Source of the DNA: Candidatus Saccharimonadota bacterium
GTDB lineage: Bacteria > Patescibacteriota > Saccharimonadia > Saccharimonadales > Saccharimonadaceae
NCBI GenBank assembly: GCA_017432365.1
Contig: JAFRJG010000009.1
Location: 1-64,000 of the forward strand
Length of the DNA: 64,000 nt
Reading direction: 5' to 3'
The notes beneath the pieces are model-generated. The model was not told where the DNA came from, did no database searches, and saw only the letters and a list, made by a program, of their open reading frames with translations. Positions 1 to 64,000 of the stretch are shown in pieces (positions within the stretch are counted from its first letter, which is position 1; the number at the start of each line of letters is the position of its first letter). The position numbers and the translations under genes are program-made.

Positions 1-1033
1 GTTCGAGGACGGCGATAAGGAGCTTGAGCCGGTTTAGGTCAAAACCAGAGGCGGTACGGTTCGGATAACCGAAGTTTGAGCGGGAAACGAGAGCTTGGAT
101 TTCGACAAGAAGGGGACGCGCGCCTTCGAGAGTGGCGAGAATGATTGAGCCATCAACGTTTTGGCGTTCGGCGAGGAGGGCGGCAGAGGGATTTTTTACT
201 TCGCGAAGACCAGATTCGACCATTTCGAAAATGGCAACTTCAGAGGTTGAGCCGAAGCGGTTTTTTATCGCGCGGACGGTCTTAAAACCGCCGTAACGGT
301 CACCCTCGAAGTTAATGACGACATCGACGAGATGTTCAAGGACTTTCGGACCAGCGAGCGTACCTTCCTTGGTAACGTGTCCGACAATAACAACGGCAGT
401 ATCGGTCGCTTTCGCGGCGCGGATAATCAGGTTGCCACAGTTCGTGACCTGAGAGACGCCACCGGGGGCGGAGGAGATTTCGGCGAGCGAGAGAGTTTGG
501 ATTGAGTCAACGATGACAAAGTCAAATTCGGCGGATTCGATAGTTTTCGCGATGTCGTTACCGGAGGTCGAGGAAGCGAAGGAGAGTTTATCAGATTCGG
601 CGCCGAGGCGGACGGCACGAAGCTTGACTTGTCCGGCGGATTCCTCGCCGGAGATATAGAGGACGGATTTTGTTTCGGCGATTTTAGCGCAGATTTGCAT
701 CAGGAGGGTTGATTTACCGATTCCGGGTTGTCCGGTTAAAAGTGTGACGGAGCCTTGGAGAATCCCGCCGCCGAGAACGATGTCGAGGTCAGGGAAGCCG
801 GTTTTTAAGCGGAGCTTACTGTCGGAGGGAACGATGGTTTTGATATTAACATAGTCCAGTTTTTTACCGGACGCCTTAGCGCTCGAGAGGGCGCCTTTTT
901 CTTGAACCGCGGTCGGTTCCGGGGCGGTTTCCACGAGCGAGTTCCATTCTCCGCAGTTCGTACAGCGACCCGTCCATTTCGCAAAAACGGAGCCACAGGC
1001 GTTACAAACAAATTCAGAACGGAGTTTCGGCAT
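1..1033 (-). CDS. radA: DNA repair protein RadA/Sms (3' end beyond window)
   Basis: RadA is a RecA-like ATPase that acts at branched DNA during recombination repair and natural transformation. Reading the minus strand from the ATG at 1031-1033, the product opens with a four-cysteine zinc finger (CNACG, then CTNCGEW). A RecA core follows, with Walker A GQPGIGKST, a Walker B stretch ending in VDSIQ and the RadA signature KNRFGS. The C-terminal Lon-like domain is running when the window ends, so the gene is partial. It starts 11 bases downstream of galU and is the last visible member of the long minus-strand run that begins at pgi. With comEC at 59.5 kb it fits a role in DNA uptake, which is an inference. 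The assignment is secure. Confidence 0.96.
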   Translation of the reverse strand, partial: MPKLRSEFVCNACGSVFAKWTGRCTNCGEWNSLVETAPEPTAVQEKGALSSAKASGKKLDYVNIKTIVPSDSKLRLKTGFPDLDIVLGGGILQGSVTLLTGQPGIGKSTLLMQICAKIAETKSVLYISGEESAGQVKLRAVRLGAESDKLSFASSTSGNDIAKTIESAEFDFVIVDSIQTLSLAEISSAPGGVSQVTNCGNLIIRAAKATDTAVVIVGHVTKEGTLAGPKVLEHLVDVVINFEGDRYGGFKTVRAIKNRFGSTSEVAIFEMVESGLREVKNPSAALLAERQNVDGSIILATLEGARPLLVEIQALVSRSNFGYPNRTASGFDLNRLKLLIAVLE

Positions 1034-1044
1034 TGAGCGATTCC

Positions 1045-1881
1045 CTATTTCGTACCGCAGACGACATCGTTCGCATGAACCCAACCTTCGAGAGAGCCGC
1101 CGTCGAGATATTGACCGGTCGTCCGAGCGACGCGCATGACGCCGCCGTGTTTGATATAAGACATAATCGGGTCGGTAATCATATATTCTTGGTCTTTCGG
1201 ACCGAAATTGTTGTCATGGACGTATTTGACGATTTCTTGAAGCAGGGCAGGCGAGAGGATATATTTACTCGGGTTAATCAGGTTCGAGGGGGCGTCGGCG
1301 GGCTTGGGCTTTTCTACGACTTCTTTTAACATATCACCTTCGACGCGGAAGACGCCGTATTTTTCGACTTCTTCTCGCGGAATCTCCACGCCGAGCAGGG
1401 CGGAATCGGTTGCGGATTGAACAGCTTTTAGGAGGGATTCGGAAGCAGATTCGCCGCCGGGATTCCAGATAAAGTCGTCGCCCATAAAACAGAGGACGGG
1501 TTCGTTCAGGTTATAATCTTCCGTCACCATGGCAACGGGGACGGCGGTGCCGTATTTTCCCGAGGGGTCTTGAGAGATGTAATGGATTTTAACGTGGTCA
1601 GGAAGGGTCTTAGCGAGCTTCAAGCGGTCGGTTTTTCCGCGAGCTTCGAGGTATTGGTTCAGGGCGATATTATCTTTGTAAAATTCGCGGACTTGACAAG
1701 GTTCGACGTTACTGATGACCATGTAAATATCGGTTACGCCGGCGGAGATAAGTTCTTGGACGGAGTAATCAACGAGGGGGCGATTCCCGACGGGAAGCAT
1801 GGATTTTTCGATAATTTTCGTGATTGGGAGGCGACGCGTGCCCCAGCCCGCAACTGGGATAATGGCTTTTTTAATCAACAT
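1045..1881 (-). CDS. galU: UTP--glucose-1-phosphate uridylyltransferase
   Basis: It makes UDP-glucose from UTP and glucose-1-phosphate for cell-surface glycans. The 278-aa product has the nucleotidyltransferase P-loop (PVAGWGTRRLP) followed by KSMLP, the GalU-type segment FMGDDF, and VVEKP before the sugar-binding region. The usual loop reads PAAGLGTR, so W replacing L is a small deviation. The ATG at 1881 has a strong Shine-Dalgarno site (AAGGAGG) that overlaps the stop codon of the upstream ZIP gene, so translation is probably coupled. With pgi and gpmI in the same run, the context is hexose-phosphate use. A related thymidylyltransferase activity is possible, but length and motifs favour GalU. 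Confidence 0.88.
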   Translation of the reverse strand: MLIKKAIIPVAGWGTRRLPITKIIEKSMLPVGNRPLVDYSVQELISAGVTDIYMVISNVEPCQVREFYKDNIALNQYLEARGKTDRLKLAKTLPDHVKIHYISQDPSGKYGTAVPVAMVTEDYNLNEPVLCFMGDDFIWNPGGESASESLLKAVQSATDSALLGVEIPREEVEKYGVFRVEGDMLKEVVEKPKPADAPSNLINPSKYILSPALLQEIVKYVHDNNFGPKDQEYMITDPIMSYIKHGGVMRVARTTGQYLDGGSLEGWVHANDVVCGTK

Positions 1882-1893
1882 ATGAGAACCTCC

Positions 1894-2622
1894 TTAATGA
1901 TGGCGGGCGGAATCGCGAGGGGCGGAGCCATGAGCGACGCGAGCGCTTGAGCCGGTTTTTGATTCTTTTATCATAGCAAAAATTTCCTCGCACGCAAGAT
2001 AAAGAAGGAAACCGGCGACGAGACAGAGGAGTGGGGGAAGAGCCGGTAAGAGAGCCTCGCCAATATAAAAGCTCAAGACAGCGGCGGGGACGATAAGAAA
2101 GGAGCAGGCAAGCTCAAGTTTCAGGATTTTTGGCTTTTTCAATTTCGAGCGAAGCATAATGGAGAAATCGCCGATTTCTTGAGGGATTTCGTGAGCAACG
2201 GTTGAGACGGCAGTCAAAAGCCCGGTTTCAGGAGAAGCGGCAAAGGCAACGCCAAGGACGACGCCGTCGGCGAGGGTATGGAGACTATCGACAAGGAGCA
2301 TAGAGTATGCTTCGGCGGTGTTATGAAGAGTTTTTTCCTCGCCGTGGCGATGAAAATTACGGAGGAGGTAATTAACGAGGAAGCAGCCGAGACAACCGAC
2401 AAGAACCAGGGCGACGGCTTTATAGCCGGAGATAGTATGGTCTTCGAGAGCTTCGGGGAGCAAGTCGAAAAAGATGCAGAAAACCAAAATTGTCGCGGCG
2501 AGAGGATGACCGATTTTGAGAAGAAAATCGGAGACTTTCGACTTTCGGAGAAGGAAAAAGCCGCCGATTAGCGAGAGAAGCGCAGTTAAAGTTGAGACGA
2601 GAAGAAGTAAGAGGAGTTCCAT
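1894..2622 (-). CDS. ZIP-family divalent metal transporter
   Basis: A 242-aa polytopic membrane protein of the ZIP (Zrt/Irt-like) family, which imports Zn or other divalent metals into the cytoplasm. About eight hydrophobic segments are visible. The metal-site helices are characteristic: HTLADG in helix 4 and HEIPQEIGD in helix 5. A short His-containing loop (HRHGEE) precedes them. The start at 2622 lies 4 bases beyond the gpmI stop. No Shine-Dalgarno site is visible, but TAAAAT sits exactly 6 bases upstream, overlapping the gpmI stop codon, so the gene may also have its own leaderless promoter inside the operon. The metal specificity cannot be read from the sequence. Confidence 0.9.
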   Translation of the reverse strand: MELLLLLLVSTLTALLSLIGGFFLLRKSKVSDFLLKIGHPLAATILVFCIFFDLLPEALEDHTISGYKAVALVLVGCLGCFLVNYLLRNFHRHGEEKTLHNTAEAYSMLLVDSLHTLADGVVLGVAFAASPETGLLTAVSTVAHEIPQEIGDFSIMLRSKLKKPKILKLELACSFLIVPAAVLSFYIGEALLPALPPLLCLVAGFLLYLACEEIFAMIKESKTGSSARVAHGSAPRDSARHH

Positions 2623-2626
2623 GAGA

Positions 2627-4219
2627 TTATTTTATGCGAATTAATGGTTCGTGCCAAGTTTCCGGAAAATCAGTAAAGCCAAGGAGCGTGGCGACCGTGG
2701 CGGCGACGTTCGAGAGTCCGGGGTCGGAGACGAAGCCGTTGAGAACGTATTTATTACGGTTTTTGGTTGTATCGTAGAAAATACAGGGGACGGGATTTTT
2801 TGAGTGGGAGGTTTTAGCCTCGCCACGACCGTCGAGAAGTTCTTCGGCGTTGCCGTGGTCGGCGGTAATGAGCATCATGCCGCCAAGCTCGTCAACGCGT
2901 TTAGCGAGGCGGGCGAGCTGAATGTCGATTGCTTCGAGAGCGGCAATAGTCGGCTCGATTTCGGCGAAATGACCAACCATATCGCCTCCAGGGTAATTCA
3001 CGCGGACAAAGCGGTATTTCTCGAGGTTATCAAGAACGGCGTCGGTGATTTCGGCGGATTTCATCCATGGACGAGTGTCGAAGGGGGCGGTGTCGGAGTC
3101 GATTTTTAGATGGGTTTCGTTTTGTGCCTTATCATAGCTGTTGCCGTTGAAATAATAAGTAATATGACCGAATTTGACGGTTTCCGAGACGGCGAGCTGA
3201 GAGACGCCTTTTTCGCCGAGGAAAGTATTGAGCGCGTTATCGAAGGAGACGGGGGGCACGAGCTGGAGTTCGGGGACATGGGTGTCGGAGTTATATTCGG
3301 TCATACCGGCGAAAGTTATATCATCGGGCGAGTATTTCCCGCGGTCAAAGTACGGAAAATCGCGATAAGTAAAGCACATAGCGATTTCAATCGCGCGGTC
3401 GGCGCGGAAATCATAATAAATAAAGCTATCACCTTTTTTCAGGGGACCGACGTGGTTTCCAGAGTCGTCAACGATTACGAAGGGCGGGAGGTACTGGTCT
3501 TGGAGAGTGTTGTCGGACTTGCGAAGTTCGTCGACGGCAGTTTCGGCGGAGGAGAACTTTCGGTCGGCGACGCCATGGAACATGTCCCAGCCCTTTTTGA
3601 CCATTCCCCAGTCGTTTTCGTAACGGTCGGCAACGGCGACCATCCGACCGGCGCCAGAGGCGATTCGATAATCTCGCCCCTTTTGGTTGAAAGGCGCGAG
3701 AAAGTTCTCGAGACGGAGAATATACTTCGGTTCAGAGAACGGCGGAACATCGCGACCGTCAAAGACGAGATGAACCCGGACTTTTTCGATTCCTTCCGTA
3801 TCGGCGCGGCGAATCATCTTTTCGAGATGGTCAAGAGAGCTGTGGACATTACCGTCGGAAAAGATACCGGAGAAATGAAGAGTTTTTTCGGAAGGGTTTT
3901 GTTTCAGGTTTGCGATAATTTCAGTCCAGGCGCGGCTTTTAAAAATTTCGCCGGTCTTAAAGGCGTCTTCAACCTTGGCAATTCCCTGTTTGACGATTTG
4001 ACCCGTGCCGAGGGCGTTATGACCAACTTCGGAGTTTCCCATGTCGCCGGGCAAAATCCCGACCGCTTCGCCAGAGGCGGCGAGGGGGCGGTTCGGGAAG
4101 GTTTTTAGAGCATAATCGAGGAACTCGGTATGTGCCAAAGAGAGGGCGTTACCCGGCCCCGCCGGAGCGAGACCGACACCGTCCATGACAACTAAAACTA
4201 TCGGACCGTCGTAGTTCAC
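2627..4219 (-). CDS. gpmI: 2,3-bisphosphoglycerate-independent phosphoglycerate mutase
   Basis: It interconverts 3- and 2-phosphoglycerate in lower glycolysis, using two metal ions and a phosphoserine. The 530-aa product has the expected layout: metal-binding VVMDGVG at the N-terminus, catalytic Ser in GDMGNSEVGHN, FDGRDVPP in the phosphotransferase insert, and ITADHGNAEE near the C-terminus. The start is a GTG whose last two bases form part of the aguA stop (GTGA, 4-base overlap), so it is translationally coupled to agmatine deiminase. Coupling of a glycolytic enzyme to the agmatine pathway suggests one energy-metabolism transcript. Length and motifs are normal for the family (about 510 aa). 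Confidence 0.97.
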   Translation of the reverse strand: MNYDGPIVLVVMDGVGLAPAGPGNALSLAHTEFLDYALKTFPNRPLAASGEAVGILPGDMGNSEVGHNALGTGQIVKQGIAKVEDAFKTGEIFKSRAWTEIIANLKQNPSEKTLHFSGIFSDGNVHSSLDHLEKMIRRADTEGIEKVRVHLVFDGRDVPPFSEPKYILRLENFLAPFNQKGRDYRIASGAGRMVAVADRYENDWGMVKKGWDMFHGVADRKFSSAETAVDELRKSDNTLQDQYLPPFVIVDDSGNHVGPLKKGDSFIYYDFRADRAIEIAMCFTYRDFPYFDRGKYSPDDITFAGMTEYNSDTHVPELQLVPPVSFDNALNTFLGEKGVSQLAVSETVKFGHITYYFNGNSYDKAQNETHLKIDSDTAPFDTRPWMKSAEITDAVLDNLEKYRFVRVNYPGGDMVGHFAEIEPTIAALEAIDIQLARLAKRVDELGGMMLITADHGNAEELLDGRGEAKTSHSKNPVPCIFYDTTKNRNKYVLNGFVSDPGLSNVAATVATLLGFTDFPETWHEPLIRIK

Positions 4220-5337
4220 GCTTGAGGAACCTGTTGAGTGATACAGTGAATATCGCCACCGCCCAGGAGAATCTCGCGGGCGTAAATCGGCTCAATTTTT
4301 CGGTCGGGGAAACAATCTTGAAGGATGTTGATTGCGGCTTGATCATGTTCGTCGTTAAAGACGGGGAGAATAATCGCGCCGTTACAGTTATAGTAGTTGA
4401 TATAGCTGGCAGGAAGACGGTCGCCTTCGTTGCGTGGGAAAGTCCCTTCAACAACGTCAACACCTTCGGATTCTTCCTTAGTAATCGTAGTCGGGTTCGG
4501 GACGTGGATTTTGATAACTTCCAGTTTCCGCCCCTTAGCGTCTGTGACAGACTCGAGGTATTCGAGGTCTTTTTTACTACGTTCGTGCTGGGGGTCTTGT
4601 TCGTTGTCTTCCCAGGCGAGAACGACTTTTCCGGGCGCGACAAACTGACAGATGTTGTCGATATGACCGTTAGTGTCTTCGTCTTTATAGATTCCGTAGG
4701 GGAGCCAGAGGACTTTTTCGGCGCCGCAGTAGTCAAGGAGATATTTTTCGATTTCTTCCTTGTTCAAATCAGGATTACGACCTTTATCGAGACAGGTTTC
4801 TTCGGTTACGAGGAGAGTTCCTTCGCCGTCGGAATGGACGGAGCCGCCTTCGAGAACAAAGTCATCAGTACGGTAACGATCAACGCCTTCGATAGCGCAA
4901 ACCTTCGCGGCGATTTGATCGTCGAAGTCCCAGGGGAAGTAGATACCGTTATAAAGTCCGCCGTAGCCGTTGAACTTCCAGTCGACCGCGCGGAGGTCAC
5001 CCTTGCCGTTGATGACGAAGGTCGGTCCGGTATCACGAATCCAGGAGTCGTTGTTCGAGATTTCGACCACATGAACGTTTTTCAAGTTCAGACCGAGGAC
5101 ATGAGGGTATTGAGATTCATTGACGCCGAGAACGACAGGTTCGTATTTTGCGATAGTCTCGACGACCTGACGGAAGGCAGCCTGAGCGGGCTTAGCCCCG
5201 CCCCGCCAGTTGTCGGGGCGTTCGGGCCAAAGGAGATATGTCGCGACATGGGGGGCGAGCTCGGACGGCATGTAGAAGCCGTCCGCTTTTGGGGTACTAT
5301 CGTTTATTCGCACGACGAAGCGCCTTTCTTTGTTCAT
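4216..5337 (-). CDS. aguA: Agmatine deiminase
   Basis: It hydrolyses agmatine to N-carbamoylputrescine and ammonia, the first step of the agmatine pathway. The product shows STPKADGFYMP near its start, the EGGSVHSDGEGT segment, NGHIDN with the catalytic His and Asp, and the C-terminal GGGDIHCITQQ that carries the nucleophilic cysteine. No key residue is missing. The start is ambiguous. ATG at 5337 gives 373 aa and overlaps the antiporter gene by 41 bases. A GTG at 5313 has AAAGG upstream and gives 365 aa, the usual family length. A longer ATG at 5382 looks unlikely. The gene ends by a 4-base overlap with gpmI. Confidence 0.95.
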   Translation of the reverse strand: MNKERRFVVRINDSTPKADGFYMPSELAPHVATYLLWPERPDNWRGGAKPAQAAFRQVVETIAKYEPVVLGVNESQYPHVLGLNLKNVHVVEISNNDSWIRDTGPTFVINGKGDLRAVDWKFNGYGGLYNGIYFPWDFDDQIAAKVCAIEGVDRYRTDDFVLEGGSVHSDGEGTLLVTEETCLDKGRNPDLNKEEIEKYLLDYCGAEKVLWLPYGIYKDEDTNGHIDNICQFVAPGKVVLAWEDNEQDPQHERSKKDLEYLESVTDAKGRKLEVIKIHVPNPTTITKEESEGVDVVEGTFPRNEGDRLPASYINYYNCNGAIILPVFNDEHDQAAINILQDCFPDRKIEPIYAREILLGGGDIHCITQQVPQA

Positions 5338-6751
5338 CTTTCTTCGAAGCTTGATAGACGAGGACTTCACCGAGGACGACACAGACGACGGTCGAGATAA
5401 TCAGAATCTTGTTATCGGCAATAGCTTCGAGACTGAACTCGGGGACAAGCGTAAAGAAGAGGGAGATGATGAGCATGACTACCGGGACAATACCGAAGAG
5501 GGCGATTTTAACGGGAGAGCCGGAAATCCAGTAGCCGCCATTTTCCTTGACGCCCTTTTTATGGAGTTTAAGGAAGGCGAAGAACATCGGGATATAGCCG
5601 ACGAGAAGGCAGACGAGCGAGAGGTCAAAGAACGCCCAGAACATATTAGAGAGTTCTTCCATGTCGGGGAAGCAGTAAGCGATAACAATTCCGGCAACCG
5701 CAAGGACGGTGGCGACAATCGACGTATAAATCGAGACCATGTAAGGAACACCGTCTTTGTTGGTCTTCTTCCAGGATTTCGGGAAGATACCATCTTTCGC
5801 GGCATAGGCAGTAACGGAGTATACGCCGAATTGCCAAGAGGCGATATTGGCGATTAGAGTGTAGATAAACATACAACCGACGACGGCGATAATTGCTTCA
5901 ATAGCACCAGCAGAGAGACCGATAGCCTCGAGAAGGACGCCGTAGCTTTCGAGCAGTCCGGAGTTTGTAGCGATGTCTTCCAGAGGAATTGCGACGCCCA
6001 TCGCAAAGCTCGGGAGGAGATAGAAGACGGCAATCAAAATACCGCCGAGAATAATCGCTTGGGGGATTTGTTTCTTAGGATTATCCATGTCGTCAATAAA
6101 GGTACCAACAACCTCGAAACCGAGCATGTTGAAGATAATCAGGGAGACGAAGGAAACGCCCGTCCAGTCAATCCCGCCTTCGCTCGAAACGAGAGGCATC
6201 AAATCATGCCAAGATTCAATCGGGTTCGCGGAACCATGTTTCGCGAAGACATAAATACCGATAAAGCCGATTCCGGCGAGGACGATGAACTTCACGATGG
6301 CGCCGAGGTTCGCAACCCAAGCGGACTGAGAAATCCGGAGCATACCAAGGACGGTAATCAAGGCGATATAGCCGACTTGAAGTCCGAGAACCGCCGTGAG
6401 CGAGAGTTCGATGCCGAACGATTGCATGATTAAAGTTGTTAAGAGGTCGGCGAGGGACGCAATCCAGAGTGGGAAGTTAACCCAGTAAAACCAGGCGACA
6501 CGACCAGCCCATTTCTTGCCGAGGGCTTTTTTAACCCAGGTGTACATACCGCCTTCGGAAGGGTATTGAGTACCTAGCTCGGCGGAGATAAGGGCGTAGG
6601 GGATAAAGAAGCCGAGAATCATAATTATCCACCAGAGGTATTGAGAGTTCCCGATTGAGGCGGTCGGCGCGACGGCGTCAATCACGAGAACGATACAGAC
6701 CGTTGCGAGAACCGCAGAAAACAGTCTGAACTTAGGTTTTTTAGTTGGCAT
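5297..6751 (-). CDS. aguD: Agmatine:putrescine antiporter, APC superfamily
   Basis: A 484-aa membrane protein with about 12 hydrophobic segments, resembling the amino acid/polyamine antiporters of the APC superfamily (glutamate/GABA and agmatine/putrescine exchangers). The N-terminal block, with SAELGTQYPSEGGMYTW followed by WAGRVAWFYW, is typical of this group. The substrate is inferred from position: it lies between putrescine carbamoyltransferase and agmatine deiminase, where AguD sits in enterococci. Exchange of incoming agmatine for outgoing putrescine would need no energy input. A Shine-Dalgarno AAGGAGG lies about 14 bases before the ATG, and the gene follows ptcA by only 2 bases. Confidence 0.85.
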   Translation of the reverse strand: MPTKKPKFRLFSAVLATVCIVLVIDAVAPTASIGNSQYLWWIIMILGFFIPYALISAELGTQYPSEGGMYTWVKKALGKKWAGRVAWFYWVNFPLWIASLADLLTTLIMQSFGIELSLTAVLGLQVGYIALITVLGMLRISQSAWVANLGAIVKFIVLAGIGFIGIYVFAKHGSANPIESWHDLMPLVSSEGGIDWTGVSFVSLIIFNMLGFEVVGTFIDDMDNPKKQIPQAIILGGILIAVFYLLPSFAMGVAIPLEDIATNSGLLESYGVLLEAIGLSAGAIEAIIAVVGCMFIYTLIANIASWQFGVYSVTAYAAKDGIFPKSWKKTNKDGVPYMVSIYTSIVATVLAVAGIVIAYCFPDMEELSNMFWAFFDLSLVCLLVGYIPMFFAFLKLHKKGVKENGGYWISGSPVKIALFGIVPVVMLIISLFFTLVPEFSLEAIADNKILIISTVVCVVLGEVLVYQASKKDEQRKALRRANKR

Positions 6752-6753
6752 TG

Positions 6754-7776
6754 TTAGTTTTTGCCCTCCTTTTGGGATTTAATTATATCGAGGGTCGCTT
6801 GCGCGACGCCGCCAAAATACAAAACTAGTCCGCGTTGAGCGGTCAAACGATTCTCCGCTTGGTCGAAGCAAATCGAGTTTTTTCCGTCCATGACCGAGTC
6901 GGTCACTTCTTCGTTGCGGTTCGCAGGGAGACAGTGCATGAATTTTACGTTTTCGTTTTCGGTCGCGTTCATCAAATCGTCGTTGACCTGGAAAGTCGGA
7001 TAAAAATCTTTCATATAAACTTCTTTCGGAGTTTCCTTGTCGTAAAGACCGTACCAAACGTCGGTATAAACGAAGTCGGCGCCCTTCAGACAGTCGCGGT
7101 CACTCGTTACGGTTACGGAACCGCCGTATTTTTCGGCGTTCGCGCGACCGATTTTCTGGAAATCTTCAGAGAGGAGCTTATGTTCGGGACCGTAATGAAC
7201 GAAGTTCATACCGAGCTTAGTAGTAATCATCATGAGGCTCGCGCAGACCTGAGTACAGTCACCGACAAAGACGACTTTCACGGTGTTCCAATCGCGGTCT
7301 TCGGGAAGGTTATCGAGAATGGTAATAATGTCGCCCATTTCTTGAGTCGGGTGATTATAGTCGGACATGCCGTTAATAACGGGGACTTGCGCATATTTCG
7401 CAAGAGCCTGAACAGACTCATGACGGTCAACGCGCGCCATCACGAGGTCGCACATACGACCGAAGACCTGAGCCGTGTCTTCGATGGTTTCGTGAGCGCC
7501 GAGCTGAATCGCGCCAGGGGCGAGGTTCAGGGCATGACCGCCGAGCTGAGACATGGCAACTTCGAAGGAAATCCGAGTACGAGTCGATTTTTGTTCAAAG
7601 AGCATCGCGAGGTTTTTATGATAAAGAGTATCAAGAGTTCCGCCGGACTTCAGAAATTCACGAGTAGCGACAGCGGTTTTAACGATGTCGAGGATTTCAG
7701 ACTGGTCAAAGTCGGTCGTGTCGATAAAATCTTTTTTCGACGGAGTCGAATGCATCAAAGAATATAGGTCGTTCAT
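6754..7776 (-). CDS. ptcA: Putrescine carbamoyltransferase
   Basis: It phosphorolyses N-carbamoylputrescine to putrescine and carbamoyl phosphate. The carbamoyl-phosphate loop STRTRISFE is present, as are HPTQE and the HCLPANR motif shared with ornithine carbamoyltransferase. The residues that separate putrescine from ornithine enzymes match the putrescine type, especially GMSDYNHPTQEMGD and TDVWYGLYD. The neighbouring agmatine deiminase agrees. The C-terminal extension that stabilises trimers in enterococcal PTC appears shorter here (340 aa). The ATG has no clear Shine-Dalgarno site. A TATAAT box lies 7 bases upstream inside a palindrome, so the gene probably has its own leaderless, regulated promoter besides read-through from arcC. 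Confidence 0.93.
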   Translation of the reverse strand: MNDLYSLMHSTPSKKDFIDTTDFDQSEILDIVKTAVATREFLKSGGTLDTLYHKNLAMLFEQKSTRTRISFEVAMSQLGGHALNLAPGAIQLGAHETIEDTAQVFGRMCDLVMARVDRHESVQALAKYAQVPVINGMSDYNHPTQEMGDIITILDNLPEDRDWNTVKVVFVGDCTQVCASLMMITTKLGMNFVHYGPEHKLLSEDFQKIGRANAEKYGGSVTVTSDRDCLKGADFVYTDVWYGLYDKETPKEVYMKDFYPTFQVNDDLMNATENENVKFMHCLPANRNEEVTDSVMDGKNSICFDQAENRLTAQRGLVLYFGGVAQATLDIIKSQKEGKN

Positions 7777-7778
7777 AA

Positions 7779-7797
7779 GCTTAATTATATATTAAGC
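7779..7797. promoter_or_regulatory. Palindrome overlapping a -10 box in front of ptcA
   Basis: GCTTAAT and ATTAAGC form perfect 7-base inverted arms (7779-7785 and 7791-7797) around a 5-base centre. The minus-strand TATAAT (7784-7789) lies inside it and is 7 bases before the ptcA ATG. This is the geometry of a repressor operator over a promoter. The binding protein is unknown; no AguR-like regulator is encoded in this window. Confidence 0.6.
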
Positions 7798-7801
7798 ATA
7801 A

Positions 7802-8755
7802 TTATTTTACAATGATGGTTCCGGACTTGAAACGGAGAGCGGACTCGAGATTATCGAGAGAGCAGATGACGCCGGTTTTGCCGAGTTTAGCAAATTCAGT
7901 GGCGGCGGTAATTTTCGGGAGCATCGAGCCGGCTTTAAAAAAGCCTTGACGGGAGTAATATTCGGCTTCGTTGACTGTGAGATGTTTTAAGGGCTGTGCT
8001 GCGGGAGTACCGAAGTTGAGATAGGCGAAGTCAACCGCCGTGACGGAGAGGAAAATATCAGCCTTGAGCAGTTCGGCGAGTTTTTCGGCGGCGAAGTCTT
8101 TATCGATAACTGCGTCAACGCCCTTGAGGAGTTTCAGGACGCGGGTGCGATAAACCGGCACGCCGCCCCCGCCGGCGGCGACCACGATAACTCCAGACTT
8201 GACGAGGCTTAAAATTTCTTTCGATTCAACGATTGACTTTGGCTTCGGAGAAGGAACGACGCGACGCCAACCGCGCCCGGCGTCTTCCTTGACAATCCAA
8301 CCTTTTTCTTTCGCGAGTTTTTTTGCTTCGGATTCGGAATAAAAAGCGCCGACGGGTTTCGAGGGGTTTTTGAACGCGGGATCGGACTTACTAACTTCGA
8401 CTTGAGTTACGACCGTGGCGACTTTTTTCTTCTTGCCGACTTTAGCGAAAGCGTTGTCGATACTTTGGGCGAGCCAATAACCAATTTGACCCTGAGACAT
8501 GGCGACGGCGGTCTCGAGAGGCATGGCGGGGGCTTTTTCCGAGGCGGCTTGTTCTTCGTGGATTAAAATGTTACCGACTTGAGGCCCGTTACCATGGGCA
8601 AGGACAATTTCATATTTTTCTGAGAGTTTCGCGATAAGGGCGCCGACGTGATTAGCGACGGATTTTTGAGCTTCGGCGGTAACTTCGCCGTTTTTTTGAA
8701 GAGCGTTACCACCGAGGGCGATAACAACACGAGGTTTTTTGGATTTTTTTGGCAT
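7802..8755 (-). CDS. arcC: Carbamate kinase
   Basis: It transfers phosphate from carbamoyl phosphate to ADP, giving ATP, CO2 and ammonia, and is the energy-yielding last step of the agmatine (or arginine) pathway. The 317-aa product has VVIALGGNAL at the N-terminus, AHGNGPQVG, the FYSESEAK segment and VAAGGGGVPV, all typical of the family. The start at 8755 follows AAAGGGAAC. The gene is 17 bases downstream of pgi and 25 bases upstream of ptcA. In enterococci the kinase gene is last (aguBDAC); here it is first, so the order is C-B-D-A. No arginine deiminase or ornithine carbamoyltransferase is present in the window. Confidence 0.96.
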   Translation of the reverse strand: MPKKSKKPRVVIALGGNALQKNGEVTAEAQKSVANHVGALIAKLSEKYEIVLAHGNGPQVGNILIHEEQAASEKAPAMPLETAVAMSQGQIGYWLAQSIDNAFAKVGKKKKVATVVTQVEVSKSDPAFKNPSKPVGAFYSESEAKKLAKEKGWIVKEDAGRGWRRVVPSPKPKSIVESKEILSLVKSGVIVVAAGGGGVPVYRTRVLKLLKGVDAVIDKDFAAEKLAELLKADIFLSVTAVDFAYLNFGTPAAQPLKHLTVNEAEYYSRQGFFKAGSMLPKITAATEFAKLGKTGVICSLDNLESALRFKSGTIIVK

Positions 8756-8772
8756 ATAGTTCCCTTTTGATT

Positions 8773-10026
8773 TTAGGCGGTTTTTGAGGGTTTTCCGAGA
8801 AGCTTAAACATTTCTTTTTTGTATTTTTCTACGCCGGGCTGGTCGAAGGGGTCAACCCCGAGGAGAGTCGCAGAGAGGGCGCAAGCAACTTCAAAGAAGA
8901 AAATGAGAAACCCGAGCGAACGTTCGGAGATTCCAGTCGTCGTTTCGTCGTCGAGGACGGCAATCTCGAAGGTCGAGATACCGCCGGCGTCATGAGCCTT
9001 CAACGTTGCGTCAAGGGCTTTATTGGAGATTTCGGTTAAAGAACGCCCTTCAAGATAATCGAGACCGTCGGTCGCGTTGTCGAGTTTTGGAACGGTCAGA
9101 GAGCCGGTTTCGGGGGAGAAGCGAAGGAAGGTTTCAAAGATGTTTCGGCGACCGTCCTGGAGGTATTGACCGAGAGAATGGAGGTCGGTTGAATAAATTA
9201 CGGAGGCGGGGAAGATACCGCGATGGTCCTTCCCTTCCGACTCGCCAAAAAGCTGTTTCCACCATTCATTAAAATATAACAGGCTCGGCTCGAAGCTCGC
9301 GAGCACTTCCACGTCGCAACCGAGTTCATCGTAGAGATAGAACCGAGAGAAAGCGTATTCAACGAGCATGGAGTGTTTTAGGTCGTCACAGTCGAGCTGG
9401 GTTTCGCGACACTCGCGAGCGCCCATGAGGAGTTTTTCGATATTACAACCAGCAACGGCGAGCGGGAAAAGCCCCACCGGCGAGAGGACGGAATAACGTC
9501 CGCCAATACCGTTGGCGATAGCAAAGGTTTGATAGCCTTCGGCGGTCGCTTCTTCGCGCAGGGCGCCAGCGCTCGGGTCGGTCGTGGCGATAATTCGTTG
9601 GCGCGCGCCGTCTTTACCATATTTTTTCACGAGGGCGGCTTTTAGAATACGGAAGGCGAGGGCAGGTTCGAGAGTCGTTCCGGATTTCGAGATAACATTA
9701 AGCGAGAAATCGTGACCGTCGAGGAGATGTAAAAGTTTTTTCAATTCGCGCGAGCTAAGGGAGTTCCCGGCGAAAAGGAGGCGGCATTTAGCGGTCGAAT
9801 CAAGGTCGAGCGCTTCGTAAATCGCGCGGGTTCCGAGATAACTCCCGCCGATACCGATACAGACGAGAAAATCAGACGAGTTGCGGACGGTTTTCGCGAG
9901 GGCTTTTATTTTATCAATATCTTCCGCGGGCGTATCCGGGAGCGACAGCCAACCCCCCATCGGGTCGGTCTTTATTTCGTCGATAATTTCTTGAGCTAAA
10001 TCATAATCTAAATCTATGTCGGTCAT
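8773..10026 (-). CDS. pgi: Glucose-6-phosphate isomerase
   Basis: It interconverts glucose-6-phosphate and fructose-6-phosphate. Visible marks are the SIS-type sugar-phosphate sites IGIGGSYLGTRA, VISKSGTTLEPA and NGIGGRYSVLSPVGL, the last being the isomerase signature with its catalytic Arg. At about 417 aa it is a compact form. The start is the ATG at 10026: a longer frame of 37 codons only reads through the tRNA-Leu gene. A minus-strand TACAAT box, with TG before it, lies exactly 6 bases upstream of this ATG and there is no Shine-Dalgarno site, so the mRNA should be leaderless. It heads the run that continues through the agmatine genes to radA. Confidence 0.95.
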   Translation of the reverse strand: MTDIDLDYDLAQEIIDEIKTDPMGGWLSLPDTPAEDIDKIKALAKTVRNSSDFLVCIGIGGSYLGTRAIYEALDLDSTAKCRLLFAGNSLSSRELKKLLHLLDGHDFSLNVISKSGTTLEPALAFRILKAALVKKYGKDGARQRIIATTDPSAGALREEATAEGYQTFAIANGIGGRYSVLSPVGLFPLAVAGCNIEKLLMGARECRETQLDCDDLKHSMLVEYAFSRFYLYDELGCDVEVLASFEPSLLYFNEWWKQLFGESEGKDHRGIFPASVIYSTDLHSLGQYLQDGRRNIFETFLRFSPETGSLTVPKLDNATDGLDYLEGRSLTEISNKALDATLKAHDAGGISTFEIAVLDDETTTGISERSLGFLIFFFEVACALSATLLGVDPFDQPGVEKYKKEMFKLLGKPSKTA

Positions 10027-10056
10027 GAAGATATTGTAGCATAAACGAAAACAAAA

Positions 10057-10143
10057 TGGTCCCCGGGACTGGAGTCGAACCAGCACATCCTTGCGGATAC
10101 TAGCACCTGAAGCTAGCGCGTCTACCAATTCCGCCACTCGGGG
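10057..10143 (-). tRNA. tRNA-Leu (anticodon CAG)
   Basis: The minus strand folds as a class II tRNA with the typical TGGCGGAATTGGTAGACGCG D-region, anticodon loop TTCAGGT between CTAGC and GCTAG, a long variable arm, a TTCGACT T-loop and an encoded CCA (10057-10059). One acceptor-stem position (A6 opposite C67) is mismatched. It ends 30 bases before the pgi start. Confidence 0.93.
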
Positions 10144-10199
10144 ACTTTTGTAATTATATCATATTGTATTTTTGATGGGGCGGGGTTATAATGGCTTTC

Positions 10200-10946
10200 A
10201 TGGAAAGCTTAGGCGGGTTTATACCGTCAGTTATATACTTTTTTATCTATTCACTGATTGGATATTTAGTTGAGGTTGTTTATTGTTCGATTGCGGAGCG
10301 GAAACTGGTCAACCGAGGGTTTTTATTTGGACCGATTTTGCCGATTTATGGGACGGGGATGTTGTTGGTCTTGGTCGCGACGCAGGGAGTGCGGGACGAT
10401 TTAATTCTGACGTTTTTCGTGTCGATGGGGGTTTGTTCTGTGGTGGAGTATTTGATTTCTTGGGCGATGGAGAGGATTTTTGGGATTAAATGGTGGGACT
10501 ATTCTGAGGTGTACCGGTTCCATCTCAACGGGCGAATTTGTTTGGCTAATTCCTTAGCGTTTGGGATTGCGGGGTTGTTAATCGTACATCAGGTTCACCC
10601 GTTTATTGAGGGATTGGTTGCGCCGATACCGCATAAGGAGATAGTAGCGTATGTATTGCTTACACTTGTTGCGCTTGATACGATTGCGTCAACATATGCC
10701 GTGAAGAAAGTTGAGCATAGCGTAGCGCTCAAGATGATTTCCGGAGACCAGACGAACGAGATTAAGAAGCTCGCGCGGCGAGCGATTGCGCAGTTGGTGA
10801 CGGGAAAAACTTTCTTAGAGCAAAAAGTTGACGCGACCAAGAAGTCAGTGAAGAAAACCGTGACGAAACAGACGAAGAAGATTAAAAAGAAGGTCGCGAG
10901 TCAGAAAAAGAAAATCCAAAAAAGCGTTGATAACTTAAAAAAATAG
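10200..10946 (+). CDS. CmpB-type putative ABC transporter permease (PF06541-like)
   Basis: The N-terminal 170 residues hold about five membrane segments, beginning SVIYFFIYSLIGYLVEVVYC and including GFLFGPILPIYG and EYLISWAMERIFG, which match the CmpB family of uncharacterised membrane proteins. The last 80 residues are very lysine-rich (repeats such as KKIKKKV) and probably a cytoplasmic, nucleic-acid or membrane-contacting tail. An ATG 9 bases upstream (10191) overlaps a TATAAT box, so the ATG at 10200, 7 bases after that box, is preferred and would give a leaderless mRNA. It is monocistronic and ends in a terminator. The transport role is only a family annotation. Confidence 0.75.
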   Translation: MESLGGFIPSVIYFFIYSLIGYLVEVVYCSIAERKLVNRGFLFGPILPIYGTGMLLVLVATQGVRDDLILTFFVSMGVCSVVEYLISWAMERIFGIKWWDYSEVYRFHLNGRICLANSLAFGIAGLLIVHQVHPFIEGLVAPIPHKEIVAYVLLTLVALDTIASTYAVKKVEHSVALKMISGDQTNEIKKLARRAIAQLVTGKTFLEQKVDATKKSVKKTVTKQTKKIKKKVASQKKKIQKSVDNLKK

Positions 10947-10965
10947 CCCCGAGGGGCTATTTTTA
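10939..10965 (+). terminator. Intrinsic terminator after the CmpB-like gene
   Basis: AATAGCCCC and GGGGCTATT form a hairpin followed by a T-run. The flanking A-run lets it work on both strands. Confidence 0.9.
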
Positions 10966-11044
10966 AGAGACGGAGGAATCAGGAGGGGATAGAGGACTGC
11001 GGAAGGCGGGGGACTTCGAAACGGGGGCTTTAGATAGTAGGAGA

Positions 11045-13192
11045 CTAGACCTTGTTGATGACGGGGATGACGATTGGGGTGTGTCCGGTTGCGTCATAGA
11101 GAATGTGAGTGATGTCTTCCTTGACCTCGTCTTTGAGGACTTTCAGTTCCGGGTCGGTTGAAATCGACTTATCGGTTTTTGCGCGGAGGTAGTGACGGAT
11201 TTTCCCGATTAACTCTTCGGAGTTATCGAGGTAAATAAAGGCACGAGAAACGATGTCAGGAGTCTTAATCAGACGTCCGGTTTTCTTCGAGAGGGTCAGG
11301 ACGATGACGAAGATACCTTCGCGGGAGATATGAATACGGTCTTTAACGACGGCTTCATGGACGGGATGGTCGGCGTCATCATAAAGTTTATTTCCGACGG
11401 GGATACGCCCGTTTTTCCGAATTAACTGATTTTTGGTCAGTTCAACGACATCGCCGTTATCAGCGAGAATAATCCGGTCGCGAGGAATCCCGACAACGTT
11501 TTCTGCCATCTCAGCGTTATGTTCGAGCATGTAAAATTCGCCGTGGTAGGGCATGTAGTTTTTCGGGTTTAGACGCGTGACGAATTCAACATGGTCTTCA
11601 TAGTAAGCGTGTCCAGAGAGGTGAAGCGGACCGAGGTTCGTGATGTGGGTTTTACCGTTTTGGACAACGGTTGCGCCTTCGCGGAGGAGACCGCCAACGG
11701 TCGAGACAACGTGGGGTTCGTTACCCGGAATCGGATTCGACGAGAAGACGATAGTATCGGTTGGCTTGATTTTGATGAACTTATGAGCGCCGGTAATCAT
11801 GCGGTTGAGGACGGCATTAAGTTCGCCTTGGGAACCGGTACAAACGATAGTAACCTTTTCGTCGGGGAGTTTAATGATGTCCTCCATTTTCATAATCGTA
11901 TCTTTCGGAACCTTGATAGACTTCGCGCGGAGGGCAACTTCGACGTTGTTAATCATCGAGAAGCCAGAGAAGGCGACCTTGCGACCACGCTTGGCGGCTT
12001 CTTTTAAGATAAGCTCGATACGACCGATTTGAGACGAGAAGCAGGAGACGATAACACGACCAGAGGCGTAATTATCCATGACCTTTCCGAGGTTTTCTCC
12101 GACGTCGAACTCAGAATGAGGGTGTTTGCCGGGGGAGTCGATGTTGGTCGATTCGTTCAGCATGAGAGCAATTCCCTCTTTTTGGGCGATTTCGTCGATA
12201 CGCTCGAAGTCGGTTTGAACGCCAACAGGGTTCGCTTCGTGGCGCCAGTCACCAGAGAGGTAAATCACGCCGTTCGGAGTACGAATGACGATGGCGGTAT
12301 TTCCGGGGATAGAATGGAGGGTGTGAATAAACTCGACGGAAAGATGTTCCGAGACGGAGATTTTTTCGTGTTTGAAAGGGTCAACCGAGACATAGTTTAA
12401 GTCGGGCGGTTCGGGGAGTTCAGACATCTGGCGTTTAATCATGCCGAGGGTGAACTCGGTTCCGTAAATCGGGGTGAGCGAGCTAAACTTCGGGAGGAGA
12501 TGGCGACAGGCGCCGATATGGTCGAGGTGGGCATGGGTGAAACAGATAGCCTTGATTTTATCACGATTATCTTCGAGATAGCTGATATCAGGTATGAGAT
12601 AATTAACGCCGGGATAGTCCCCATCAGCGAAGAGGACACCCATATCGACAACAATCATTTCGTTTTTATATTCAATCAAGGTCATGTTTTTTCCGATACC
12701 GATTTCGCCGAGACCGCCGATAGGAATGATGCGGACGGCTTCTGGGTCAGGGCGGGCGGATTTTAGCATCGAGTTCGTCACCTGTTTTCCGTTATAACCG
12801 TTATAACGGGATTTATTGACGGGGACGCCGATGATATGTTGAGTGGCTTGGGCATTGACGTCCTGAGAGAGCATTTTTTGATGATGAACCATCTCACCCT
12901 TACGAGTGGAGACGGAAAGGTTCACCTTACGTTTTTCGGCGGCGGCAGTTTTCGAGGATTTATTGTTGGTTTTACTAGATTTGGGCGATTTTTTCGGGGA
13001 TTTATTCGAGGTTTTGCCGGATTTTCCGGACTTATGGGCGGATTTTACCGCGGCAGCATCTTTTCCGCCAGGGGCGAAATTGGCGTTAAAATTACGTTTT
13101 TGCGCTTCTTCGAAGCGCTTTTTGATGTCGGGAAGGCGCTCGGCTCCCTGTTTCAAGAGGCGTGCGCGACGCTCAGCTTCGTTTTTTGGCAT
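11045..13192 (-). CDS. rnj: Ribonuclease J
   Basis: A metallo-beta-lactamase/beta-CASP nuclease with 5'-3' exonuclease and endonuclease activity, the main mRNA turnover and rRNA-processing enzyme in many bacteria without RNase E. The core starts near residue 150 with IIPIGGLGEIGKN-type sequence, then the zinc site HAHLDHIGA, GDWRHE, the beta-CASP block with VSCFSSQIGR and GSQGE, and the late histidine motif LHLSGHAY. The first 100 or so residues are a Lys/Ser/Asn-rich disordered extension (repeats of KSPKKS type) absent from most homologues and possibly RNA-binding. The start at 13192 has AAAGGA upstream; a longer frame begins 10 codons earlier without support. It is transcribed divergently from the next gene. 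Confidence 0.95.
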   Translation of the reverse strand: MPKNEAERRARLLKQGAERLPDIKKRFEEAQKRNFNANFAPGGKDAAAVKSAHKSGKSGKTSNKSPKKSPKSSKTNNKSSKTAAAEKRKVNLSVSTRKGEMVHHQKMLSQDVNAQATQHIIGVPVNKSRYNGYNGKQVTNSMLKSARPDPEAVRIIPIGGLGEIGIGKNMTLIEYKNEMIVVDMGVLFADGDYPGVNYLIPDISYLEDNRDKIKAICFTHAHLDHIGACRHLLPKFSSLTPIYGTEFTLGMIKRQMSELPEPPDLNYVSVDPFKHEKISVSEHLSVEFIHTLHSIPGNTAIVIRTPNGVIYLSGDWRHEANPVGVQTDFERIDEIAQKEGIALMLNESTNIDSPGKHPHSEFDVGENLGKVMDNYASGRVIVSCFSSQIGRIELILKEAAKRGRKVAFSGFSMINNVEVALRAKSIKVPKDTIMKMEDIIKLPDEKVTIVCTGSQGELNAVLNRMITGAHKFIKIKPTDTIVFSSNPIPGNEPHVVSTVGGLLREGATVVQNGKTHITNLGPLHLSGHAYYEDHVEFVTRLNPKNYMPYHGEFYMLEHNAEMAENVVGIPRDRIILADNGDVVELTKNQLIRKNGRIPVGNKLYDDADHPVHEAVVKDRIHISREGIFVIVLTLSKKTGRLIKTPDIVSRAFIYLDNSEELIGKIRHYLRAKTDKSISTDPELKVLKDEVKEDITHILYDATGHTPIVIPVINKV

Positions 13193-13239
13193 ATTTTTTC
13201 CTTTAGATGTTGTTATAAACAAGTGAAATAAGTGTTTTT

Positions 13240-13291
13240 ATTTTAGCGCAAAGGTAGTTTCTTGTCAAGAAGGGGAAAAATATGTTATAAT
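13240..13291. promoter_or_regulatory. Divergent promoters sharing one palindromic -35 region
   Basis: On the minus strand TTGACA (13263-13268), a 17-base spacer and TAAAAT (13240-13245) drive the RNase J gene. On the plus strand TTGTCA (13262-13267), 18 bases and TATAAT (13286-13291, with an upstream TG) drive the next gene. The two -35 hexamers overlap in the palindrome CTTGTCAAG, so the polymerases should compete. Confidence 0.75.
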
Positions 13292-13335
13292 ATCGAAGTT
13301 TCCATCTATTGTTTTTACCGGGAGGAGGTAGAAAA

Positions 13336-14142
13336 ATGGTAGCACCTTATCAAAAACCGAGTTTGTTGAGTTTAAGTTTCTTCGGGGCGATGGGAGGGTC
13401 GTCCGAATCGCACACCAACGCATATTTTATGCCAGATGACGAGACCTTAGTGTTCGTCGACATTTCTCTTGTGCATGTCTGGAAAGCGCGGCGCTTGCTT
13501 GAGACGTTACAACAGCAGCTGAAGAGAGTGTGCCTCTGTATTACGCATGCACATCTCGACCATATTTCCGGAGTAACGCGCCTGGCGTATCTCGTGCGTT
13601 ATGTCTGTCCGGAGTTGAGATTAGTCATTTACTCCGAAGGGTCAGTTTCTACGGCAGTCAAAGACATCTTGATGATGACTGGGGGCGGAAAAATGTTTCC
13701 AGAGAACGGACGTGGCGTGTATGAGTTCGGAAATGCGTATGCGACAGACCGTCCGGAATGGCTCCGGGCAGTAATTCGGACGCAGCATGCGCCACAGTTA
13801 CCGTCGGGGGCGGTCGGTTTCGAGTTCGCGCTCAAAGAGAAGAGTGGCGAGCGGAAAGTGCTGATTTATTCTGGAGATACGGCGGTTTTAGCGCCGTTTG
13901 CAGAGCAGTTGCGGACGCATGACCCGAACGAAGAGCTGGAACTCTATCTCGACGTTTCGACGGTCGAGAAGAAAGGGTTACACCTGTGCTGGAACGAAGC
14001 GCTCAAGGCGGAGCTGACGCAGTTGCTCGAAGAATACCCGAAGTTGATAATCGGGCTGATGCATTATGATGATTGGCTGACGTTGAAGGGAAAGACCCTG
14101 AAGATGAACCAGTCGCGGATTGTCGTTGTTGAACCGGTGTAA
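13336..14142 (+). CDS. Metallo-beta-lactamase-fold hydrolase
   Basis: A 268-aa protein of the metallo-beta-lactamase superfamily. The metal site THAHLDHISG is intact, followed by a long middle region and SGDTAV, which carries the bridging aspartate. A late histidine, in LMHYDDW, is a candidate ligand. It most resembles RNase Z-like or 3',5'-cyclic nucleotide phosphodiesterase-like members of class II, but the substrate cannot be assigned. The ATG at 13336 has a strong GGGAGGAGG site, so this start is preferred over an ATG 9 codons earlier. It shares a promoter region with RNase J, which makes an RNA-related role possible (inference). Confidence 0.72.
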   Translation: MVAPYQKPSLLSLSFFGAMGGSSESHTNAYFMPDDETLVFVDISLVHVWKARRLLETLQQQLKRVCLCITHAHLDHISGVTRLAYLVRYVCPELRLVIYSEGSVSTAVKDILMMTGGGKMFPENGRGVYEFGNAYATDRPEWLRAVIRTQHAPQLPSGAVGFEFALKEKSGERKVLIYSGDTAVLAPFAEQLRTHDPNEELELYLDVSTVEKKGLHLCWNEALKAELTQLLEEYPKLIIGLMHYDDWLTLKGKTLKMNQSRIVVVEPV

Positions 14143-14144
14143 AA

Positions 14145-14172
14145 AGAGCCCCCTCGAGAGAGGGGGATTTTT
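14145..14172 (+). terminator. Intrinsic terminator after the metallo-hydrolase gene
   Basis: CCCCCT (14149-14154) pairs with AGGGGG (14161-14166) and is followed by ATTTTT on the plus strand. An upstream A-run gives some activity for nusA transcripts too. Confidence 0.85.
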
Positions 14173-14217
14173 CGTGGTTTTTGAAGGCTTCGAGGGTATC
14201 TTCAGAAGTGTCGAAAA

Positions 14218-15351
14218 CTATTCGCTTGCTTCGGCGTCTGTTTCGGCACCGTCTTCGGCGTTTTCCTCGATGGCGGAGAGGAGGGAGTCCTCAACATTGG
14301 TTTTCTTTTTCTTTTCGGGGGCCTTCGCGAGTTCGATGTCGATTTCGAAACCGGTCAATTTCGAGGCGAGCCGGACGTTTTGACCCTGGCGACCGATAGC
14401 GATTGATTGTTGGTCTTCAGTAACATAGACTTTTGCATGTTTTTTATCGATTTCAACCTTGACGATTTCCGCCGGGGAGAGGGCTTCGCGGATATATTCG
14501 GAAGCGTTGTCGCTCCAGGTAACGATATCGATTTTTTCGCGGTCGCCGATTTCGTTCATGACGGCTTGGACACGGATACCGCGACCGCCGACGAACGTGC
14601 CGACTGGATCAACGCCGGGGACGGTTGACATGACGGCGATTTTAGTACGGCGACCAGCTTCGCGAGCGATAGCGCGGATTTCGACGGTGCCGTTTTCGAT
14701 TTCAGGAACTTCTTGACGGAAGAGGTATTCGATAAACTCGGGGCAGCCGCGGGAGAGAATCAGGTTCGCGCCGCGTTCGTCGCGTTCAACTTTCTTTAAG
14801 AAGACCTTGATACGGGAGCCGACAGAATAATATTCGCCGTCGATTTGTTCCGAGCGAGGCATGATACCAGAGGCGCGACCGAGGTCGATACGGACGACGT
14901 TGCGTTCGACGCGAGCGATAGTTCCGGTCATGACCGTGCCGATTTTGTCTTCGAACATGGCGAGGACAGCGTCGCGCTCGGCTTCGCGGAGGCGCTGAGT
15001 AATGACTTGTTTCGCGGTCTGGGCGCCAATAAGGGAGATGGATTCGACTCGATGTTTTTCTTCGACGATGTCGCCGACTTTTTTCCCGCCAGCTTCAGAT
15101 TCGGGAACTTCAGTTGCGGGGTTATAGGCGAGTCCATCTTCGATGACTTCGCGGGAGATAAAGACGTTCGCTTCGCCGGTGTTCGAGTTCAAAACGGCGC
15201 GGACATTCATTTCTTTGTCACCGTTATCTTTACGCCAAGCGGCGGCGATAGCCATTTGAATCACGTCGAGAACCGTTTCTTCGGGGAGATTTTTTTCTTC
15301 GGCGATGATTTTTACCATCGAGGACATTTGTTTTAGGTCGAGGTTTTCCAT
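14218..15351 (-). CDS. nusA: Transcription termination/antitermination protein NusA
   Basis: NusA binds RNA polymerase and modulates pausing, termination and antitermination. The 377-aa product has an N-terminal polymerase-binding domain (to about residue 120), an S1 domain starting near GTVMTGTIARVERN, and two KH domains with GGRGIRVQAVMNEI and AIGRQGQNVRLA. The last 35 residues are acidic (EDGAETDAEASE), and the C-terminal repeats of E. coli NusA are absent, as in Gram-positive bacteria. Translation starts at 15351 after a GAAAGGA site. The gene has a TTTACA/16 bp/TATAAT promoter and a hairpin leader. Nothing else shares the transcript visibly. Confidence 0.96.
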   Translation of the reverse strand: MENLDLKQMSSMVKIIAEEKNLPEETVLDVIQMAIAAAWRKDNGDKEMNVRAVLNSNTGEANVFISREVIEDGLAYNPATEVPESEAGGKKVGDIVEEKHRVESISLIGAQTAKQVITQRLREAERDAVLAMFEDKIGTVMTGTIARVERNVVRIDLGRASGIMPRSEQIDGEYYSVGSRIKVFLKKVERDERGANLILSRGCPEFIEYLFRQEVPEIENGTVEIRAIAREAGRRTKIAVMSTVPGVDPVGTFVGGRGIRVQAVMNEIGDREKIDIVTWSDNASEYIREALSPAEIVKVEIDKKHAKVYVTEDQQSIAIGRQGQNVRLASKLTGFEIDIELAKAPEKKKKTNVEDSLLSAIEENAEDGAETDAEASE

Positions 15352-15374
15352 AGTTTCCTTTCTCTTAGATGAAA

Positions 15375-15398
15375 TTATCCGGCCTTTCGGTCGGATAA
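15375..15398 (-). promoter_or_regulatory. GNRA-capped hairpin in the nusA 5' leader
   Basis: In the RNA, TTATCCG pairs with CGGATAA, followed by one A-C mismatch, two C-G pairs and a GAAA tetraloop. It lies between the promoter (-10 at 15416-15421, -35 at 15438-15443) and the Shine-Dalgarno site of nusA. Autoregulation is a guess; the structure itself is clear. Confidence 0.6.
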
Positions 15399-15461
15399 TA
15401 ACGGTATATGGTTTTATTATACAGGGTTTTGAGGGATTGTAAAGGGGGGAGGGACTAGATT

Positions 15462-15740
15462 CTATTTACCGTTAAGATAGATAGTTTCTGGAGAGAGGTC
15501 AACATTAGCATCTTCCCAAGTAGGGACGCCAAAGTCTAAGGAAACTTTCTTGAACTTTTTTTCGTCTTTAAGAGGGTTGAAGGCTTCTGTTTCGAGGAGA
15601 GGTGAACAATCGTAGATTTTAACTGTTCCGTCCGGAAAAGTAGCACGGAGGTGATATCCCGGAAGCGGTTCGATGGTGGAAACGTGGAGAATTACTGGTT
15701 GTTTTTCTTGGTATGCAATGCCGTCTTTGATATAAAACAT
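15462..15740 (-). CDS. DUF2442 family protein
   Basis: A 92-aa protein of the DUF2442 type. The recognisable part is the segment with TFPDGTVKIYDCSPLL followed by FKKVSLDFGVPTWEDANVDL and a final IYLNGK. The function is unknown, but DUF2442 genes are very often paired with DUF4160 genes, as here, 5 bases apart, and such pairs have been suggested to be toxin-antitoxin-like. Codon use and GC content are lower than in the flanking core genes, in line with the CBASS-like genes upstream. It is the last gene before nusA. I see no catalytic residues. Confidence 0.8.
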   Translation of the reverse strand: MFYIKDGIAYQEKQPVILHVSTIEPLPGYHLRATFPDGTVKIYDCSPLLETEAFNPLKDEKKFKKVSLDFGVPTWEDANVDLSPETIYLNGK

Positions 15741-15745
15741 GGTTG

Positions 15746-16012
15746 TTATTCTAGGGGTTTAATTTTGTCAAATGGCTTTTTCATGACAGCGTTATTCCAG
15801 GCTTTATAAAGCTCATCTTCATGAAGTATTAGCCAAGCTTGAACTAGTTTCATCTGCTTAGGAGGAAGATTGCCGGCGAGAAGTTCACCATCAATGCCGA
15901 TAGAAGCTTCAAATTCGTTATAATATACATGAATATGAGGTTTTGAGTGTTGGAGATTATCCTCAAAAATCATTTTAATAACGATGCTATAAAATCTTGA
16001 TAATTCGGGCAT
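15746..16012 (-). CDS. DUF4160 family protein
   Basis: An 88-aa protein matching DUF4160. The N-terminus ELSRFYSIVIKMIFED, the HIHVYYNEFEASIGID stretch and the LPPKQMKLVQAW helix are typical. The start at 16012 has an AAGGA site about 6 bases upstream. It precedes the DUF2442 gene and follows the AGS-C coding region by 62 bases, so it could be co-transcribed with the CBASS-like genes. The pair is common in accessory regions of bacterial genomes. Molecular function is unknown, and a toxin-antitoxin role is only a suggestion from gene pairing. Confidence 0.82.
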   Translation of the reverse strand: MPELSRFYSIVIKMIFEDNLQHSKPHIHVYYNEFEASIGIDGELLAGNLPPKQMKLVQAWLILHEDELYKAWNNAVMKKPFDKIKPLE

Positions 16013-16074
16013 GCTTTTTCCTTACGTTTTAAGTTTAACATATTTTTTCCGAAAAGAAAGGGGCAAGACGCGCG

Positions 16075-16494
16075 TCATCTTCCTGGACTGACTTCATATG
16101 AGCCTTTTCTAACGCATATGCCTTTTTCAACCTCAAAGCATGTAACCGTATGAATACCGTCATAGATAAGCGATTCTGGATAGTTTAAGGTGTGTGATTT
16201 CGTTATCTCGCCGCGCCATGCGCTTCTCGGGAGATGATGAGAGTTTTCTACTTTCCAGTAATATTCGCGGTTCTCTCTTGGATTCACAACATCAAAGTAT
16301 AGACGGCTGTTTTTGGGGAATTTTCCGTGTTGTTCCGATCTACGTTCGCGCCGATTGCGTGGCTGTGTTTCTTCTACTCGGCAAGTTATTGTTAGCATTG
16401 GATTCGTGATGTCAAGGCAAGTTGGAATGCCCAAATCAAACATAAAGTTCTCAGCCGCGGAGCGATAATACGGTTTCAGCACTTTCTCGTTCAA
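16075..16494 (-). CDS. AGS-C nucleotide-sensor domain, cut off from the CD-NTase by an in-frame TGA
   Basis: The 139-residue stretch resembles the AGS-C domain (Adenylyl/Guanylyl cyclase and SMODS C-terminal sensor). The key parts are LGIPTCLDITNP, YYWKVEN, a SAWRGEI segment, and the end block IYDGIHTVTCFEVEKGICV. AGS-C domains normally follow a SMODS-type nucleotidyltransferase and are thought to sense its nucleotide product. Here the reading frame is the same as that of the CD-NTase upstream and the two are separated only by one TGA (16504-16506) and three codons. The only nearby start is a TTG at 16494 without a Shine-Dalgarno site. It may be a separately translated domain or the tail of a nonsense-mutated fusion. 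Confidence 0.65.
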   Translation of the reverse strand: MNEKVLKPYYRSAAENFMFDLGIPTCLDITNPMLTITCRVEETQPRNRRERRSEQHGKFPKNSRLYFDVVNPRENREYYWKVENSHHLPRSAWRGEITKSHTLNYPESLIYDGIHTVTCFEVEKGICVRKGSYEVSPGR

Positions 16495-16503
16495 AATGTC
16501 AGT

Positions 16504-17394
16504 TCAGCTAAAGCCGTCCTCGAGCTTCTTTAGAAAGGAATCGCGCACGGCGATAATGATACCTTTTTGTCCTGAGGTGAGATCGGAGATATAACCGTCA
16601 ATATAAACGTCCGGCCTAGCTCTATCTTTGATTTGGGGACGGTCGATAATTGCCGGAATATTAAATAGGAACTGAAAAAGTGCTTCGCTGATTGTTAAAC
16701 TGGTCGGCTTAGCTCGGAAGAAGTCTAAAATGACTTGTTCTAGATGGAAAGATTTAAGTTTTATATCGGGGCGAGAATCGCGAATGGTATTTTTCCAAAA
16801 TTTCACAATTTTGACCGTTCGACGGAAGTCGTCGTTTGCGTTATTCGTCCGTTTCGCGCATTCGATATATCCACGTGGGTCGCTTTTAATCCAGGAATCC
16901 TGCCTTAAAGGATTCCAACTACGTGCGGCACGTTCAGAATGTTTGATGTGGGCAATTTCGGGAACTCGATACATCGGAAGATTAAACTCATTGTGTCCGT
17001 CTTCGAACGCCGGAACAATATCGACAGAGAAACATTCCTCATCGATTGCATTGCGAAATGAAATTGTTACCGAGTGGGATTGTTCTGACATGCGGGGCGA
17101 GTAATTTGTTGGATTGCGAAAACCTGACTCAAGCCGTGAGTGCACGGAGTGAATGACGGAGTTGGCATTAGTGAGATCGTAAGCGCCCCACTTGCCGATG
17201 TTGTATAGAATGTCCAAGTCGTGGATTGGGGTGATTGACGTATAACGTGGATATGAGCCGATTTGAAGACATTTCCCCTCATCTAAACAGTCTCGGATTG
17301 CGTCGTAGACTTTAGATATCAATTCCTTTTCTTTTTCCGTTGGCGATAGATTTTTTGCGAAGTGGCGTAGTCGGTTATTTGTTTCGTCTGTCAT
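16504..17394 (-). CDS. CD-NTase (SMODS-type cyclic oligonucleotide synthase), CBASS-like
   Basis: A 296-aa nucleotidyltransferase of the CD-NTase family, which makes cyclic di- or trinucleotide signals after phage sensing. The catalytic motif is clear: GSYPRYTSITPIHDLDIL, with G46-S47 and the metal aspartates D59 and D61, then a third aspartate D125 in CFSVDIVPAF. A C-terminal helical half follows. The ATG at 17394 lies inside the end of the upstream membrane gene (20-base overlap), so the two are translated together. The frame stops at TGA 16504-16506, directly before an in-frame AGS-C region, so the full enzyme may have been about 438 aa. CBASS membership is inferred from the enzyme plus the adjacent membrane protein. 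Confidence 0.8.
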   Translation of the reverse strand: MTDETNNRLRHFAKNLSPTEKEKELISKVYDAIRDCLDEGKCLQIGSYPRYTSITPIHDLDILYNIGKWGAYDLTNANSVIHSVHSRLESGFRNPTNYSPRMSEQSHSVTISFRNAIDEECFSVDIVPAFEDGHNEFNLPMYRVPEIAHIKHSERAARSWNPLRQDSWIKSDPRGYIECAKRTNNANDDFRRTVKIVKFWKNTIRDSRPDIKLKSFHLEQVILDFFRAKPTSLTISEALFQFLFNIPAIIDRPQIKDRARPDVYIDGYISDLTSGQKGIIIAVRDSFLKKLEDGFS

Positions 17395-17902
17395 AGGAGA
17401 GTACCATAAGAGATGTTAAGATATCGTTAGCGAGACGACCACGAAAATTCGTGAGTACGACATGAGATTTGTCACTGAGGAGAGACATCATCTCTTGGTT
17501 TAACTTGCCGTCTTTTGGGTCGCAATAGACAATCAATTCCGCTCGGCTGGGGAGTCTTTCAAGAATTTTTCTCAGTTTATCGTCATCGATAGAACCGTAG
17601 TTGACGATAGCGAGCTTCGCTTCGTCAACTTTTTCTATGTTGTCGAGATCGACATGCGTGATATTCTTTTCGCGAAATAAGCCGGTGTCTAAGAGAACCG
17701 TTTCGAGCTTATTAAAGGCGTCGCTGTCGCCAATGACTTGAATTTGGCGCCACATTAGTCCACATCCTAGACGAGAAAAAAGCTTAAACAGGGTGATAAC
17801 GACGGCTAATTCGCCTAGCAATTCGAAAAGGGCAGAGAGTATCGCGACCACATTTGAGGTCAGTCCAAGCACTTCTAGTATTTTAGAGATAATTGTGAGC
17901 AA
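17375..17902 (-). CDS. Putative CBASS membrane effector (TM region plus Rossmann-like domain)
   Basis: A 175-aa protein with one or two hydrophobic segments in residues 10-46 (NVVAILSALFELLGELAVVI region), followed by a soluble alpha/beta domain of about 125 residues. Strands such as RQIQVIGD, AKLAIVNYG, AELIVYCD and SHVVLTNF alternate with helices, as in Rossmann or TIR-like folds, and it ends with RLANDILTSLMVLSY. I do not recognise a named family. The position immediately before a CD-NTase, with overlap, suggests an effector that damages the membrane when the nucleotide binds. The start is TTG at 17902 with a strong AAGGAGG site 7 bases upstream. Confidence 0.6.
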   Translation of the reverse strand: MLTIISKILEVLGLTSNVVAILSALFELLGELAVVITLFKLFSRLGCGLMWRQIQVIGDSDAFNKLETVLLDTGLFREKNITHVDLDNIEKVDEAKLAIVNYGSIDDDKLRKILERLPSRAELIVYCDPKDGKLNQEMMSLLSDKSHVVLTNFRGRLANDILTSLMVLSYDRRNK

Positions 17903-17951
17903 AATAAACCTCCTTAGCTATTAGTCGCCCACACTTTTTATATTCGTTATG

Positions 17952-17979
17952 ATTATATAAAATGTTTTTCTTTTGTCAA
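17952..17979 (-). promoter_or_regulatory. Promoter of the CBASS-like operon
   Basis: TTGACA (17974-17979), a 16-base spacer and TATAAT (17952-17957) on the minus strand. It would give a leader of about 45 bases containing the AAGGAGG site of the effector gene. The surrounding sequence is A/T-rich compared with most of the window. Confidence 0.75.
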
Positions 17980-18006
17980 CAAGTTTATTTTCTTATTATT
18001 TAGATG

Positions 18007-18038
18007 AAAAAATCACACCCGCGAGGGGTGTGATTTTT
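18007..18038. terminator. Bidirectional intrinsic terminator
   Basis: AAAAATCACACCC and GGGTGTGATTTTT form a 13-bp hairpin with A- and T-runs on either side. It follows the secreted-protein gene on the minus strand and isolates it from the CBASS-like operon. Confidence 0.92.
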
Positions 18039-18059
18039 GAGGGTGGCTAGTCGTGAGGA

Positions 18060-18899
18060 CTAGGAGCCGTTGACGCCTTTGTAAAGCTTATAGGTAACTT
18101 TACCAGCATAAGTGTCAGCTTCCTGGGCAGAAGCGATACCCATACCGTAAGTGACGGTCAAGGAGTCACCGTTTTCGGCGGAGACACCAGCTTTCGACGC
18201 GATAGTGGTATTACTATAGGTGCTGAGAGCCTCAACGTTAGAGGCGACAGTCATGCCATTATTACCCGCTACGATGGTTTTGAGCGTGTAGCCAGACGAA
18301 GAGGCGGAGTAGGAGCCGTTGACCGGGATAGTCTTCGGGCTAGTTTGAGCACCGTCTTCGAGAGCCACAGCCGTAGCAGTAACGGTATAGCCATCACCGT
18401 TGTTGCAGACTACCCACATAGTGGTCTGAGCGAAGGTATCAGTCGTGGTACCGGCGAGCATGGAGCGGTGAACGGTGTGCTCGGAGGCGTTTTCGTTGGC
18501 AGCTAAGACACCGCCTTCACCATTAATGCCGTAACCAGTCGAGGCGACATCATCGGCATTGTGACCGCCTTCGTCGCTATCAGCAACAGAGGCAGAAGCT
18601 TCGGTGGTTTGGGTCGTATTCCACGCAGTAGCGGAGATTTTACCACCCGCAGCGTAAGATGAATCCGCTGCATTTGCGCCGTAGTTACCAGTGGAGCCAT
18701 CGTGTTCGATACCGCTAGGATACGGAGAAGTGTCCTTAGAAGCGGAGCCGAAGGTGCAAGACGGAAGAACAGTAACGACGAGCTCGTCGGTGTGCTGATC
18801 TGAAGCGTTCTGTGCTACGGTCGCGAAAGTTGCGAGCGGAGCGAGAGCAACTGCAAAAGACGCAACGACGCCGGCGCCGGCAATGAGTTTTTTAGACAT
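18060..18899 (-). CDS. Secreted protein of unknown function (possible surface/WxL-like fold)
   Basis: A 279-aa protein with a clear signal peptide (KKLIAGAGVVASFAVALAPL, predicted cleavage after about residue 28-30). The mature part is rich in Ser, Thr, Ala and Gly, with few charged residues and little Lys. Its beta-rich pattern and a C-terminal YAGKVTYKLYKG motif recall WxL-type or fimbria-like surface domains, but no LPXTG or membrane anchor is present. Two Cys residues (in PSCTFG and VVCNNG) could form a disulfide. It is monocistronic, flanked by its own TATAAT promoter (near 18957) and a terminator. Function cannot be assigned; a role in attachment to the host cell is an inference. Confidence 0.55.
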   Translation of the reverse strand: MSKKLIAGAGVVASFAVALAPLATFATVAQNASDQHTDELVVTVLPSCTFGSASKDTSPYPSGIEHDGSTGNYGANAADSSYAAGGKISATAWNTTQTTEASASVADSDEGGHNADDVASTGYGINGEGGVLAANENASEHTVHRSMLAGTTTDTFAQTTMWVVCNNGDGYTVTATAVALEDGAQTSPKTIPVNGSYSASSSGYTLKTIVAGNNGMTVASNVEALSTYSNTTIASKAGVSAENGDSLTVTYGMGIASAQEADTYAGKVTYKLYKGVNGS

Positions 18900-18905
18900 A
18901 GTTTT

Positions 18906-18939
18906 TTGTGTCCTCTTTTATTGTCTAAAGTTGACACAA
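18906..18939 (-). promoter_or_regulatory. Inverted repeat in the leader of the secreted-protein gene
   Basis: TTGTGTC and GACACAA (18906-18912 and 18933-18939) are perfect 7-base arms in the leader RNA. The Shine-Dalgarno-like AGAGGA (18911-18916) borders the 3' arm, so folding could limit ribosome access. Confidence 0.4.
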
Positions 18940-19045
18940 GATTTTCTGGAGTTATTATAGCTTAACTTTGAGCAGAATGGAAGCAGACTTTTTACCTCTC
19001 GACGTCCTGACAACCCCTGTTATTATTTTTATAACCATAAAAGGA

Positions 19046-19074
19046 TTGACTTTAAAAATCCTTAAGTTTATAAT
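19046..19074 (+). promoter_or_regulatory. Consensus promoter pointing into the recombinase 3' end
   Basis: TTGACT (19046-19051), a 17-base spacer and TATAAT (19069-19074) on the plus strand. No plus-strand gene of normal size follows, which suggests a non-coding product. The -35 sits in a small inverted repeat (GGATT/AATCC). Confidence 0.8.
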
Positions 19075-19080
19075 GGATTT

Positions 19081-19206
19081 TACAAAGGTCAACTATTAAC
19101 ATGTTTGATGTTAAATATTGACCTATTTTCTTTGGACATGATTTTCCGAAGGTTAGATACGAGATTTTCTACGAAGATTCCTCTGGGCGCCCAGAGGAAT
19201 TTTTAG
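19081..19206 (+). ncRNA. Candidate small RNA antisense to the recombinase gene end
   Basis: A near-consensus promoter starts a transcript at about 19081. It first forms a 16-bp hairpin with three mismatches (19087-19102 with 19108-19123). It ends at a perfect 24-base palindrome (19177-19200) followed by TTTTT, an intrinsic terminator. The last 38 bases are antisense to the 3' end of the serine recombinase gene. A 22-codon frame from the ATG at 19138 exists but has only a weak ribosome site, so a short peptide is not excluded. No known RNA family is recognised. Confidence 0.55.
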
Positions 19207-20089
19207 GTCGGTCGTTTCGTCGGCGACGAGCGATTTCTGACTGGACGCGAGCAAAAGTCGAGCGAGAGACGATAGCGGGGTGAGAGTTACGATAATAATA
19301 CTGTTTCCGTTCGCCGTGGTTTTTACGGATTTCATGAGTCAAGAAATCGACGGTATAAGTTTTTTGAAAGAGAGCGTCGCCTTGGTATTTTTCGTTCGTG
19401 AGGATATGGCGGACGGTTTCCGGAGACCAGTGAGTTTTTTGGCGCGGGGAGGGGACGTGTTCGGCAGTCAGGGCGCGAGCGATACCGCGGTAAGTGTACC
19501 CATTGAGAAAGTCGTCGTAGATACGGCGGACGATTTTTGCTTCCGGTTCATTGATTTTGGGACGACCGTCGGCGCCGCGGTCGTAACCGAGGAAGTTTTT
19601 ATAGGGGAGGACGACTTTACCGGCTTCCATCCGGCGGGCGATACCCCAACGGACGTTTTCCGAGATTGAGCGGCTTTCTTCTTGGGCGATTGAGGACATG
19701 ATTGTGAAGACGAGTTCAGAGGTCGGGTCAAGAGAACTGATATTTTCTTTTTCGAAGAAGACTTCGACGCCGAGAGATTTCAGGCGACGAGTGACGATTA
19801 GGGCGTCAACTGTGTTACGGGCAAAACGAGAGATAGACTTAGTTAAAATCAGGTCGATATTGCCAGAAAAAGCGGCTTCAAGCATTTGGTTGAAGCCGGG
19901 GCGACGTTTATAACTGGTTCCCGAGACACCCTTGTCGGCGAAGAGACCGACGAAGCGCCAATTCGGGCGGGATTTGATGTAAGTTTTATAGTAAAGGATT
20001 TGAGCGGCGTAGCTGTTAGCCTGGGCGTCGAGTTCAGTTGAGACGCGGGCGTAGGCAGCGACGCGGCGGAGGGGAGTTTGTTCGTTCAT
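19169..20089 (-). CDS. Serine recombinase, short form
   Basis: A site-specific DNA recombinase of the resolvase/invertase superfamily. The N-terminal catalytic domain has the nucleophile serine in AAYARVST, then LTKSISRFARNT with its conserved arginines. The central Recombinase domain runs from about residue 160 (FLGYDRGADGRPKI) to 240 (SPETVRHILTNEKYQGD). At about 306 aa it lacks the coiled-coil C-terminal half of large serine integrases (450-550 aa). The ATG at 20089 is preferred; 23 upstream codons only read through tRNA-Arg. It begins 8 bases from the tRNA 3' end, a usual location for integrases. Its base composition matches the chromosome, so it may be old or domesticated. Confidence 0.85.
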   Translation of the reverse strand: MNEQTPLRRVAAYARVSTELDAQANSYAAQILYYKTYIKSRPNWRFVGLFADKGVSGTSYKRRPGFNQMLEAAFSGNIDLILTKSISRFARNTVDALIVTRRLKSLGVEVFFEKENISSLDPTSELVFTIMSSIAQEESRSISENVRWGIARRMEAGKVVLPYKNFLGYDRGADGRPKINEPEAKIVRRIYDDFLNGYTYRGIARALTAEHVPSPRQKTHWSPETVRHILTNEKYQGDALFQKTYTVDFLTHEIRKNHGERKQYYYRNSHPAIVSRSTFARVQSEIARRRRNDRPKNSSGRPEESS

Positions 20090-20096
20090 GCGAACA

Positions 20097-20172
20097 TGGT
20101 ACACCCGGCGGGAGTCGAACCCACGACACCTGGTACCGGAAACCAGTGCTCTATCCACTGAGCTACGGGTGC
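20097..20172 (-). tRNA. tRNA-Arg (anticodon CCG)
   Basis: The minus strand gives GCACCCG acceptor, GCTC D-stem, anticodon loop TTCCGGT between CTGGT and ACCAG, T-loop TTCGACT and an encoded CCA (20097-20099). The first acceptor pair is G-U. An extended -10 (TGCTATAAT) lies just upstream. Confidence 0.95.
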
Positions 20173-20234
20173 GCCAGGGTTATTATAGCATAATTGCTGG
20201 TTCGCTCGTAGTCGGTAGCCGTTTATCAGACACA

Positions 20235-21665
20235 CTAGCGCATGCGTCCGCCGCCGCCAGGCATCATGTCGCCACCCATGCCACCGCCCATACCGCCGGA
20301 GCCAAGTTGAGTGGTTTTATCAGAGAGAGTGACGGTCGAGTAGGTCGAGTCGTTAAGGAGGATGGTATAAGTTTCTCCCTGTTTGAAACTGTCAGAGGAG
20401 AGGGAGGCGTGGGAAAAGGACTTTTTCGCGGTATATTCGAGGACGGTGTTGCCGGAAGAGTCCTTAACGGTGAGTTTGGTACCGGAGGAGTAAGAGGTCG
20501 AGAAGAAGACGGAGAGGGAGTATTTTTCCGAAGAGGAGCCGGGGGCGACCGCCATACCAGAGGCGCCGAGGGCGATAACCGAGCCGCCGTTAAAGGCGAC
20601 CGCACCTTCTGCGTCGAGGGCGCCGTTAGCGCTGTTGGCCGGTCCATCAACCGTGACCGAGCCGCCGTTAAAGGTTAAGGAGCCGTTACTGTCGATACCG
20701 TCGCCAGAGGCGTTGACCGAGAGCGTACCGCCGTTGACGATGATGGCGTAGTTCGAGCTAGTGGACTGGTAATGATTCACGTTCGGAGAGGAGGAGTCAT
20801 TACCGCCGGCAGCGTTGACTCCGTCGTCAGAAGCGTTGACCGAGATGTCGCCGCCGTTAATGGTGATTTTTGAACCTTCGAGACCTTCGTAGGATTTTTC
20901 TATGGCGATGGTGCCGGCGTTAATTTCGAGCGAAGATTCGGCATGGATGCCGTCGTCACCAGCGGAGAGTGAGAAGGTTCCGCCGTCGATGAGAATGTAG
21001 CCTTTAGAAACTTCGTCGGAGTTATTGGATTTTAACGCGTCGCCACCGGATGTCACGGAGAACGTGCCGCCCTTGACGTAAATTGAGTCGCGACCGCGAA
21101 TACCGTCGTCTTTTGCTTCGACACGATAAGTTCCAGAGGTAATCTTGAGGTCGTCTTTTGAGACGATACCGTCTTCGTAATTTCCGAGAACGGTCAGAGT
21201 TCCGGAACCTTGAAGAACGAGGTCGTCTTTTGAGAAGAGGGCTGCGCAAATGTCGGTATCGGAGAGGGAGTAGGAGGCGCCGTCTTCGAGGGAGTTTTCT
21301 GTGCCGTCGGCGGTTTCGACGATGACGGTTTCCGCTTCAGAAACGAGAATCGCGGGACCGGAGGAGTTTTTAATAGTGGCGTTATTAAGAATCAGTTTCA
21401 CGACGCCGGAAGTGTTGATTTCTACCATGCCGTTGTCGAGAGTGCCGGTTAAGGTGTAAATGCCAGGGGTCGTCAGCTTAACCGAGCCGTCCGAGAGGTT
21501 GATAGTTTTTTCGGCATAAGAGTCCCAGTTGATTGAAGAGTCGTCGATATTGTTGCCGAGGGTTGATTCTTGAGGCTGATTGAAGAAAATCAAGCAGACG
21601 ACAATCAGGAGCGCGGGGATAAAGATAATCAGAAGGAGTGGAAGATGTTTTTTGAAGTTTATCAT
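20235..21665 (-). CDS. Exported right-handed beta-helix protein, Cthe_2159-like carbohydrate-binding (DUF4353-type)
   Basis: A 476-aa exported protein. One N-terminal membrane segment (residues 8-28) anchors it or serves as a signal. The mature part is a repeated beta-helix with units like ILIDGGTFSLSAGDDGIHA, ITINGGDISVNASDDGVNA and IIVNGGTLSVNASGDGIDS. This pattern is typical of the Cthe_2159 family, whose founding member binds cellulose-like and pectin-like polysaccharides. The Asp-Asp-Gly turns suggest calcium sites. The last 20 residues are Gly/Met-rich. It overlaps the DUF4956 gene by 4 bases (ATGA) and is the third gene of the VTC operon. Which polymer it binds here is unknown. Confidence 0.82.
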   Translation of the reverse strand: MINFKKHLPLLLIIFIPALLIVVCLIFFNQPQESTLGNNIDDSSINWDSYAEKTINLSDGSVKLTTPGIYTLTGTLDNGMVEINTSGVVKLILNNATIKNSSGPAILVSEAETVIVETADGTENSLEDGASYSLSDTDICAALFSKDDLVLQGSGTLTVLGNYEDGIVSKDDLKITSGTYRVEAKDDGIRGRDSIYVKGGTFSVTSGGDALKSNNSDEVSKGYILIDGGTFSLSAGDDGIHAESSLEINAGTIAIEKSYEGLEGSKITINGGDISVNASDDGVNAAGGNDSSSPNVNHYQSTSSNYAIIVNGGTLSVNASGDGIDSNGSLTFNGGSVTVDGPANSANGALDAEGAVAFNGGSVIALGASGMAVAPGSSSEKYSLSVFFSTSYSSGTKLTVKDSSGNTVLEYTAKKSFSHASLSSDSFKQGETYTILLNDSTYSTVTLSDKTTQLGSGGMGGGMGGDMMPGGGGRMR

Positions 21666-22333
21666 ATCATGGCCTCTTTTGAGACGTGCGAAAGAAGCAC
21701 TTTAAGGTTAGAGTTTTTAACACGGATTTTGTCGAGGAACTCTTTTTCGTTAGTGGATTTTTTCAGGCAGACTTCGTAAGTGAGCTGATAAAGAGAACCC
21801 ATGTTGGTCGTGTTCGAGCGGACAAGTTCGGCGGAAGTGGTATATTTTTTAAAAATCTCATCAAACATTTTTGTATAGTCGAGGTCTTCAGGGACGGTGA
21901 TTTGAAGAGTTTGAGGCTGGGCGGAGAGGTTAAAGAGGTTGGTTTTTGAGAGGAGGAAGATAACGGCGACGGCGAGGGCAGTAAAGGCGGTCGCAAAGAG
22001 GAGATGACCCATGCCGAGGGCAAGACCGATAGCCATGGCAAGGAAGACGCTCGAGATTTCTTTCGAGTTGCCGGCGATAGAGCGGAAGCGAATCAGAGAG
22101 AAGGCGCCGAGAATCGCGATAGAAGTGCCGAGAGAACCGTTGACCATGAGCATGACGACTTCTACGAGGAGAGGAAGGACGGTCAGGGTGATGAGAAAGT
22201 TTTTCGTCGTGCGAGAGGTCTTGAGATGAGTAAAGGCGACGACGAGTCCAAGGAGGACGGCGGCGACGCTCGCGAGGAGGATTGACTTTATGTCGAGCGA
22301 AGCGGCAGTAGTGTCAAAAATTGAGTTAAACAT
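21662..22333 (-). CDS. DUF4956 membrane protein
   Basis: A 223-aa protein with four membrane segments in the first 150 residues, including the signature SLGTSIAILGAFSLIRFRSI followed by KEISSVFLAMAIGLALGMGH. A cytoplasmic C-terminal domain of about 75 residues follows. DUF4956 proteins are regularly encoded beside VTC-domain polyphosphate polymerases and beta-helix surface proteins, and this operon has all three with overlapping frames (8 bases with VTC, 4 bases with the beta-helix gene). The biochemical role is not known. Its position suggests a membrane partner or channel for the VTC enzyme, which is an inference. Confidence 0.88.
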   Translation of the reverse strand: MFNSIFDTTAASLDIKSILLASVAAVLLGLVVAFTHLKTSRTTKNFLITLTVLPLLVEVVMLMVNGSLGTSIAILGAFSLIRFRSIAGNSKEISSVFLAMAIGLALGMGHLLFATAFTALAVAVIFLLSKTNLFNLSAQPQTLQITVPEDLDYTKMFDEIFKKYTTSAELVRSNTTNMGSLYQLTYEVCLKKSTNEKEFLDKIRVKNSNLKVLLSHVSKEAMI

Positions 22334-23096
22334 GTGTTTTCCTTTCGGTGATTAGTTGATAGATTTTTCCATATTTTGAAAAACGATCGGGGTAGATTTT
22401 AAAGGCGGAGAGTTCGCGGACGAACCAGAGGGGCATTGCATCGAGAGTTTTTACTTCCATGATGATGTTCTGAGGCTCGGATTTCTTGAAGAACTTTTCA
22501 CCTTTAGTTCCCTTTTCGAGGCGGAGATTGGTCGTGCGGAAGCGGAGGTTTTCGTCAAACGTCAGGCGGAACGCGGGATTATCTTTTCCGACGAAAGCGG
22601 TGCGGTCGGCGGAGATAAGGACTTTCGGTTCGAGGGCGTGATATTTCATGAGATAGTCGAGTTCGCGGGCGACCTGGAGTTGTTGGCGGTCGTTTTTCGA
22701 GAAGGTTTTGACGGTTTTTTCAAGGTTTTTACCGGTTTCTAGATAACGGTAAAAGTCTTTTAGAGGGAGGATAAGGCGGCGCTTGTTGCCGATTTTTTGG
22801 TAACGGAAGGCGAGTTTTGCTTTCACTTCGAAGAAAACGGGCGAGCTTTCGGCCGGGACGTTATAAGCGCGGACGCGAATTTTTTCGCGGAAGGGAGGGC
22901 GGTCAATTGAGCGGTTCGCGAGGTCGGAATGTTTCGTGTCGAGATAAAGACTCAGGACGGACTCTTTATAATATTCGTCTTTTTCAAGATATTTACGGAT
23001 GTTTTTAAGGAGCGCGGATTTTTCCGACCGAGAAATCAGATACTTTTCTTCAACGCGTTCAATCGTGCGGTCGTCGGTCGTGATAATTGGCTTCAT
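22326..23096 (-). CDS. VTC-domain polyphosphate polymerase-like protein
   Basis: A 256-aa protein of the triphosphate-tunnel VTC family, related to the eukaryotic polyphosphate polymerase Vtc4. The tunnel residues are spread as expected: VEEKYLIS, SLYLDTKHSDL, REKIRVRAYN, FFEVKAK near the middle, and IMEVKTLDAMPLW near the C-terminus. It lacks SPX and membrane parts. The ATG at 23096 lies exactly 6 bases after a minus-strand TAAAAT box and has no Shine-Dalgarno site, so the operon mRNA should start at the codon. Polyphosphate synthesis is known for the family; what this operon makes or decorates is not known. Confidence 0.85.
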   Translation of the reverse strand: MKPIITTDDRTIERVEEKYLISRSEKSALLKNIRKYLEKDEYYKESVLSLYLDTKHSDLANRSIDRPPFREKIRVRAYNVPAESSPVFFEVKAKLAFRYQKIGNKRRLILPLKDFYRYLETGKNLEKTVKTFSKNDRQQLQVARELDYLMKYHALEPKVLISADRTAFVGKDNPAFRLTFDENLRFRTTNLRLEKGTKGEKFFKKSEPQNIIMEVKTLDAMPLWFVRELSAFKIYPDRFSKYGKIYQLITERKTHV

Positions 23097-23138
23097 GTTC
23101 TTATTTTAGCGGAGAAAGCTTAAAAAGTGTTGAAGATT

Positions 23139-24035
23139 TTAAGGATTCTGGCGTTCGGCGGCGGTGATAACGTTTTCGAAAAGGACAGAGATAGTCAGGG
23201 GACCGACTCCGCCGAGTTTCGGGGTTAGGGCTTTCAAGTCGGGGCGGGCGCGGGCAGCTTCGTCGAGGTCGCCCTTCAGGACACCGTCTTCAGAGGCGGT
23301 TCCGGCATCGACGACGACGGCGCCGGGCTTCAGATAGGCGGACTTTATCAGACCGGGAACGCCGGTCGCGGTGATGATAATGTCGAAGGCGGTTAATTTT
23401 TCGAGGTCGGAACCGCGATGAAAAAGCTCAACAGAGTTCCCGGAGTTTTTTAGCATCCGGTAGAGCGGGGCGCCGACAAGCCGCCCGCGCCCGACTAGGG
23501 CGATTTTCTTCCCAGAGAGGTCAATGTCATAGCCGGCGAGGAGCCAGAGAATCGCGGTCGCCGTGGCAGAGTCGAAAGCACCGGTTTTCGAGAGACCATC
23601 AACGTCTTTTTCCGGGGCGATTTTCGCGAGAAGGGCGTCGAGAGATGATTCGGGGGTATCGGGGGTTTTACGAGAGGCAGTGCCAGGGGCTTCGGAAGCG
23701 GTCGGGGGAGATTTTGGCTCAGGGGGGAGGGTTTTCAGGGGGAGTTGAATGATAAGAGCGGAGACGTCCGGGGCGTGATTGGCGCGGTCGATAGCGGTTT
23801 GAAGTTCGTCGGTATTTTTTACAACAATATCGTCAACGGAGACACCAATATCTTCCCCATAGCGACGTTTGAGACGGACGTAGGTTTCGATTACGGGGTC
23901 GTCGTTATCGCGAAGAATACAGAGTTTCGGGAAGATTTTTTGACCCTTCAGAGAGGTAACGCGATGGAACTGGCGCTCCTTAATAAAGCCGGCAAGTTCG
24001 CGACCGTTCAACTCTTTCGGGGAGGGATTAGGCAC
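23139..24035 (-). CDS. folD: Bifunctional methylenetetrahydrofolate dehydrogenase/cyclohydrolase
   Basis: It interconverts 5,10-methylene- and 10-formyl-tetrahydrofolate. The active-site Tyr/Lys (YVRLK), Gln (IIQLPL) and Asp (EKDVDG) are present, as are the NADP motif VGRGRLVGAPL and the C-terminal GGVGPLTIS. A proline/threonine-rich insert of about 30 residues (PPEPKSPPTASEAPGTAS and onward) sits between IIQLPL and KDVDG and is unusual. The best start is GTG at 24035, with GAGGAG 7 bases upstream and an 8-base overlap with murB. An ATG at 24089 would overlap murB much further and adds a non-homologous N-terminus. Confidence 0.94.
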   Translation of the reverse strand: MPNPSPKELNGRELAGFIKERQFHRVTSLKGQKIFPKLCILRDNDDPVIETYVRLKRRYGEDIGVSVDDIVVKNTDELQTAIDRANHAPDVSALIIQLPLKTLPPEPKSPPTASEAPGTASRKTPDTPESSLDALLAKIAPEKDVDGLSKTGAFDSATATAILWLLAGYDIDLSGKKIALVGRGRLVGAPLYRMLKNSGNSVELFHRGSDLEKLTAFDIIITATGVPGLIKSAYLKPGAVVVDAGTASEDGVLKGDLDEAARARPDLKALTPKLGGVGPLTISVLFENVITAAERQNP

Positions 24036-25080
24036 GAGCAGGCTCCTCGGACGAGGCGGAGTCGCGAATCGGGACCGGTTCAGGCTCAAGCGTGAGACCG
24101 AATTTTTCGCGGACGATTTTTGTGATTTCTAAGACGGCGGCTTCAAGGTCGGCGTATGAAGTTCCGGAACGGTTAATCAGAACAAGCGGGGCTTTTTCAG
24201 AGATTTCAAAGCCATGAAAGACTTTCCCCTTGAGTCCGGAAAGTTCGAGGACTTGGGCGACGTTGAGTTTATAAGTTCCGTCGGCAGTTTCCCGGAGAGA
24301 GAGACCGAGAGCTTCAAGGCGGGCTTTTTCTGAGGCGGGAGCGTAAAGGTTTTTGAAAAAGCTTCCAGCCGAAGGGGTCGTTTCCGGGTCGGGGAGTTTT
24401 TCTTTTCTAATTTCTGAGACCGCGGCGCGGAGGTTGTCAGGGGAGTAGTCGGAGATTCCGTGAGCGTCGAGATAAGCTTGAAGGGAGTTATAAAACGGAG
24501 GGGCGAGGGAGGGTTTAGTCAGTTCGAAAGTTGCAGAGAGGATAAAATAGCGACCCTTGGTTTCGCCGGAGTTAAAAATTGAATGGCGATAAGCAAAATC
24601 GCAGTCGTCTGCGGCGAGTTCGCGAAATTCGTCAAGGAGAGAGTCGTAAACAGAGACGGATTTTAACGTGTCTTTCGCTTCGCCACCGTAAGCGCCGATG
24701 TTTTGAACCGGGGCGGCACCGACAGTTCCGGGGATTTTCGAGAGGACGGCGAGGTCGGCGAAACCTTTTTGGCAAGTAAAAGCGACAAAATCGTCCCAGA
24801 TTTCTCCGCCGAAAGCTTTAACCAGGAGGCGAGTTTTAGATTGGTTAAGGATTTCAAAACCCTTGAGACGATTCAAGAGAATTATGCCCGGAAAACCAAA
24901 GTCGAGACCGAGAGAATTCGCGCCAGAACCGAGCGGATAAAGCGGGAGACGTTTTTCGAGGGCAAAATCATACGCTTCGCGGACGTCATCTTCCGTTTCC
25001 GCCTCAATCACAAAGCGGGCAGGACCGCCGAGGCGCATGGTCGTCAATTCAGCAAGCGGAACGTTTTCGCGAAGTTTCAT
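24028..25080 (-). CDS. murB: UDP-N-acetylenolpyruvoylglucosamine reductase
   Basis: It reduces UDP-GlcNAc-enolpyruvate to UDP-MurNAc, a committed step of peptidoglycan synthesis. The 350-aa flavoprotein shows the FAD-binding N-terminus with TTMRLGGPARFVI and PLGSGANSL, the central QNIGAYGGE, and AGSFFKNL with the catalytic Ser. The length and the C-terminal part fit the longer E. coli-type enzyme. A minus-strand TATAAT box (25087-25092) lies exactly 6 bases before the ATG without a Shine-Dalgarno site, so the transcript should be leaderless. folD follows by overlap and is probably translated from the same mRNA. Confidence 0.96.
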   Translation of the reverse strand: MKLRENVPLAELTTMRLGGPARFVIEAETEDDVREAYDFALEKRLPLYPLGSGANSLGLDFGFPGIILLNRLKGFEILNQSKTRLLVKAFGGEIWDDFVAFTCQKGFADLAVLSKIPGTVGAAPVQNIGAYGGEAKDTLKSVSVYDSLLDEFRELAADDCDFAYRHSIFNSGETKGRYFILSATFELTKPSLAPPFYNSLQAYLDAHGISDYSPDNLRAAVSEIRKEKLPDPETTPSAGSFFKNLYAPASEKARLEALGLSLRETADGTYKLNVAQVLELSGLKGKVFHGFEISEKAPLVLINRSGTSYADLEAAVLEITKIVREKFGLTLEPEPVPIRDSASSEEPARA

Positions 25081-25095
25081 TCGCTAATTATACCG

Positions 25096-26430
25096 CTATT
25101 TCTGTTTCGATTCAACGACGAGAGAAGTCGCAGAGAGAACTGTCAAGAGGCGAGAGCGGTCTCCTTCGCGGAGATTTGAGCGTTCAACGGCACGACCGAA
25201 AAGAATCAAGCCGACTCGTTCGCCCTTCGAGTTACGAAGTTCGGCGACGTTGGAGAGGTTCAGTTTTTCCATAGTCCGTTTTAGGCGGACGTTCGGCGAG
25301 AACCAAGGAGTTTTTGAGTCGTTTTCAACGGAAGTGATTTTCTCAACGTCCTCGGCGTTGATATTCGAGGGGGTCGATTCGTAGATTTTATGCTTTGAGA
25401 TGATTCCGATGTAGTGGTAATGAAGATGGTCAGCGAGGAAGGCAGAGACGTCGGCGAGATTCGGGTTTGTACTATTGAGGCGGTCGAGCTTTTTGATGAT
25501 ATAGCCGAGGTTAATCTGGCGAACGGAGGCGAGAGACTGGAAGAAGGAGCTGACTTCGGAAATCGCCGGAGTCAGAAGAATCGCGATAATGACGAGGACG
25601 AAGTTTAAGAGAATGACTTCGTTGGTCGGATTGGAGATTTTAAAGAGAGCGGAGAAGATAACGAAGAAGAGGACAAAATAGATAATTGCGGAGAGAGCCG
25701 CTAGGACGATATAAGAAGAAACCTTGAGCCAGGAGCTATGAATGATAATCATACGATAACGGAGCGCAGCGTAATAATGAGCAATCATGTCAGCACACAT
25801 CAAGAGGGGTCCAACCCAAATCAAATCATAACGCGTCGGCGGGAGCATGACATCGAAGACGCCGGCGCCGAGACCGCCAATCATGAGCCCGACCATGAAA
25901 ATCAGCCAGCCCTTTTTCACGGCGGGGGAGGAAGTATGGCGGATGCGATAAAGGAGAATCAGGACGAGGGAGACGTTTTCAACGGTCAGAATCAGCGAGT
26001 AGAGATTATAATACCAGTCGCTAACGAGAGTGACGGAGTTTCCTTCCGAGGAGAGAACGATTCCCGAATAGAGAAGAGAGGGGTCGTGGATTAAAAGATA
26101 AGACATCAACAAGGTCGCAGCGGTAGAGAGAATCATCATCAAGCGACCGATTTTATAGCCCCAGCCGATATACGCGAAGGCGAAGATGTTCATGGCGAGA
26201 CCGGAGATATAGATTCCAAAGACGGCGAGGCGGGCAGTCGAGAGACTCGCCGACGCTGGGAGAGCGAGGAAAGTCATAATCGAGACGACCCAGGCAGAAA
26301 CGCCGAGGACGAGCAGAACGAACATCGCCATCTGGGGGCGGTCTTCTTTTTTACTACCGCCAAACACCGCGACGCCAGAAAGAATCGCAAGGACTGAGAC
26401 GGTCAAAAGTAGGATTTTGATGAGTTGCAT
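25096..26430 (-). CDS. 7TM-type sensor-like membrane protein with C-terminal cytoplasmic domain
   Basis: A 444-aa protein with about eight hydrophobic segments in the first 290 residues. The order and loop lengths resemble the N-terminal 7TM region found in some histidine kinases. The last 150 residues (from about YIIKKLDRLN) are soluble and look like a GAF-type sensor domain (SAFLADHLHYHYIGI to GERVGLILFGRA). No histidine kinase, GGDEF or other output domain follows, so its partner is unknown. The ATG at 26430 has AAAGGAG upstream and a TGCTATATT box before it. It is followed by murB 15 bases downstream, but murB has its own promoter. Confidence 0.55.
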   Translation of the reverse strand: MQLIKILLLTVSVLAILSGVAVFGGSKKEDRPQMAMFVLLVLGVSAWVVSIMTFLALPASASLSTARLAVFGIYISGLAMNIFAFAYIGWGYKIGRLMMILSTAATLLMSYLLIHDPSLLYSGIVLSSEGNSVTLVSDWYYNLYSLILTVENVSLVLILLYRIRHTSSPAVKKGWLIFMVGLMIGGLGAGVFDVMLPPTRYDLIWVGPLLMCADMIAHYYAALRYRMIIIHSSWLKVSSYIVLAALSAIIYFVLFFVIFSALFKISNPTNEVILLNFVLVIIAILLTPAISEVSSFFQSLASVRQINLGYIIKKLDRLNSTNPNLADVSAFLADHLHYHYIGIISKHKIYESTPSNINAEDVEKITSVENDSKTPWFSPNVRLKRTMEKLNLSNVAELRNSKGERVGLILFGRAVERSNLREGDRSRLLTVLSATSLVVESKQK

Positions 26431-26503
26431 AAGGCTCCTTTAGAGAAAATATAGCATAAGGAAAATCTTTATACAAGTCGAGGCGACTGCGGTGTTTTTT
26501 GAT

Positions 26504-26536
26504 AGAAAAAAATCCCTCTGAGGGCTCAGAGGGATA
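26504..26536 (-). terminator. Intrinsic terminator after the methyltransferase gene
   Basis: ATCCCTCTGA (26512-26521) pairs perfectly with TCAGAGGGAT (26525-26534), followed on the minus strand by TTTTTTT. It ends the transcript of the methyltransferase gene. Confidence 0.9.
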
Positions 26537-26567
26537 TAGATAAATAAGGAGGGGCTTTCAATGCCGT

Positions 26568-27728
26568 TTATGACGGCATTTTTACGCGGAAGACAAACTC
26601 GGTAGGTCTACTTTCCGTATCGTGACAGGTGTAGCGCTCAAGAGTACAGCCAGGAATGGAGTTCCGAGCTAACGCACGCAATAAAGACGCTTCAGCCTCG
26701 GCGCCGGCTCGGAAGGTCGTCATCGGCAGATAGAAGGAGACTGCCTTATTCCGGGGGACAACCCAGTGATCCGCACTAGCGTCGATGATTAATGTGCCAC
26801 CGGGACGAAGAACTTTCCGGAACAGACCGATAATTGCCGGGAGTTTATCCCAACAGTAGGTCAGGAAGCCGGTGCAGACAAGCGCGTCGGCGCCAAGACA
26901 ACGGGAATCGTGGAGCGCCTCAAGGAGGTCGCCCTGGATTGTTGTAATCTGGTTCTTGAACGGGAGACCGACAAGAATCTCGTCATACTCAATCGTCGGG
27001 TCGCGGTCAATCAGAACGGCGGTCTGGCGCTCGTCGAGAGTCAGGCCAAGATGACGGAACTCCGGGGCAAGCCCTGCCGGGGCGAAGATGATTTTTTCCG
27101 GTTTCTCTCGGTTGAGCCATTCGACGACCTTGGCGCCACGGTCGACGATGCCACCGAAAAGCGGGTCCATGAACGCCAGATAATAACTCAGGTCAGTTTC
27201 CGGGATTTTCCGCAGACGACCGAACCAGTCAATGGCGAAGCCGTAGGCAAATTCGAGACATTCCGCCCGCGGGACGGAATTGACGCGCCACGGGATAAAA
27301 AACTCAGAGGCGAAGACGCTCGGTTCTTTAATGGTGGCTCCAGTGACTTTTTTAACGCCGCGACAAGCGGTCTGATCGGTCGACATGAAGAAGTCGTAGA
27401 CAGCCGGATTGTTCGCGGCGAGCTCAAGAGCAGCGTTCAGCGTCGCTTCGACACCGTCAGGGAGGCGGTAAGACTGGAAGGCGCAGATTGGCGCACCATA
27501 GTTCCGGATAAAGTTCAAGATAATCTTTGCCCACAGTTCATCAATCATCGTTTGGCTCGGGGCAGGAATATCTCCGGCTTGGAACCGGTTAAGCTCGTCA
27601 ACATATTTCCACCCATAATACCACGGGGACATGGGCGGGAGCTTCTGGCGCATTTCGCGAGATTCCGTGAGAACGTTATGCGGAGTCAAGAACTCCGGGG
27701 AATATTTTCCCGTGTTTTCGGTCAGCAT
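26568..27728 (-). CDS. SAM-dependent methyltransferase, class I, substrate unknown
   Basis: A 386-aa protein whose middle and C-terminal parts form a Rossmann methyltransferase. The signs are KIIFAPAGLAPEF (motif I position, degenerate), AVLIDRDP (acidic end of strand 2), TIQGDLLEAL, ADALVCTGFLTYC, and LFRKVLRPGGTLIIDAS. The N-terminal 180 residues carry a separate helical domain unlike common methyltransferases. The glycine-rich loop is not the usual GxGxG, so an atypical SAM site or different ligand is possible. The ATG at 27728 follows GAAAGGAGTG. It is monocistronic with a terminator. It could be an accessory gene, and I cannot name its substrate. Confidence 0.6.
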   Translation of the reverse strand: MLTENTGKYSPEFLTPHNVLTESREMRQKLPPMSPWYYGWKYVDELNRFQAGDIPAPSQTMIDELWAKIILNFIRNYGAPICAFQSYRLPDGVEATLNAALELAANNPAVYDFFMSTDQTACRGVKKVTGATIKEPSVFASEFFIPWRVNSVPRAECLEFAYGFAIDWFGRLRKIPETDLSYYLAFMDPLFGGIVDRGAKVVEWLNREKPEKIIFAPAGLAPEFRHLGLTLDERQTAVLIDRDPTIEYDEILVGLPFKNQITTIQGDLLEALHDSRCLGADALVCTGFLTYCWDKLPAIIGLFRKVLRPGGTLIIDASADHWVVPRNKAVSFYLPMTTFRAGAEAEASLLRALARNSIPGCTLERYTCHDTESRPTEFVFRVKMPS

Positions 27729-27876
27729 GCATAATCACTCCTTTCAAAAGTGCTGAAAACATCAATTAGATGAGTGCCTGAAGAAATTATACCATGAAAC
27801 CTCGATTTTAGAAAGATAGCCATGTTCGGGTTTTTGAGCCGGCTGTTCGGGTCTTTTGATGTGGTAAAATAAAAAG

Positions 27877-27950
27877 ATGAAGCTTTTGTTGCATACTTGT
27901 TGCGCGCCGTGTTCGGTTTATTGTATTGAACGTCTGAGAAATGAGGGCAG
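27877..27950 (+). pseudogene. Remnant of queH (epoxyqueuosine reductase), 5' end only
   Basis: The first 24 codons read MKLLLHTCCAPCSVYCIERL and on, the N-terminus of QueH, including the CCAPC motif that binds the iron-sulfur or metal site. Homology then stops: the frame runs on antisense to the IscU-like gene and encodes nothing QueH-like. The promoter is intact: TAAAAT (27865-27870) with upstream TG, exactly 6 bases before the ATG. The remainder of the gene (about 170 codons) is lost by deletion or rearrangement next to the iscU stop. QueH makes queuosine from epoxyqueuosine, so the pathway has probably been abandoned, unless another copy exists elsewhere. Confidence 0.75.
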
Positions 27951-27970
27951 TGTCCCGCATATATCATGCT

Positions 27971-28363
27971 TTATTTCTGGCGGTAAGCGGAGATGGCGGC
28001 GGCGAGAGCTTCGTGACCGAGGACGGAGCAGTGGAACTTATGTTTCGGGAGGTTCCCGAGATAGTCATCAATCATCTTGGCGTCGATTTTTAGGGCGTCG
28101 TCAAGAGTTTTACCTTTAGCGAGTTCAGAGAGGGCAGAAGTTGAGGCGATAGCCGAAGCGCAACCATAAGTTTTCCAACGAAGGTCGACGATTGTGTCGT
28201 TCTTGATTTTTAGATACATTTTCATCTGGTCGCCGCAGATGGGATTACCGACCGTGCCGACGGCGTTATAGTCGAAGTTTTTTTCGTCACCCATGAGGAA
28301 GTTGCGGGGGTTTAAGAAATGGTCTTTAACGATGTCAGTATAAATCCAATCTTGGTTTTCCAT
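27971..28363 (-). CDS. IscU/SufU-type iron-sulfur cluster scaffold
   Basis: It accepts sulfur from cysteine desulfurase and assembles [2Fe-2S]/[4Fe-4S] clusters. The 130-aa protein has the three conserved cysteine sites: GNPICGDQM, KTYGCASAIAS and KHKFHCSVLG. The N-terminus (VKDHFLNPRNF) is typical. It lacks the SufU-specific insertion, so it looks closer to IscU. It directly follows the desulfurase gene with a one-base overlap (28363), so the two form a minimal assembly pair. Fe-S proteins are few in such genomes, and the pair may also serve tRNA thiolation. Confidence 0.93.
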   Translation of the reverse strand: MENQDWIYTDIVKDHFLNPRNFLMGDEKNFDYNAVGTVGNPICGDQMKMYLKIKNDTIVDLRWKTYGCASAIASTSALSELAKGKTLDDALKIDAKMIDDYLGNLPKHKFHCSVLGHEALAAAISAYRQK

Positions 28364-29514
28364 TATTTCTCCTTTATTTCTATGGTGCTGATTTTTTGGA
28401 GCCGGTCGATAATGCTCGGGAGGACAGACATGACTTTTTCGATGTCTTTTTCGGTATTGTTGAGACCGAACGAGAAACGAATCGAAGAGTGGGCGATTTC
28501 GGCGTCGCCGGTCTTAGCCATGAGGACGTGGCTCGGTTTTATATCGCCGGAGGCGCAGGCGGAGCCGGTCGAGACGACAATTCCTTCAGCGTCGAGGTAG
28601 AGTTGGATGGACTCGCCTTCGGCAGCTTTGAACGAGGCGTTCAAGATATTCGGGAGAGATTTTCCCTTTTCGAGGTCGGTATTCAGGCTACTGCCGGGGA
28701 CGTCCGAGAGGATGCGTTTCGCGAGAGAGTCGCGGAGGGCGCGGATTCTCGTATCGTAGATACGCCAGCTTTGTTCACGTTGAAGTTTTTCCAGAGCGGC
28801 GCCGAAGCCGATAATACCGACGGTGTTATAAGTGCCGCCGCGACGTTTCCCTTCTTGGTTCCCGCCGACGAGGAGCGGTTGGAACGGGACGCCTTTTTTA
28901 ACGTAGAGGGCGCCGACGCCGACGGGGCCGCCGATTTTATGGGCACTGAAGGTGGCGTAGTCGAGATTGAGACGTTTAACGTCAAGGGGGATTTTCCCGA
29001 GAGCTTGGGTGAGGTCGGAGTGGAGATAGGCACCTCGACGGTCGGTGACGAGAGGTTTTCCCCAATCGGAAACCGGGTCGAAGAGGGGGGAGGTTTTTGG
29101 GGCGGGGAGGCTTTGAGCCTTTTGAGTAATTGTCGAGAGGTCGAGGAGGTCGCCGGTTTCGTTATTGGCGAGCATGAAGGAGTAGAGTTTCGGGAGTTTT
29201 GTGCCGGCGAGGGAGTTTTTAAGCTCGATGATTGAGTGGTGCTCGAGGGGGGAAGTCTCGATTCGGCATCCGGCGAAGGTGCGGAGGATGGTATTGTTCG
29301 ATTCGGTGGCGCCGGAGGTAAAGATAATTTCCGAGGGGTCGGCGCCGACAAGTTCGGCGAGAAGAGTGCGGGCGGATTCGATTTCGTTCATCGCGAGATG
29401 GCCGGGGGTATGGAGGGCGGAGGCGTTCGCGAAGAAGCGCGTTGCCGCGCGGTGCATCGCTTCTAAGACCTCCGGCAAGAGCGGAGTTGTCGCCGCATAA
29501 TCGAGGTAAATCAT
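28363..29514 (-). CDS. Cysteine desulfurase (NifS/IscS family)
   Basis: A PLP enzyme that takes sulfur from cysteine as a persulfide for Fe-S clusters or tRNA thiolation. The 383-aa product has FTSGATESNN, the PLP lysine in FSAHKIGGPVG, RGGTYN, and the active-site cysteine loop STGSACASGD. The middle segment between residues 125 and 150 (PAPKTSPLFDPVSDWGKPL) is a longer, proline-rich insert than usual. The ATG at 29514 has a TATAAT box 8 bases upstream and no Shine-Dalgarno site, so it may be leaderless. The IscU-like gene follows immediately. Confidence 0.94.
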   Translation of the reverse strand: MIYLDYAATTPLLPEVLEAMHRAATRFFANASALHTPGHLAMNEIESARTLLAELVGADPSEIIFTSGATESNNTILRTFAGCRIETSPLEHHSIIELKNSLAGTKLPKLYSFMLANNETGDLLDLSTITQKAQSLPAPKTSPLFDPVSDWGKPLVTDRRGAYLHSDLTQALGKIPLDVKRLNLDYATFSAHKIGGPVGVGALYVKKGVPFQPLLVGGNQEGKRRGGTYNTVGIIGFGAALEKLQREQSWRIYDTRIRALRDSLAKRILSDVPGSSLNTDLEKGKSLPNILNASFKAAEGESIQLYLDAEGIVVSTGSACASGDIKPSHVLMAKTGDAEIAHSSIRFSFGLNNTEKDIEKVMSVLPSIIDRLQKISTIEIKEK

Positions 29515-29528
29515 CTGAGGCTATTATA

Positions 29529-32500
29529 CTACAAGACAGAAGAGAAGTTGTAGTCGGCTTGGCGCTGGGCGCTCCAGTGAGTAAGCATCTGAGGGTTGCT
29601 CTTGACCTGGCGGATGGGGTTTTCGTAGGCGACTTCGCGATCGATAAGTTGTGGCCCGGAAGAGGTCTGCATAGTGCGGAGCTGGTCGAGGCTGGAATCC
29701 TTAGCGTCGGTAATAAACTGGCCGTTGGCTTTACTTCGGATGTCGGCTTTCTTGTTGTTGTAGAGAGATTCGAGACCTTTGTCGAGTTTAGCAATTTCTT
29801 CGTCGGTCTTAGTCGTTAAAGCGCGCATGTAGGCCTCGCTATTGACTTTATTGATGTCACTCGTACTGGCATTTCTAAAGTAGTCTTCGAGGTCGTCTTT
29901 ATCCATACTGTCGAAGGCATTTCGGCCTTTAGAGTTGATGGTTTCTGTGATGGAGGTGTATTTACTGGTGCTCGTAAATGTATTCGTGGCGGCGTTATAG
30001 GTCCCCAAACCGGCAGTGGCGAGGTTTTGTAATTCTGCAGAAGTGGCTTTACTATTGTCCATATATTTTTCATAACTCAAGGCAGCATCACCTGCGGCGC
30101 CGATATGCTTGGCGTAATTCGAGAGGTTGGCGCTCTTGGTCGCGCTGAGCGAGGAGATAATATCGTTGCGCAGTTGAGCATTGCCGTGCATAGCGGTAGC
30201 TAAGAGTTCACCATACGTCTGACCAGACGTAGTATCGATTTTGGTGAGATTAGCCATGATAGCGTCAGAGGCACCGTTAGCAGACATGACTTGGATTGAG
30301 GCGCGGAGGCGTTCTTCGCGATTGGAAGTGACATTTCCAGAAGCAGCATCCTGGAATGCAGTTTCCCACTCAGGCTTGCCAAGGCGCGAGAGTTGATCGA
30401 CATACATCTTGGTCGTTTCGTTAGAAATTGCGGCGTCTTGCTGGGCTCGGCGCATGTTGATATAGTCGCCATCGGCGAGGAGGCCAGCGCCGCTGCGGTC
30501 GCCGCGGACATTGAGTTCGTTCTGGTTTCGCTTGCCCTGCTGATAAGTATTGTCGCCCCAGCTGGAGAGGTTGGCCAGTTGGCCTTCCTGATTAATGACG
30601 GCTTGCTGAATCGTGGCTTCTCGGAGGGAGTCGGCGGTGATGTTGGCGCCGTTGACCTGGATTTGGTTTGTCGGAGCACCGGCACCATTAAGTCCGAGCT
30701 GGCGAGCGTATTCTCGGTTCTTTGCTAGTTGGGCTTCAGAGGCAACTTGGTTTTGATGTAGGAGAGCTTGGAAGTTTTCTTCGTCGGCAGCGGCTTCGAG
30801 AGCGGCGCGTCCCTTGGCCTGGTTCAAAAGTTGCTCGTTGGCCTCGCCAAGGCGACGAGTCTGGCCGGTAGTAGTCGGAGCGCGGCCAATAATCGTACCA
30901 CCAAGACCACGACGATGCATGTTGATATTAGACTTCGTTTGTTGAGCACGGAAACCAGCAAGTCGTTGGTTAATAGCTTCGCCGGCGTTACGACGGAAAC
31001 CCATCTGGGCACGGCGGGAAGACATGAGCGACATATGCTCGAGGCGCATACCGAGACGACCAGTCGCCTTGTAGGCGGCGCGGACGAGAGAAGGGATGGC
31101 AAAGTAGGGAGCAACTTCGGCGATTACGGCGGAGATGATGAGGAAGAGGTCAGCGTTCGCTCCGCCACTAGCGAGAATAATCCGGGAGGCGAGATAGCCG
31201 CCGCCGATGACTGCGGCGCAAATCGGATAGAGGAGAAGCATACCCTTCATAATCTGGAACCAGCGGTCAAAGACGCTCTTTGTGTTCGGGAGCATATAAC
31301 AGACGAAAGCGAGCGGGGAGAGGGCGACGCCGAGGACAATAACGGCGTTACGGAAGCTTAACATGGCGAACATAAAGAGAACGGAGACGCCAGCGCCGAT
31401 AAGACCGGAGAGAATCGGGACGATAGCCATGGTCGCGAGACCGAGGACGGCCGGGAAGTTCCAGATAGCGCCGCCGATAAAGGCGAGGGCGAGAATATAC
31501 CAGACGGGGTTCCCCTCGATTGATTCTGTTAGTCCGGCGGTTTTAACACCGGCGAGGAAGTCGGCGTAGCCGGGGATTTCTAGGTTATGGAGGAAGCCGT
31601 AAAGACTAGCGCCGATGACATTCGAGAAGTCAGCGGCGAGCTGGCAGATGAGATAAGAGAGGTTAATCAGAATCGCGGCGACGATAAGTCGGGGGAGGGA
31701 TTTTTTAATACCGTAATTGTCGATTCCGAAACCGGTAAGCTGGGAGAAAATAATCACGAGGAGGTAAATGACGAAGACGATATTGGCGAGGTCGCGGAAG
31801 GTTCCCCAGGCGAGATAAGTACCGTTTGAGACGGTTTCTCCGTTATCGGTACGGATACTACTTGCGATAAGACCGGATTTTATTTGGAGAGCGGGTTCGA
31901 TGAAGGTCTCGTACATGGTCCGGAGGGCGTTCGCGATAAGGTCGCCCGCGGCACAAAGAACCCAGCCGAGGCCGGAAGCCTGTTTCGAGCAAGTCACGTC
32001 GGCGACGGAAGTATTGTCGGTAGGAGTAGAACCGTTAGCGTTCGTATTCGGGTCGTAGGAACTTGTAACGTCCTCGCCGAGCGTGCCGGTTGTTGTATTA
32101 TCGGTTTCAGCATTGTCGATATCGTCTTGAGTGAGAGGAGTCTCCTGGTTAATCGCTCCGACACCAGAAACAATAACGCGAGTTTCTCCGTATTCAATCT
32201 TGTCCGGGTCATTGATTTGGATTGTGGCGGGGGCGATTGTGGTACTATTGACGGAGGCAAGAACCTTCTTATCGCCGTTACTGATACGTAAAGTCTGAGT
32301 ATGGTAATTGTCGAGAAAATCTTTCCAAGATACTTGTTTAACGTAGAAGATGTTATTACCTTCATCAACGACACGAATATCGAGTTTGGCGGAATCTTCC
32401 CAGTCATTAGCAGGGTTAACTAAATTGTCAAAGTTATACGAATTGCCGGTAGAAATTTCGAGCGTAGCTTCTTTGCCGTCGGATTGTTTATAGTTCAGAC

Positions 32501-32759
32501 GATAGATAACTGCTACAATTAACTGATCAGATGCAGTAAATCCGGCGTTATCTTCTCGACCAATGATAACTTTTCCGTTCTCTGCAGTTAGACTGACGAA
32601 ATAGCAATTTTTTCCGGAAGTACATTTTTCAGCGTAAGCGGGTTTTATCAGAGACGGAGCGAGATTAAGAAGGGAGGCGAAAGAGAGAAGCAGAGCGAGC
32701 GAGAGAAGAAAAGAGGACCTTAAAGAGAGCTTAACTCTTCCAAAAAAAGACGAACGCAT
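29529..32759 (-). CDS. Large VirB6/TrbL-like membrane protein
   Basis: A 1076-aa protein. A signal peptide ends near PAYAEKC. An extracytoplasmic region of about 220 residues follows. About seven membrane segments lie between residues 300 and 560 (from TYLAWGTFRDLANIVFVIYL through SRIILASGGANADLFLIISA). A soluble C-terminal half of some 500 residues is rich in Gln, Asn and Ala. The layout and the core resemble VirB6/TrbL channel proteins of type IV secretion systems, which Saccharibacteria encode in gene sets apart from conjugation. No VirB4 or VirD4 gene is in this window. The ATG lies 6 bases after TATAAT (32766-32771), so the mRNA should be leaderless. Confidence 0.72.
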   Translation of the reverse strand: MRSSFFGRVKLSLRSSFLLSLALLLSFASLLNLAPSLIKPAYAEKCTSGKNCYFVSLTAENGKVIIGREDNAGFTASDQLIVAVIYRLNYKQSDGKEATLEISTGNSYNFDNLVNPANDWEDSAKLDIRVVDEGNNIFYVKQVSWKDFLDNYHTQTLRISNGDKKVLASVNSTTIAPATIQINDPDKIEYGETRVIVSGVGAINQETPLTQDDIDNAETDNTTTGTLGEDVTSSYDPNTNANGSTPTDNTSVADVTCSKQASGLGWVLCAAGDLIANALRTMYETFIEPALQIKSGLIASSIRTDNGETVSNGTYLAWGTFRDLANIVFVIYLLVIIFSQLTGFGIDNYGIKKSLPRLIVAAILINLSYLICQLAADFSNVIGASLYGFLHNLEIPGYADFLAGVKTAGLTESIEGNPVWYILALAFIGGAIWNFPAVLGLATMAIVPILSGLIGAGVSVLFMFAMLSFRNAVIVLGVALSPLAFVCYMLPNTKSVFDRWFQIMKGMLLLYPICAAVIGGGYLASRIILASGGANADLFLIISAVIAEVAPYFAIPSLVRAAYKATGRLGMRLEHMSLMSSRRAQMGFRRNAGEAINQRLAGFRAQQTKSNINMHRRGLGGTIIGRAPTTTGQTRRLGEANEQLLNQAKGRAALEAAADEENFQALLHQNQVASEAQLAKNREYARQLGLNGAGAPTNQIQVNGANITADSLREATIQQAVINQEGQLANLSSWGDNTYQQGKRNQNELNVRGDRSGAGLLADGDYINMRRAQQDAAISNETTKMYVDQLSRLGKPEWETAFQDAASGNVTSNREERLRASIQVMSANGASDAIMANLTKIDTTSGQTYGELLATAMHGNAQLRNDIISSLSATKSANLSNYAKHIGAAGDAALSYEKYMDNSKATSAELQNLATAGLGTYNAATNTFTSTSKYTSITETINSKGRNAFDSMDKDDLEDYFRNASTSDINKVNSEAYMRALTTKTDEEIAKLDKGLESLYNNKKADIRSKANGQFITDAKDSSLDQLRTMQTSSGPQLIDREVAYENPIRQVKSNPQMLTHWSAQRQADYNFSSVL

Positions 32760-32819
32760 GAGTTCATTATAACTTTTAACTCAAGCGGTTTCAAGGGCTT
32801 CGCGGGAAATTGTACAACA

Positions 32820-32853
32820 AAAATCCCCCAGGCGCGAGGCAAGGGGGATTTTC
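32820..32853 (-). terminator. Intrinsic terminator after the LPXTG protein gene
   Basis: AAAATCCCCC and GGGGGATTTT form a 10-bp hairpin around a 13-base loop and are followed by T-rich sequence on the minus strand. It separates the LPXTG gene from the VirB6-like gene. Confidence 0.85.
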
Positions 32854-32878
32854 CTCTAACACTTCGGAGCGGTCAAGC

Positions 32879-34165
32879 TTAGAAGCGTTTTTTGCGGCTA
32901 GAGACGTAGTAACCAGCGGAGGTGACGGCAGAGCCAGCACCGAGGACGGTGGCAACAATCGAGCCAGCACCGGTTTCCGGAAGGCGTTCCGGAGTCGACG
33001 GCGTCGGGGTCGGGGTGACCGGGGTCGGAGTCGGGTCAACCGGAGTATGGTTTTCCGGGCAAGCCGGGTGGACGATGACGTCAGCATAATCCTGTTTCAT
33101 GGTATCGTTGGCGCCAATGTAACCTTGAGCCCAGTTGCGGAGGACGTTGTCCGCGCCACAACCGAAGGTCGCGGTTAAGTTGTCAACAACTTTAGCCTTG
33201 AAGGTGACGATGCCGGTAGCACCTTTAGCGTAGTCACCGATGTTGAGACCGTTTTTAGAGACGAGGTCATCAGAGTTCGTCGAGATACCGTCTTTATGCT
33301 TTGAGTTGCGAAGGACGGTGGAACCAGAGATGTACTGGAGGTTGGAGCCCATAAGTTCGATGATATGGACGTCTTTTTCCGTGACGTTAGAGGTGTTTTT
33401 GTAGGTGATTTTATATTCTACAATGTCACCGTCTTTCGCGTTAATCTGGTCGTACCAAGTTTTGTCTTCGGAATCAGCGAGACGAACTTTCTTTTCAATC
33501 GTGAAATCGTAATCGTAAACAACTTTAACCTTGAAGGTAACGTAACCGGAGTAGCCGAAACAGCCAGGGAGCTCACCGTTGAGGGAGTTGTAGCCGAGTT
33601 TGACGCCGCCCTTGACGAGGTCGTCAGAGAGAGCGCCTTGAGACGCACCCTTAGATTCCCAGTGGGCAGAGCCGGTTTGATAAACAAGGTGGAAGTTCGT
33701 ATCGGCCTTAAAGACGATGTCGTCCCAGACCTTGTTCGGGGTCGCGTTGGAAGAAGAAATGACACCGGAGATAGAAAGTTGGGTTTTCGAGTCCGAAGGG
33801 ATGACGGCACGAGCCGTAACATCTTTAGCGGTCATTTTTTCACCGTAGCGGTTGTTGTTGTGGACATACATGCGAACCATATAGGTCATACCGTCTTCAA
33901 CGGAGATTTCGCTAGCTTCATAAAGGTCGGATGAACCGTTTTTATGAGCCTGGACGAAGTAAAGCTCGTTCCCGACGGTCGGGTTGTCTTTGATTGAGTT
34001 TAAGACGATTTTATCGTCGATAGCGCCGTTGTTGATTTCATCAACAGAGTAGGTCTTACGACCACCGGCGGAGTCGCCCCAAGCGGAAACGTTCGGAGCA
34101 ACGAGAGCAGTTCCGGCGATAGCGGAAAGAGCCGCTAACCCGAGAACGGATTTAAGGTTTTTCAT
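32879..34165 (-). CDS. LPXTG cell-wall-anchored surface protein with DUF11-like domain
   Basis: A 428-aa wall protein. A signal peptide ends near residue 28 (SAWGDS). A domain of about 210 residues is followed by a DUF11-like module (GDIVEYKITYKNTSNVTEKD, then LMGSNLQYISGST). A proline/threonine hinge (TPTPVTPTPTPSTP) leads to LPETG at residue 395, a hydrophobic helix and the basic tail RKKRF, a sortase sorting signal. The class A/E-type sortase needed is not in the window. The start follows AAAGGAG. A terminator follows the gene. A role in contacting the host cell is plausible but not shown. Confidence 0.85.
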   Translation of the reverse strand: MKNLKSVLGLAALSAIAGTALVAPNVSAWGDSAGGRKTYSVDEINNGAIDDKIVLNSIKDNPTVGNELYFVQAHKNGSSDLYEASEISVEDGMTYMVRMYVHNNNRYGEKMTAKDVTARAVIPSDSKTQLSISGVISSSNATPNKVWDDIVFKADTNFHLVYQTGSAHWESKGASQGALSDDLVKGGVKLGYNSLNGELPGCFGYSGYVTFKVKVVYDYDFTIEKKVRLADSEDKTWYDQINAKDGDIVEYKITYKNTSNVTEKDVHIIELMGSNLQYISGSTVLRNSKHKDGISTNSDDLVSKNGLNIGDYAKGATGIVTFKAKVVDNLTATFGCGADNVLRNWAQGYIGANDTMKQDYADVIVHPACPENHTPVDPTPTPVTPTPTPSTPERLPETGAGSIVATVLGAGSAVTSAGYYVSSRKKRF

Positions 34166-34433
34166 GATAACTCCTTTATAAGTTAAAATTAAGATAACAT
34201 TAAGTTAGTAATTTTTCTAGGGTAAAGTGTTCGTTTTACGTTCTAGCCGAGTTGTTAATTCATCGTTACGGTCGAATCATCTCAGATACAAAGCTGTTTT
34301 CTGGTTCCCTTTTCTTCCTTTTCTTGGGGGTTCCCCGGCGAGCGAATGGGCTCGCCAGGGAGTGAAAAGGTTCTAGCTACTACCGAAGCCGTAGATGACG
34401 GTTTCGGGGAAAGACGAGAGGTCGATGCTCAGA

Positions 34434-36320
34434 TTAGAAATCCATCCAGGAGTCATCGCCATCGTCAACGGCGGGTTCTTCGCCTGCCCATTCCTCGGGT
34501 TCAGGAGTGTTTTCTCTGCCGTCATCGACGGTATATGCCTCCGGCTCGTAGCCGCCGTAGCCGTCAAGGTCGTCGCGAATCGCGGCTGCCTCTTCGTCGG
34601 CGGTAGTGCCGTTGTCGTTACAGTCCTCAGCCGGCGCAGTCTGCGCTGGGGTTTGAGGAGTCTGGGACGGCTGGGTTTCTGCCTCCGGAGTAATCGGAAC
34701 CGTTGCGGGGGGTTCCGATTCTTGGAAGCGGTCGGGACCTTCTTCGTCGGTATCCGGATTAACCGGGATTACCGCGGTTGGGTCGTCAGCCTCTTCCGGC
34801 TGGATGATTTCTTCCGGAATCTTAATCGGTTCGGTCGGGACCGGGGTCGGGGTTGCCGGGACAGGCGTTGGAGTTGCCGGGACCGGGGTCGGGGGAACCG
34901 GAGTCGGAGTCGGGTCGTCCGGGACCGGGACACTCGGAGTGGGCGTCGGAGTCGGAGTCTCAGGCTCCGGTACGCTCGGGGTCGGAGTGACGGTCGGCGT
35001 CTCGGGTTCTGGTACGCTCGGGGTCGGCGTCGGCTGAGTCGGCTCGTCGGGCGTAGGAACCGTCGGAGTCGGGTCGTTCCCGATTGGGTTGTCCGGAACT
35101 GGGACAACAGGATTAGACGGGGTTGTCGGAGTCGGGGTGACGGTCGTTTCAGGAACAGGCACGTCGTCGCCGATTTCCGGTTCTGGCTGAGTCGTCGGGT
35201 ATGTTGGAGTACCGGGGATACCGATTCTGGCATCATCCGCGTTAATCCAAATTTCAAACTCGGCGCGCCCAGCACCGCGGCCTTCCTTTCGGATATAAAC
35301 GAAGCGATACCAGAGGTGAGTTTCCTCGCCCTCGGACTTCTCCGCTCTCCTTAGGAGGTCTTGGTTCTGGAGACGGTCAAGCCTCCAGTGCATTGCCGGA
35401 CTCTCGTTCGTCGTGCCGATATACTTCAGGTTATAAAGTATCTGGCACGTCAGCGCGAGTGTCTGACGAGTGTCGTCCAGAATGTATCTCTGGACTTCCT
35501 GCTCGCCATCGGCGTTCGTGATGTAACGTCCGCGGATAAACCGCTCCCAGGTCCGGTTGCCTTTTTCAGAGGTTTCGTACTCCTTAAAAGCTTCCGAGAC
35601 TTGTTTGACAAAGGCATAGGTCGTCTCTTTATTGACGTCCCTGCCGAGATTCTTGCCGGATGAAAGTGTAATCTGACACTGCGCCCGGTTAAAGGCGTCA
35701 GCGTAAATCAGGTCTTTCATGACCCGGCAGCCAACCTGCCAGAGGACTTCCGTACCGACTTCTTGGTCGGAGAGCCCTCCGAGGCGAGTTTTATCAATCG
35801 GCATCGAGAGCGCGTCGCTGAATCCGCATTTCTGCAGAATCGTAGCGTCGTACTCAGCGAATCCGTAGCTCAAGAACTCATCCGACACGTTTGTGTAGAA
35901 TGGATTTTCTTGAAGCTGGTCAGCCTGGAGGTCGATTAAAAGACCTTCCTCGACTTTTTGTTGCGCCTGCGCTTCAGCTGCCTTCTCTTCCGGGGTCGTG
36001 GGAGCTTCGAGATAAAGGTCAACCAGTAAACCGTCCTCCTGGACGTACTGTTTGGTTCCCTCTTCGTTTTCCACAACAGTTCCCGGTTCGGGAGCAGGAG
36101 TGGTCTCCGGCTGGGTTTCCGTACCTTCCGTGGTGGGTGTCGTCGCCGCTTCCGTAGTTACAACGCGCGTTTCTGTCTGCGCGTCAGCAACAACGGCTGC
36201 GGGTTCGGTTTTCCCCTGCCAGAAAGGCAGATTGTCATATCCAAAGCCGCCGGCAACAGCGCCGACGCCAAGAGAAATGACTAATAGACCGGTCAATAAA
36301 CTCACGATGGCTTTCCTCAT
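34434..36320 (-). CDS. Exported protein with long proline/threonine-rich repeat tail
   Basis: An exported protein of about 628 aa. The first ATG (36329) sits directly on the Shine-Dalgarno GGAGG, so the second ATG at 36320, 9 bases after it, is preferred. A signal or anchor helix (SLLTGLLVISLGVGAVAGGF) is followed by about 330 residues with a folded, cysteine-containing domain (CGFSDAL, VGCRVMK, CQITLSS, LTCQIL). A repeat region from about residue 370 to 530 holds units like PTPTPSVPEPE and PTPVPATPTPVP. The C-terminal 90 residues are acidic. There is no LPXTG. The domain is not recognised, and the proline-rich part is probably an extended stalk. Confidence 0.6.
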   Translation of the reverse strand: MRKAIVSLLTGLLVISLGVGAVAGGFGYDNLPFWQGKTEPAAVVADAQTETRVVTTEAATTPTTEGTETQPETTPAPEPGTVVENEEGTKQYVQEDGLLVDLYLEAPTTPEEKAAEAQAQQKVEEGLLIDLQADQLQENPFYTNVSDEFLSYGFAEYDATILQKCGFSDALSMPIDKTRLGGLSDQEVGTEVLWQVGCRVMKDLIYADAFNRAQCQITLSSGKNLGRDVNKETTYAFVKQVSEAFKEYETSEKGNRTWERFIRGRYITNADGEQEVQRYILDDTRQTLALTCQILYNLKYIGTTNESPAMHWRLDRLQNQDLLRRAEKSEGEETHLWYRFVYIRKEGRGAGRAEFEIWINADDARIGIPGTPTYPTTQPEPEIGDDVPVPETTVTPTPTTPSNPVVPVPDNPIGNDPTPTVPTPDEPTQPTPTPSVPEPETPTVTPTPSVPEPETPTPTPTPSVPVPDDPTPTPVPPTPVPATPTPVPATPTPVPTEPIKIPEEIIQPEEADDPTAVIPVNPDTDEEGPDRFQESEPPATVPITPEAETQPSQTPQTPAQTAPAEDCNDNGTTADEEAAAIRDDLDGYGGYEPEAYTVDDGRENTPEPEEWAGEEPAVDDGDDSWMDF

Positions 36321-36356
36321 CTTTGCCATCCTCCTTTCTTAGAAACAAATCAAAGG

Positions 36357-36407
36357 TTACGCGGGCGGGGGTCGTCCGCGGGGCTGGGGAACATGTTTCT
36401 GAGTCAT
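36357..36407 (-). CDS. Proline-rich 16-aa upstream peptide
   Basis: A short frame of 17 codons (MTQKHVPQPRGRPPPA and stop) lies between the 36420 gene and the large repeat protein. Its ATG at 36407 has a full AAGGAGG site 7 bases upstream. The RPPPA end contains three consecutive prolines, a known ribosome-stalling sequence when EF-P is limiting. It could act as a leader peptide controlling the downstream gene, though no attenuator hairpin is clear. It may also be a chance frame. Confidence 0.4.
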   Translation of the reverse strand: MTQKHVPQPRGRPPPA

Positions 36408-36419
36408 TATCCCACCTCC

Positions 36420-36917
36420 TTACGGAGAGGGAGATGCGTGGCGGTTGTATCGAGCTTCGGCATTAAACAGATTCTGTATAAGCCGAAACAGCCCGATGCC
36501 AATCAAGGCGCCGCCAAGGCTAAACAAGGCTGCCGGCAAGCTTGTCGGGAAAGTCCCAGCAACGGTAATCGCGATACAGATGATAACTGGTATCGCTACC
36601 GCTCCGAGAATCCCGGACTGACGAGCCGTGGATTGGACTGTGCCAATCACGAGACCGACCAGGAACAGTGCGTTCAGAATGAGAACAACAACGCTCCAGA
36701 GTCGTCCGGCACAAGCCGCGGCGTACGACAAGAACATGTCGAGCACGATTAACGTACCTACGCCAAAGGCAAGGACGCGAATTGTGCGTCGAGTGCTCTT
36801 TGATAGGCGCCGCTTGCCCCGCCTTGTCGTCCTGTAAAAGCCAAAGTAATTGACCGCAAAATTTACTGCGGCGACTACCCCGGCGATTAGGATGATGATG
36901 ACTACGATTCTGTTCAT
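36420..36917 (-). CDS. Membrane protein of unknown function
   Basis: A 165-aa protein with one N-terminal and about four further membrane segments (IVVIIILIAGVVAAVNFAVN, VLAFGVGTLIVLDMFLSYAA, SVVVLILNALFLVGLVIG, and two near the C-terminus). A basic loop TTRRGKRRLSKSTRRT follows the first helix. I recognise no family. The ATG at 36917 has a strong AAGGAGG upstream, so longer frames are rejected. It is transcribed from a consensus promoter at 37057-37085 through a structured leader of about 130 bases. The short peptide and the repeat protein follow, so they are probably an operon. Confidence 0.6.
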   Translation of the reverse strand: MNRIVVIIILIAGVVAAVNFAVNYFGFYRTTRRGKRRLSKSTRRTIRVLAFGVGTLIVLDMFLSYAAACAGRLWSVVVLILNALFLVGLVIGTVQSTARQSGILGAVAIPVIICIAITVAGTFPTSLPAALFSLGGALIGIGLFRLIQNLFNAEARYNRHASPSP

Positions 36918-36970
36918 TTCAACACCTCCTTGACGAACAGAAAGAATAGAATGACAAATAGTAGCTATTC

Positions 36971-36993
36971 CAGACACGGGTTGTGTCTGGGAT
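36971..36993 (-). promoter_or_regulatory. Stem-loop in the leader of the 36.4 kb membrane-protein gene
   Basis: CCAGACAC and GTGTCTGG arms form an 8-bp stem in the leader RNA. A second small hairpin with a GAAA loop lies at about 37009-37021 (GACC/GGTC). The leader is much longer than in core genes of this window. Confidence 0.45.
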
Positions 36994-37056
36994 GATTCGA
37001 CTGTTAACGACCTTTCGGTCAGTGGTGATTTCTCTACCTCTGAATGAACTGTTTGT

Positions 37057-37085
37057 ATTATATCATACGTAAGCGAAAAAGTCAA
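37057..37085 (-). promoter_or_regulatory. Consensus promoter for the 36.4-36.9 kb operon
   Basis: TTGACT (37080-37085), a 17-base spacer and TATAAT (37057-37062) on the minus strand, preceded by TG one base from the -10. Confidence 0.85.
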
Positions 37086-37095
37086 TATAAATAAG

Positions 37096-37126
37096 CATAA
37101 AAAAGACCCTTTTTCAAGGGTCTTGG
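37096..37126 (-). terminator. Intrinsic terminator after the acidic coiled-coil gene
   Basis: AAGACCCTT (37103-37111) pairs with AAGGGTCTT (37116-37124), with TTTTTT on the minus strand. Confidence 0.9.
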
Positions 37127-37163
37127 GTTTTGAAGGTTTCTAGGGGTAGGGTCGGGATGTGCC

Positions 37164-38186
37164 TTAGTCGGCGGTAGAGTCAGCGGCGGCGGTGGCAGAA
37201 GCGGGCTTTTTATTGCCCTTTTTCTGACTCTGCTGCGCAGAATCACCGGTAGCCGGCAGAGTCAGCAACTCATATGCCCTCAGATGGCGGGCGTCTGACC
37301 ATTCAACGAAGTTTCCCTTCTGGAACTTCGCTACTCTGAGTTTCAGTCCGTGAGCCGCCGGGTCGGTGTCGCCGAAAAACTCGCTCACCTCATCCGCCGA
37401 TTTCGGCTTTCCGTTGAGGTCATAAACCTCACCGAAGGTGTAGCCTTCGACCTCTTTCCTGAACGCCTGAAGGTCCAGGTCTCGGTCGATGACCTCCTCC
37501 AGAGTCGCCTGAGCCGTGGCGGGGGTTGCCGTCGGGAGCAACTTTGCAGTTTGCTCGGGGACGGCAGCAATTGCCTGAAGCAACGGACTCAAGTCCACAA
37601 CCACCGGGTCAGCGGGCTTGATGTTCTTGACTGCGTCGAGAACAGGCGTCAGGTCAACGGAAGTCGTCGCGGCGGGCTTGATGTTGCTTACGGCGTCAAG
37701 CACCGGTTTGAGGTCGACAGGAGTCACGGGTTTCGTCAGAAGCTTGTTGACGACTACGGTCAAGTCGGCGACGCTCTGGACTACCTTGTTGACGCCGTCA
37801 TTTAAGGCGTTAACCTGGTCAGACAGGGCGTTGATAGTCGCCTGCTGAGCGTCAAGCTTCGCATGAAGCTCAGCGAGTGCTTCGTCTTCCTCGTCCGCGT
37901 CATCTTCTTCCCAGAAGAAGTCTTCATCCAGGTCAGAAACGGGGGTTCCGGGAGCGGGGGCAGTAGTGTCTTCAGAGGCGTCTTCAGCATCGTCGACGTC
38001 TTCAACGTCTTCGGTGCTTTCGAAGTCCTCGTCGAGGTCGTCATCAGCGGGTTTCGCGGTCCTACGGACCTTTCTCCAATCTTCAGGTTTCATATTCTTC
38101 CTCCTTTTCTTATCTTCCCCAGTTTCGGGGGTGACAAAGTCATCAGTATCTTCAGTGCCAGGGAACAGACGATTAACAAATCCCAT
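37164..38186 (-). CDS. Acidic repeat protein of unknown function
   Basis: A 340-aa protein without signal peptide or membrane segment. Residues 40-110 are strongly acidic (for example DDDLDEDFESTEDVEDVDDA). A coiled-coil-like stretch (ELHAKLDAQQATINALSDQV) follows. Three tandem repeats come next: VDLKPVLDAVSNIKPA, VDLTPVLDAVKNIKPA and VDLSPLLQAIAAV. The C-terminal domain has a hydrophobic core and a GDTDPAAHGLKLRVAKFQ segment, then a Lys/Ala-rich end. The ATG at 38186 follows AAAGGAG; an earlier frame of 13 codons reads through the leader. No family is recognised. The repeats suggest a scaffold or structural protein. Confidence 0.5.
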   Translation of the reverse strand: MGFVNRLFPGTEDTDDFVTPETGEDKKRRKNMKPEDWRKVRRTAKPADDDLDEDFESTEDVEDVDDAEDASEDTTAPAPGTPVSDLDEDFFWEEDDADEEDEALAELHAKLDAQQATINALSDQVNALNDGVNKVVQSVADLTVVVNKLLTKPVTPVDLKPVLDAVSNIKPAATTSVDLTPVLDAVKNIKPADPVVVDLSPLLQAIAAVPEQTAKLLPTATPATAQATLEEVIDRDLDLQAFRKEVEGYTFGEVYDLNGKPKSADEVSEFFGDTDPAAHGLKLRVAKFQKGNFVEWSDARHLRAYELLTLPATGDSAQQSQKKGNKKPASATAAADSTAD

Positions 38187-38289
38187 CTTGCGCTCCTTTC
38201 TCTCAGGGTTATACCCTAAAAACACAACGTTAAAGTTCTTCCGTCACGTCGCCACAGTCTCGGGCTTGGCGCAACGGAAAGTCTGTTGA

Positions 38290-38318
38290 ATGATAACATG
38301 TTCTTGCTTTTTTGTCAA
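38290..38318 (-). promoter_or_regulatory. Promoter with structured leader for the acidic repeat gene
   Basis: TTGACA (38313-38318), 17 bases, then TATCAT (38290-38295) on the minus strand. The leader of about 95 bases can form a stem (TTCCGT with ACGGAA, CGCC with GGCG) and ends with the small palindrome AGGGTATAACCCT before the Shine-Dalgarno site. Confidence 0.75.
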
Positions 38319-38332
38319 TAAGCTTTTGGCAT

Positions 38333-38363
38333 TAAAAAGCCCCCCGATTTCGCAATCGGGGGG
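38333..38363 (-). terminator. Intrinsic terminator after the 38.4 kb membrane-anchored gene
   Basis: CCCCCCGATT (38340-38349) pairs with AATCGGGGGG (38354-38363); TTTTT follows on the minus strand. Confidence 0.9.
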
Positions 38364-38430
38364 TAGGGAGGGGACGGGTTAACTAGGGATTTCAGGCGGG
38401 GGCTGCGAGTGGCGGACTTATTATAAGTTT

Positions 38431-39120
38431 TTACATGGTGCCGAGAGTGCTCGATTCCGGGTCGGGAGTGGGCAAAGCCCAGAGTTCCAGTTCAGGGTCG
38501 GCGAACTCTTCCGGCTCGGGTTTTTCCGGTTCCATCGGGTTCGGCTCAGGCTCCGTCGGAATCGGGGTTGGGGTCGGATTCTCGTTAGCAATGTTCCAGA
38601 ACTGGAAGTCCTGGATTGCTTCCTTGGTAATCAGTTGGTAACGCATAACTTCTACTCCTTTCGTATCGACAGTCGTAAGGGTGGCAACAGCAAGGAACTT
38701 TTCTTCGAGCCAGGCGTTGGTTGCCTCGATATAGGCGGTCGGAACCGCGTCCTGACAGAAAGCGTCCGCGTCATAAACTTCGGCGAAGCCGAGCGAACGG
38801 TTCGCAAGAGCGACAACTTCCCGCATCAGGTCGGGGTCTTCCCGCATTTTTTCCTCGAAGGTGCGAACCCGCATCAGAGAGAGCGGAGAGTCGCTGCTCG
38901 AGACGACAAGCTGGATGTCTCGCCGTTCCTGGGTCAGATTAACGACCGTGCGAAGTTGGGAACCAGCCAGAGACAGGACGACACCAGTTACGAGAACCGC
39001 GAAGGTAATCAAGATGGCATGGATGACACGCCAGCAGGTTGACGGCTGACGCTTCTTGGTGACAACGTCGGTCTCGCCGTTCTGGTTAGCATAGTTACTG
39101 CGGTTACGATTTTTTGCCAT
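38431..39120 (-). CDS. Membrane-anchored protein with proline/glutamate-rich tail
   Basis: A 229-aa protein. About 25 basic and polar residues precede one membrane helix (VIHAILITFAVLVTGVVLSL). An outside domain of about 110 residues follows, with Arg/Glu-rich helices, and a tail of proline and glutamate (PTPTPIPTEPEPNP and on). No known domain is seen. The ATG at 39120 has AAAAGGAGG upstream and a TTGACA/17/TAAAAT promoter. The proline-rich tail recalls the large repeat protein at 34.4 kb, and both belong to a group of accessory envelope genes with their own promoters and terminators. Confidence 0.55.
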   Translation of the reverse strand: MAKNRNRSNYANQNGETDVVTKKRQPSTCWRVIHAILITFAVLVTGVVLSLAGSQLRTVVNLTQERRDIQLVVSSSDSPLSLMRVRTFEEKMREDPDLMREVVALANRSLGFAEVYDADAFCQDAVPTAYIEATNAWLEEKFLAVATLTTVDTKGVEVMRYQLITKEAIQDFQFWNIANENPTPTPIPTEPEPNPMEPEKPEPEEFADPELELWALPTPDPESSTLGTM

Positions 39121-39187
39121 AACCTTTTCCTCCTTTTAAATGTGCAAATCGATACCGAAGTATCGATAAACTCAAGGGTATGAGGGT

Positions 39188-39216
39188 ATTTTAACATAAA
39201 AGGTTCTATTTGTCAA
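39188..39216 (-). promoter_or_regulatory. Consensus promoter for the 38.4 kb membrane-anchored gene
   Basis: TTGACA (39211-39216), a 17-base spacer and TAAAAT (39188-39193), with an upstream TG making the -10 extended. Confidence 0.85.
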
Positions 39217-39242
39217 GAGGGGTGAAGTGAGTCGAAGAAGAA

Positions 39243-39264
39243 GAAAAAACGCCCGAGGGGCGGA
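39243..39264 (-). terminator. Intrinsic terminator of the tRNA-Gly transcript
   Basis: CGCCC and GGGCG form the stem and TTTTTT follows on the minus strand. The stretch 39265-39358 between it and the tRNA is almost entirely pyrimidine on the transcribed strand and holds no gene. Confidence 0.65.
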
Positions 39265-39358
39265 AGAAATAGGAAGCGAGAGAGGGGACGGGACGGAGGC
39301 GAGGACAGGACGGGGACAGAAATAAGCGAGAGATAAGCAGAGACTGGAAATGAGAAAT

Positions 39359-39433
39359 TGGTGCGGGTATGGAGGGTCGAACTCCAATCCCAAGTTTGGA
39401 AAACTTGTATACTAACCGCTGTACTATACCCGC
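39359..39433 (-). tRNA. tRNA-Gly (anticodon TCC)
   Basis: The minus strand gives GCGGGTA acceptor, anticodon loop TTTCCAA between CAAGT and ACTTG, T-loop TTCGACC and an encoded CCA (39359-39361). Confidence 0.95.
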
Positions 39434-39562
39434 GATAGGGAGATTATATCACGATTGAGAGCGGGAGCGCAACTTTCAGAGGCGAGACAGGGCGAAAAGT
39501 GACGAAAATTACAACAAAAAAGTGCGTAAAAAATGACGCGAGGGTGATATAATTTTCTAGTT

Positions 39563-40522
39563 ATGACGATTATGGTTCAACTTTTATTATTAGTTATCGG
39601 GTTTGTGTTTCTGATCAAAGGGGCGGATTTGTTCGTGGACGGGGCAAGTTCGACGGCGTCGAACTGGAAGGTGCCGAAGTCGCTGATTGGGCTGACGATT
39701 GTGGCGTTCGGAACGTCGGCGCCGGAGTTAGCAGTGTCGATTAAAGCGTTGGCGGGAGGAGCGTCGGACATCGTACTCGGGAACGTGGTCGGGTCGAATA
39801 TTTTGAACATTTTGTTGATTTTAGGGGTCGGGGCGCTCGTGCGACCGTTGAAGATTAAGAAGGAGACCGTGAGAAAGGAAATCCCGATTTGTATCTTGAT
39901 TTCTTTGATTTTTGTGGTTTTATTATCGGATACGGTTATCAACGGAGAGGGGATAAATATGATTTCTCGGTCGGACGGGCTGGCGATTTTGTTGGTGTTC
40001 GCGGTGTTTTTGTATTATTTGGTGTCGATGGCGCTTAAAGGGGCGGACAAGAAAGAGGTTGAGAAACCGAAGTGGAAGTTGGTTCCTTCCCTGTTCTTTA
40101 CGGTTGTGGGGCTGGTCGGGATTGTGGTTGGGTCAAACTTTGTGGTTGATTCAGCGACGGAGCTGGCGAAGCTAATCGGGATTTCTGAGAGAGTGATTGC
40201 GCTGTCGATTGTGGCGCTTGGGACGTCGCTGCCGGAGCTAGTGACGACGATTGTGGCGTCGAGAAAGGGGGAGACGGAGCTAGTACTTGGGAATATTCTC
40301 GGGTCAAACATCTTTAACATTTGTATTGTGCTTGGGGTGCCGGTAGTGATTTTTGGGGCGGCGATACCGGAGGCGTTTGTAGCGATTGATATGCTCATGT
40401 TGGTCGGGGCGGCGGCGCTATTGTTCGTGTTTTCTGCGACGCGGCACGAGATAAACCGGCTTGAGGGCGGGATTATGTTGGTGCTGTTTGTGGTGTATTA
40501 TCTCGCGGTGTTTGTACCGTAG
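39563..40522 (+). CDS. Na+/Ca2+ antiporter, CaCA superfamily
   Basis: A 319-aa protein with about ten membrane segments, made of two related halves. Each has the alpha-repeat of cation exchangers: GTSAPELAVS then GNVVGSNILNI in the first half, and GTSLPELVTT then GNILGSNIFNI in the second. This matches the YrbG-type sodium/calcium exchangers that expel calcium. It is a monocistronic plus-strand gene. A TGATATAAT box lies just upstream, with 9 bases to the first ATG; an ATG two codons later is an alternative start. No Shine-Dalgarno site is visible, so the leader is very short. Confidence 0.94.
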   Translation: MTIMVQLLLLVIGFVFLIKGADLFVDGASSTASNWKVPKSLIGLTIVAFGTSAPELAVSIKALAGGASDIVLGNVVGSNILNILLILGVGALVRPLKIKKETVRKEIPICILISLIFVVLLSDTVINGEGINMISRSDGLAILLVFAVFLYYLVSMALKGADKKEVEKPKWKLVPSLFFTVVGLVGIVVGSNFVVDSATELAKLIGISERVIALSIVALGTSLPELVTTIVASRKGETELVLGNILGSNIFNICIVLGVPVVIFGAAIPEAFVAIDMLMLVGAAALLFVFSATRHEINRLEGGIMLVLFVVYYLAVFVP

Positions 40523-40579
40523 AAGGTTCAAGGACGGGAACTAGGGGGGGTGGTGCATGATGTGATATAATAAGGGGAC

Positions 40580-40666
40580 GGAAGGGTGGCCGAGTGGTTT
40601 AAGGCACCGGTCTTGAAAACCGGCAAGTTAAACGCTTCGCGAGTTCGAATCTCGCCCCTTCCGCCA
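40580..40666 (+). tRNA. tRNA-Ser (anticodon TGA)
   Basis: GGAAGGG acceptor, anticodon loop CTTGAAA between ACCGGT and ACCGGC-like arms, a long variable arm, T-loop TTCGAAT and encoded CCA. A TGATATAAT box ends about 9 bases upstream. Confidence 0.95.
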
Positions 40667-40670
40667 GGGT

Positions 40671-40713
40671 CTAACAATAAAAAATAGCCTTGAAGGCTAC
40701 TTTTTTATTGTTA
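40671..40713. terminator. Bidirectional terminator between tRNA-Ser and a small membrane gene
   Basis: CTAACAATAAAAAATAGCCTT pairs with the complementary arm ending in TTGTTAG, with T-runs on both strands. A second GC-rich hairpin (CTCCCCGC/GCGGGGAG, 40725-40745) follows toward the small gene. Confidence 0.85.
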
Positions 40714-40751
40714 GTCGAGCAAAGCTCCCCGCCTTAGCGGGGAGGGGTGAC

Positions 40752-40901
40752 CTAGGCAATCGAGAGGAGCCAGGCAAATCCGAAGCCAAAGCCCACGAGA
40801 AAACCGATGACGAAGCCGGCGACGATATGTTCGACGAAGTCGCCGATTTTTTCGCTCAACCGGTTCGGGTCATAGACGTAAGGTTCTTTAGTCTTCCGCA
40901 T
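40752..40901 (-). CDS. Small membrane protein, 49 aa
   Basis: The minus strand from 40901 encodes MRKTKEPYVYDPNRLSEK, a short amphipathic region and one glycine/phenylalanine-rich helix (AGFVIGFLVGFGFGFAWLL). A perfect AAAGGAGG site precedes the ATG, and a TTGCCA/17/TATAAT promoter (40946-40974) precedes that. This makes it a real gene in spite of its length. It is monocistronic and ends at two hairpins. No family is recognised. The glycine spacing in the helix suggests packing with other helices. Confidence 0.75.
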   Translation of the reverse strand: MRKTKEPYVYDPNRLSEKIGDFVEHIVAGFVIGFLVGFGFGFAWLLSIA

Positions 40902-40945
40902 AAAATCCCTCCTTTATCGGAAAACAAGTGAAGGGTTAGGTGTTA

Positions 40946-40974
40946 ATTATACCACTTTTGGTCTCTCTTGGCAA
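40946..40974 (-). promoter_or_regulatory. Promoter of the 49-aa membrane protein gene
   Basis: TTGCCA (40969-40974), a 17-base spacer and TATAAT (40946-40951) on the minus strand. The leader is about 40 bases and contains AAAGGAGG. Confidence 0.75.
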
Positions 40975-41018
40975 GGAAGGAGGGTTGGGGAAATTTGATG
41001 ATATGATATAATTAAGAC

Positions 41019-41417
41019 ATGAAGACAAAGAGCTTTTCTCGGGGGTTTACGGTTTTAGAACTGATAATCGTTTGTGCGTTTTTGACCTTGGCGGTGATAT
41101 TGTTTTTCGTGCAAAAGTCGAATGTTGACGCGATGAACAGAGATGAAGACCGGAAAACGGCGATAAATGCGATGTATTATGCGCTCGAAGAGGGGTTTTA
41201 TGAGGAGCATAAATACTATCCAGAGGAGATTTCCGAGGAAGTCTTAACCGTGATTGACCCGGAGCTGTTTACTGACCCGCTCGGGGGATATATTAACTCG
41301 GGATATTCGAACTATGTATATGAGGCGACAAATTGTAAAGACGGGAAGTGTAAGGGGTACACGTTGAGGGCGGAGCTGGAAAAAGAAGACGATTATGTAA
41401 AGAAAAACCGGAATTAG
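41019..41417 (+). CDS. Type IV prepilin-like protein
   Basis: A 132-aa prepilin or pseudopilin. The leader SFSRGFTVLELIIV has glycine 9 before the cleavage site and glutamate at position +5, followed by a hydrophobic N-terminal helix. Two cysteines in TNCKDGKCKG near the C-terminus probably form a disulfide loop, and FTDPLGGYIN resembles the pseudopilin Gly/Pro loop. It could be part of a pilus used for host contact or DNA uptake with ComEC. The TATAAT box (41007-41012, extended TGA) lies exactly 6 bases before the ATG, so the mRNA should be leaderless. The HAD gene follows 18 bases downstream. Confidence 0.88.
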   Translation: MKTKSFSRGFTVLELIIVCAFLTLAVILFFVQKSNVDAMNRDEDRKTAINAMYYALEEGFYEEHKYYPEEISEEVLTVIDPELFTDPLGGYINSGYSNYVYEATNCKDGKCKGYTLRAELEKEDDYVKKNRN

Positions 41418-41435
41418 TCCCGGTAAAGGAGGAAA

Positions 41436-42224
41436 ATGAAAAAAGTATTAAGTTTTGACGTTGACCAGACGCTTAACGTGGCGAAGACGCCGATTCCGCG
41501 AGAGATTGCGGAGTTGTTGATTGAATGTATCCGGGCGGGGTTTTATATCTGTCCGATTTCTGGGCAGAAGTTTGAGCAGTTTTTAATACAGATTGTAAAC
41601 CCAATGAAGGAGGCGGGGGCGACAGGAGAGGATTTTGCGCGGCTACATCTGTTCGTGGCGCAAGGAACACAATACTATCGGTATGAGGGGGACGGGGGGG
41701 AGTATCGCGAGGAGGATTGGAAGAAAGTGTATGATTATCCGCTTGAAGAGGCGGAGGTGAAGAAGATTTTTTCCGCGCTCGAGACGGCGGCGAGGGAACT
41801 GGGATTTTGGGAAGAGAAAAAGCTCAAGGAGGGGGACGAGATTATCGAGAACCGGCTGTCGCAAGTAACGTTTTCGGCGCTCGGGCAGAAGGCGGGGACG
41901 AAGGAAAAGTACGCCTGGGACCCGGATTGTAAGAAGCGAGAGAGGATTGTTGCGCGGGCGAAAGAGTTGGCGCCGGAGTTTTGTTTCGAGATTGGGGGGA
42001 CGACGTCGATTAACGCGTTTTTGCCGGGGCGAAATAAGATTTTTGGCATGGAACATCTGATGGAGGAGCTAAAAGTGCGGAAAGAGGAGATTTTATATTT
42101 CGGAGACATGACGCAGCCGGGCGGGAACGATTTTCCGGTAGTTGAGCTTGGGGTTGAGACGATTACGGTCAGGTCGCATGAAGATACGGGGTATGCACTC
42201 CGGGGGATTCTCGGGGTTTTATAG
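41436..42224 (+). CDS. HAD-superfamily phosphatase, phosphomannomutase-like (HAD-IIB)
   Basis: A 262-aa HAD hydrolase. Motif I (SFDVDQTLNVAK) carries the nucleophile aspartate, ICPISGQ is motif II, and FGDMTQPGGNDFP is motif IV. The cap region with ENRLSQVTFSALGQKA and GGTTSINAFLPG is like the eukaryotic-type phosphomannomutase, so the substrate is probably a sugar phosphate. The second motif I aspartate is retained (DVD), which suits a mutase or phosphatase. A Shine-Dalgarno site AAAGGAGG precedes the ATG. The gene lies between a prepilin and tpiA and could be co-transcribed with the prepilin. Confidence 0.82.
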   Translation: MKKVLSFDVDQTLNVAKTPIPREIAELLIECIRAGFYICPISGQKFEQFLIQIVNPMKEAGATGEDFARLHLFVAQGTQYYRYEGDGGEYREEDWKKVYDYPLEEAEVKKIFSALETAARELGFWEEKKLKEGDEIIENRLSQVTFSALGQKAGTKEKYAWDPDCKKRERIVARAKELAPEFCFEIGGTTSINAFLPGRNKIFGMEHLMEELKVRKEEILYFGDMTQPGGNDFPVVELGVETITVRSHEDTGYALRGILGVL

Positions 42225-42297
42225 AGGGGGCGGTCGCGAAAGGAGGGGGCGCACCGTAGCGCTTGCGCTTATTTAAGATTAAGTGTAGAATGGGACT

Positions 42298-43074
42298 ATG
42301 AAGACTTATATTGTGGGTAACTGGAAGATGAACTTTACTGTTGGGGAGTCTTCTTTATATTTACATAAGTTATTAGCAAAAGTTCATGCGGCGAGGGGAC
42401 TGGAAGTTGTCGTGGCGCCATCAACGATGGCGTTACAGACGCTGTCGTTACAAACCGACCGGAGAAAGATTAAGCTCGGAGCGCAGAACTTTTATCATCA
42501 GGATTTTGGGGCTTATACGGGGGAGGTGTCGATTGCGCAGATTCGGTCATTGGTGGATTATGCGATTGTGGGGCATTCAGAACGGCGGTATGTGTTCCGT
42601 GAAACTGATAAGGATATAAAACTCAAAGTCGCGGCGGCGATTCGGGGCGGACTGACGCCGATTTTATGTGTAGGAGAAACGGAGTCGGAACGGACGTTCG
42701 GGGAGACGGCGGACGTGTTGCGCGACCAGGTTCTCGGGGGGTTGATGGATGTGGCGAAGGAAGATTTGACGAAAGTGATTATTGCGTATGAGCCGGTTTG
42801 GGCGATTTCTGGACACGGGAGCGTGAAAGTGGCGACGCCGCTCGACGTGAAAGAGGCGTTGACACTGATTCGGAAGACGTTGTATGAGACATACGGAAAG
42901 AAAGCACTCGAAGTGCCGATTTTGTTCGGAGGAAGCGTAAAGTCGTTAAACGCGGAGTCGTATCTGTCGATTCCGGGGTGTAACGGGCTGTTGATTGGCG
43001 GGGCGAGTTTGATTGCGCCGGAGTTTCTTGATATAATTGAGATAGCTAAACGAGTAAAAAATGAGCGAGAATAA
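42298..43074 (+). CDS. tpiA: Triosephosphate isomerase
   Basis: It interconverts dihydroxyacetone phosphate and glyceraldehyde-3-phosphate. The 258-aa barrel protein has the N-terminal GNWKMN with the catalytic lysine, IVGHSERR with the catalytic histidine, AYEPVWAI with the catalytic glutamate, and the phosphate loop LFGGSVK. All key residues are intact. A TAGAAT box (42286-42291) lies exactly 6 bases upstream of the ATG, and no Shine-Dalgarno site is present, so the mRNA should be leaderless. Its end overlaps the next gene by 14 bases. Confidence 0.97.
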   Translation: MKTYIVGNWKMNFTVGESSLYLHKLLAKVHAARGLEVVVAPSTMALQTLSLQTDRRKIKLGAQNFYHQDFGAYTGEVSIAQIRSLVDYAIVGHSERRYVFRETDKDIKLKVAAAIRGGLTPILCVGETESERTFGETADVLRDQVLGGLMDVAKEDLTKVIIAYEPVWAISGHGSVKVATPLDVKEALTLIRKTLYETYGKKALEVPILFGGSVKSLNAESYLSIPGCNGLLIGGASLIAPEFLDIIEIAKRVKNERE

Positions 43075-43834
43075 TTCTCCTTCTGTACGGTATATGGATT
43101 TTGTGGGACGGCGGAGAGCTTCTTCGACGGACCCGTTAGTAGGGCGACCGCGAGCAAAGGCGCCGGTTGTGCGTACGAAGGCAGAAGTGCTGGCGACGCG
43201 AGCGCGAACGAGTGCTCCGGCGGTCAGTACGGATACGAAGACGCCTGTTGTGCGTGCCGAAAGTAGGGCGCCGGTCGTAAAGACCCAGCCCAAGGCGCCG
43301 GTTAAGCCGGTGGCGACAGCGCGGGCGGTACCGGTTCAGAAGAGCGCGGAACGGGAGCTTGTAGCGAGGAAGCCGGAGAAAGTGACAAAAGAGTTATATC
43401 CGACGATAGGGAAGCCTGTTGCGAAGCCGGTCGCGCCGAAGAAGACGGGAACGGAAGCGCCTTCGAGTTCGCCGTTTTTGAAAGATTATTCGATTGATAA
43501 ACGACCGCTGTCGAGTTCGGTGCCAGAGAAGAAACGAGAGGGAGAGTTCGAGAAATTGAGCTTTCTCGGGGTTTCCGGAGCGAAGAAAGCCGGAACGCAG
43601 GCAACGGAAGAGACTGAAGAGGAGATTACGTCGGGGAGTTTACGTCGGTCGCGGAAAAATGTTTATGAGTGCAAGAAAAAGGATAAGGAAGAGAAGTCAA
43701 AAGAGAAGAAACCGGTCAAAATCGTAGATGATACGGAAATGAAAGGCGGGATGCCGTTGTTCGTGGTGATTTTAGTGACGGTCTTGCTCGGGGCGGCGGT
43801 TGGTGCGGGATTATATTTCTTGTTACCGAAGTAA
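43061..43834 (+). CDS. Tail-anchored basic disordered protein
   Basis: A 257-aa protein. The first 225 residues are low in hydrophobics and rich in Lys, Arg, Pro, Ala and Val, with repeats like APVVRT and KAPVKPV, which suggests disorder. A single membrane helix lies at the very C-terminus (PLFVVILVTVLLGAAVGAGL) and only four residues follow, so it would be tail-anchored with the basic part in the cytoplasm. No domain is recognised. The ATG is 14 bases inside the end of tpiA, which suggests coupling. The basic part could bind nucleic acid or the inner membrane surface (inference). Confidence 0.55.
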   Translation: MSENNSPSVRYMDFVGRRRASSTDPLVGRPRAKAPVVRTKAEVLATRARTSAPAVSTDTKTPVVRAESRAPVVKTQPKAPVKPVATARAVPVQKSAERELVARKPEKVTKELYPTIGKPVAKPVAPKKTGTEAPSSSPFLKDYSIDKRPLSSSVPEKKREGEFEKLSFLGVSGAKKAGTQATEETEEEITSGSLRRSRKNVYECKKKDKEEKSKEKKPVKIVDDTEMKGGMPLFVVILVTVLLGAAVGAGLYFLLPK

Positions 43835-43862
43835 GAGAATTGTGATATAATTATAGGGACTT

Positions 43863-43940
43863 GGTGGGATTAGCTCAGATGGTTAGAGCGTCTGATTGTG
43901 GTCCAGAAGGTCGTCGGTTCGATTCCGATATCCCACCCCA
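43863..43940 (+). tRNA. tRNA-His (anticodon GTG)
   Basis: The extra 5' G (43863) pairs with C73, as expected for tRNA-His. GTGGGAT acceptor, anticodon GTG, T-loop TTCGATT and encoded CCA. A TGATATAAT box lies just upstream. Confidence 0.95.
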
Positions 43941-43960
43941 GGTCAACTTGAGAAGTTTTT

Positions 43961-44037
43961 CGGGGCTTGGCGCAGCTTGGTAGCGCGCACGCATGGGGTG
44001 CGTGAGGTCAGGAGTTCAAATCTCCTAGCCCCGACCA
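43961..44037 (+). tRNA. tRNA-Pro (anticodon GGG)
   Basis: CGGGGCT acceptor, GCGC D-stem, anticodon loop ATGGGGT between CACGC and GCGTG, T-loop TTCAAAT and encoded CCA. It is 20 bases after tRNA-His, so both are one transcript. Confidence 0.96.
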
Positions 44038-44042
44038 AAAGA

Positions 44043-44072
44043 CAAAAAAGAAGCCTCACCGGAGGCTTATTT
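44043..44072. terminator. Bidirectional terminator between the tRNA-Pro and the 44-45 kb gene
   Basis: AAGCCTC (44051-44057) pairs with GAGGCTT (44062-44068). The minus strand has TTTTTT after it and the plus strand TTATTTT. The stem overlaps the stop of the convergent gene. Confidence 0.85.
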
Positions 44073-45266
44073 TGATGGAACCTGTTTAGAGTTGAGGAAG
44101 GCGGGGGTCTCGACGTGAGAAGATGCTACGGCGGGGACGGCAAAGACTTCGTGACTCAAGGAGACAAGAGATGAGGCGAGGGTCTCCCGACCACCAAAAG
44201 TAAGCGTATCGCGACGAGCAACGTCGCGAGTTTTAGCGCGGGAGGGGTCAGCGGCGGCGCGCGCATCCATGTCCGCAAAGAGGTTCATGAGCTGCTCCGC
44301 GTCATGAACGACCGGAGCCAAGGCGCGGTTTATAGCGCCGTCTTTCGGGCGACCGGTATCTTCGGTCATGGCGACATAGAGACTGCGCCAGATGTCTTCA
44401 GATTCGTTGGCGAGTTGATAGAGGAGCGACTCGCGATTGAGAGAATGGTCGATTGTTGTGCCGTCTTTCTGGAAAAAGCCGCTTTCTGGAAGGGCGAGGA
44501 CGAATTTAGGAATCGAAAGGCGCGAAGGGTTCCCTTTTGAGTCGCGGAAGAACTTGAGATTAGCGACGCCGGGGAGGGCGAGTTCTTCGCGCGTCTCGAA
44601 GGGGTTAAGTTTTCTGATGACGGTCTTTCGTTCCCCTTCGGGATGTTCGTTATCGACAGGAACTTGAACGAAGCGACCAAACTCGGAAGTGCTCGGCGTA
44701 CTCGCGAGCATTTCGGGAGTTTTTCCGGCGGAAGAACGACGGTCGAGTTTTTGAGTTAATTTATCTTTTTCGTTTTTATAAGTTGCGTCAATGGCAAAGC
44801 GGAGCGGGGCGGCGGAACCGTCGCGTTTTTCGAGTTCACAAATCAGGTCGGCGCCATTAAGCACGTCGTCGATGTCGCTAGTCGGATAGATACGAGTAAC
44901 ATACTCTGCGGGAAAGAAACTGCGCAGTTCGCTCGCGATAGCCGATTCGAGCTTGATAGATTTTTCGGGAGGTTCGGGGTTTTCAAAATGGTCTTTTGTG
45001 TATTGGAAGACGGCGCGGTCGGCGGCGATTTCAGTTTCGGTAAAGCCGGGGCGATTTGGGTCGATAAAAGATTCAGGTTCAGGTTGGGAGTAGATTCTGT
45101 TTTTCTCGGCGGCGAGGTCGGCGAGCCGAGCTTTTTCGGCTTTTCGTTCGGCGCGAGCCTGGGCGGAAGCTTCAATCGCGCGAGCACGAGCCTGATTAAA
45201 GCTATCGGCGCGTTCAAAGCCGCCGGTGCGATGGACAAAACGTTTGATGGGTTTTTGAGGTTTCAT
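44067..45266 (-). CDS. Conserved-looking protein of unknown function
   Basis: A 399-aa soluble protein. The first 60 residues are basic and alanine-rich, with a likely coiled coil (ARARAIEASAQARAERKAEK). The middle has a compact domain with NGADLICELEKR and FAIDATYKNEKDK, spaced somewhat like the acidic and lysine residues of PD-(D/E)XK nucleases, but the motif is too weak to claim. A later region (SLNRESLLYQLANESEDIW) is helical. The ATG at 45266 has AAAGGA upstream. It is convergent with the tRNA-His/Pro transcript. I do not recognise a family. Confidence 0.5.
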   Translation of the reverse strand: MKPQKPIKRFVHRTGGFERADSFNQARARAIEASAQARAERKAEKARLADLAAEKNRIYSQPEPESFIDPNRPGFTETEIAADRAVFQYTKDHFENPEPPEKSIKLESAIASELRSFFPAEYVTRIYPTSDIDDVLNGADLICELEKRDGSAAPLRFAIDATYKNEKDKLTQKLDRRSSAGKTPEMLASTPSTSEFGRFVQVPVDNEHPEGERKTVIRKLNPFETREELALPGVANLKFFRDSKGNPSRLSIPKFVLALPESGFFQKDGTTIDHSLNRESLLYQLANESEDIWRSLYVAMTEDTGRPKDGAINRALAPVVHDAEQLMNLFADMDARAAADPSRAKTRDVARRDTLTFGGRETLASSLVSLSHEVFAVPAVASSHVETPAFLNSKQVPSK

Positions 45267-45305
45267 GGGAGTCCTTTGTGTTTGTTTTAGAGAGATTTAT
45301 CAAGT

Positions 45306-47111
45306 TTAAGTTTCAGAGTCGTCGGGGAGAAGCGCGAGATGAGCCTCTTCGAGTTGGGACGGGTCGACGGACGAGGGGGAGTTCATCATCAAGTCAACAC
45401 CGGAACCGTTTTTCGGGAAGGCGACAACGTCACGAATCGACTTTGTGTTTTTTAGTTCCATGAAAATTCGGTCAATACCGAAGGCGCAACCGGCGTGGGG
45501 CGGGGCGCCGAACTTGAACGCAGAGAGCATACCGCCGAAGCGGGCTTCAACGTACTCGTTCGAGAAGCCGAGAATGTTGAAGACTTTATACATGATGTCT
45601 GGGTTATAGTTACGGACGGCGCCGGAGCAGATTTCGAGACCGTTCATAACCATATCGTATTGGTCGGCGAGGAGGGCGAGTTTTTCTTCGATCGTTTTTG
45701 CGGAAGTGAGCGCTTCGAGACCGCCCTTTGGCATCGAGAAGGGGTTATGACCGAAGTCGAGTTTTTTCAGTTTCTCGTCCCATTCATAAAACGGGAAGTC
45801 AACAATCCAAGCAAAGGCGATTTCGTCAGGATTCCGCAGACCGAAATGGTCGGCGAAGGCGAGGCGGAGCTGTCCGAGAACTTTATTGACTTTTTCTCGG
45901 GAGTCGGCGCCGAAGAAAACGGCATCGCCCGGTTTCGCACCGGTCGTATGAGCGACCGAGGCGATTTCCGACTCGGACATGAACTTCAAAATCGGGGATT
46001 TTGGTCCTTCGGGGGTATAGAGAATATAAGCGAGACCGCCAGCACCTTCTTTTTTCGCAAGGTCAGTAAAGGAGTCAATCTGGGACCGGGTTAGCGCGGC
46101 GCCGCCGGTAACCTTGAGGGCTTTAACACAGGGGGTTTTAAAAACCTTGAACTCGGTCTGGGCAAAAATTGCCGTTAGGTCGAGCAGTTCCATACCGAAG
46201 CGAAGGTCGGGCTTATCAACGCCGTAAAAATCCATCGAGTCGCGGTACGGAATCCGCGGGACGGTTTCGCCGGGTTTTAGGTATTTTTTCGCGACTTCAG
46301 AGCGGAGAACCAGTTTTTTCTCAGCGAAGTCGGTCGCGAGGGAGAGCATCAAAGGTTCAACAGTTTTTCGGACGTCTTCGCCGTTTTCGACAAAGGACAT
46401 TTCGAGGTCGAGCTGATAAAAGTCGCCATAGAGTCGGTCAGCACGGGGGTCTTCGTCGCGGAAACAAGGCGCGATTTGGAAATAGCGTTCGACACCGCCG
46501 ACCATGAGGAGCTGTTTGAACTGTTGGGGCGCCTGAGGGAGGGCATAAAAAGTTCCGGGTTTTAGACGAGAGGGGACGAGAAAGTCGCGCGCGCCTTCAG
46601 GAGAGGAGTTGGCGAGAATCGGGGTCGTTACTTCGGTAAAACCAGCGTCGTACATATAATTCCGGAGGAAGCGGTAAAATTCGGAGCGAGATTTCAAGGT
46701 TTCCTGCATCGACGGGCGGCGAAGGTCAAGAAACCGATATTTCAAGCGGAGTTCTTCACCGGATTCAGTTCCCTCGTCGTGGGTGTTCACAGGGGGAGTC
46801 TCGGAACGGTTAAGAAGTTCGAGAGTTTCCACGACGAGTTCGATATCGCCGGTTGCGATATTCGGGTTTACGAGGTCTTTTTCACGGTTACGGATTTTCC
46901 CGGTCGCGCGAATGACGAATTCATCACGGAGCGATTCGGCAAGCGCGAAAGCGTCGGTCTGTTCGGGGGTAACGACGAGCTGAATCAAGCCGGTAAAGTC
47001 GCGAAGGTCGATAAAAATCAGACCGCCATGGTCACGGCGGGAATTGACCCAGCCGGCAACAGTGACGGTTTTTCCAAGGGAGGATTTAAGAGCGGAAGAC
47101 TTCGTATACAT
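45306..47111 (-). CDS. aspS: Aspartyl-tRNA synthetase
   Basis: It charges tRNA-Asp with aspartate. The N-terminal OB domain begins LGKTVTVAGWVNSRRDHGGL. Class II motif 2 (RYFQIAPCFRDEDPRADR) and motif 3 (HAGCAFGIDRIFM) are intact, and the bacterial GAD insertion lies between them. The best start is the ATG at 47111: a TATAAT box lies 7 bases upstream, so the mRNA should be leaderless. A longer frame to 47165 reads through the promoter. The N-terminus also overlaps the end of the small gene at 47086 by 26 bases. Whether it also charges tRNA-Asn cannot be seen. Confidence 0.96.
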   Translation of the reverse strand: MYTKSSALKSSLGKTVTVAGWVNSRRDHGGLIFIDLRDFTGLIQLVVTPEQTDAFALAESLRDEFVIRATGKIRNREKDLVNPNIATGDIELVVETLELLNRSETPPVNTHDEGTESGEELRLKYRFLDLRRPSMQETLKSRSEFYRFLRNYMYDAGFTEVTTPILANSSPEGARDFLVPSRLKPGTFYALPQAPQQFKQLLMVGGVERYFQIAPCFRDEDPRADRLYGDFYQLDLEMSFVENGEDVRKTVEPLMLSLATDFAEKKLVLRSEVAKKYLKPGETVPRIPYRDSMDFYGVDKPDLRFGMELLDLTAIFAQTEFKVFKTPCVKALKVTGGAALTRSQIDSFTDLAKKEGAGGLAYILYTPEGPKSPILKFMSESEIASVAHTTGAKPGDAVFFGADSREKVNKVLGQLRLAFADHFGLRNPDEIAFAWIVDFPFYEWDEKLKKLDFGHNPFSMPKGGLEALTSAKTIEEKLALLADQYDMVMNGLEICSGAVRNYNPDIMYKVFNILGFSNEYVEARFGGMLSAFKFGAPPHAGCAFGIDRIFMELKNTKSIRDVVAFPKNGSGVDLMMNSPSSVDPSQLEEAHLALLPDDSET

Positions 47112-47319
47112 GTGTGATATTATACCATAATTCCGGGAAGAGGAAGTAGAGGACGAGAACGACAATCAAAAGAAGCGGCAAGAAGACGCGGAGGAACTTC
47201 AGGAGTTTAATCAGGAAGAGGTCGCCTTTCGAAGCGCCGAGAGATTGATAAAAGTATTTATTTCGGGAAGAGTTCGGGACGGAGCAAAGACCGAGCTTGA
47301 ATAAGATTGAGGCTTTCAT
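47086..47319 (-). CDS. Small membrane protein after the ABC ATPase gene
   Basis: A 77-aa protein with one strong membrane helix near the end (FLRVFLPLLLIVVLVLYFLF) and a polar N-terminus. Its ATG overlaps the stop of the ABC ATPase gene (ATGA, 4 bases), so it is probably translated together with it and could be the membrane partner or a remnant of a larger permease. The coding stretch reaches 26 bases into aspS. There is no domain to recognise. It might also be an overlapping chance frame, but the ATGA junction favours a real gene. Confidence 0.55.
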   Translation of the reverse strand: MKASILFKLGLCSVPNSSRNKYFYQSLGASKGDLFLIKLLKFLRVFLPLLLIVVLVLYFLFPELWYNITHVYEVFRS

Positions 47320-47969
47320 TTGATGTCTCCTTTCATATCGACGGTTTTCGTTGCGTAGGGGGCGACACGCGAATCAGACGTAGCGATAAGAACGGTTTTA
47401 CCGAGTTTTTCTTGGAAGAGTTTAACGATTTTCAGGACGGTATCGGCGTTCGGACCGTCGAGAGAGTCGGTCGGTTCATCAAGCAGGAGCATCGGCGGGT
47501 CGAGCAAGAGGGCGCGGGCGATGCAGGTTCGCTGAACCTGGCTACCGTAGAGGGCTTTAGGGCGTTTTTCGAGAAGTTCAGAGACACCGAGGATTTTCGC
47601 GACGGTTTCAGTCCGTTCTTTCAGGGTCTTTTCCGGCATCCCGGCAAAGATACCAGGAAGAGCGATATTTTCACGAATCGTTAGGTTCGGCTCGAGGAAG
47701 AAGCCTTGAGGGATGAAGCCCATGGTTTTTCGGAGAAGTTCGGCACGCTTCGCGTTCGAGAGACGCTTGAGGTTTTGAGTATCGAGGAAGACATCACCGG
47801 AAGGGTAAGTTTCGAAGCCGGCGATGATATTTAAGAGGGTTGATTTCCCGGACTTTTTACCGCCGGAAATCATGACAAACTCTCCCGGATTAACGAGAAG
47901 ACAAAAATTGTTCAGGAGATGATGTCCGCTTTTAACTTTGTTGAGGTTGATGATTTTGATGCCCGCCAC
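47316..47969 (-). CDS. ABC transporter ATP-binding protein, LolD/MacB-like
   Basis: A 217-aa ATPase. Walker A is GGKKSGKST, the Q-loop FIPQGFFLEPNLT is present, and LLLDEPTDSLDG holds Walker B and the D-loop. The signature motif is degenerate: LYGSQVQR replaces LSGGQQQR. The overall arrangement is closest to the LolD/MacB/FtsE group that works with small or extruding permeases. The permease is not encoded beside it, except for the 77-aa membrane protein that follows by overlap. It follows the DsbA-like gene by 12 bases, so all three may be one operon. Confidence 0.85.
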   Translation of the reverse strand: MAGIKIINLNKVKSGHHLLNNFCLLVNPGEFVMISGGKKSGKSTLLNIIAGFETYPSGDVFLDTQNLKRLSNAKRAELLRKTMGFIPQGFFLEPNLTIRENIALPGIFAGMPEKTLKERTETVAKILGVSELLEKRPKALYGSQVQRTCIARALLLDPPMLLLDEPTDSLDGPNADTVLKIVKLFQEKLGKTVLIATSDSRVAPYATKTVDMKGDIK

Positions 47970-47981
47970 TTTAGTTCCCTT

Positions 47982-48728
47982 TTATTCTGTTGATGTTGAC
48001 TCGAGTTGTTGATTGATAAAATCGCGGAAAATCTGGAGAGTTTCAGCCTTGGTCTGAGTATCGCTTTTAACCCAGTCGATTTCCTGACCGTCAGAGCCGA
48101 AGAACGAGGGAGTCGAGCTAATGTTCAGGGAATTAGAAATCGCGGAGTCGAACGCAACCTTTTGTTTGACGTTCGCGGAGGAGAGGTCGGCGCGAAACTT
48201 CGGCAGGTCACCCTCGCCCTTAGTGACGGACGTAAAATAACTCATGAAGAGGTCGGTTCGGGAAGTTCCGGAGGCATAAAACCATTCGGACTGGTTCGCG
48301 AAGAGGAGGTCGCCGTATTCTTCCCAATAACCCTGGAGTCCGGCGGCTTCTACAGCGGAGGCGGCGGCGATAGCGTTAGGGTGAATATTGGTCAGGGGGA
48401 AGGAACGGTAAACGATTTTAACTTTTCCGTCGTATTCTTTCAAAAGTTCCTTGAGCCAAGAGTTCATGTTTGCGCAAGCGGAGCATTGATAATCGGCGTA
48501 TTCAAAGAGCGTAACAGGAGCGTCTTTGGCGCCTTTAACATGGTCAGCGATTCCGCCGTTATCCTCGTTCCCGGAGATAAGAGAGTTGAGCTGATACTTA
48601 GAGAGGTCAACTTCGTTCGAGCTAGGAGAGCTGGAGGAGCCGGTCAATTTCGGGAGAAGAAAGACAAGTCCGAAGAATCCGACAGCAACGACAACAAGAG
48701 AGATAACGAGAGTTTTCGCGTTTTTCAT
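47982..48728 (-). CDS. DsbA-like thiol-disulfide oxidoreductase, membrane-anchored
   Basis: A 248-aa protein with an N-terminal membrane anchor (VISLVVVAVGFFGLVFLLP) and an extracytoplasmic thioredoxin-like domain of the DsbA/BdbD type. The active site is CSAC (C82, C85) in YADYQCSACANM, and the cis-proline loop is ISSTPSFF. It probably forms disulfides in exported proteins such as the prepilin and the cysteine-containing surface proteins. A TATAAT box lies 8 bases upstream of the ATG and there is no Shine-Dalgarno site. A DsbB/VKOR partner is not in the window. Confidence 0.9.
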   Translation of the reverse strand: MKNAKTLVISLVVVAVGFFGLVFLLPKLTGSSSSPSSNEVDLSKYQLNSLISGNEDNGGIADHVKGAKDAPVTLFEYADYQCSACANMNSWLKELLKEYDGKVKIVYRSFPLTNIHPNAIAAASAVEAAGLQGYWEEYGDLLFANQSEWFYASGTSRTDLFMSYFTSVTKGEGDLPKFRADLSSANVKQKVAFDSAISNSLNISSTPSFFGSDGQEIDWVKSDTQTKAETLQIFRDFINQQLESTSTE

Positions 48729-48751
48729 GTAGTTTGATTATATATCACGAG

Positions 48752-49048
48752 TTAGAGTTCGGCAAGCAAGGTTAGTGATACGAGGATGCCGTAAATCAAG
48801 ACACAAAACACGACGCCAAGGATGCCGAGAATGAGTCCGGCTTTTCCGAGGCGGGAGCCGAGGGATTTGATTGACTTAACGCCGAAGACGATAGCGAGAA
48901 TCCCGGCGGGGAGAGAGATGTAATAAAAGAGGGTCGTAAGAAATGAAACGAGACCGAGGACAAAAGCGGCGGTTGGCAGAGCGGAGTTTTTTCGCGCCTG
49001 GAGACGATGATTGTATTGGATGTTTTTAGCGATGGTGGATGAGTTCAT
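48752..49048 (-). CDS. Small membrane protein, DUF4190-like
   Basis: A 98-aa protein with two membrane segments (FVLGLVSFLTTLFYYISLPAG and AGLILGILGVVFCVLIYGIL) and the connecting FGVKSIKSLGSRLGKAGL, which is the usual DUF4190 pattern. The function of DUF4190 proteins is unknown. The short N-terminus is basic and polar. The ATG at 49048 lies 12 bases downstream of the beta-propeller gene's stop, so the two are probably co-transcribed, which places it with exported proteins. Confidence 0.75.
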   Translation of the reverse strand: MNSSTIAKNIQYNHRLQARKNSALPTAAFVLGLVSFLTTLFYYISLPAGILAIVFGVKSIKSLGSRLGKAGLILGILGVVFCVLIYGILVSLTLLAEL

Positions 49049-49060
49049 AGTTTTCTCCGA

Positions 49061-51151
49061 TTATTGATTTGTTGAAGACGAGGATTGAGAGTTTGAAGGG
49101 CTAGAAAGAGTGAGCGAGGAGAGCGGCGAGAGGTCTGTAAGGGTATTAAACTTGAGATAGTTTTCCGAGACGGTCATCAGGTCGGATTCGATATAAGCGC
49201 CACGGAGGAGACGAGAGGCGTCGTGGGTGACCATTCCCCTTTCGGTAAAGCCGGTTTCGAGGTCGAGATTGAGGACGAGATAGCCGTCGCCGGTCGCTTT
49301 CGAGGAGAGACGGGAGAAGGCGGATTCGATATCGGCGTTACTGGCGGAATTAGAAATTGAAAGGGAGATGTCCTCGGAGAAGTTTTGAATCGGGATAGCG
49401 AGGAGGGATTTTTCTTTCGAGAAGAGGAGAGCTTTCGGGTTCGTGAGAATCGCCGAGGTCGTCCGAGAGTTACCGAGATGAATCATGGAGAGTTCGCGCG
49501 GGTTTTCAAGGTCGGAAATATCGAAGAGGGCGATTTTCAGACCGGTGATTCGAGTCGTTGTCTGAACAGCGCGACTGGTCGTAGAGTTCCGTACGACGGT
49601 TTCTTCGGTATCGACGCCGATTCCGAGGAGATGAGTTGCGTCGTAAGGATGAAGATAAGTGGAATAGCCGGGGATTTTCAGTTCGCCGAGAAGCGTCGGA
49701 TTGGTTTCATCAGAGAGGTCAACGACAAACAGCGGGTCGGTATTGTAATAAGTAACGACGTAAGCCTTATCGCCGATGAAGCGAGAAGCGCGCAGACTTT
49801 CATCAACGCCAAAGTATGGACTTTTTCCGAGGAGATTCAGATTTTCGTCGAGTACGGCAACGTAAGAGCCGTTTTTAGCACCGCTACGTAACGACCAGAC
49901 CTCGGCGTAGTCCCCGGAGTCTTCGAAGACGACACGGAGATGACCGTCTTTCTCGTCAAAGGAGTATTGAGACAAGGCGGCTCCAGGGAGAGAAGTCGAG
50001 GCAACAAAGGAGATTGTGCCGGAAGCTTCGAGATTGAACTTATAGATGGTAGTTTCGCGCTTGGAGGAGCAGGACGAGGGGACATACGAGAGACCGAACG
50101 CGCCTTTGAAACTAAAGAGATGACGGAGATATTCCTTTGAGCTTGGGCTTTGGCAAGAGTAAGCATCGGTGAGATAAATAGCGCTTTCGGAGACATAGGC
50201 GTCTTTTAAGTTGAGCAGGAAGGGCTGAACCGAGACGTCGGCTTCAGGGTTCGCGAGGTCAAACGAAGCAATGAGGGAGAGGCTAGAACGCGTAAATCCC
50301 TCGAAATATTGGAATGTGTTTAGAGGGAGTTCTTTTTCGGTACCATCTTCAAGATACGTACGAGAGACAGTGTTTCTATCGGCGAGTTTTAAGGAGCCGG
50401 AAGAGAGAATATACACTCGATTGTCGATTCGACGAGAGGTCTCATACGGCTCGAGAAGAGTAAAGGATTTTTTCAAAGCTGGGTGTTCACGGTCGGAAAT
50501 ATCATAGACGGCGACAGCCGTACCGGAGGCGGAGTAGCGGGAGTCAAAATAACGAGAGTTGGAACGGAGACGCTCGCTCGAGATAACAACGAGGGAGTCA
50601 TCGGAGAGAATCAGCTCCTCAGGAGTGGTTTTAAGGTCGCCAGAGATTTTCGAGAGGACGCGCGGAGCGGCATGATTCGAAACGTCAGTTATCACGACGT
50701 CGGTTCCGGAAAGAGAGTAAACATAGTTACCGTCGGTTTTAAAGATGTCGGCTTCATCAACGTTTTCTACCTGGAGATTGGTCGTTGAATAATCTTTTTC
50801 TATGGTTGTAGATTTATCGATTGCAAATTCGTCGAGACCGGTCGCCTCAACGCCGTCGTTCAACATGTCGTCCACTGAGAAATCATTATCGATAACGTCC
50901 ATATCGAGTTCGGAAAAGTCCCATGACAGTCCGCGCGTGAAATTGTACAAAGGCGAGAAGGGTAAAGTGAGAATCGAGAACCAGAGAGAGTCCTTATACG
51001 CGGGGTACCCGAGGTAAAAACTATAGAGTTCCGATTCGCTCGAGACTGAACGAAGAGTCGAAGAATCTGGGGCGGCAGCAAGAAAAGTCGCCGAGGCGGC
51101 GCAGGCAAGAAAGAAGACGGGGAGCAAAAGAAGGAGGAGAGAGCGTTTCAT
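49061..51151 (-). CDS. Secreted beta-propeller domain protein (PF09826-like)
   Basis: A 696-aa exported protein. The N-terminal segment LLLLLLPVFFLACAASATFL is a signal or lipid-anchor region (LACA resembles a lipobox). The signature of the family, TTNLQVENVDEADIFKTDG, is at about residue 130. Repeated blades follow, such as DVVITDVSNHAAPRVLSKI, AVAVYDISDREHPALKKSF and LFVVDLSDETNPTLLGELK. The biological role of this family is not established; proteins of this type are cell-surface in other bacteria. The ATG lies exactly 6 bases after TAAACT (51158-51163), with no Shine-Dalgarno site, so a leaderless mRNA is likely. Confidence 0.86.
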   Translation of the reverse strand: MKRSLLLLLLPVFFLACAASATFLAAAPDSSTLRSVSSESELYSFYLGYPAYKDSLWFSILTLPFSPLYNFTRGLSWDFSELDMDVIDNDFSVDDMLNDGVEATGLDEFAIDKSTTIEKDYSTTNLQVENVDEADIFKTDGNYVYSLSGTDVVITDVSNHAAPRVLSKISGDLKTTPEELILSDDSLVVISSERLRSNSRYFDSRYSASGTAVAVYDISDREHPALKKSFTLLEPYETSRRIDNRVYILSSGSLKLADRNTVSRTYLEDGTEKELPLNTFQYFEGFTRSSLSLIASFDLANPEADVSVQPFLLNLKDAYVSESAIYLTDAYSCQSPSSKEYLRHLFSFKGAFGLSYVPSSCSSKRETTIYKFNLEASGTISFVASTSLPGAALSQYSFDEKDGHLRVVFEDSGDYAEVWSLRSGAKNGSYVAVLDENLNLLGKSPYFGVDESLRASRFIGDKAYVVTYYNTDPLFVVDLSDETNPTLLGELKIPGYSTYLHPYDATHLLGIGVDTEETVVRNSTTSRAVQTTTRITGLKIALFDISDLENPRELSMIHLGNSRTTSAILTNPKALLFSKEKSLLAIPIQNFSEDISLSISNSASNADIESAFSRLSSKATGDGYLVLNLDLETGFTERGMVTHDASRLLRGAYIESDLMTVSENYLKFNTLTDLSPLSSLTLSSPSNSQSSSSTNQ

Positions 51152-51182
51152 ACGTTTAGTTTAACATAAAAGTTTTCCCGAG

Positions 51183-51211
51183 AAAAGCGCCCCCTTTCGG
51201 GGAGCGCTTTT
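51183..51211 (-). terminator. Intrinsic terminator directly after the 30-aa basic peptide gene
   Basis: AAAAGCGC and GCGCTTTT arms with inner CCCC/GGGG pairs form a strong hairpin. The first U-run base overlaps the stop codon of the small gene (51210-51212). Confidence 0.88.
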
Positions 51212-51302
51212 AGATTTCGATGAACTCGAGCCAAGGGGCGGGAGTGATTTTAGACTGCTGTCGTTCACGCTTTTTACGCGAACGTTTGAGTCCGATACGC
51301 AT
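51210..51302 (-). CDS. 30-aa highly basic peptide
   Basis: The minus strand encodes a 30-residue peptide that starts MRIGLKRSRKKRERQQSK and ends with PAPWLEFIEI. It has 12 basic residues in its first 20 and a hydrophobic-acidic tail. TAGGAAAAC lies about 5 bases before the ATG. A TTGCAC/17/TATGAT promoter (51370-51398) and a terminator enclose it, so the unit looks deliberately expressed. No family is recognised. Possible roles are a nucleic-acid or ribosome-binding peptide or an exported basic peptide. The leader of about 65 bases has a CGCTC/GAGCG stem. Confidence 0.6.
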   Translation of the reverse strand: MRIGLKRSRKKRERQQSKITPAPWLEFIEI

Positions 51303-51369
51303 TCAAGTTTTCCTAATTATTTTCTATCGCTCGACGACACAATTCACGCAGTTTTGAGCGACAGGAATA

Positions 51370-51398
51370 ATCATAGCAAGGATTCTCGGTTCGTGCAA
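51370..51398 (-). promoter_or_regulatory. Promoter of the 30-aa peptide gene
   Basis: TTGCAC (51393-51398), a 17-base spacer and TATGAT (51370-51375) on the minus strand. Confidence 0.65.
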
Positions 51399-51430
51399 GT
51401 TTTTCGAGGCGTAGATAAATGCGAATAAAA

Positions 51431-52645
51431 TTATTTTAGAGAGAGAAGAAACTCAGGTAGATATACCGCGGAAATGCCATTCCGAGAGACGGAACTGTTC
51501 TTTTTTTCATTCGTGAGTACATATTTCGGGAAATTATCCTCAATTCCGTCGAAGGCAGAAAACTCACGGTCGATAGTTGAGGCTTCACGGAGTGAGTCGC
51601 AGACTTGGAGATAAAGTTTTTCTCCTTTTCGCTCGGCGACAAAATCAATTTCCTTTTCGTCATTTTTACCAACTTTTACTTCAAACCCCTTCGAAACAAG
51701 GTCGCAAAAGACAATGTTCTCAAGGAGTCCGGACGAGTACGAGGAGTTGCGTCCGTTTATCGCATATAGAAGACCGACGTCGCCGAGATAAAATTTTTCT
51801 TGGAATTTTAAGATTTCTTTACCGCGAAGATCGGTACGGGGAATGCGAAAAAGCACAAAGACATCCTCGAGCCACTTTAGGTAATTATAAATCGTTTCTA
51901 CAGAAAGGGCGCGTCGTTCAGATTTTAAGAAATCAGCGATGGATTTTGCGGAAAAAGTGTTGCCGATATTATCAAAAATGAATTTAATGACGCGATTTAA
52001 TAGCTCGATGTTGCGGATTTTATAGCGATCGACGAGATCGCGGAGGATAATAGTCGAATACACGTCACGAATATATTCGTCGCATTCATCCAGCGAGTAA
52101 TCGGCGACGTGAAGAGCCGGGAAGCCGCCTCGTTCGAAAAAACGTTCAAATTCTTTCGAAATCGTACCGAGTTCGACATTGCGAGCGCGACGAAAATCGA
52201 GATATTCGGAAAAGTTTAGAGGATAAACATGAACATTAACGAACCTCCCGGTCAAATAGGTCGAGAGTTCACGAGAAAGAAGTTTCGAGTTCGAGCCGGA
52301 GATATAGACGTCCGCGCCAGCAACACGCAATCCGTTTACCACTTCGTCCCAACCCTCGATTCGCTGAACTTCGTCGAGAAGGAAATATTTTTTTTCTTTA
52401 CTTTTTCCGAGCAATGTTTTAGCTAAGGCTAAAAAATCCGATTTTTTCGTAATGTCGAGATAATCGAGAGATTCAAAATTCAGCTTCACGATATTATTTT
52501 TCGAGATTTTTCGTTGAAGTAGGATTTGTTCAACTTCGGAAAGAATAGAAGATTTTCCAGAGCGACGTACTCCGACAAGGATTTTTATCAAATCCGCATC
52601 AATAAAGGCGGATACTCTGCTTAAATAGGTTTTACGCTTAATCAT
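51431..52645 (-). CDS. AAA-type ATPase with DUF4143 domain
   Basis: A 404-aa ATPase of the AAA_14/DUF4143 family. Walker A is VGVRRSGKSS, Walker B is YFLLDEVQRIEGW, and SGSNSKLLSRELSTYLTGR is the typical sensor region. The C-terminal DUF4143 part has FLGDVGLLYA and a PD-(D/E)XK-like strand KNDEKEIDFVAERKGEKLYLQV. The ATG is followed by KRKTYLSRV. Members are common in accessory regions of archaea and bacteria and their role is mostly unknown. Base composition is lower in GC than the flanking genes, in line with horizontal transfer. It is monocistronic. Confidence 0.88.
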   Translation of the reverse strand: MIKRKTYLSRVSAFIDADLIKILVGVRRSGKSSILSEVEQILLQRKISKNNIVKLNFESLDYLDITKKSDFLALAKTLLGKSKEKKYFLLDEVQRIEGWDEVVNGLRVAGADVYISGSNSKLLSRELSTYLTGRFVNVHVYPLNFSEYLDFRRARNVELGTISKEFERFFERGGFPALHVADYSLDECDEYIRDVYSTIILRDLVDRYKIRNIELLNRVIKFIFDNIGNTFSAKSIADFLKSERRALSVETIYNYLKWLEDVFVLFRIPRTDLRGKEILKFQEKFYLGDVGLLYAINGRNSSYSSGLLENIVFCDLVSKGFEVKVGKNDEKEIDFVAERKGEKLYLQVCDSLREASTIDREFSAFDGIEDNFPKYVLTNEKKNSSVSRNGISAVYLPEFLLSLK

Positions 52646-52736
52646 TTCATGAATAGTTTACTTCTATCTAAGAAAACTGTCAAGATATTCGCCTTGGCTT
52701 TCCCGTATAGGAGAAAACTATCGCAGAAGCTTCCCA

Positions 52737-52769
52737 CCAAAAAACTCCCTGGAAAGGGGAGTTTTTTGG
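52737..52769 (-). terminator. Intrinsic terminator after the serpin gene
   Basis: AAAAAACTCCC and GGGGAGTTTTTT form the hairpin, and T6 follows on the minus strand. Confidence 0.9.
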
Positions 52770-52777
52770 TTTTGGAA

Positions 52778-54634
52778 TTATTCGAGGTTGTGGACGGAGC
52801 CGGTGAACCAGATTTCTCCGGAAGATTTATCGCGGATAAGGAAGAGAAAAGGTTGGTCAAAGGTCAAGTTGATTTCTTCCACAGGAACATCCCATTCGTA
52901 GTCGAAACCGCCACCGCTGGCGCCCTTACCACCACCTAAAGCAGTAACGGCGGCAGCTTTTATTCCGTCGTTTGAGAACTCGATATCGGCTTTATGGAGG
53001 GCGACGTCGATATATGGACGATTTTCCCCGGAAAGAGTTTCCTCGCTAATATCTAACATACCCGACAAGTCCGCACGAGAAGTATCGAAAATGTCTTCAA
53101 TGCCGAGAGATTTCAGGTCAGCCAGCAAATCGAGGTCGTAGTCAAATTTAAAGAAGGGGATGTAACCAGTCAGTTTTGTAATGACGTCTTCTTTGTAGGT
53201 TTCAAGCGACGCGGCGTCTTTCGCGCCATCAATCAGGCTTTGGGCTTTTTCGGCGGTCAGGGTCTTTATGTAGTCCTGAAGCGAGACGGACTTTGGCATG
53301 ATTCCGATATATTCGAGGGTCGAGCCGTCATATTCTTTCAAATCTTTTATGAAGACTTTTTCAGTTTCCGAGTCGGAGAAGGCAAAGTCGGTCGATTGTT
53401 TCATGACGCCGAGGTTGGCTTTTAGCTCGTTCATATATTTGTCGATGTCAAAGGAGTTTAAATAGTCTTCGTCGACAGAGAGATTGTTGTCGGCGTACCA
53501 TTGACGAGTTTCGACTTTCCAATCTTCATAGGAGTTCAAGACAGTTTCGCGAATTTTATCTTCGCCAAGGTCGGCGACGATATCATAGCGGTTGGTACTG
53601 GCTCCGATTTGAGCAGCTTGAGTCGTTTCGGCTCCTCCGGTCAAGGAGATTTTTGAGTAATTCCCGGAGTCGATGCGAGGAACATAGTCGGAGTATTTTT
53701 CGTGAGGATAGCGAATGCTGTAATCAAGGCAAGGGGTATCGTCCGTACGGCTATCTTCAAAAGAGATAATGCCGCCACCACATTGAAGCTGGTTCCGCCA
53801 ATTCATGTCGATTGCGAGAGCGTTGATAAGTAAGAAGTTCAGTTCACTGTTAACAGTCGATGCGTCGAACATGTTATTAATAATTCCGAGGGTTTTATTG
53901 GAGACCCAAGTGTTGAGCGGAGCGGGGGAGGCGAAGGAGTCGTAAATGACTTCGGCGTTATATTTTGAGCTTAACGCGTCAGTGTAAGAAGAAAGAACCT
54001 CGTCTTTAAAGTTTTCGTTAATATATATTGCGTTCGCGAGGGAGCGGTTTTCACTGTTCAAGTAAGCTTTCGGGGAGTAATCGCCGATGAGATTTTCGAT
54101 TTGGGTTTTCGAGTCGCCATTCGCGCCGTCTTTCAGCATGGCGAGAGCGTATTTTATCGAAAGGGGACTGTAAATTTTATTTTTCGCCGCGTTTTCGCCG
54201 TCATTTTCGAGGCGGAGGAAGGCGAGATCAAAATCGCTCAGAGAGTTTCCAGCGAGCCGGAGGCGATTCGCTGTATCTTCGACGGGGGCGGGAGTATCTT
54301 GAGAAGTTTGAGAAGCAAGAGAGGGAGCGGGGCGGAGGAAGAAGTACCAGTAAGCGCCACAGCCACCACAGAGGAGCAAGAGGGCAACAAAACAGCCAAC
54401 GAGAAGACCGGTTTTCGATTTCTTTTCGGGACCGACAACCGAGTCGGGCACGGCAAGCTCAGGGGCGGATTCCAGTTCGGGAGCAGAGACAGGTTCAGAC
54501 TCCGATTCAGGGGCGGGTTCTGATTCAGGGGCGGGTTCTGAGACTGATTCTAAGTCGGAATCGACGGTCGGCTCCGGGACAGAGTCGGCAGGAGATGCCG
54601 AAGAAATTGGTTCTTGGTTAGATTCTTCTTCCAT
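52778..54634 (-). CDS. Membrane-anchored serpin (serine protease inhibitor family)
   Basis: A 618-aa protein. The first 70 residues are Pro/Glu/Ser-rich. A basic KKSK stretch precedes one membrane helix (residues 75-100), so the C-terminal serpin domain faces outside. Serpin hallmarks are KIYSPLSIKYALAMLKDGAN, NWVSNKTLGII-like sequence (LNTWVSNKTLGIINNMF), and the C-terminal FDQPFLFLIRDKSSGEIWFTG. The reactive-loop hinge GIKAAAVTAL (557-566) has the small residues needed for loop insertion, so inhibition by trapping is plausible. The loop continues GGGKGASGGGF, where scissile residues are probably near the K-G pair. Two Cys residues in the middle are unusual. The gene has an AAGGA site. Confidence 0.88.
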   Translation of the reverse strand: MEEESNQEPISSASPADSVPEPTVDSDLESVSEPAPESEPAPESESEPVSAPELESAPELAVPDSVVGPEKKSKTGLLVGCFVALLLLCGGCGAYWYFFLRPAPSLASQTSQDTPAPVEDTANRLRLAGNSLSDFDLAFLRLENDGENAAKNKIYSPLSIKYALAMLKDGANGDSKTQIENLIGDYSPKAYLNSENRSLANAIYINENFKDEVLSSYTDALSSKYNAEVIYDSFASPAPLNTWVSNKTLGIINNMFDASTVNSELNFLLINALAIDMNWRNQLQCGGGIISFEDSRTDDTPCLDYSIRYPHEKYSDYVPRIDSGNYSKISLTGGAETTQAAQIGASTNRYDIVADLGEDKIRETVLNSYEDWKVETRQWYADNNLSVDEDYLNSFDIDKYMNELKANLGVMKQSTDFAFSDSETEKVFIKDLKEYDGSTLEYIGIMPKSVSLQDYIKTLTAEKAQSLIDGAKDAASLETYKEDVITKLTGYIPFFKFDYDLDLLADLKSLGIEDIFDTSRADLSGMLDISEETLSGENRPYIDVALHKADIEFSNDGIKAAAVTALGGGKGASGGGFDYEWDVPVEEINLTFDQPFLFLIRDKSSGEIWFTGSVHNLE

Positions 54635-54694
54635 AAAAAATCCTTACATTAAAAGCTTAAACTTATTTTAACATATGATTTTAACATATGAGGA

Positions 54695-56329
54695 TTATTC
54701 TGTGTTGCGGAAAAGAATGTTTTTAAGCTTTTTAATGATAGGGGCAGCTTCTTCGAGATTCAAGAAGTAGCTCGCGAGAAGATACGACGCAAGCGAAACA
54801 AGGCTAATAGCACAGAACTTCGGGAGGATTAGCATGAACGAGTCGTCAGTTGCCATCAAGGGCAAGAACTTGGTCATTGAATAAGAAACACAGGCAACGA
54901 CGAATCCGGCGAGGAACATTTTTCGGGCGGCACGCCAAAAGTCGCGATTAAGCAATTTGCCGCCAGCGCGACGGTTGAGAATAAAGAGAAGAACGAAAAT
55001 CTCTAGCATAGCGCCGATTGACTGCGCCCAACCAAGTCCGTCCGGACCGAAGCCGAGTTTATAGAAGATAATCGAGAGGAGAATCGTCGTGCCGATTGCG
55101 AGAATGGAAACAAGGAGCGGGGTCTTTGTGTCTTGATAGGCATAGAAGCCGCGGGAGGCGATATGAAAAATAGACTGGGCGAAAATCGCGACGATAAAAG
55201 TAGCGAGAACGGAGGAAATCAACGCGTTGCCGCCGTTAGCGATAAAGCTGACGACATAGCCTCGGGCGAAAAAGGCGATAATCGAAATCGGGAGAGCAAT
55301 CCAGATAATTGTTCGAAGGGCGATACGGAAAGTGTCATGGAACTGGTCGTCCTTCCCTTCTCCGAGTTCTTCAGTTAGTTTCGGGAAGAAGGCGGTCGAG
55401 ATTGCGACGCCGATTAAAGAGACGGGCATTTGATGAAGAGACGACGCCTGTTGGAACGAGCGGAGAGCGCCGGCACCCATGCGCGAGGAAAGATTGGTCG
55501 AGACGATAGTATTTACATAATCAATTCCCTGGTCGAGAGAGCGAGCCGGGAGCAGTTTTAGGACGCTGAGAAAACCTTGGTTTTTCCAGTTAATTTTGAA
55601 ATTATAATCGAAGCCGAGGCCAAAGAGACCGAAGAGCGAGGTCAAGAGCTGAAGAACGGCGCCGAACGCCACGCCGATAGCCACGCCCATGATGCCGCCT
55701 TCGAACAACTGAAAGCCAAAAATCGAAATCCCGTCGGTAAAGACCGTAATCCCAATCAAAATCCCGACGTTATAGAGAGCGGGGGCGAGAGCGCAAAAAA
55801 CGAAGCGTCCGAGAGCTTGTTGGACGGAGGAAAGGACGGTCGAAATCGAGAAGAGAAACGGATTAATCGCGATAACGCGCATCATGTTAACCGCGAGAAT
55901 CATGCCGGACTCATCGAGACCGGGACCGACGATATAGCGGACGAGCGGTTCGGCGAAAATCATCATCAAGATACTGGCGATAAAAGTAATCAAAGCAAGG
56001 AAGTTTAAGAGGGAGGCGGAGAGCTCCCAGGCGGATTTTTTATTGCCTTTCATTAGGCGTTCGTTAAAAACGGGAATAAACGAGACGGCGAGCGCGCCAG
56101 AAGTCAAGATGAAAAACATGAAGTCGGGGATTGTAAAGGCGGCAGTATAAGCGTCAATTCCGGTCGGGTAAGTCCGGAGGTAATAAGAGTTAAGAAGACG
56201 GTCGCGGAAGATACCGAGGAGGGCGGAAGCGAGAGTCGAGCTAGCGAGGATAATCGCGGCAGAGCGAACAGAGAGTTTCGCGTTCGCGAGGGCAACAACG
56301 GACTTGAACTTTAATTTCTTCATCTTCAT
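54695..56329 (-). CDS. murJ: Lipid II flippase MurJ
   Basis: A 544-aa MVF/MATE-family protein with about 14 membrane segments, which flips lipid II across the membrane for peptidoglycan assembly. Motif RDRLLNSYYLRTYPTGIDAY in the first loop, FTIPDFMFF in TM2, and QQALGRFVFCALAPALYNVGI agree with MurJ. The N-terminus has a short basic stretch. A minus-strand TATAAT box (56336-56341) lies exactly 6 bases before the ATG, so a leaderless mRNA is likely. It is divergent from rlmH with only 37 bases between the start codons. Confidence 0.94.
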   Translation of the reverse strand: MKMKKLKFKSVVALANAKLSVRSAAIILASSTLASALLGIFRDRLLNSYYLRTYPTGIDAYTAAFTIPDFMFFILTSGALAVSFIPVFNERLMKGNKKSAWELSASLLNFLALITFIASILMMIFAEPLVRYIVGPGLDESGMILAVNMMRVIAINPFLFSISTVLSSVQQALGRFVFCALAPALYNVGILIGITVFTDGISIFGFQLFEGGIMGVAIGVAFGAVLQLLTSLFGLFGLGFDYNFKINWKNQGFLSVLKLLPARSLDQGIDYVNTIVSTNLSSRMGAGALRSFQQASSLHQMPVSLIGVAISTAFFPKLTEELGEGKDDQFHDTFRIALRTIIWIALPISIIAFFARGYVVSFIANGGNALISSVLATFIVAIFAQSIFHIASRGFYAYQDTKTPLLVSILAIGTTILLSIIFYKLGFGPDGLGWAQSIGAMLEIFVLLFILNRRAGGKLLNRDFWRAARKMFLAGFVVACVSYSMTKFLPLMATDDSFMLILPKFCAISLVSLASYLLASYFLNLEEAAPIIKKLKNILFRNTE

Positions 56330-56335
56330 GGAAAA

Positions 56336-56360
56336 ATTATAGCATTTTTGGCGGTATAAT
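56336..56360. promoter_or_regulatory. Back-to-back leaderless promoters of murJ and rlmH
   Basis: TATAAT on the minus strand (56336-56341) and on the plus strand (56355-56360) are each exactly 6 bases before an ATG and only 13 bases apart. Both genes must be transcribed from this 37-base gap. Confidence 0.8.
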
Positions 56361-56366
56361 GAGAGT

Positions 56367-56798
56367 ATGATTAAGATTATTGCCGGGGGAAAGAAAAATA
56401 TGGGGGAGTATGGCTGGTTGATAAAAGATTATGAGAAGCGAGTGAGAAAGCCGTTTGATATGACCTGGCAGTTCTTCGAGGGGGAGAAGTTTGATGAGTA
56501 TCTGGAGAAATGGGCGTTTAATCCGAGACAGTTCGTTATCGTTGCGGACGAGAGAGGAAAAATAATTTCTTCGCCGGAGTTATCCGAGAAGCTCGAGCGA
56601 GAGTTTAATCAAGCGAAGGAAGTCGTGATTATTATCGGCGGGGCGTATGGAGTTTCTGAAGAAGTTAGAGAGCGGGCGGACTTTGTGTGGAGCTTTTCTA
56701 AGCTCGTATTCCCGCATAGCTTAGCGCGGTTGATTGTGGCGGAGCAGATTTATCGAGCGCAGGAGATTTCACGGGGTGGGAAGTATCATCATGAGTAG
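56367..56798 (+). CDS. rlmH: 23S rRNA (pseudouridine1915-N3)-methyltransferase
   Basis: RlmH is a SPOUT-family enzyme that methylates pseudouridine 1915 in helix 69 of 23S rRNA. The 143-aa product has the typical VIIIGGAYGVSEEV knot segment, FPHSLARLIVAEQIYRA and the C-terminal RGGKYHHE, matching the family's usual GxPYH-type end. Length is normal (about 155). The ATG is 6 bases after TATAAT and lacks a Shine-Dalgarno site. It is divergent from murJ. Confidence 0.95.
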   Translation: MIKIIAGGKKNMGEYGWLIKDYEKRVRKPFDMTWQFFEGEKFDEYLEKWAFNPRQFVIVADERGKIISSPELSEKLEREFNQAKEVVIIIGGAYGVSEEVRERADFVWSFSKLVFPHSLARLIVAEQIYRAQEISRGGKYHHE

Positions 56799-56803
56799 TT
56801 TTT

Positions 56804-57022
56804 CTAAAGCTCGATGAGCTTTTTCCGCGAAGAGGCGCCGGATTTGATTTTGATTGAAGTTTTTGGGACGGCAAAGTGTTTCGAGAGAAGTTTCAGGAGT
56901 ACAGCGTTAGCCTCGCCGTCGTGGGGACGTTCACGAATAAAAGCGACGTAAGAGCCGTCCTCGAGGCGTTCGAGGCGGGGGGATTGCTTTGAGCCGGGTT
57001 TGACGAGGAGGGAGATGAGCAT
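56804..57022 (-). CDS. DUF167/YggU family protein
   Basis: A 72-aa DUF167 protein. The pattern ISLLVKPGSKQS, VAFIRERPHDGEANAVLLKL and the final KIKSGASSRKKLIEL are those of the YggU family. The biological role is not established. The start codon shares one base with the stop codon of the preceding reading frame (TAATG), which is disrupted upstream by a nonsense codon. Length is a little shorter than usual, as it ends at LIEL. It is convergent with rlmH and 5 bases from its stop. Confidence 0.9.
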   Translation of the reverse strand: MLISLLVKPGSKQSPRLERLEDGSYVAFIRERPHDGEANAVLLKLLSKHFAVPKTSIKIKSGASSRKKLIEL

Positions 57023-57474
57023 TAAAAACGTTCGGCTTCACGGGCGGCGGCGCGTTCGGCGTCGGCTTTATCGCGTTCGTAGCTATTGACCCTGGCGTTA
57101 AAATAGTCGTCGGAGGAGAAATCAGGGAGGGTTTTATTCCAAAAAATGCCGGACATCGGGATATGGGCGTAGTAAGAGAAGTTTAAGTCGGAATTGTCGA
57201 CGTTCGTGACGGAGATAACGAGAGTGAGGTATTTAGAAGAGTAGTCCCTCCAGAAACAGGAACCGTCGACGTCGAATTTACAATTATATTTTTCGTAAGA
57301 GTCGTTTATTTCAAGGGTAAAATCATCACCAGTGGCAGATTCGAGACTTTGTTCTAAAGCGGAGTCTTACGATTGGACATATGTAGTCGAAGAGGCGGAG
57401 AGACTGCCGTCCGAAGAAGGACCAGAGATAAAGATACTAAAGATGATTATTAAGAGAGTTAGAATGATGCCCAT
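57022..57474 (-). pseudogene. Exported-protein gene interrupted by an in-frame TAA
   Basis: A leaderless-type start (TAGAAT box exactly 6 bases before the ATG at 57474) opens a frame with a signal segment (MGIILTLLIIIFSIFIS) and a Ser/Thr-rich stretch. The codon at 57367-57369 is TAA. The same frame then continues with normal coding character for 114 more codons (for example YNCKFDVDGSCFWRDY and SYYAHIPMSGIFWNK) to TAA at 57022-57024, which overlaps the next start. A single nonsense change has therefore cut an exported protein of about 150 aa. Recoding or a sequencing error cannot be excluded. No family is recognised. Confidence 0.75.
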
Positions 57475-57506
57475 GGATAGATTCTATTATAAAATGTCGA
57501 AAATCA

Positions 57507-59450
57507 CTAGTGGAGTTTGGCGGAGGGGGGGAGGGAGGCGTCTTTTAGCAGGGGGGCGAGGTCGACTTCTTCGAGAGTTTCTTTTTCTAAGAGTTTTTCC
57601 GCGAGGAGGTCGAGGGTTTTTCGGTTGGCCTTTAAGACGGCTTCCGCGCGAGAGGCGGCTTCGGTCGCGAGGCTTTTTATTTCTTCATCAATCAGTTCGG
57701 CGGTTTTTTCTGAGTAGGGTTTTTCGGTCGAGATACCATAATAGCCAGTCGCGGTTTCTGGGAAGACGAGGTTCCGGGTCTTTTTTCCGAGACCTTCTTC
57801 GAGAATCATCTCTTTCGAGAGTTCGGCGACGTTTTTCAGGTCGGAGGAGGCGCCGGTTGTAATTGCTTCGGGTCCGAAAACGAGTTTTTCGGCAATCCGA
57901 CCGCCCATAGCGCGGGCGAGAATGTCTTTCAGCTCGTAGATGTTTTTATAACTACGGTCTTCAGGGGGAAGGAACCAAGTAACACCGCCAGTACGTCCGC
58001 GAGGGATAATCGTAACTTTATGGACGGGGTCAGAATCAGGGAGGACATGGCCGACGATAGCATGTCCGGCTTCATGATAGGCGGTAATTTTTCGTTCGTG
58101 GTCATTCATGACCTTTGACTTGCGTTCGGGTCCAATCGCGACGCGCTCGAAAGCCTCCGTGAGGTCGGAATTGGTAATTTCTTTATGACCGAGGCGAGCG
58201 GCGGTAATTGCGGCTTCGTTGGCGATATTGGCAAGGTCGGCGCCGGAAGAGCCGGCGGTTTTCGCAGCGAGGGCGTCGAGATTGAGAGATTTCGCGACGG
58301 GCTTTCCCTGGAAATGAACCTTGAGGATTTCGAGACGGTCTTTCCGCTCAGGGAGGACGACGTTGACGTGACGGTCGAAACGTCCGGGACGAAGAAGGGC
58401 TTTATCGAGCATATCGACGCGGTTGGTCGCAGCCATGACAATCACGCCAGTTTCGTTGTCAAAACCGTCCATTTCAACGAGGATTTGGTTCAAGGTTTGT
58501 TCGTCTTCACGACCGGCACCGCCGCGGGCGTCGCGTTTATGGGCGACAGCGTCAACTTCATCAATAAAGATAATCGAAGGGGCATTTTTCTTCGCCTTTT
58601 GGAACAGGTCACGAACGCGAGAGGCGCCAACCCCGACGAACATTTCGGCAAACTCCGAGCCGGAAATTGAGAAGAAAGGAACGTTTGCTTCTCCGGCGAC
58701 AGCACGAGCCATGAGGGTTTTTCCGGTTCCTGGGTCGCCTGCAAGAAGGACGCCACGAGGGATTTTCGCGCCGAGGGTTTCGTACTTTTTCGGATGTTTC
58801 AAGAAGTCAACAATTTCTTCTAAATCTTGTTTCGCGGCTTCGTTCCCGGCGACGTCTTTGAAGGTAACACGCTTTTTATCGGGTCCGTACAGAGTAACTT
58901 TCGCTTTCCCAAAGCCAAGGTTTTGATTGTTCATTGACTGAGCCTGGCGCATCATGTAAGAGAAGAAGAGAATGAGAGCCAAAATCGGCAGAACGACGAA
59001 AGCGATATCGAGAATAGTCCCCCAAACGTCGGTCGATTCAACATATTCAATCGTCGGATAGGTTTCGAGGCAGGCGGTTTTTTCTTGAGCGTTGGTTAAA
59101 TTGGTGCAAAAATCAACTAGCCCCTGTTCATAAAGAGTTCCGGAGGCATCTTTTCGGGATTTTTGAGTCGGATAATCCTTATCCTTGAGGGTGATTTTCA
59201 GGTCGTTTCCGGCGACAGTGATTTTTTTAATGTTCCCTTCCGGGTCGTTAGCGCGGGCGACAACATCAGAAAGCGGGACGGTCTCAAGCACGGCAGTATT
59301 TCCGGCGAGGGTATTGTACATGAACGTACAAAGGACAATTACAAGAAAGAAGAAAATCACGCTCCGGACAAGGTTCGAGGCTTTATCAAGACCGGATTTA
59401 TTAGAAGGTTTTTTAGAGAGAGGTTTCGGAGTAACGCTAGATTTAGGCAT
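57507..59450 (-). CDS. ftsH: ATP-dependent zinc metalloprotease FtsH
   Basis: A 647-aa membrane-bound AAA+ protease that degrades unfolded and regulatory membrane proteins. Two membrane segments flank the external domain (near residues 30 and 155). The AAA module has Walker [13 protein letters not shown], Walker [12 protein letters not shown] and the SRH region [16 protein letters not shown]. The protease site is HEAGH in [13 protein letters not shown]. The C-terminus is complete. The ATG lies exactly 6 bases after TAAAAT (59457-59462), without a Shine-Dalgarno site. Its start codon is 19 bases from the comEC start. Confidence 0.97.
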
Positions 59451-59469
59451 AGGTTTATTTTAACATAGA

Positions 59470-60657
59470 ATGTATATGGTTCGGAAGTTTCTAGTCGGGT
59501 TTATGGTTGTTGGGTGTTTTAGTATGTTTTTATGGAGATTTCAGACGAAACTACCGGAGGGGTTTCGATTTACGCGGGAGGAGTTTATACAGCTGAAAGT
59601 TGTCAGGCGAGAGCGGACAGAGGAGACGAGCCGGCTGTTTCGGTTAAGAAATAGATTAACCGAGGCGGTGTTTCGAGTCATGCCGGAAGAAGAGGCGAGT
59701 CTCGGGGTTGGGTATTTACTCGGAGTGAAAGACGGGTTGAGCCAAGAAACAAAAGAGCTGTTGGCGTTAGTTGGCTTATCGCATATTGTGGTCGCGAGTG
59801 GGACACATCTGGGGATTTTAGTGGGGTTTTTCAAGAAGAGCTTTGGGAAGATTTCAAGGTTTGCGGGGTTATTATTTTCCATGGCGTTTATTATGTTGTT
59901 CGGGATGATGATTGACTGGACGCCGTCGATTACGCGAGCGGGGGTTGTAGCGACTGTTTCCCTGTTGTTGTGGTATGTCGGGGAGAGGGCGAGACCGATG
60001 AGAGTGATTTTATTTTCGATGATGGTAACACTGTTGGTAGAGCCACTATATCTATTCGACCTCGGTTGGCAGTTGTCGTTTGCGTCGTTTTTCGGGATTT
60101 TAGTTTTAGCGCCGCTGATTTTAGAGTTGTTATATGGTCCGGAGCGACCGTGGTTGCCGAAAGAAGAGCGCAAGAAAACAGAGGCGGGAGCGATTACGAA
60201 GACGGTCGTAGCGAGCGTGAGTGCGACGGTAATGGTGGCGCCAATTCTGTTGTATAATTTCGGGAGTCTGTCGCTAATTTCGGTTGTGGCGAATGTGCTG
60301 ATTTTACCAACGATGGCAGGGGTTATGGGACTGGTGTTTTTGGCGGGGGTGTTCGCGTCAGGGAGTGGAGGGCTAACGCTTGTTGGAGAGGTGTTTGGAA
60401 AAATTGCTACGTGGGTGATTGATTATCAGCTGGGGGTTATGAGATTTTGTGCAGAGCGGACGGAGTTTTTAATTCAGGGAGGGTACAGAGATTTTCGGGT
60501 GTTTCTCCTCTATGTGCCGGTTTTAGCAGGCGTTATTGTCGGGGTTTTCATCCGCGCTACAAAAAAGCGAAAAGCGACCGAAAAAATCCGGCGCGAACCG
60601 GGAAAATATCTCCGGTGGAGCCGGGACGTCAAGCGAGAGAAAGAACCCGAGACTTGA
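59470..60657 (+). CDS. comEC: ComEC/Rec2-type DNA-uptake channel, minimal form
   Basis: A 395-aa membrane protein corresponding to the Competence domain of ComEC, the inner-membrane channel for single-stranded DNA during transformation. GLSHIVVASGTHLGILVGFF, TPSITRAGVVATVSLLLW and GWQLSFASFFGILVLAP are typical. The N-terminal OB-like domain and the C-terminal metallo-beta-lactamase domain of full-length ComEC (about 750 aa) are absent. The start is either 59470 or the ATG two codons later; both overlap the divergent ftsH promoter region. Prepilin and RadA in the window fit a DNA-uptake system. A terminator follows. Confidence 0.88.
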   Translation: MYMVRKFLVGFMVVGCFSMFLWRFQTKLPEGFRFTREEFIQLKVVRRERTEETSRLFRLRNRLTEAVFRVMPEEEASLGVGYLLGVKDGLSQETKELLALVGLSHIVVASGTHLGILVGFFKKSFGKISRFAGLLFSMAFIMLFGMMIDWTPSITRAGVVATVSLLLWYVGERARPMRVILFSMMVTLLVEPLYLFDLGWQLSFASFFGILVLAPLILELLYGPERPWLPKEERKKTEAGAITKTVVASVSATVMVAPILLYNFGSLSLISVVANVLILPTMAGVMGLVFLAGVFASGSGGLTLVGEVFGKIATWVIDYQLGVMRFCAERTEFLIQGGYRDFRVFLLYVPVLAGVIVGVFIRATKKRKATEKIRREPGKYLRWSRDVKREKEPET

Positions 60658-60662
60658 CGCCA

Positions 60663-60686
60663 AAAAGCCCCGGGAGCCGGGGCTTT
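60663..60686. terminator. Bidirectional terminator between comEC and rimK
   Basis: AAAAGCCCCGG and CCGGGGCTTT form the stem. The minus strand has TTTTT after it and the plus strand has a weaker CTTTGGCTTT. Confidence 0.8.
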
Positions 60687-60701
60687 GGCTTTGATTTTTG
60701 A

Positions 60702-61610
60702 CTAGGCGCCGATACGGTCTTTACCGTTGCGTCGGGGGGCGTTATGCTCGACGTACTCGATAATTTTCGAGGCGACGTCGCGATTGGTAACTTTTTCAAT
60801 ACCGAAGCCCGGAGAGGCGTTGACTTCGAGAATGAGCGGTCCGCGTTCAGAACGCATGAGATCAACACCGGCAATATGAAGACCCATGGCTTTCGCGGCG
60901 CGGATAGCCATTTTTTTCTCGTCGTCGGTGAGTTTAACGGGAGTCCCCTCGCCGCCTTTGTGGAGGTTCGAGCGGAAGTCGTCATCAAGCGAACGGCGCT
61001 GCATCGAGGCGACAACGCGATTCCCGACGACAAAGGCGCGGATATCGGTTCCGGAAGATTCTTTGATGTATTCTTGAAGAAGAATGTTCGTACCGTCTTC
61101 ATTATAGAGGTAAAAAGCTTGGAGAGCGGACTTTGCGGCTTTCTTAGTATCGGCGAGAACGACGCCGTTGCCATGAGTACCGGTCGCAAGCTTGATGATG
61201 ACGGGGAGACCGATTTGGTCAAGGAGGTCGTCGATGTCGGCGGTGTTCCGGGAGACAAGGGTTTTCGGCATGTCAACGCCAGCTTTGGCGAGGATTTGAG
61301 CAGAGCGGAGCTTGTCGCGGGCGCGAGTAATAGCGATGGAACTCGAAGCAGTCCAAACCCCCTGCATTTCAAACTGGCGAACGATAGCACAGCCGTAGCG
61401 GGTCATATAATTCGCGATACGGGGGATAATCGCGTCGTAACCAGAGAGACGTTTTCCTTCGTAGAAGACATAAGGGGTCTTATCGTCGATAGAGAGATAA
61501 CAGTTTTTATACTTGACGACTTCAACTTCATGGCCACGGTTTTCGGCTTCGGCAACGAGGCGGGAGGTCGAGTAGTTAGCGGGTCCGTTGGAAAGAATTG
61601 CGATGCGCAT
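60702..61610 (-). CDS. rimK: RimK-family ATP-grasp ligase
   Basis: A 302-aa ATP-grasp enzyme of the RimK type, which ligates amino acids (typically glutamate) to protein or peptide carboxylates. The N-terminus is MRIAILSNGPANYSTSRL. ATP-grasp parts are GLPVIIKLATGTHGNGVVLAD, LLQEYIKESSGTDIRAFVVG, the FRSNLHKGGEGTPV motif typical of RimK, and GPLILEVNASPGFGIE near the C-terminus. In E. coli RimK acts on ribosomal protein S6. The ATG at 61610 has AAAGGCAG upstream. It is last in the tyrS/ATP-grasp/RimB-like run. The target protein here is unknown. Confidence 0.9.
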   Translation of the reverse strand: MRIAILSNGPANYSTSRLVAEAENRGHEVEVVKYKNCYLSIDDKTPYVFYEGKRLSGYDAIIPRIANYMTRYGCAIVRQFEMQGVWTASSSIAITRARDKLRSAQILAKAGVDMPKTLVSRNTADIDDLLDQIGLPVIIKLATGTHGNGVVLADTKKAAKSALQAFYLYNEDGTNILLQEYIKESSGTDIRAFVVGNRVVASMQRRSLDDDFRSNLHKGGEGTPVKLTDDEKKMAIRAAKAMGLHIAGVDLMRSERGPLILEVNASPGFGIEKVTNRDVASKIIEYVEHNAPRRNGKDRIGA

Positions 61611-61622
61611 AAACTGCCTTTC

Positions 61623-62117
61623 TTAATGATTAAAATGTTTTTGATGAAATTTATAGGGGTCAGCTTTAAGCTCGGCGTTCAAGGTCGGCGTGCGAGGGTT
61701 CGTCGGTTTTTCAACATGACGAATCGAGACGTCAACGAGGAAGTGATTAGCTAAAGTTTTTCGCCCGATAAGAATCGGAAAATGATTTTTTTCGCGCGAG
61801 GAGAGCGTGAACTGAGACTTCAAAGGTTTTCCGCCGAGGACAAAGGAGAGTTCGGTACGATAACGAATCTCCTCATGACCGGTCGAACTACGAACGACGA
61901 GCACAGAGAAGTTCTGGCGTTCGATTTTTTCTCCGGTATAAAACACTGAGTTTTTATCAAAAAGAACAAAACTCAAAGTTCCAGATTCGGAGACGTCGAG
62001 GTCGGAAACCCAGATACTCGAAGAGTCCGCGCCAGTGTCGATTTTAGCAGGGACATGGTCTATCCCTTCGATAGAGAGATATTCGGTCGAGCCAATAACA
62101 GTTAAATCTGAGTTCAC
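61623..62117 (-). CDS. RimB-like retropepsin-fold peptidase (ATP-dependent zinc protease family, PF05618)
   Basis: A 164-aa protein from the GTG at 62117. The aspartic protease-like motif AKIDTGADSSSI is near the N-terminus, followed by typical strands (RTELSFVLGGKPLKSQFTL, FPILIGRKTLANHFLVDVS). In Pseudomonas the family member RimB is encoded with RimA and RimK and removes glutamates added by RimK. An upstream TTG at 62186 would add 23 residues and overlap the ATP-grasp gene by 26 bases; the GTG aligns better with the family and has TATAAA exactly 6 bases upstream. Placed directly before rimK. Confidence 0.8.
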   Translation of the reverse strand: MNSDLTVIGSTEYLSIEGIDHVPAKIDTGADSSSIWVSDLDVSESGTLSFVLFDKNSVFYTGEKIERQNFSVLVVRSSTGHEEIRYRTELSFVLGGKPLKSQFTLSSREKNHFPILIGRKTLANHFLVDVSIRHVEKPTNPRTPTLNAELKADPYKFHQKHFNH

Positions 62118-62160
62118 GTTCTTTTTATACAATTTTCGAGCCGAAAAGTCAATGCTTAAA

Positions 62161-63120
62161 TTAGAGGGTTTCGAGATAATCGACAAACTTTTTCACACAG
62201 AGAGTGGAGCTTTCATCAGGGGCGGGATAATGAAGAGACGGGGAGCTATTAACCTCGATGACGTATTCATCAAGGAAGTCGATACCGATAACGGGGAGTT
62301 CAAAGGCGCGTGCGATTTTCTCCGAGAGGCGTTTAGTCGCGTCCGGGAGGCGGTTGGTCATATTTTCAATCGTACCGCCACAACCGACGTTACAGATAGA
62401 GATAACCTGGACTTTTTCGCCTGGTGCGGGGACGTTAGCGGTCAAATGATGTTTTTCAACATAATCAGAGGCGAGAGACTGGTCGATATAGGCCAGATTG
62501 GACTTATACGGGGCGGTACGGAGGGTTGAGTTTTCAATTTCAATCAGTTCAGGGACGGTATGGACGCCGTCGCCAGTCACCGAAGCAGGAATACGAGCGA
62601 AAGCGGCGACGAATTGATAGTCGATACAGATAACGCGGAGTTCGGGAGAGCGGGGCGAAAGCTGGGTTTGGATTAGGCGAGGCTTGACGATATCTTTAGG
62701 GAGGATATTTTCAACTGCCTCGGGAGAGGAGAGATTCATGAAGACGTCGCGACCATGAGCGCCGTCAAGAGGTTTAACAACGAGACGCGGAGCGGATTTC
62801 AAGAGACGAGAGACCTGCTCATGGCGGTCGGTCGGGTCGAGGGCGAGAAGCTCAGTTTCGGGGACAGGGGCGCCGAGAGCTTTTAAGACGCGGAAAGAAG
62901 CGAGCTTATCATCGGCGAGACAGCCGGCGAAATAACTCGTTGTCGGAGGGGTCAGAGAGTAGAGATTAAAAGTTTTCCCGTCGGGGCGCGTAACAGTTAG
63001 AAAGCTCGAGGCGCCCCGATTCAGGGTCGCAGCCTGATAACCGCGGGATTTAATTTCGTCCCGAAAAACGCGCAGGGACATCGGGAGGGCGTCGGTTGGA
63101 GTTTTGAAGAAGTCGGTCAT
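62161..63120 (-). CDS. Second ATP-grasp ligase, cyanophycin-synthetase/GshF-like
   Basis: A 319-aa ATP-grasp protein, distinct from RimK. ATP-grasp elements are RLVVKPLDGAHGRDVFM, a QTQLSPRSPELRVICID lobe with ELRV, VPELIEIENS, and PVIGIDFLDEYVIEVNSSPSL near the end. These resemble the ligase domains of cyanophycin synthetase and glutathione synthetases. The role may be to add an amino acid or peptide to a substrate that the RimB-like peptidase and RimK also act on. The ATG at 63120 is 17 bases after the tyrS stop. The substrate cannot be read from the sequence. Confidence 0.78.
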   Translation of the reverse strand: MTDFFKTPTDALPMSLRVFRDEIKSRGYQAATLNRGASSFLTVTRPDGKTFNLYSLTPPTTSYFAGCLADDKLASFRVLKALGAPVPETELLALDPTDRHEQVSRLLKSAPRLVVKPLDGAHGRDVFMNLSSPEAVENILPKDIVKPRLIQTQLSPRSPELRVICIDYQFVAAFARIPASVTGDGVHTVPELIEIENSTLRTAPYKSNLAYIDQSLASDYVEKHHLTANVPAPGEKVQVISICNVGCGGTIENMTNRLPDATKRLSEKIARAFELPVIGIDFLDEYVIEVNSSPSLHYPAPDESSTLCVKKFVDYLETL

Positions 63121-63137
63121 CAGTTTAACTTTCGGGA

Positions 63138-64000
63138 TTACTGGGAGATGAGGGCGAATTTATTTTTGCCACGTTTCAAGATACCGGAAGCGGTCGGGCG
63201 GAAGGTCTCGGAGGAGAGTTTTTCGCCGTTAAAGGAGATGGCGCCGGATTGAAGGAGTTTTCGTGCTTCAGACTTCGAGGAGACAAGGGAGGTTTTAACG
63301 AGGACGTCGAGAAGAGTTTCGGTTTCACCCCAGGAGAAGCCGCCGAAGACGGATTCAAGAGAGCGGAGGTTTTCCTCGGAGTAATCAGGGGATTTCGAGA
63401 AAAGAAAGTCGGTCGCCCAGGCAACAGTTTCCGCGATTTTCGCGCCGTGGACGACGGAGGTCGCGCCCTTTGCGAGAGCTGTTTGAGCTAGGCGGCGTTC
63501 GGGGGCGGATTGATGAGACGCGAGGAGGGCGTCGAGTTCGGGCTTTTCGAGGAGAGTATAAGTTTTCAAGAGAGATTCGACAGCGGAGTCGGGCTGGTTG
63601 AGCCAGAATTGATAAAAATCGAAGACGGACGTGAAGTTGTCAGAATCCGTAGCGGAAGGTTCAGAGGCGAGCCAGACGGCATTTCCTTCGGACTTGCCGA
63701 ACTTTTTACCAGAGACTGGGTCAATCACGAGCGGGGTTGACCAGATGTCGGCGGCGGCGTTTTCGAGACGTTTGATGAGATGAATCCCAGAGGCGCAGTT
63801 ACCGTATTGGTCGGCGCCACAGAGCTGAAGCGAGACGCCATATTTCCGGAAGAGATGAAGAAAGTCGTACCCCTGGATTAAAGTATAAGAAAACTCGGCG
63901 TAGGAGATGCCGGAGCCGTCTTTACCGATGCGGTTTTGAACGAATTGACGGTCGAGAAGCTGGGTCATGGAGAAAGATTTACCGATTTCACGGAGAAAAT
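63138..64000 (-). CDS. tyrS: Tyrosyl-tRNA synthetase (5' end beyond window)
   Basis: It charges tRNA-Tyr. The visible part starts with FLREIGKSFSMTQLLDRQFV, followed by the tyrosine-binding SYAEFSYTLIQGYDFLHL and LCGADQYGN. The class I signature is KFGKSEG (KMSKS-type). A C-terminal S4-like RNA-binding domain (ARKLLQSGAISFNGEKL) completes the protein. The N-terminal part with the HIGH-type motif is outside the window, and the methionine at 63968 is internal. The ATP-grasp gene follows 17 bases after the stop, so the four genes may be co-transcribed. Confidence 0.96.
   Translation of the reverse strand, partial: FLREIGKSFSMTQLLDRQFVQNRIGKDGSGISYAEFSYTLIQGYDFLHLFRKYGVSLQLCGADQYGNCASGIHLIKRLENAAADIWSTPLVIDPVSGKKFGKSEGNAVWLASEPSATDSDNFTSVFDFYQFWLNQPDSAVESLLKTYTLLEKPELDALLASHQSAPERRLAQTALAKGATSVVHGAKIAETVAWATDFLFSKSPDYSEENLRSLESVFGGFSWGETETLLDVLVKTSLVSSKSEARKLLQSGAISFNGEKLSSETFRPTASGILKRGKNKFALISQ

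Follow-up and report, generated by a model that had tools for sequence, protein, structure and literature searches.

A predicted membrane-anchored serpin of Saccharibacteria with a clade-specific insertion beside the breach

The stretch of DNA analyzed here (64,000 nucleotides of a Saccharibacteria contig, hereafter the window) encodes a 618-aa protein (52778–54634, minus strand) that is a genuine serpin by every superfamily feature tested. We consider it fairly likely that this protein, a member of a clade specific to Saccharibacteria, is exported and signal-anchored, and that, on the outside of the cytoplasmic membrane, it still inhibits a serine protease (or a serpin-sensitive cysteine protease) by the suicide mechanism. 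The source genome is 677 kb in size, and the named genomes most closely related to it are Saccharibacteria, including one from sheep jejunum.

The original prediction described a complete serpin, and both profile and structure comparisons agree. The open reading frame is uninterrupted, starts with an ATG that has AAGGA just upstream, and is followed, directly 3' of its stop codon, by an intrinsic terminator (52738–52768, minus strand; 12-pair hairpin and U tract, −15.2 kcal/mol, z −4.74). The protein matches the Pfam Serpin family (PF00079) with an E-value of 7e-46 and 157.6 bits (cut-off 27), in an alignment broken into two stretches where extra sequence intervenes, and the Pfam scan matched no second family. 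A sequence search of the PDB returned serpins, tengpin and conserpin included. Structure modeling with three sequences reached a pLDDT of 37.9, while the addition of four bacterial-type serpins from viral contigs yielded a moderate model (pLDDT 65, pTM 0.64), with values below 50 for the reactive loop and most of the insertion described below. This model aligned to solved serpins with Z up to 39.0 (343 residues at 2.9 Å). The sheet required for loop insertion, on which the original prediction depended, is present in it: the hinge is modeled as a strand, and the model aligns best to serpins in the latent or cleaved state, with a lower score for native antithrombin (Z 32.2). Because AlphaFold can misjudge the conformational state of serpins (in PMC11226102, it forced the native state), this loop-inserted state is weak support for inhibition.

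Serpins were detected in 41 of the 295 genomes of the same family (14%), across 4 of its 61 genera; in the phylum as a whole, 11 of the 380 genomes gave a match that passed the curated cut-off. The rarity stressed originally needs correction, in that serpins recur sporadically within the family and the present one is no isolated case. Two forms occur in the family, a SHORT form of ordinary length and a LONG form, which includes the window protein and was found in 26 of the 295 genomes and 2 of the 61 genera; one genome (G576) carries both. A maximum-likelihood tree built on the serpin core, from which the insertion and the loop were excluded, grouped the LONG serpins in a single clade (support 100/100) with SHORT serpins split around it, and placed both forms far from serpins found elsewhere in the phylum. 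LONG members are ~40–57% identical to the window protein, and no relatives of theirs were found by a search of viral, phage, and plasmid sequences. Two loci (L100 in G653 and L105 in G552) carry LONG genes in side-by-side pairs, the second copy being strongly diverged. The body of papers searched contained none relevant to serpins of Saccharibacteria or of the candidate phyla radiation.

The surroundings of LONG genes differ from genome to genome (L088–L107, L035, and L036), with groEL-like, rpoB-like, or dnaG/rpoD-like genes beside them, for instance. In the window, a gene for an AAA_14/DUF4143 ATPase (51431–52645, minus strand) adjoins the serpin gene downstream, an arrangement not conserved in relatives, and a large, probably exported beta-propeller protein (PF09826; 49061–51151, minus strand) is encoded nearby. 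Elsewhere in the window, agmatine deiminase-like, amino-acid antiporter-like, carbamoyltransferase-like, and carbamate kinase-like genes form a run (4216–8755, minus strand) that, by sequence, would constitute an agmatine or arginine energy pathway.

The serpin domain is divided into two parts (these and all further features of the gene lie on the minus strand). Its N-terminal half (residues 128–284; 53783–54253), in which the helix D region is deleted, ends just past the breach tryptophan Trp279 (Trp194 of antitrypsin), and its C-terminal half (residues 412–618; 52781–53401) includes the reactive loop. Between them, where the chain leads on to the gate strands, LONG proteins carry a clade-specific insertion of ~120 residues, ~100 of them net extra (residues 285–411 in the window protein; 53402–53782), which contains Cys285, Cys302, and a confidently modeled helix at ~358–382. 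Within the family, the insertion profile matched solely inside serpins (26/26 genomes); a weak match in another family (L110) has the sequence of a methionyl-tRNA synthetase and was taken as chance. Searched alone, the insertion gave DpdA as its best Pfam result (E 0.021, under the cut-off and not convincing) and a best E-value of 0.16 against PDB sequences, where absence of a match is not proof of a new fold. A cysteine occupies position 285 in 28 of the 29 LONG sequences, its likely partner being Cys302 in 22 and Cys320 in 6, and the one sequence lacking Cys285 (L081) has no extramembrane cysteine at all. The extramembrane count is 0, 2, or 4 in 27/29 sequences and 3 in L035 and L036. This movement of the partner and the joint loss of the pair indicate that Cys285 and its partner probably form a disulfide, and that the domain is hence probably exported.

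Ahead of the serpin domain lie an acidic, Pro/Glu-rich N-terminus (residues 1–71; 54422–54634; 13 Pro, 20 Asp/Glu, and 3 Lys/Arg), a membrane helix taken as a signal anchor (residues 75–98, about 76–94; 54341–54412; mean hydropathy 2.27, with KKSK on its N-terminal flank), and a short, unconserved extramembrane linker (residues 99–127; 54254–54340; pairwise identity 0.15). In most LONG proteins, four near-identical siblings excepted, the N-terminal flank of the helix is richer in Lys/Arg than the C-terminal one. Together with the cysteine evidence, these flank charges suggest that the N-terminus is probably inside and the serpin domain outside the membrane. The single membrane helix thus stands as predicted, but the acidic Pro-rich segment, which precedes the helix of an N-inside protein, would be cytoplasmic rather than the stalk originally proposed; this region is also matched by many other proteins of the family, probably through composition. 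As for anchoring at the cell surface, the membrane anchor is retained, whereas exposure is uncertain because only ~30 residues part the helix from the serpin domain. SHORT serpins L003, L005, and L037–L040 have a Cys-rich stretch (e.g., CPECNC) immediately after the membrane helix, which is absent there in LONG serpins.

The insertion coincides with an unusual breach. In antitrypsin, the P17 residue Glu342 pairs with Lys290 in the breach. Of the SHORT serpins and those found elsewhere in the phylum, all 24 carry Glu at P17, and all 24 carry Lys or Arg at position 290. LONG serpins, by contrast, have Asn at P17 in 29/29 sequences (Asn555 in the window protein) and Phe, Leu, Val, or Met at position 290 in 28/29, with Glu in the remaining one. 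Judged from these sequences, both partners changed together, along the branch where the insertion arose. The breach residue Trp194 and the shutter residues Ser53, Pro54, Ser56, Asn186, Asn158, and Thr165 are present in all 29 LONG serpins, and His334 is kept in 28. Their hinge (P17–P8, NDGIKAAAVT in the window protein; residues 555–564; 52943–52972) has Gly at P15, Ala at both P12 and P10, and Thr or Ser at P8 in 29/29, with Ile or Val instead of Thr/Ser at P14, and Lys or Arg at P13. Known inhibitors with Val at P14 include C1 inhibitor and antiplasmin, so Ile at this position need not block insertion. The hinge consensus of inhibitory serpins is ExGTEAAAA for P17–P9 (PMC8233489), from which the window protein keeps P15 Gly, P12 Ala, and P10 Ala and deviates at P17 (Asn) and P14 (Ile). 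The hinge singled out as permissive in the original prediction (GIKAAAVTAL, residues 557–566) does have small residues, with P12–P8 kept throughout the LONG clade, and the retention of hinge and shutter residues makes the proposed inhibitory function plausible. Other prokaryotic serpins stabilize the breach region by tails and disulfides (PMC8233489), so that a stabilizing effect of the insertion on the breach is a reasonable inference.

The center of the reactive loop (residues 565–574, ALGGGKGASG; 52913–52942) is Gly-rich, ~60% of its residues being Gly, Ala, or Ser in LONG serpins. Every LONG sequence listed contains G-x-G, where x is Leu, Met, Ala, Lys, Ile, or Val, and Lys570 in the window protein. 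The Lys-Gly pair had been placed near P2–P1, and a count from P17 in a 17-residue register does put Lys570 at P2 and Gly571 at P1, although this register is insecure; Lys570, one residue before Gly571, would as P1 mean a 16-residue loop. The lysine is not conserved among relatives, and the range of residues at that site leaves the trypsin specificity derived from it weak. Beyond the loop center, LONG serpins share a conserved P'-side extension (residues 577–588, FDYEWDVPVEEI; 52871–52906) with the motif F(D/E)YxW(D/E)VPVEEID, whose pairwise identity is 0.69, compared to 0.34 in SHORT serpins and 0.20 in the other serpins compared. From the loop to the Pro-Phe, the P' side spans 24 residues in the window protein, 22–25 in LONG and 16–21 in SHORT serpins, and 11 in antitrypsin. 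Pairwise identity among LONG serpins is 0.79 for the hinge and 0.39 for the loop center; such a variable center between conserved flanks would be expected if it is the target-facing part, which would adapt. A possible arms-race signal among four near-identical genomes (4/16 loop sites vs 35/463; Fisher p 0.03) involved conservative changes and was discarded as weak.

If the window protein is a suicide inhibitor, a protease would cleave the Gly-rich loop, the hinge of the cleaved loop would enter the sheet as strand 4A, and the protease would end up trapped. The insertion and the P' extension may jointly offset the lost salt bridge, thereby keeping the breach closed, and/or may provide a surface on which the target protease docks. 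Targets may include animal gut proteases, proteases of the host bacterium, and the cell's own HtrA. LONG serpins are candidates for a role in protease resistance of Saccharibacteria.

The P17 Asn found throughout the clade and the hydrophobic residue replacing Lys290 in 28 of its 29 sequences would also suit proteins that have lost inhibition and serve at the membrane in binding, adhesion, or a structural role, their working surface being made up of the insertion and the conserved P' segment. The same holds for a Gly-rich loop without a clear P1, for a private insertion, and for the conservation of FxYxWxVPVEEID on the P' side where the other serpins compared vary. We regard this loss as a serious contender, but an unlikely one: non-inhibitory serpins usually lose hinge and shutter residues, whereas hinge P12–P8 and shutter are kept in 29/29 LONG serpins despite the divergence of the clade, and variation is concentrated in the loop center.

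A sub-case of the inhibitor reading, which we hold to be rather improbable, is that the serpin controls the cell's own membrane-side proteases (HtrA or similar), as housekeeping and not as a shield. The ~30-residue linker, which holds the serpin near the membrane, would fit this, and so would the proteases of the genome, which include an HtrA-type Trypsin_2 and an S41 protease while no subtilase was found in it. There is also a precedent in Clostridium thermocellum serpins, for which inhibition of the cell's own subtilisin has been suggested (PMC6718151). However, serpins are patchy, most genomes of the genus and of the family lacking them, a pattern more in keeping with an accessory function than with a housekeeping one, and a comparison of neighborhoods across relatives found no partner or protease gene linked to the serpin gene.

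It is similarly doubtful, though conceivable, that the serpin is gated, the disulfide-held insertion replacing the P17-Glu/Lys290 lock of the breach and timing loop insertion, so that the inhibitor would be armed only when a partner (the target protease, the host-cell surface, or the redox state) acts at the insertion. If true, this would be an answer to serpin metastability absent from the serpins compared here. A degraded or misassembled relic without function is highly improbable, despite the departures from consensus at P17 and P14, and was rejected given a frame free of internal stops in all LONG genomes listed, a conserved cysteine pair and P' motif, a terminator of its own, and conservation spanning two genera.

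Among known serpins, one close to the window protein is tengpin of Thermoanaerobacter tengcongensis (PDB 2pef, 2pee, and 2vh4), a bacterial serpin among the best sequence and Foldseek matches, whose hinge (GTKAGAVT) is close to that of the window protein (GIKAAAVT), but which has Thr at P14, a shorter P' side, and no inserted domain. Miropin, the siropins, and the Bifidobacterium longum serpin are bacterial Group T serpins of gut or oral bacteria, and miropin, which has a single disulfide, shields its own cell from plasmin (PMC8233489); no domain comparable to the insertion is described after their breach Trp. Clotm-3 of the Firmicute Clostridium thermocellum is likewise a predicted membrane-associated bacterial serpin, for which the review PMC6718151 describes no insertion of the LONG type. 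The nearest relatives are the SHORT serpins of the same family (e.g., L003, L005, and L037), which share the membrane helix, the missing helix D, and mostly P14 Ile and P13 Lys, but have neither insertion nor P' motif and pair Glu at P17 with Lys or Arg at position 290. No other serpin compared here, a subset of all serpins, combined the insertion with the swapped P17/290 pair and the P' extension. Why a few bacteria retain serpins is a question left open in PMC8233489. One family of ultrasmall bacteria offers a natural experiment, with serpins that have or lack a breach-side domain and the swapped pair, and the comparison of LONG and SHORT forms allows tests of how the stressed state can be held in a serpin that has lost the conserved P17 pair.
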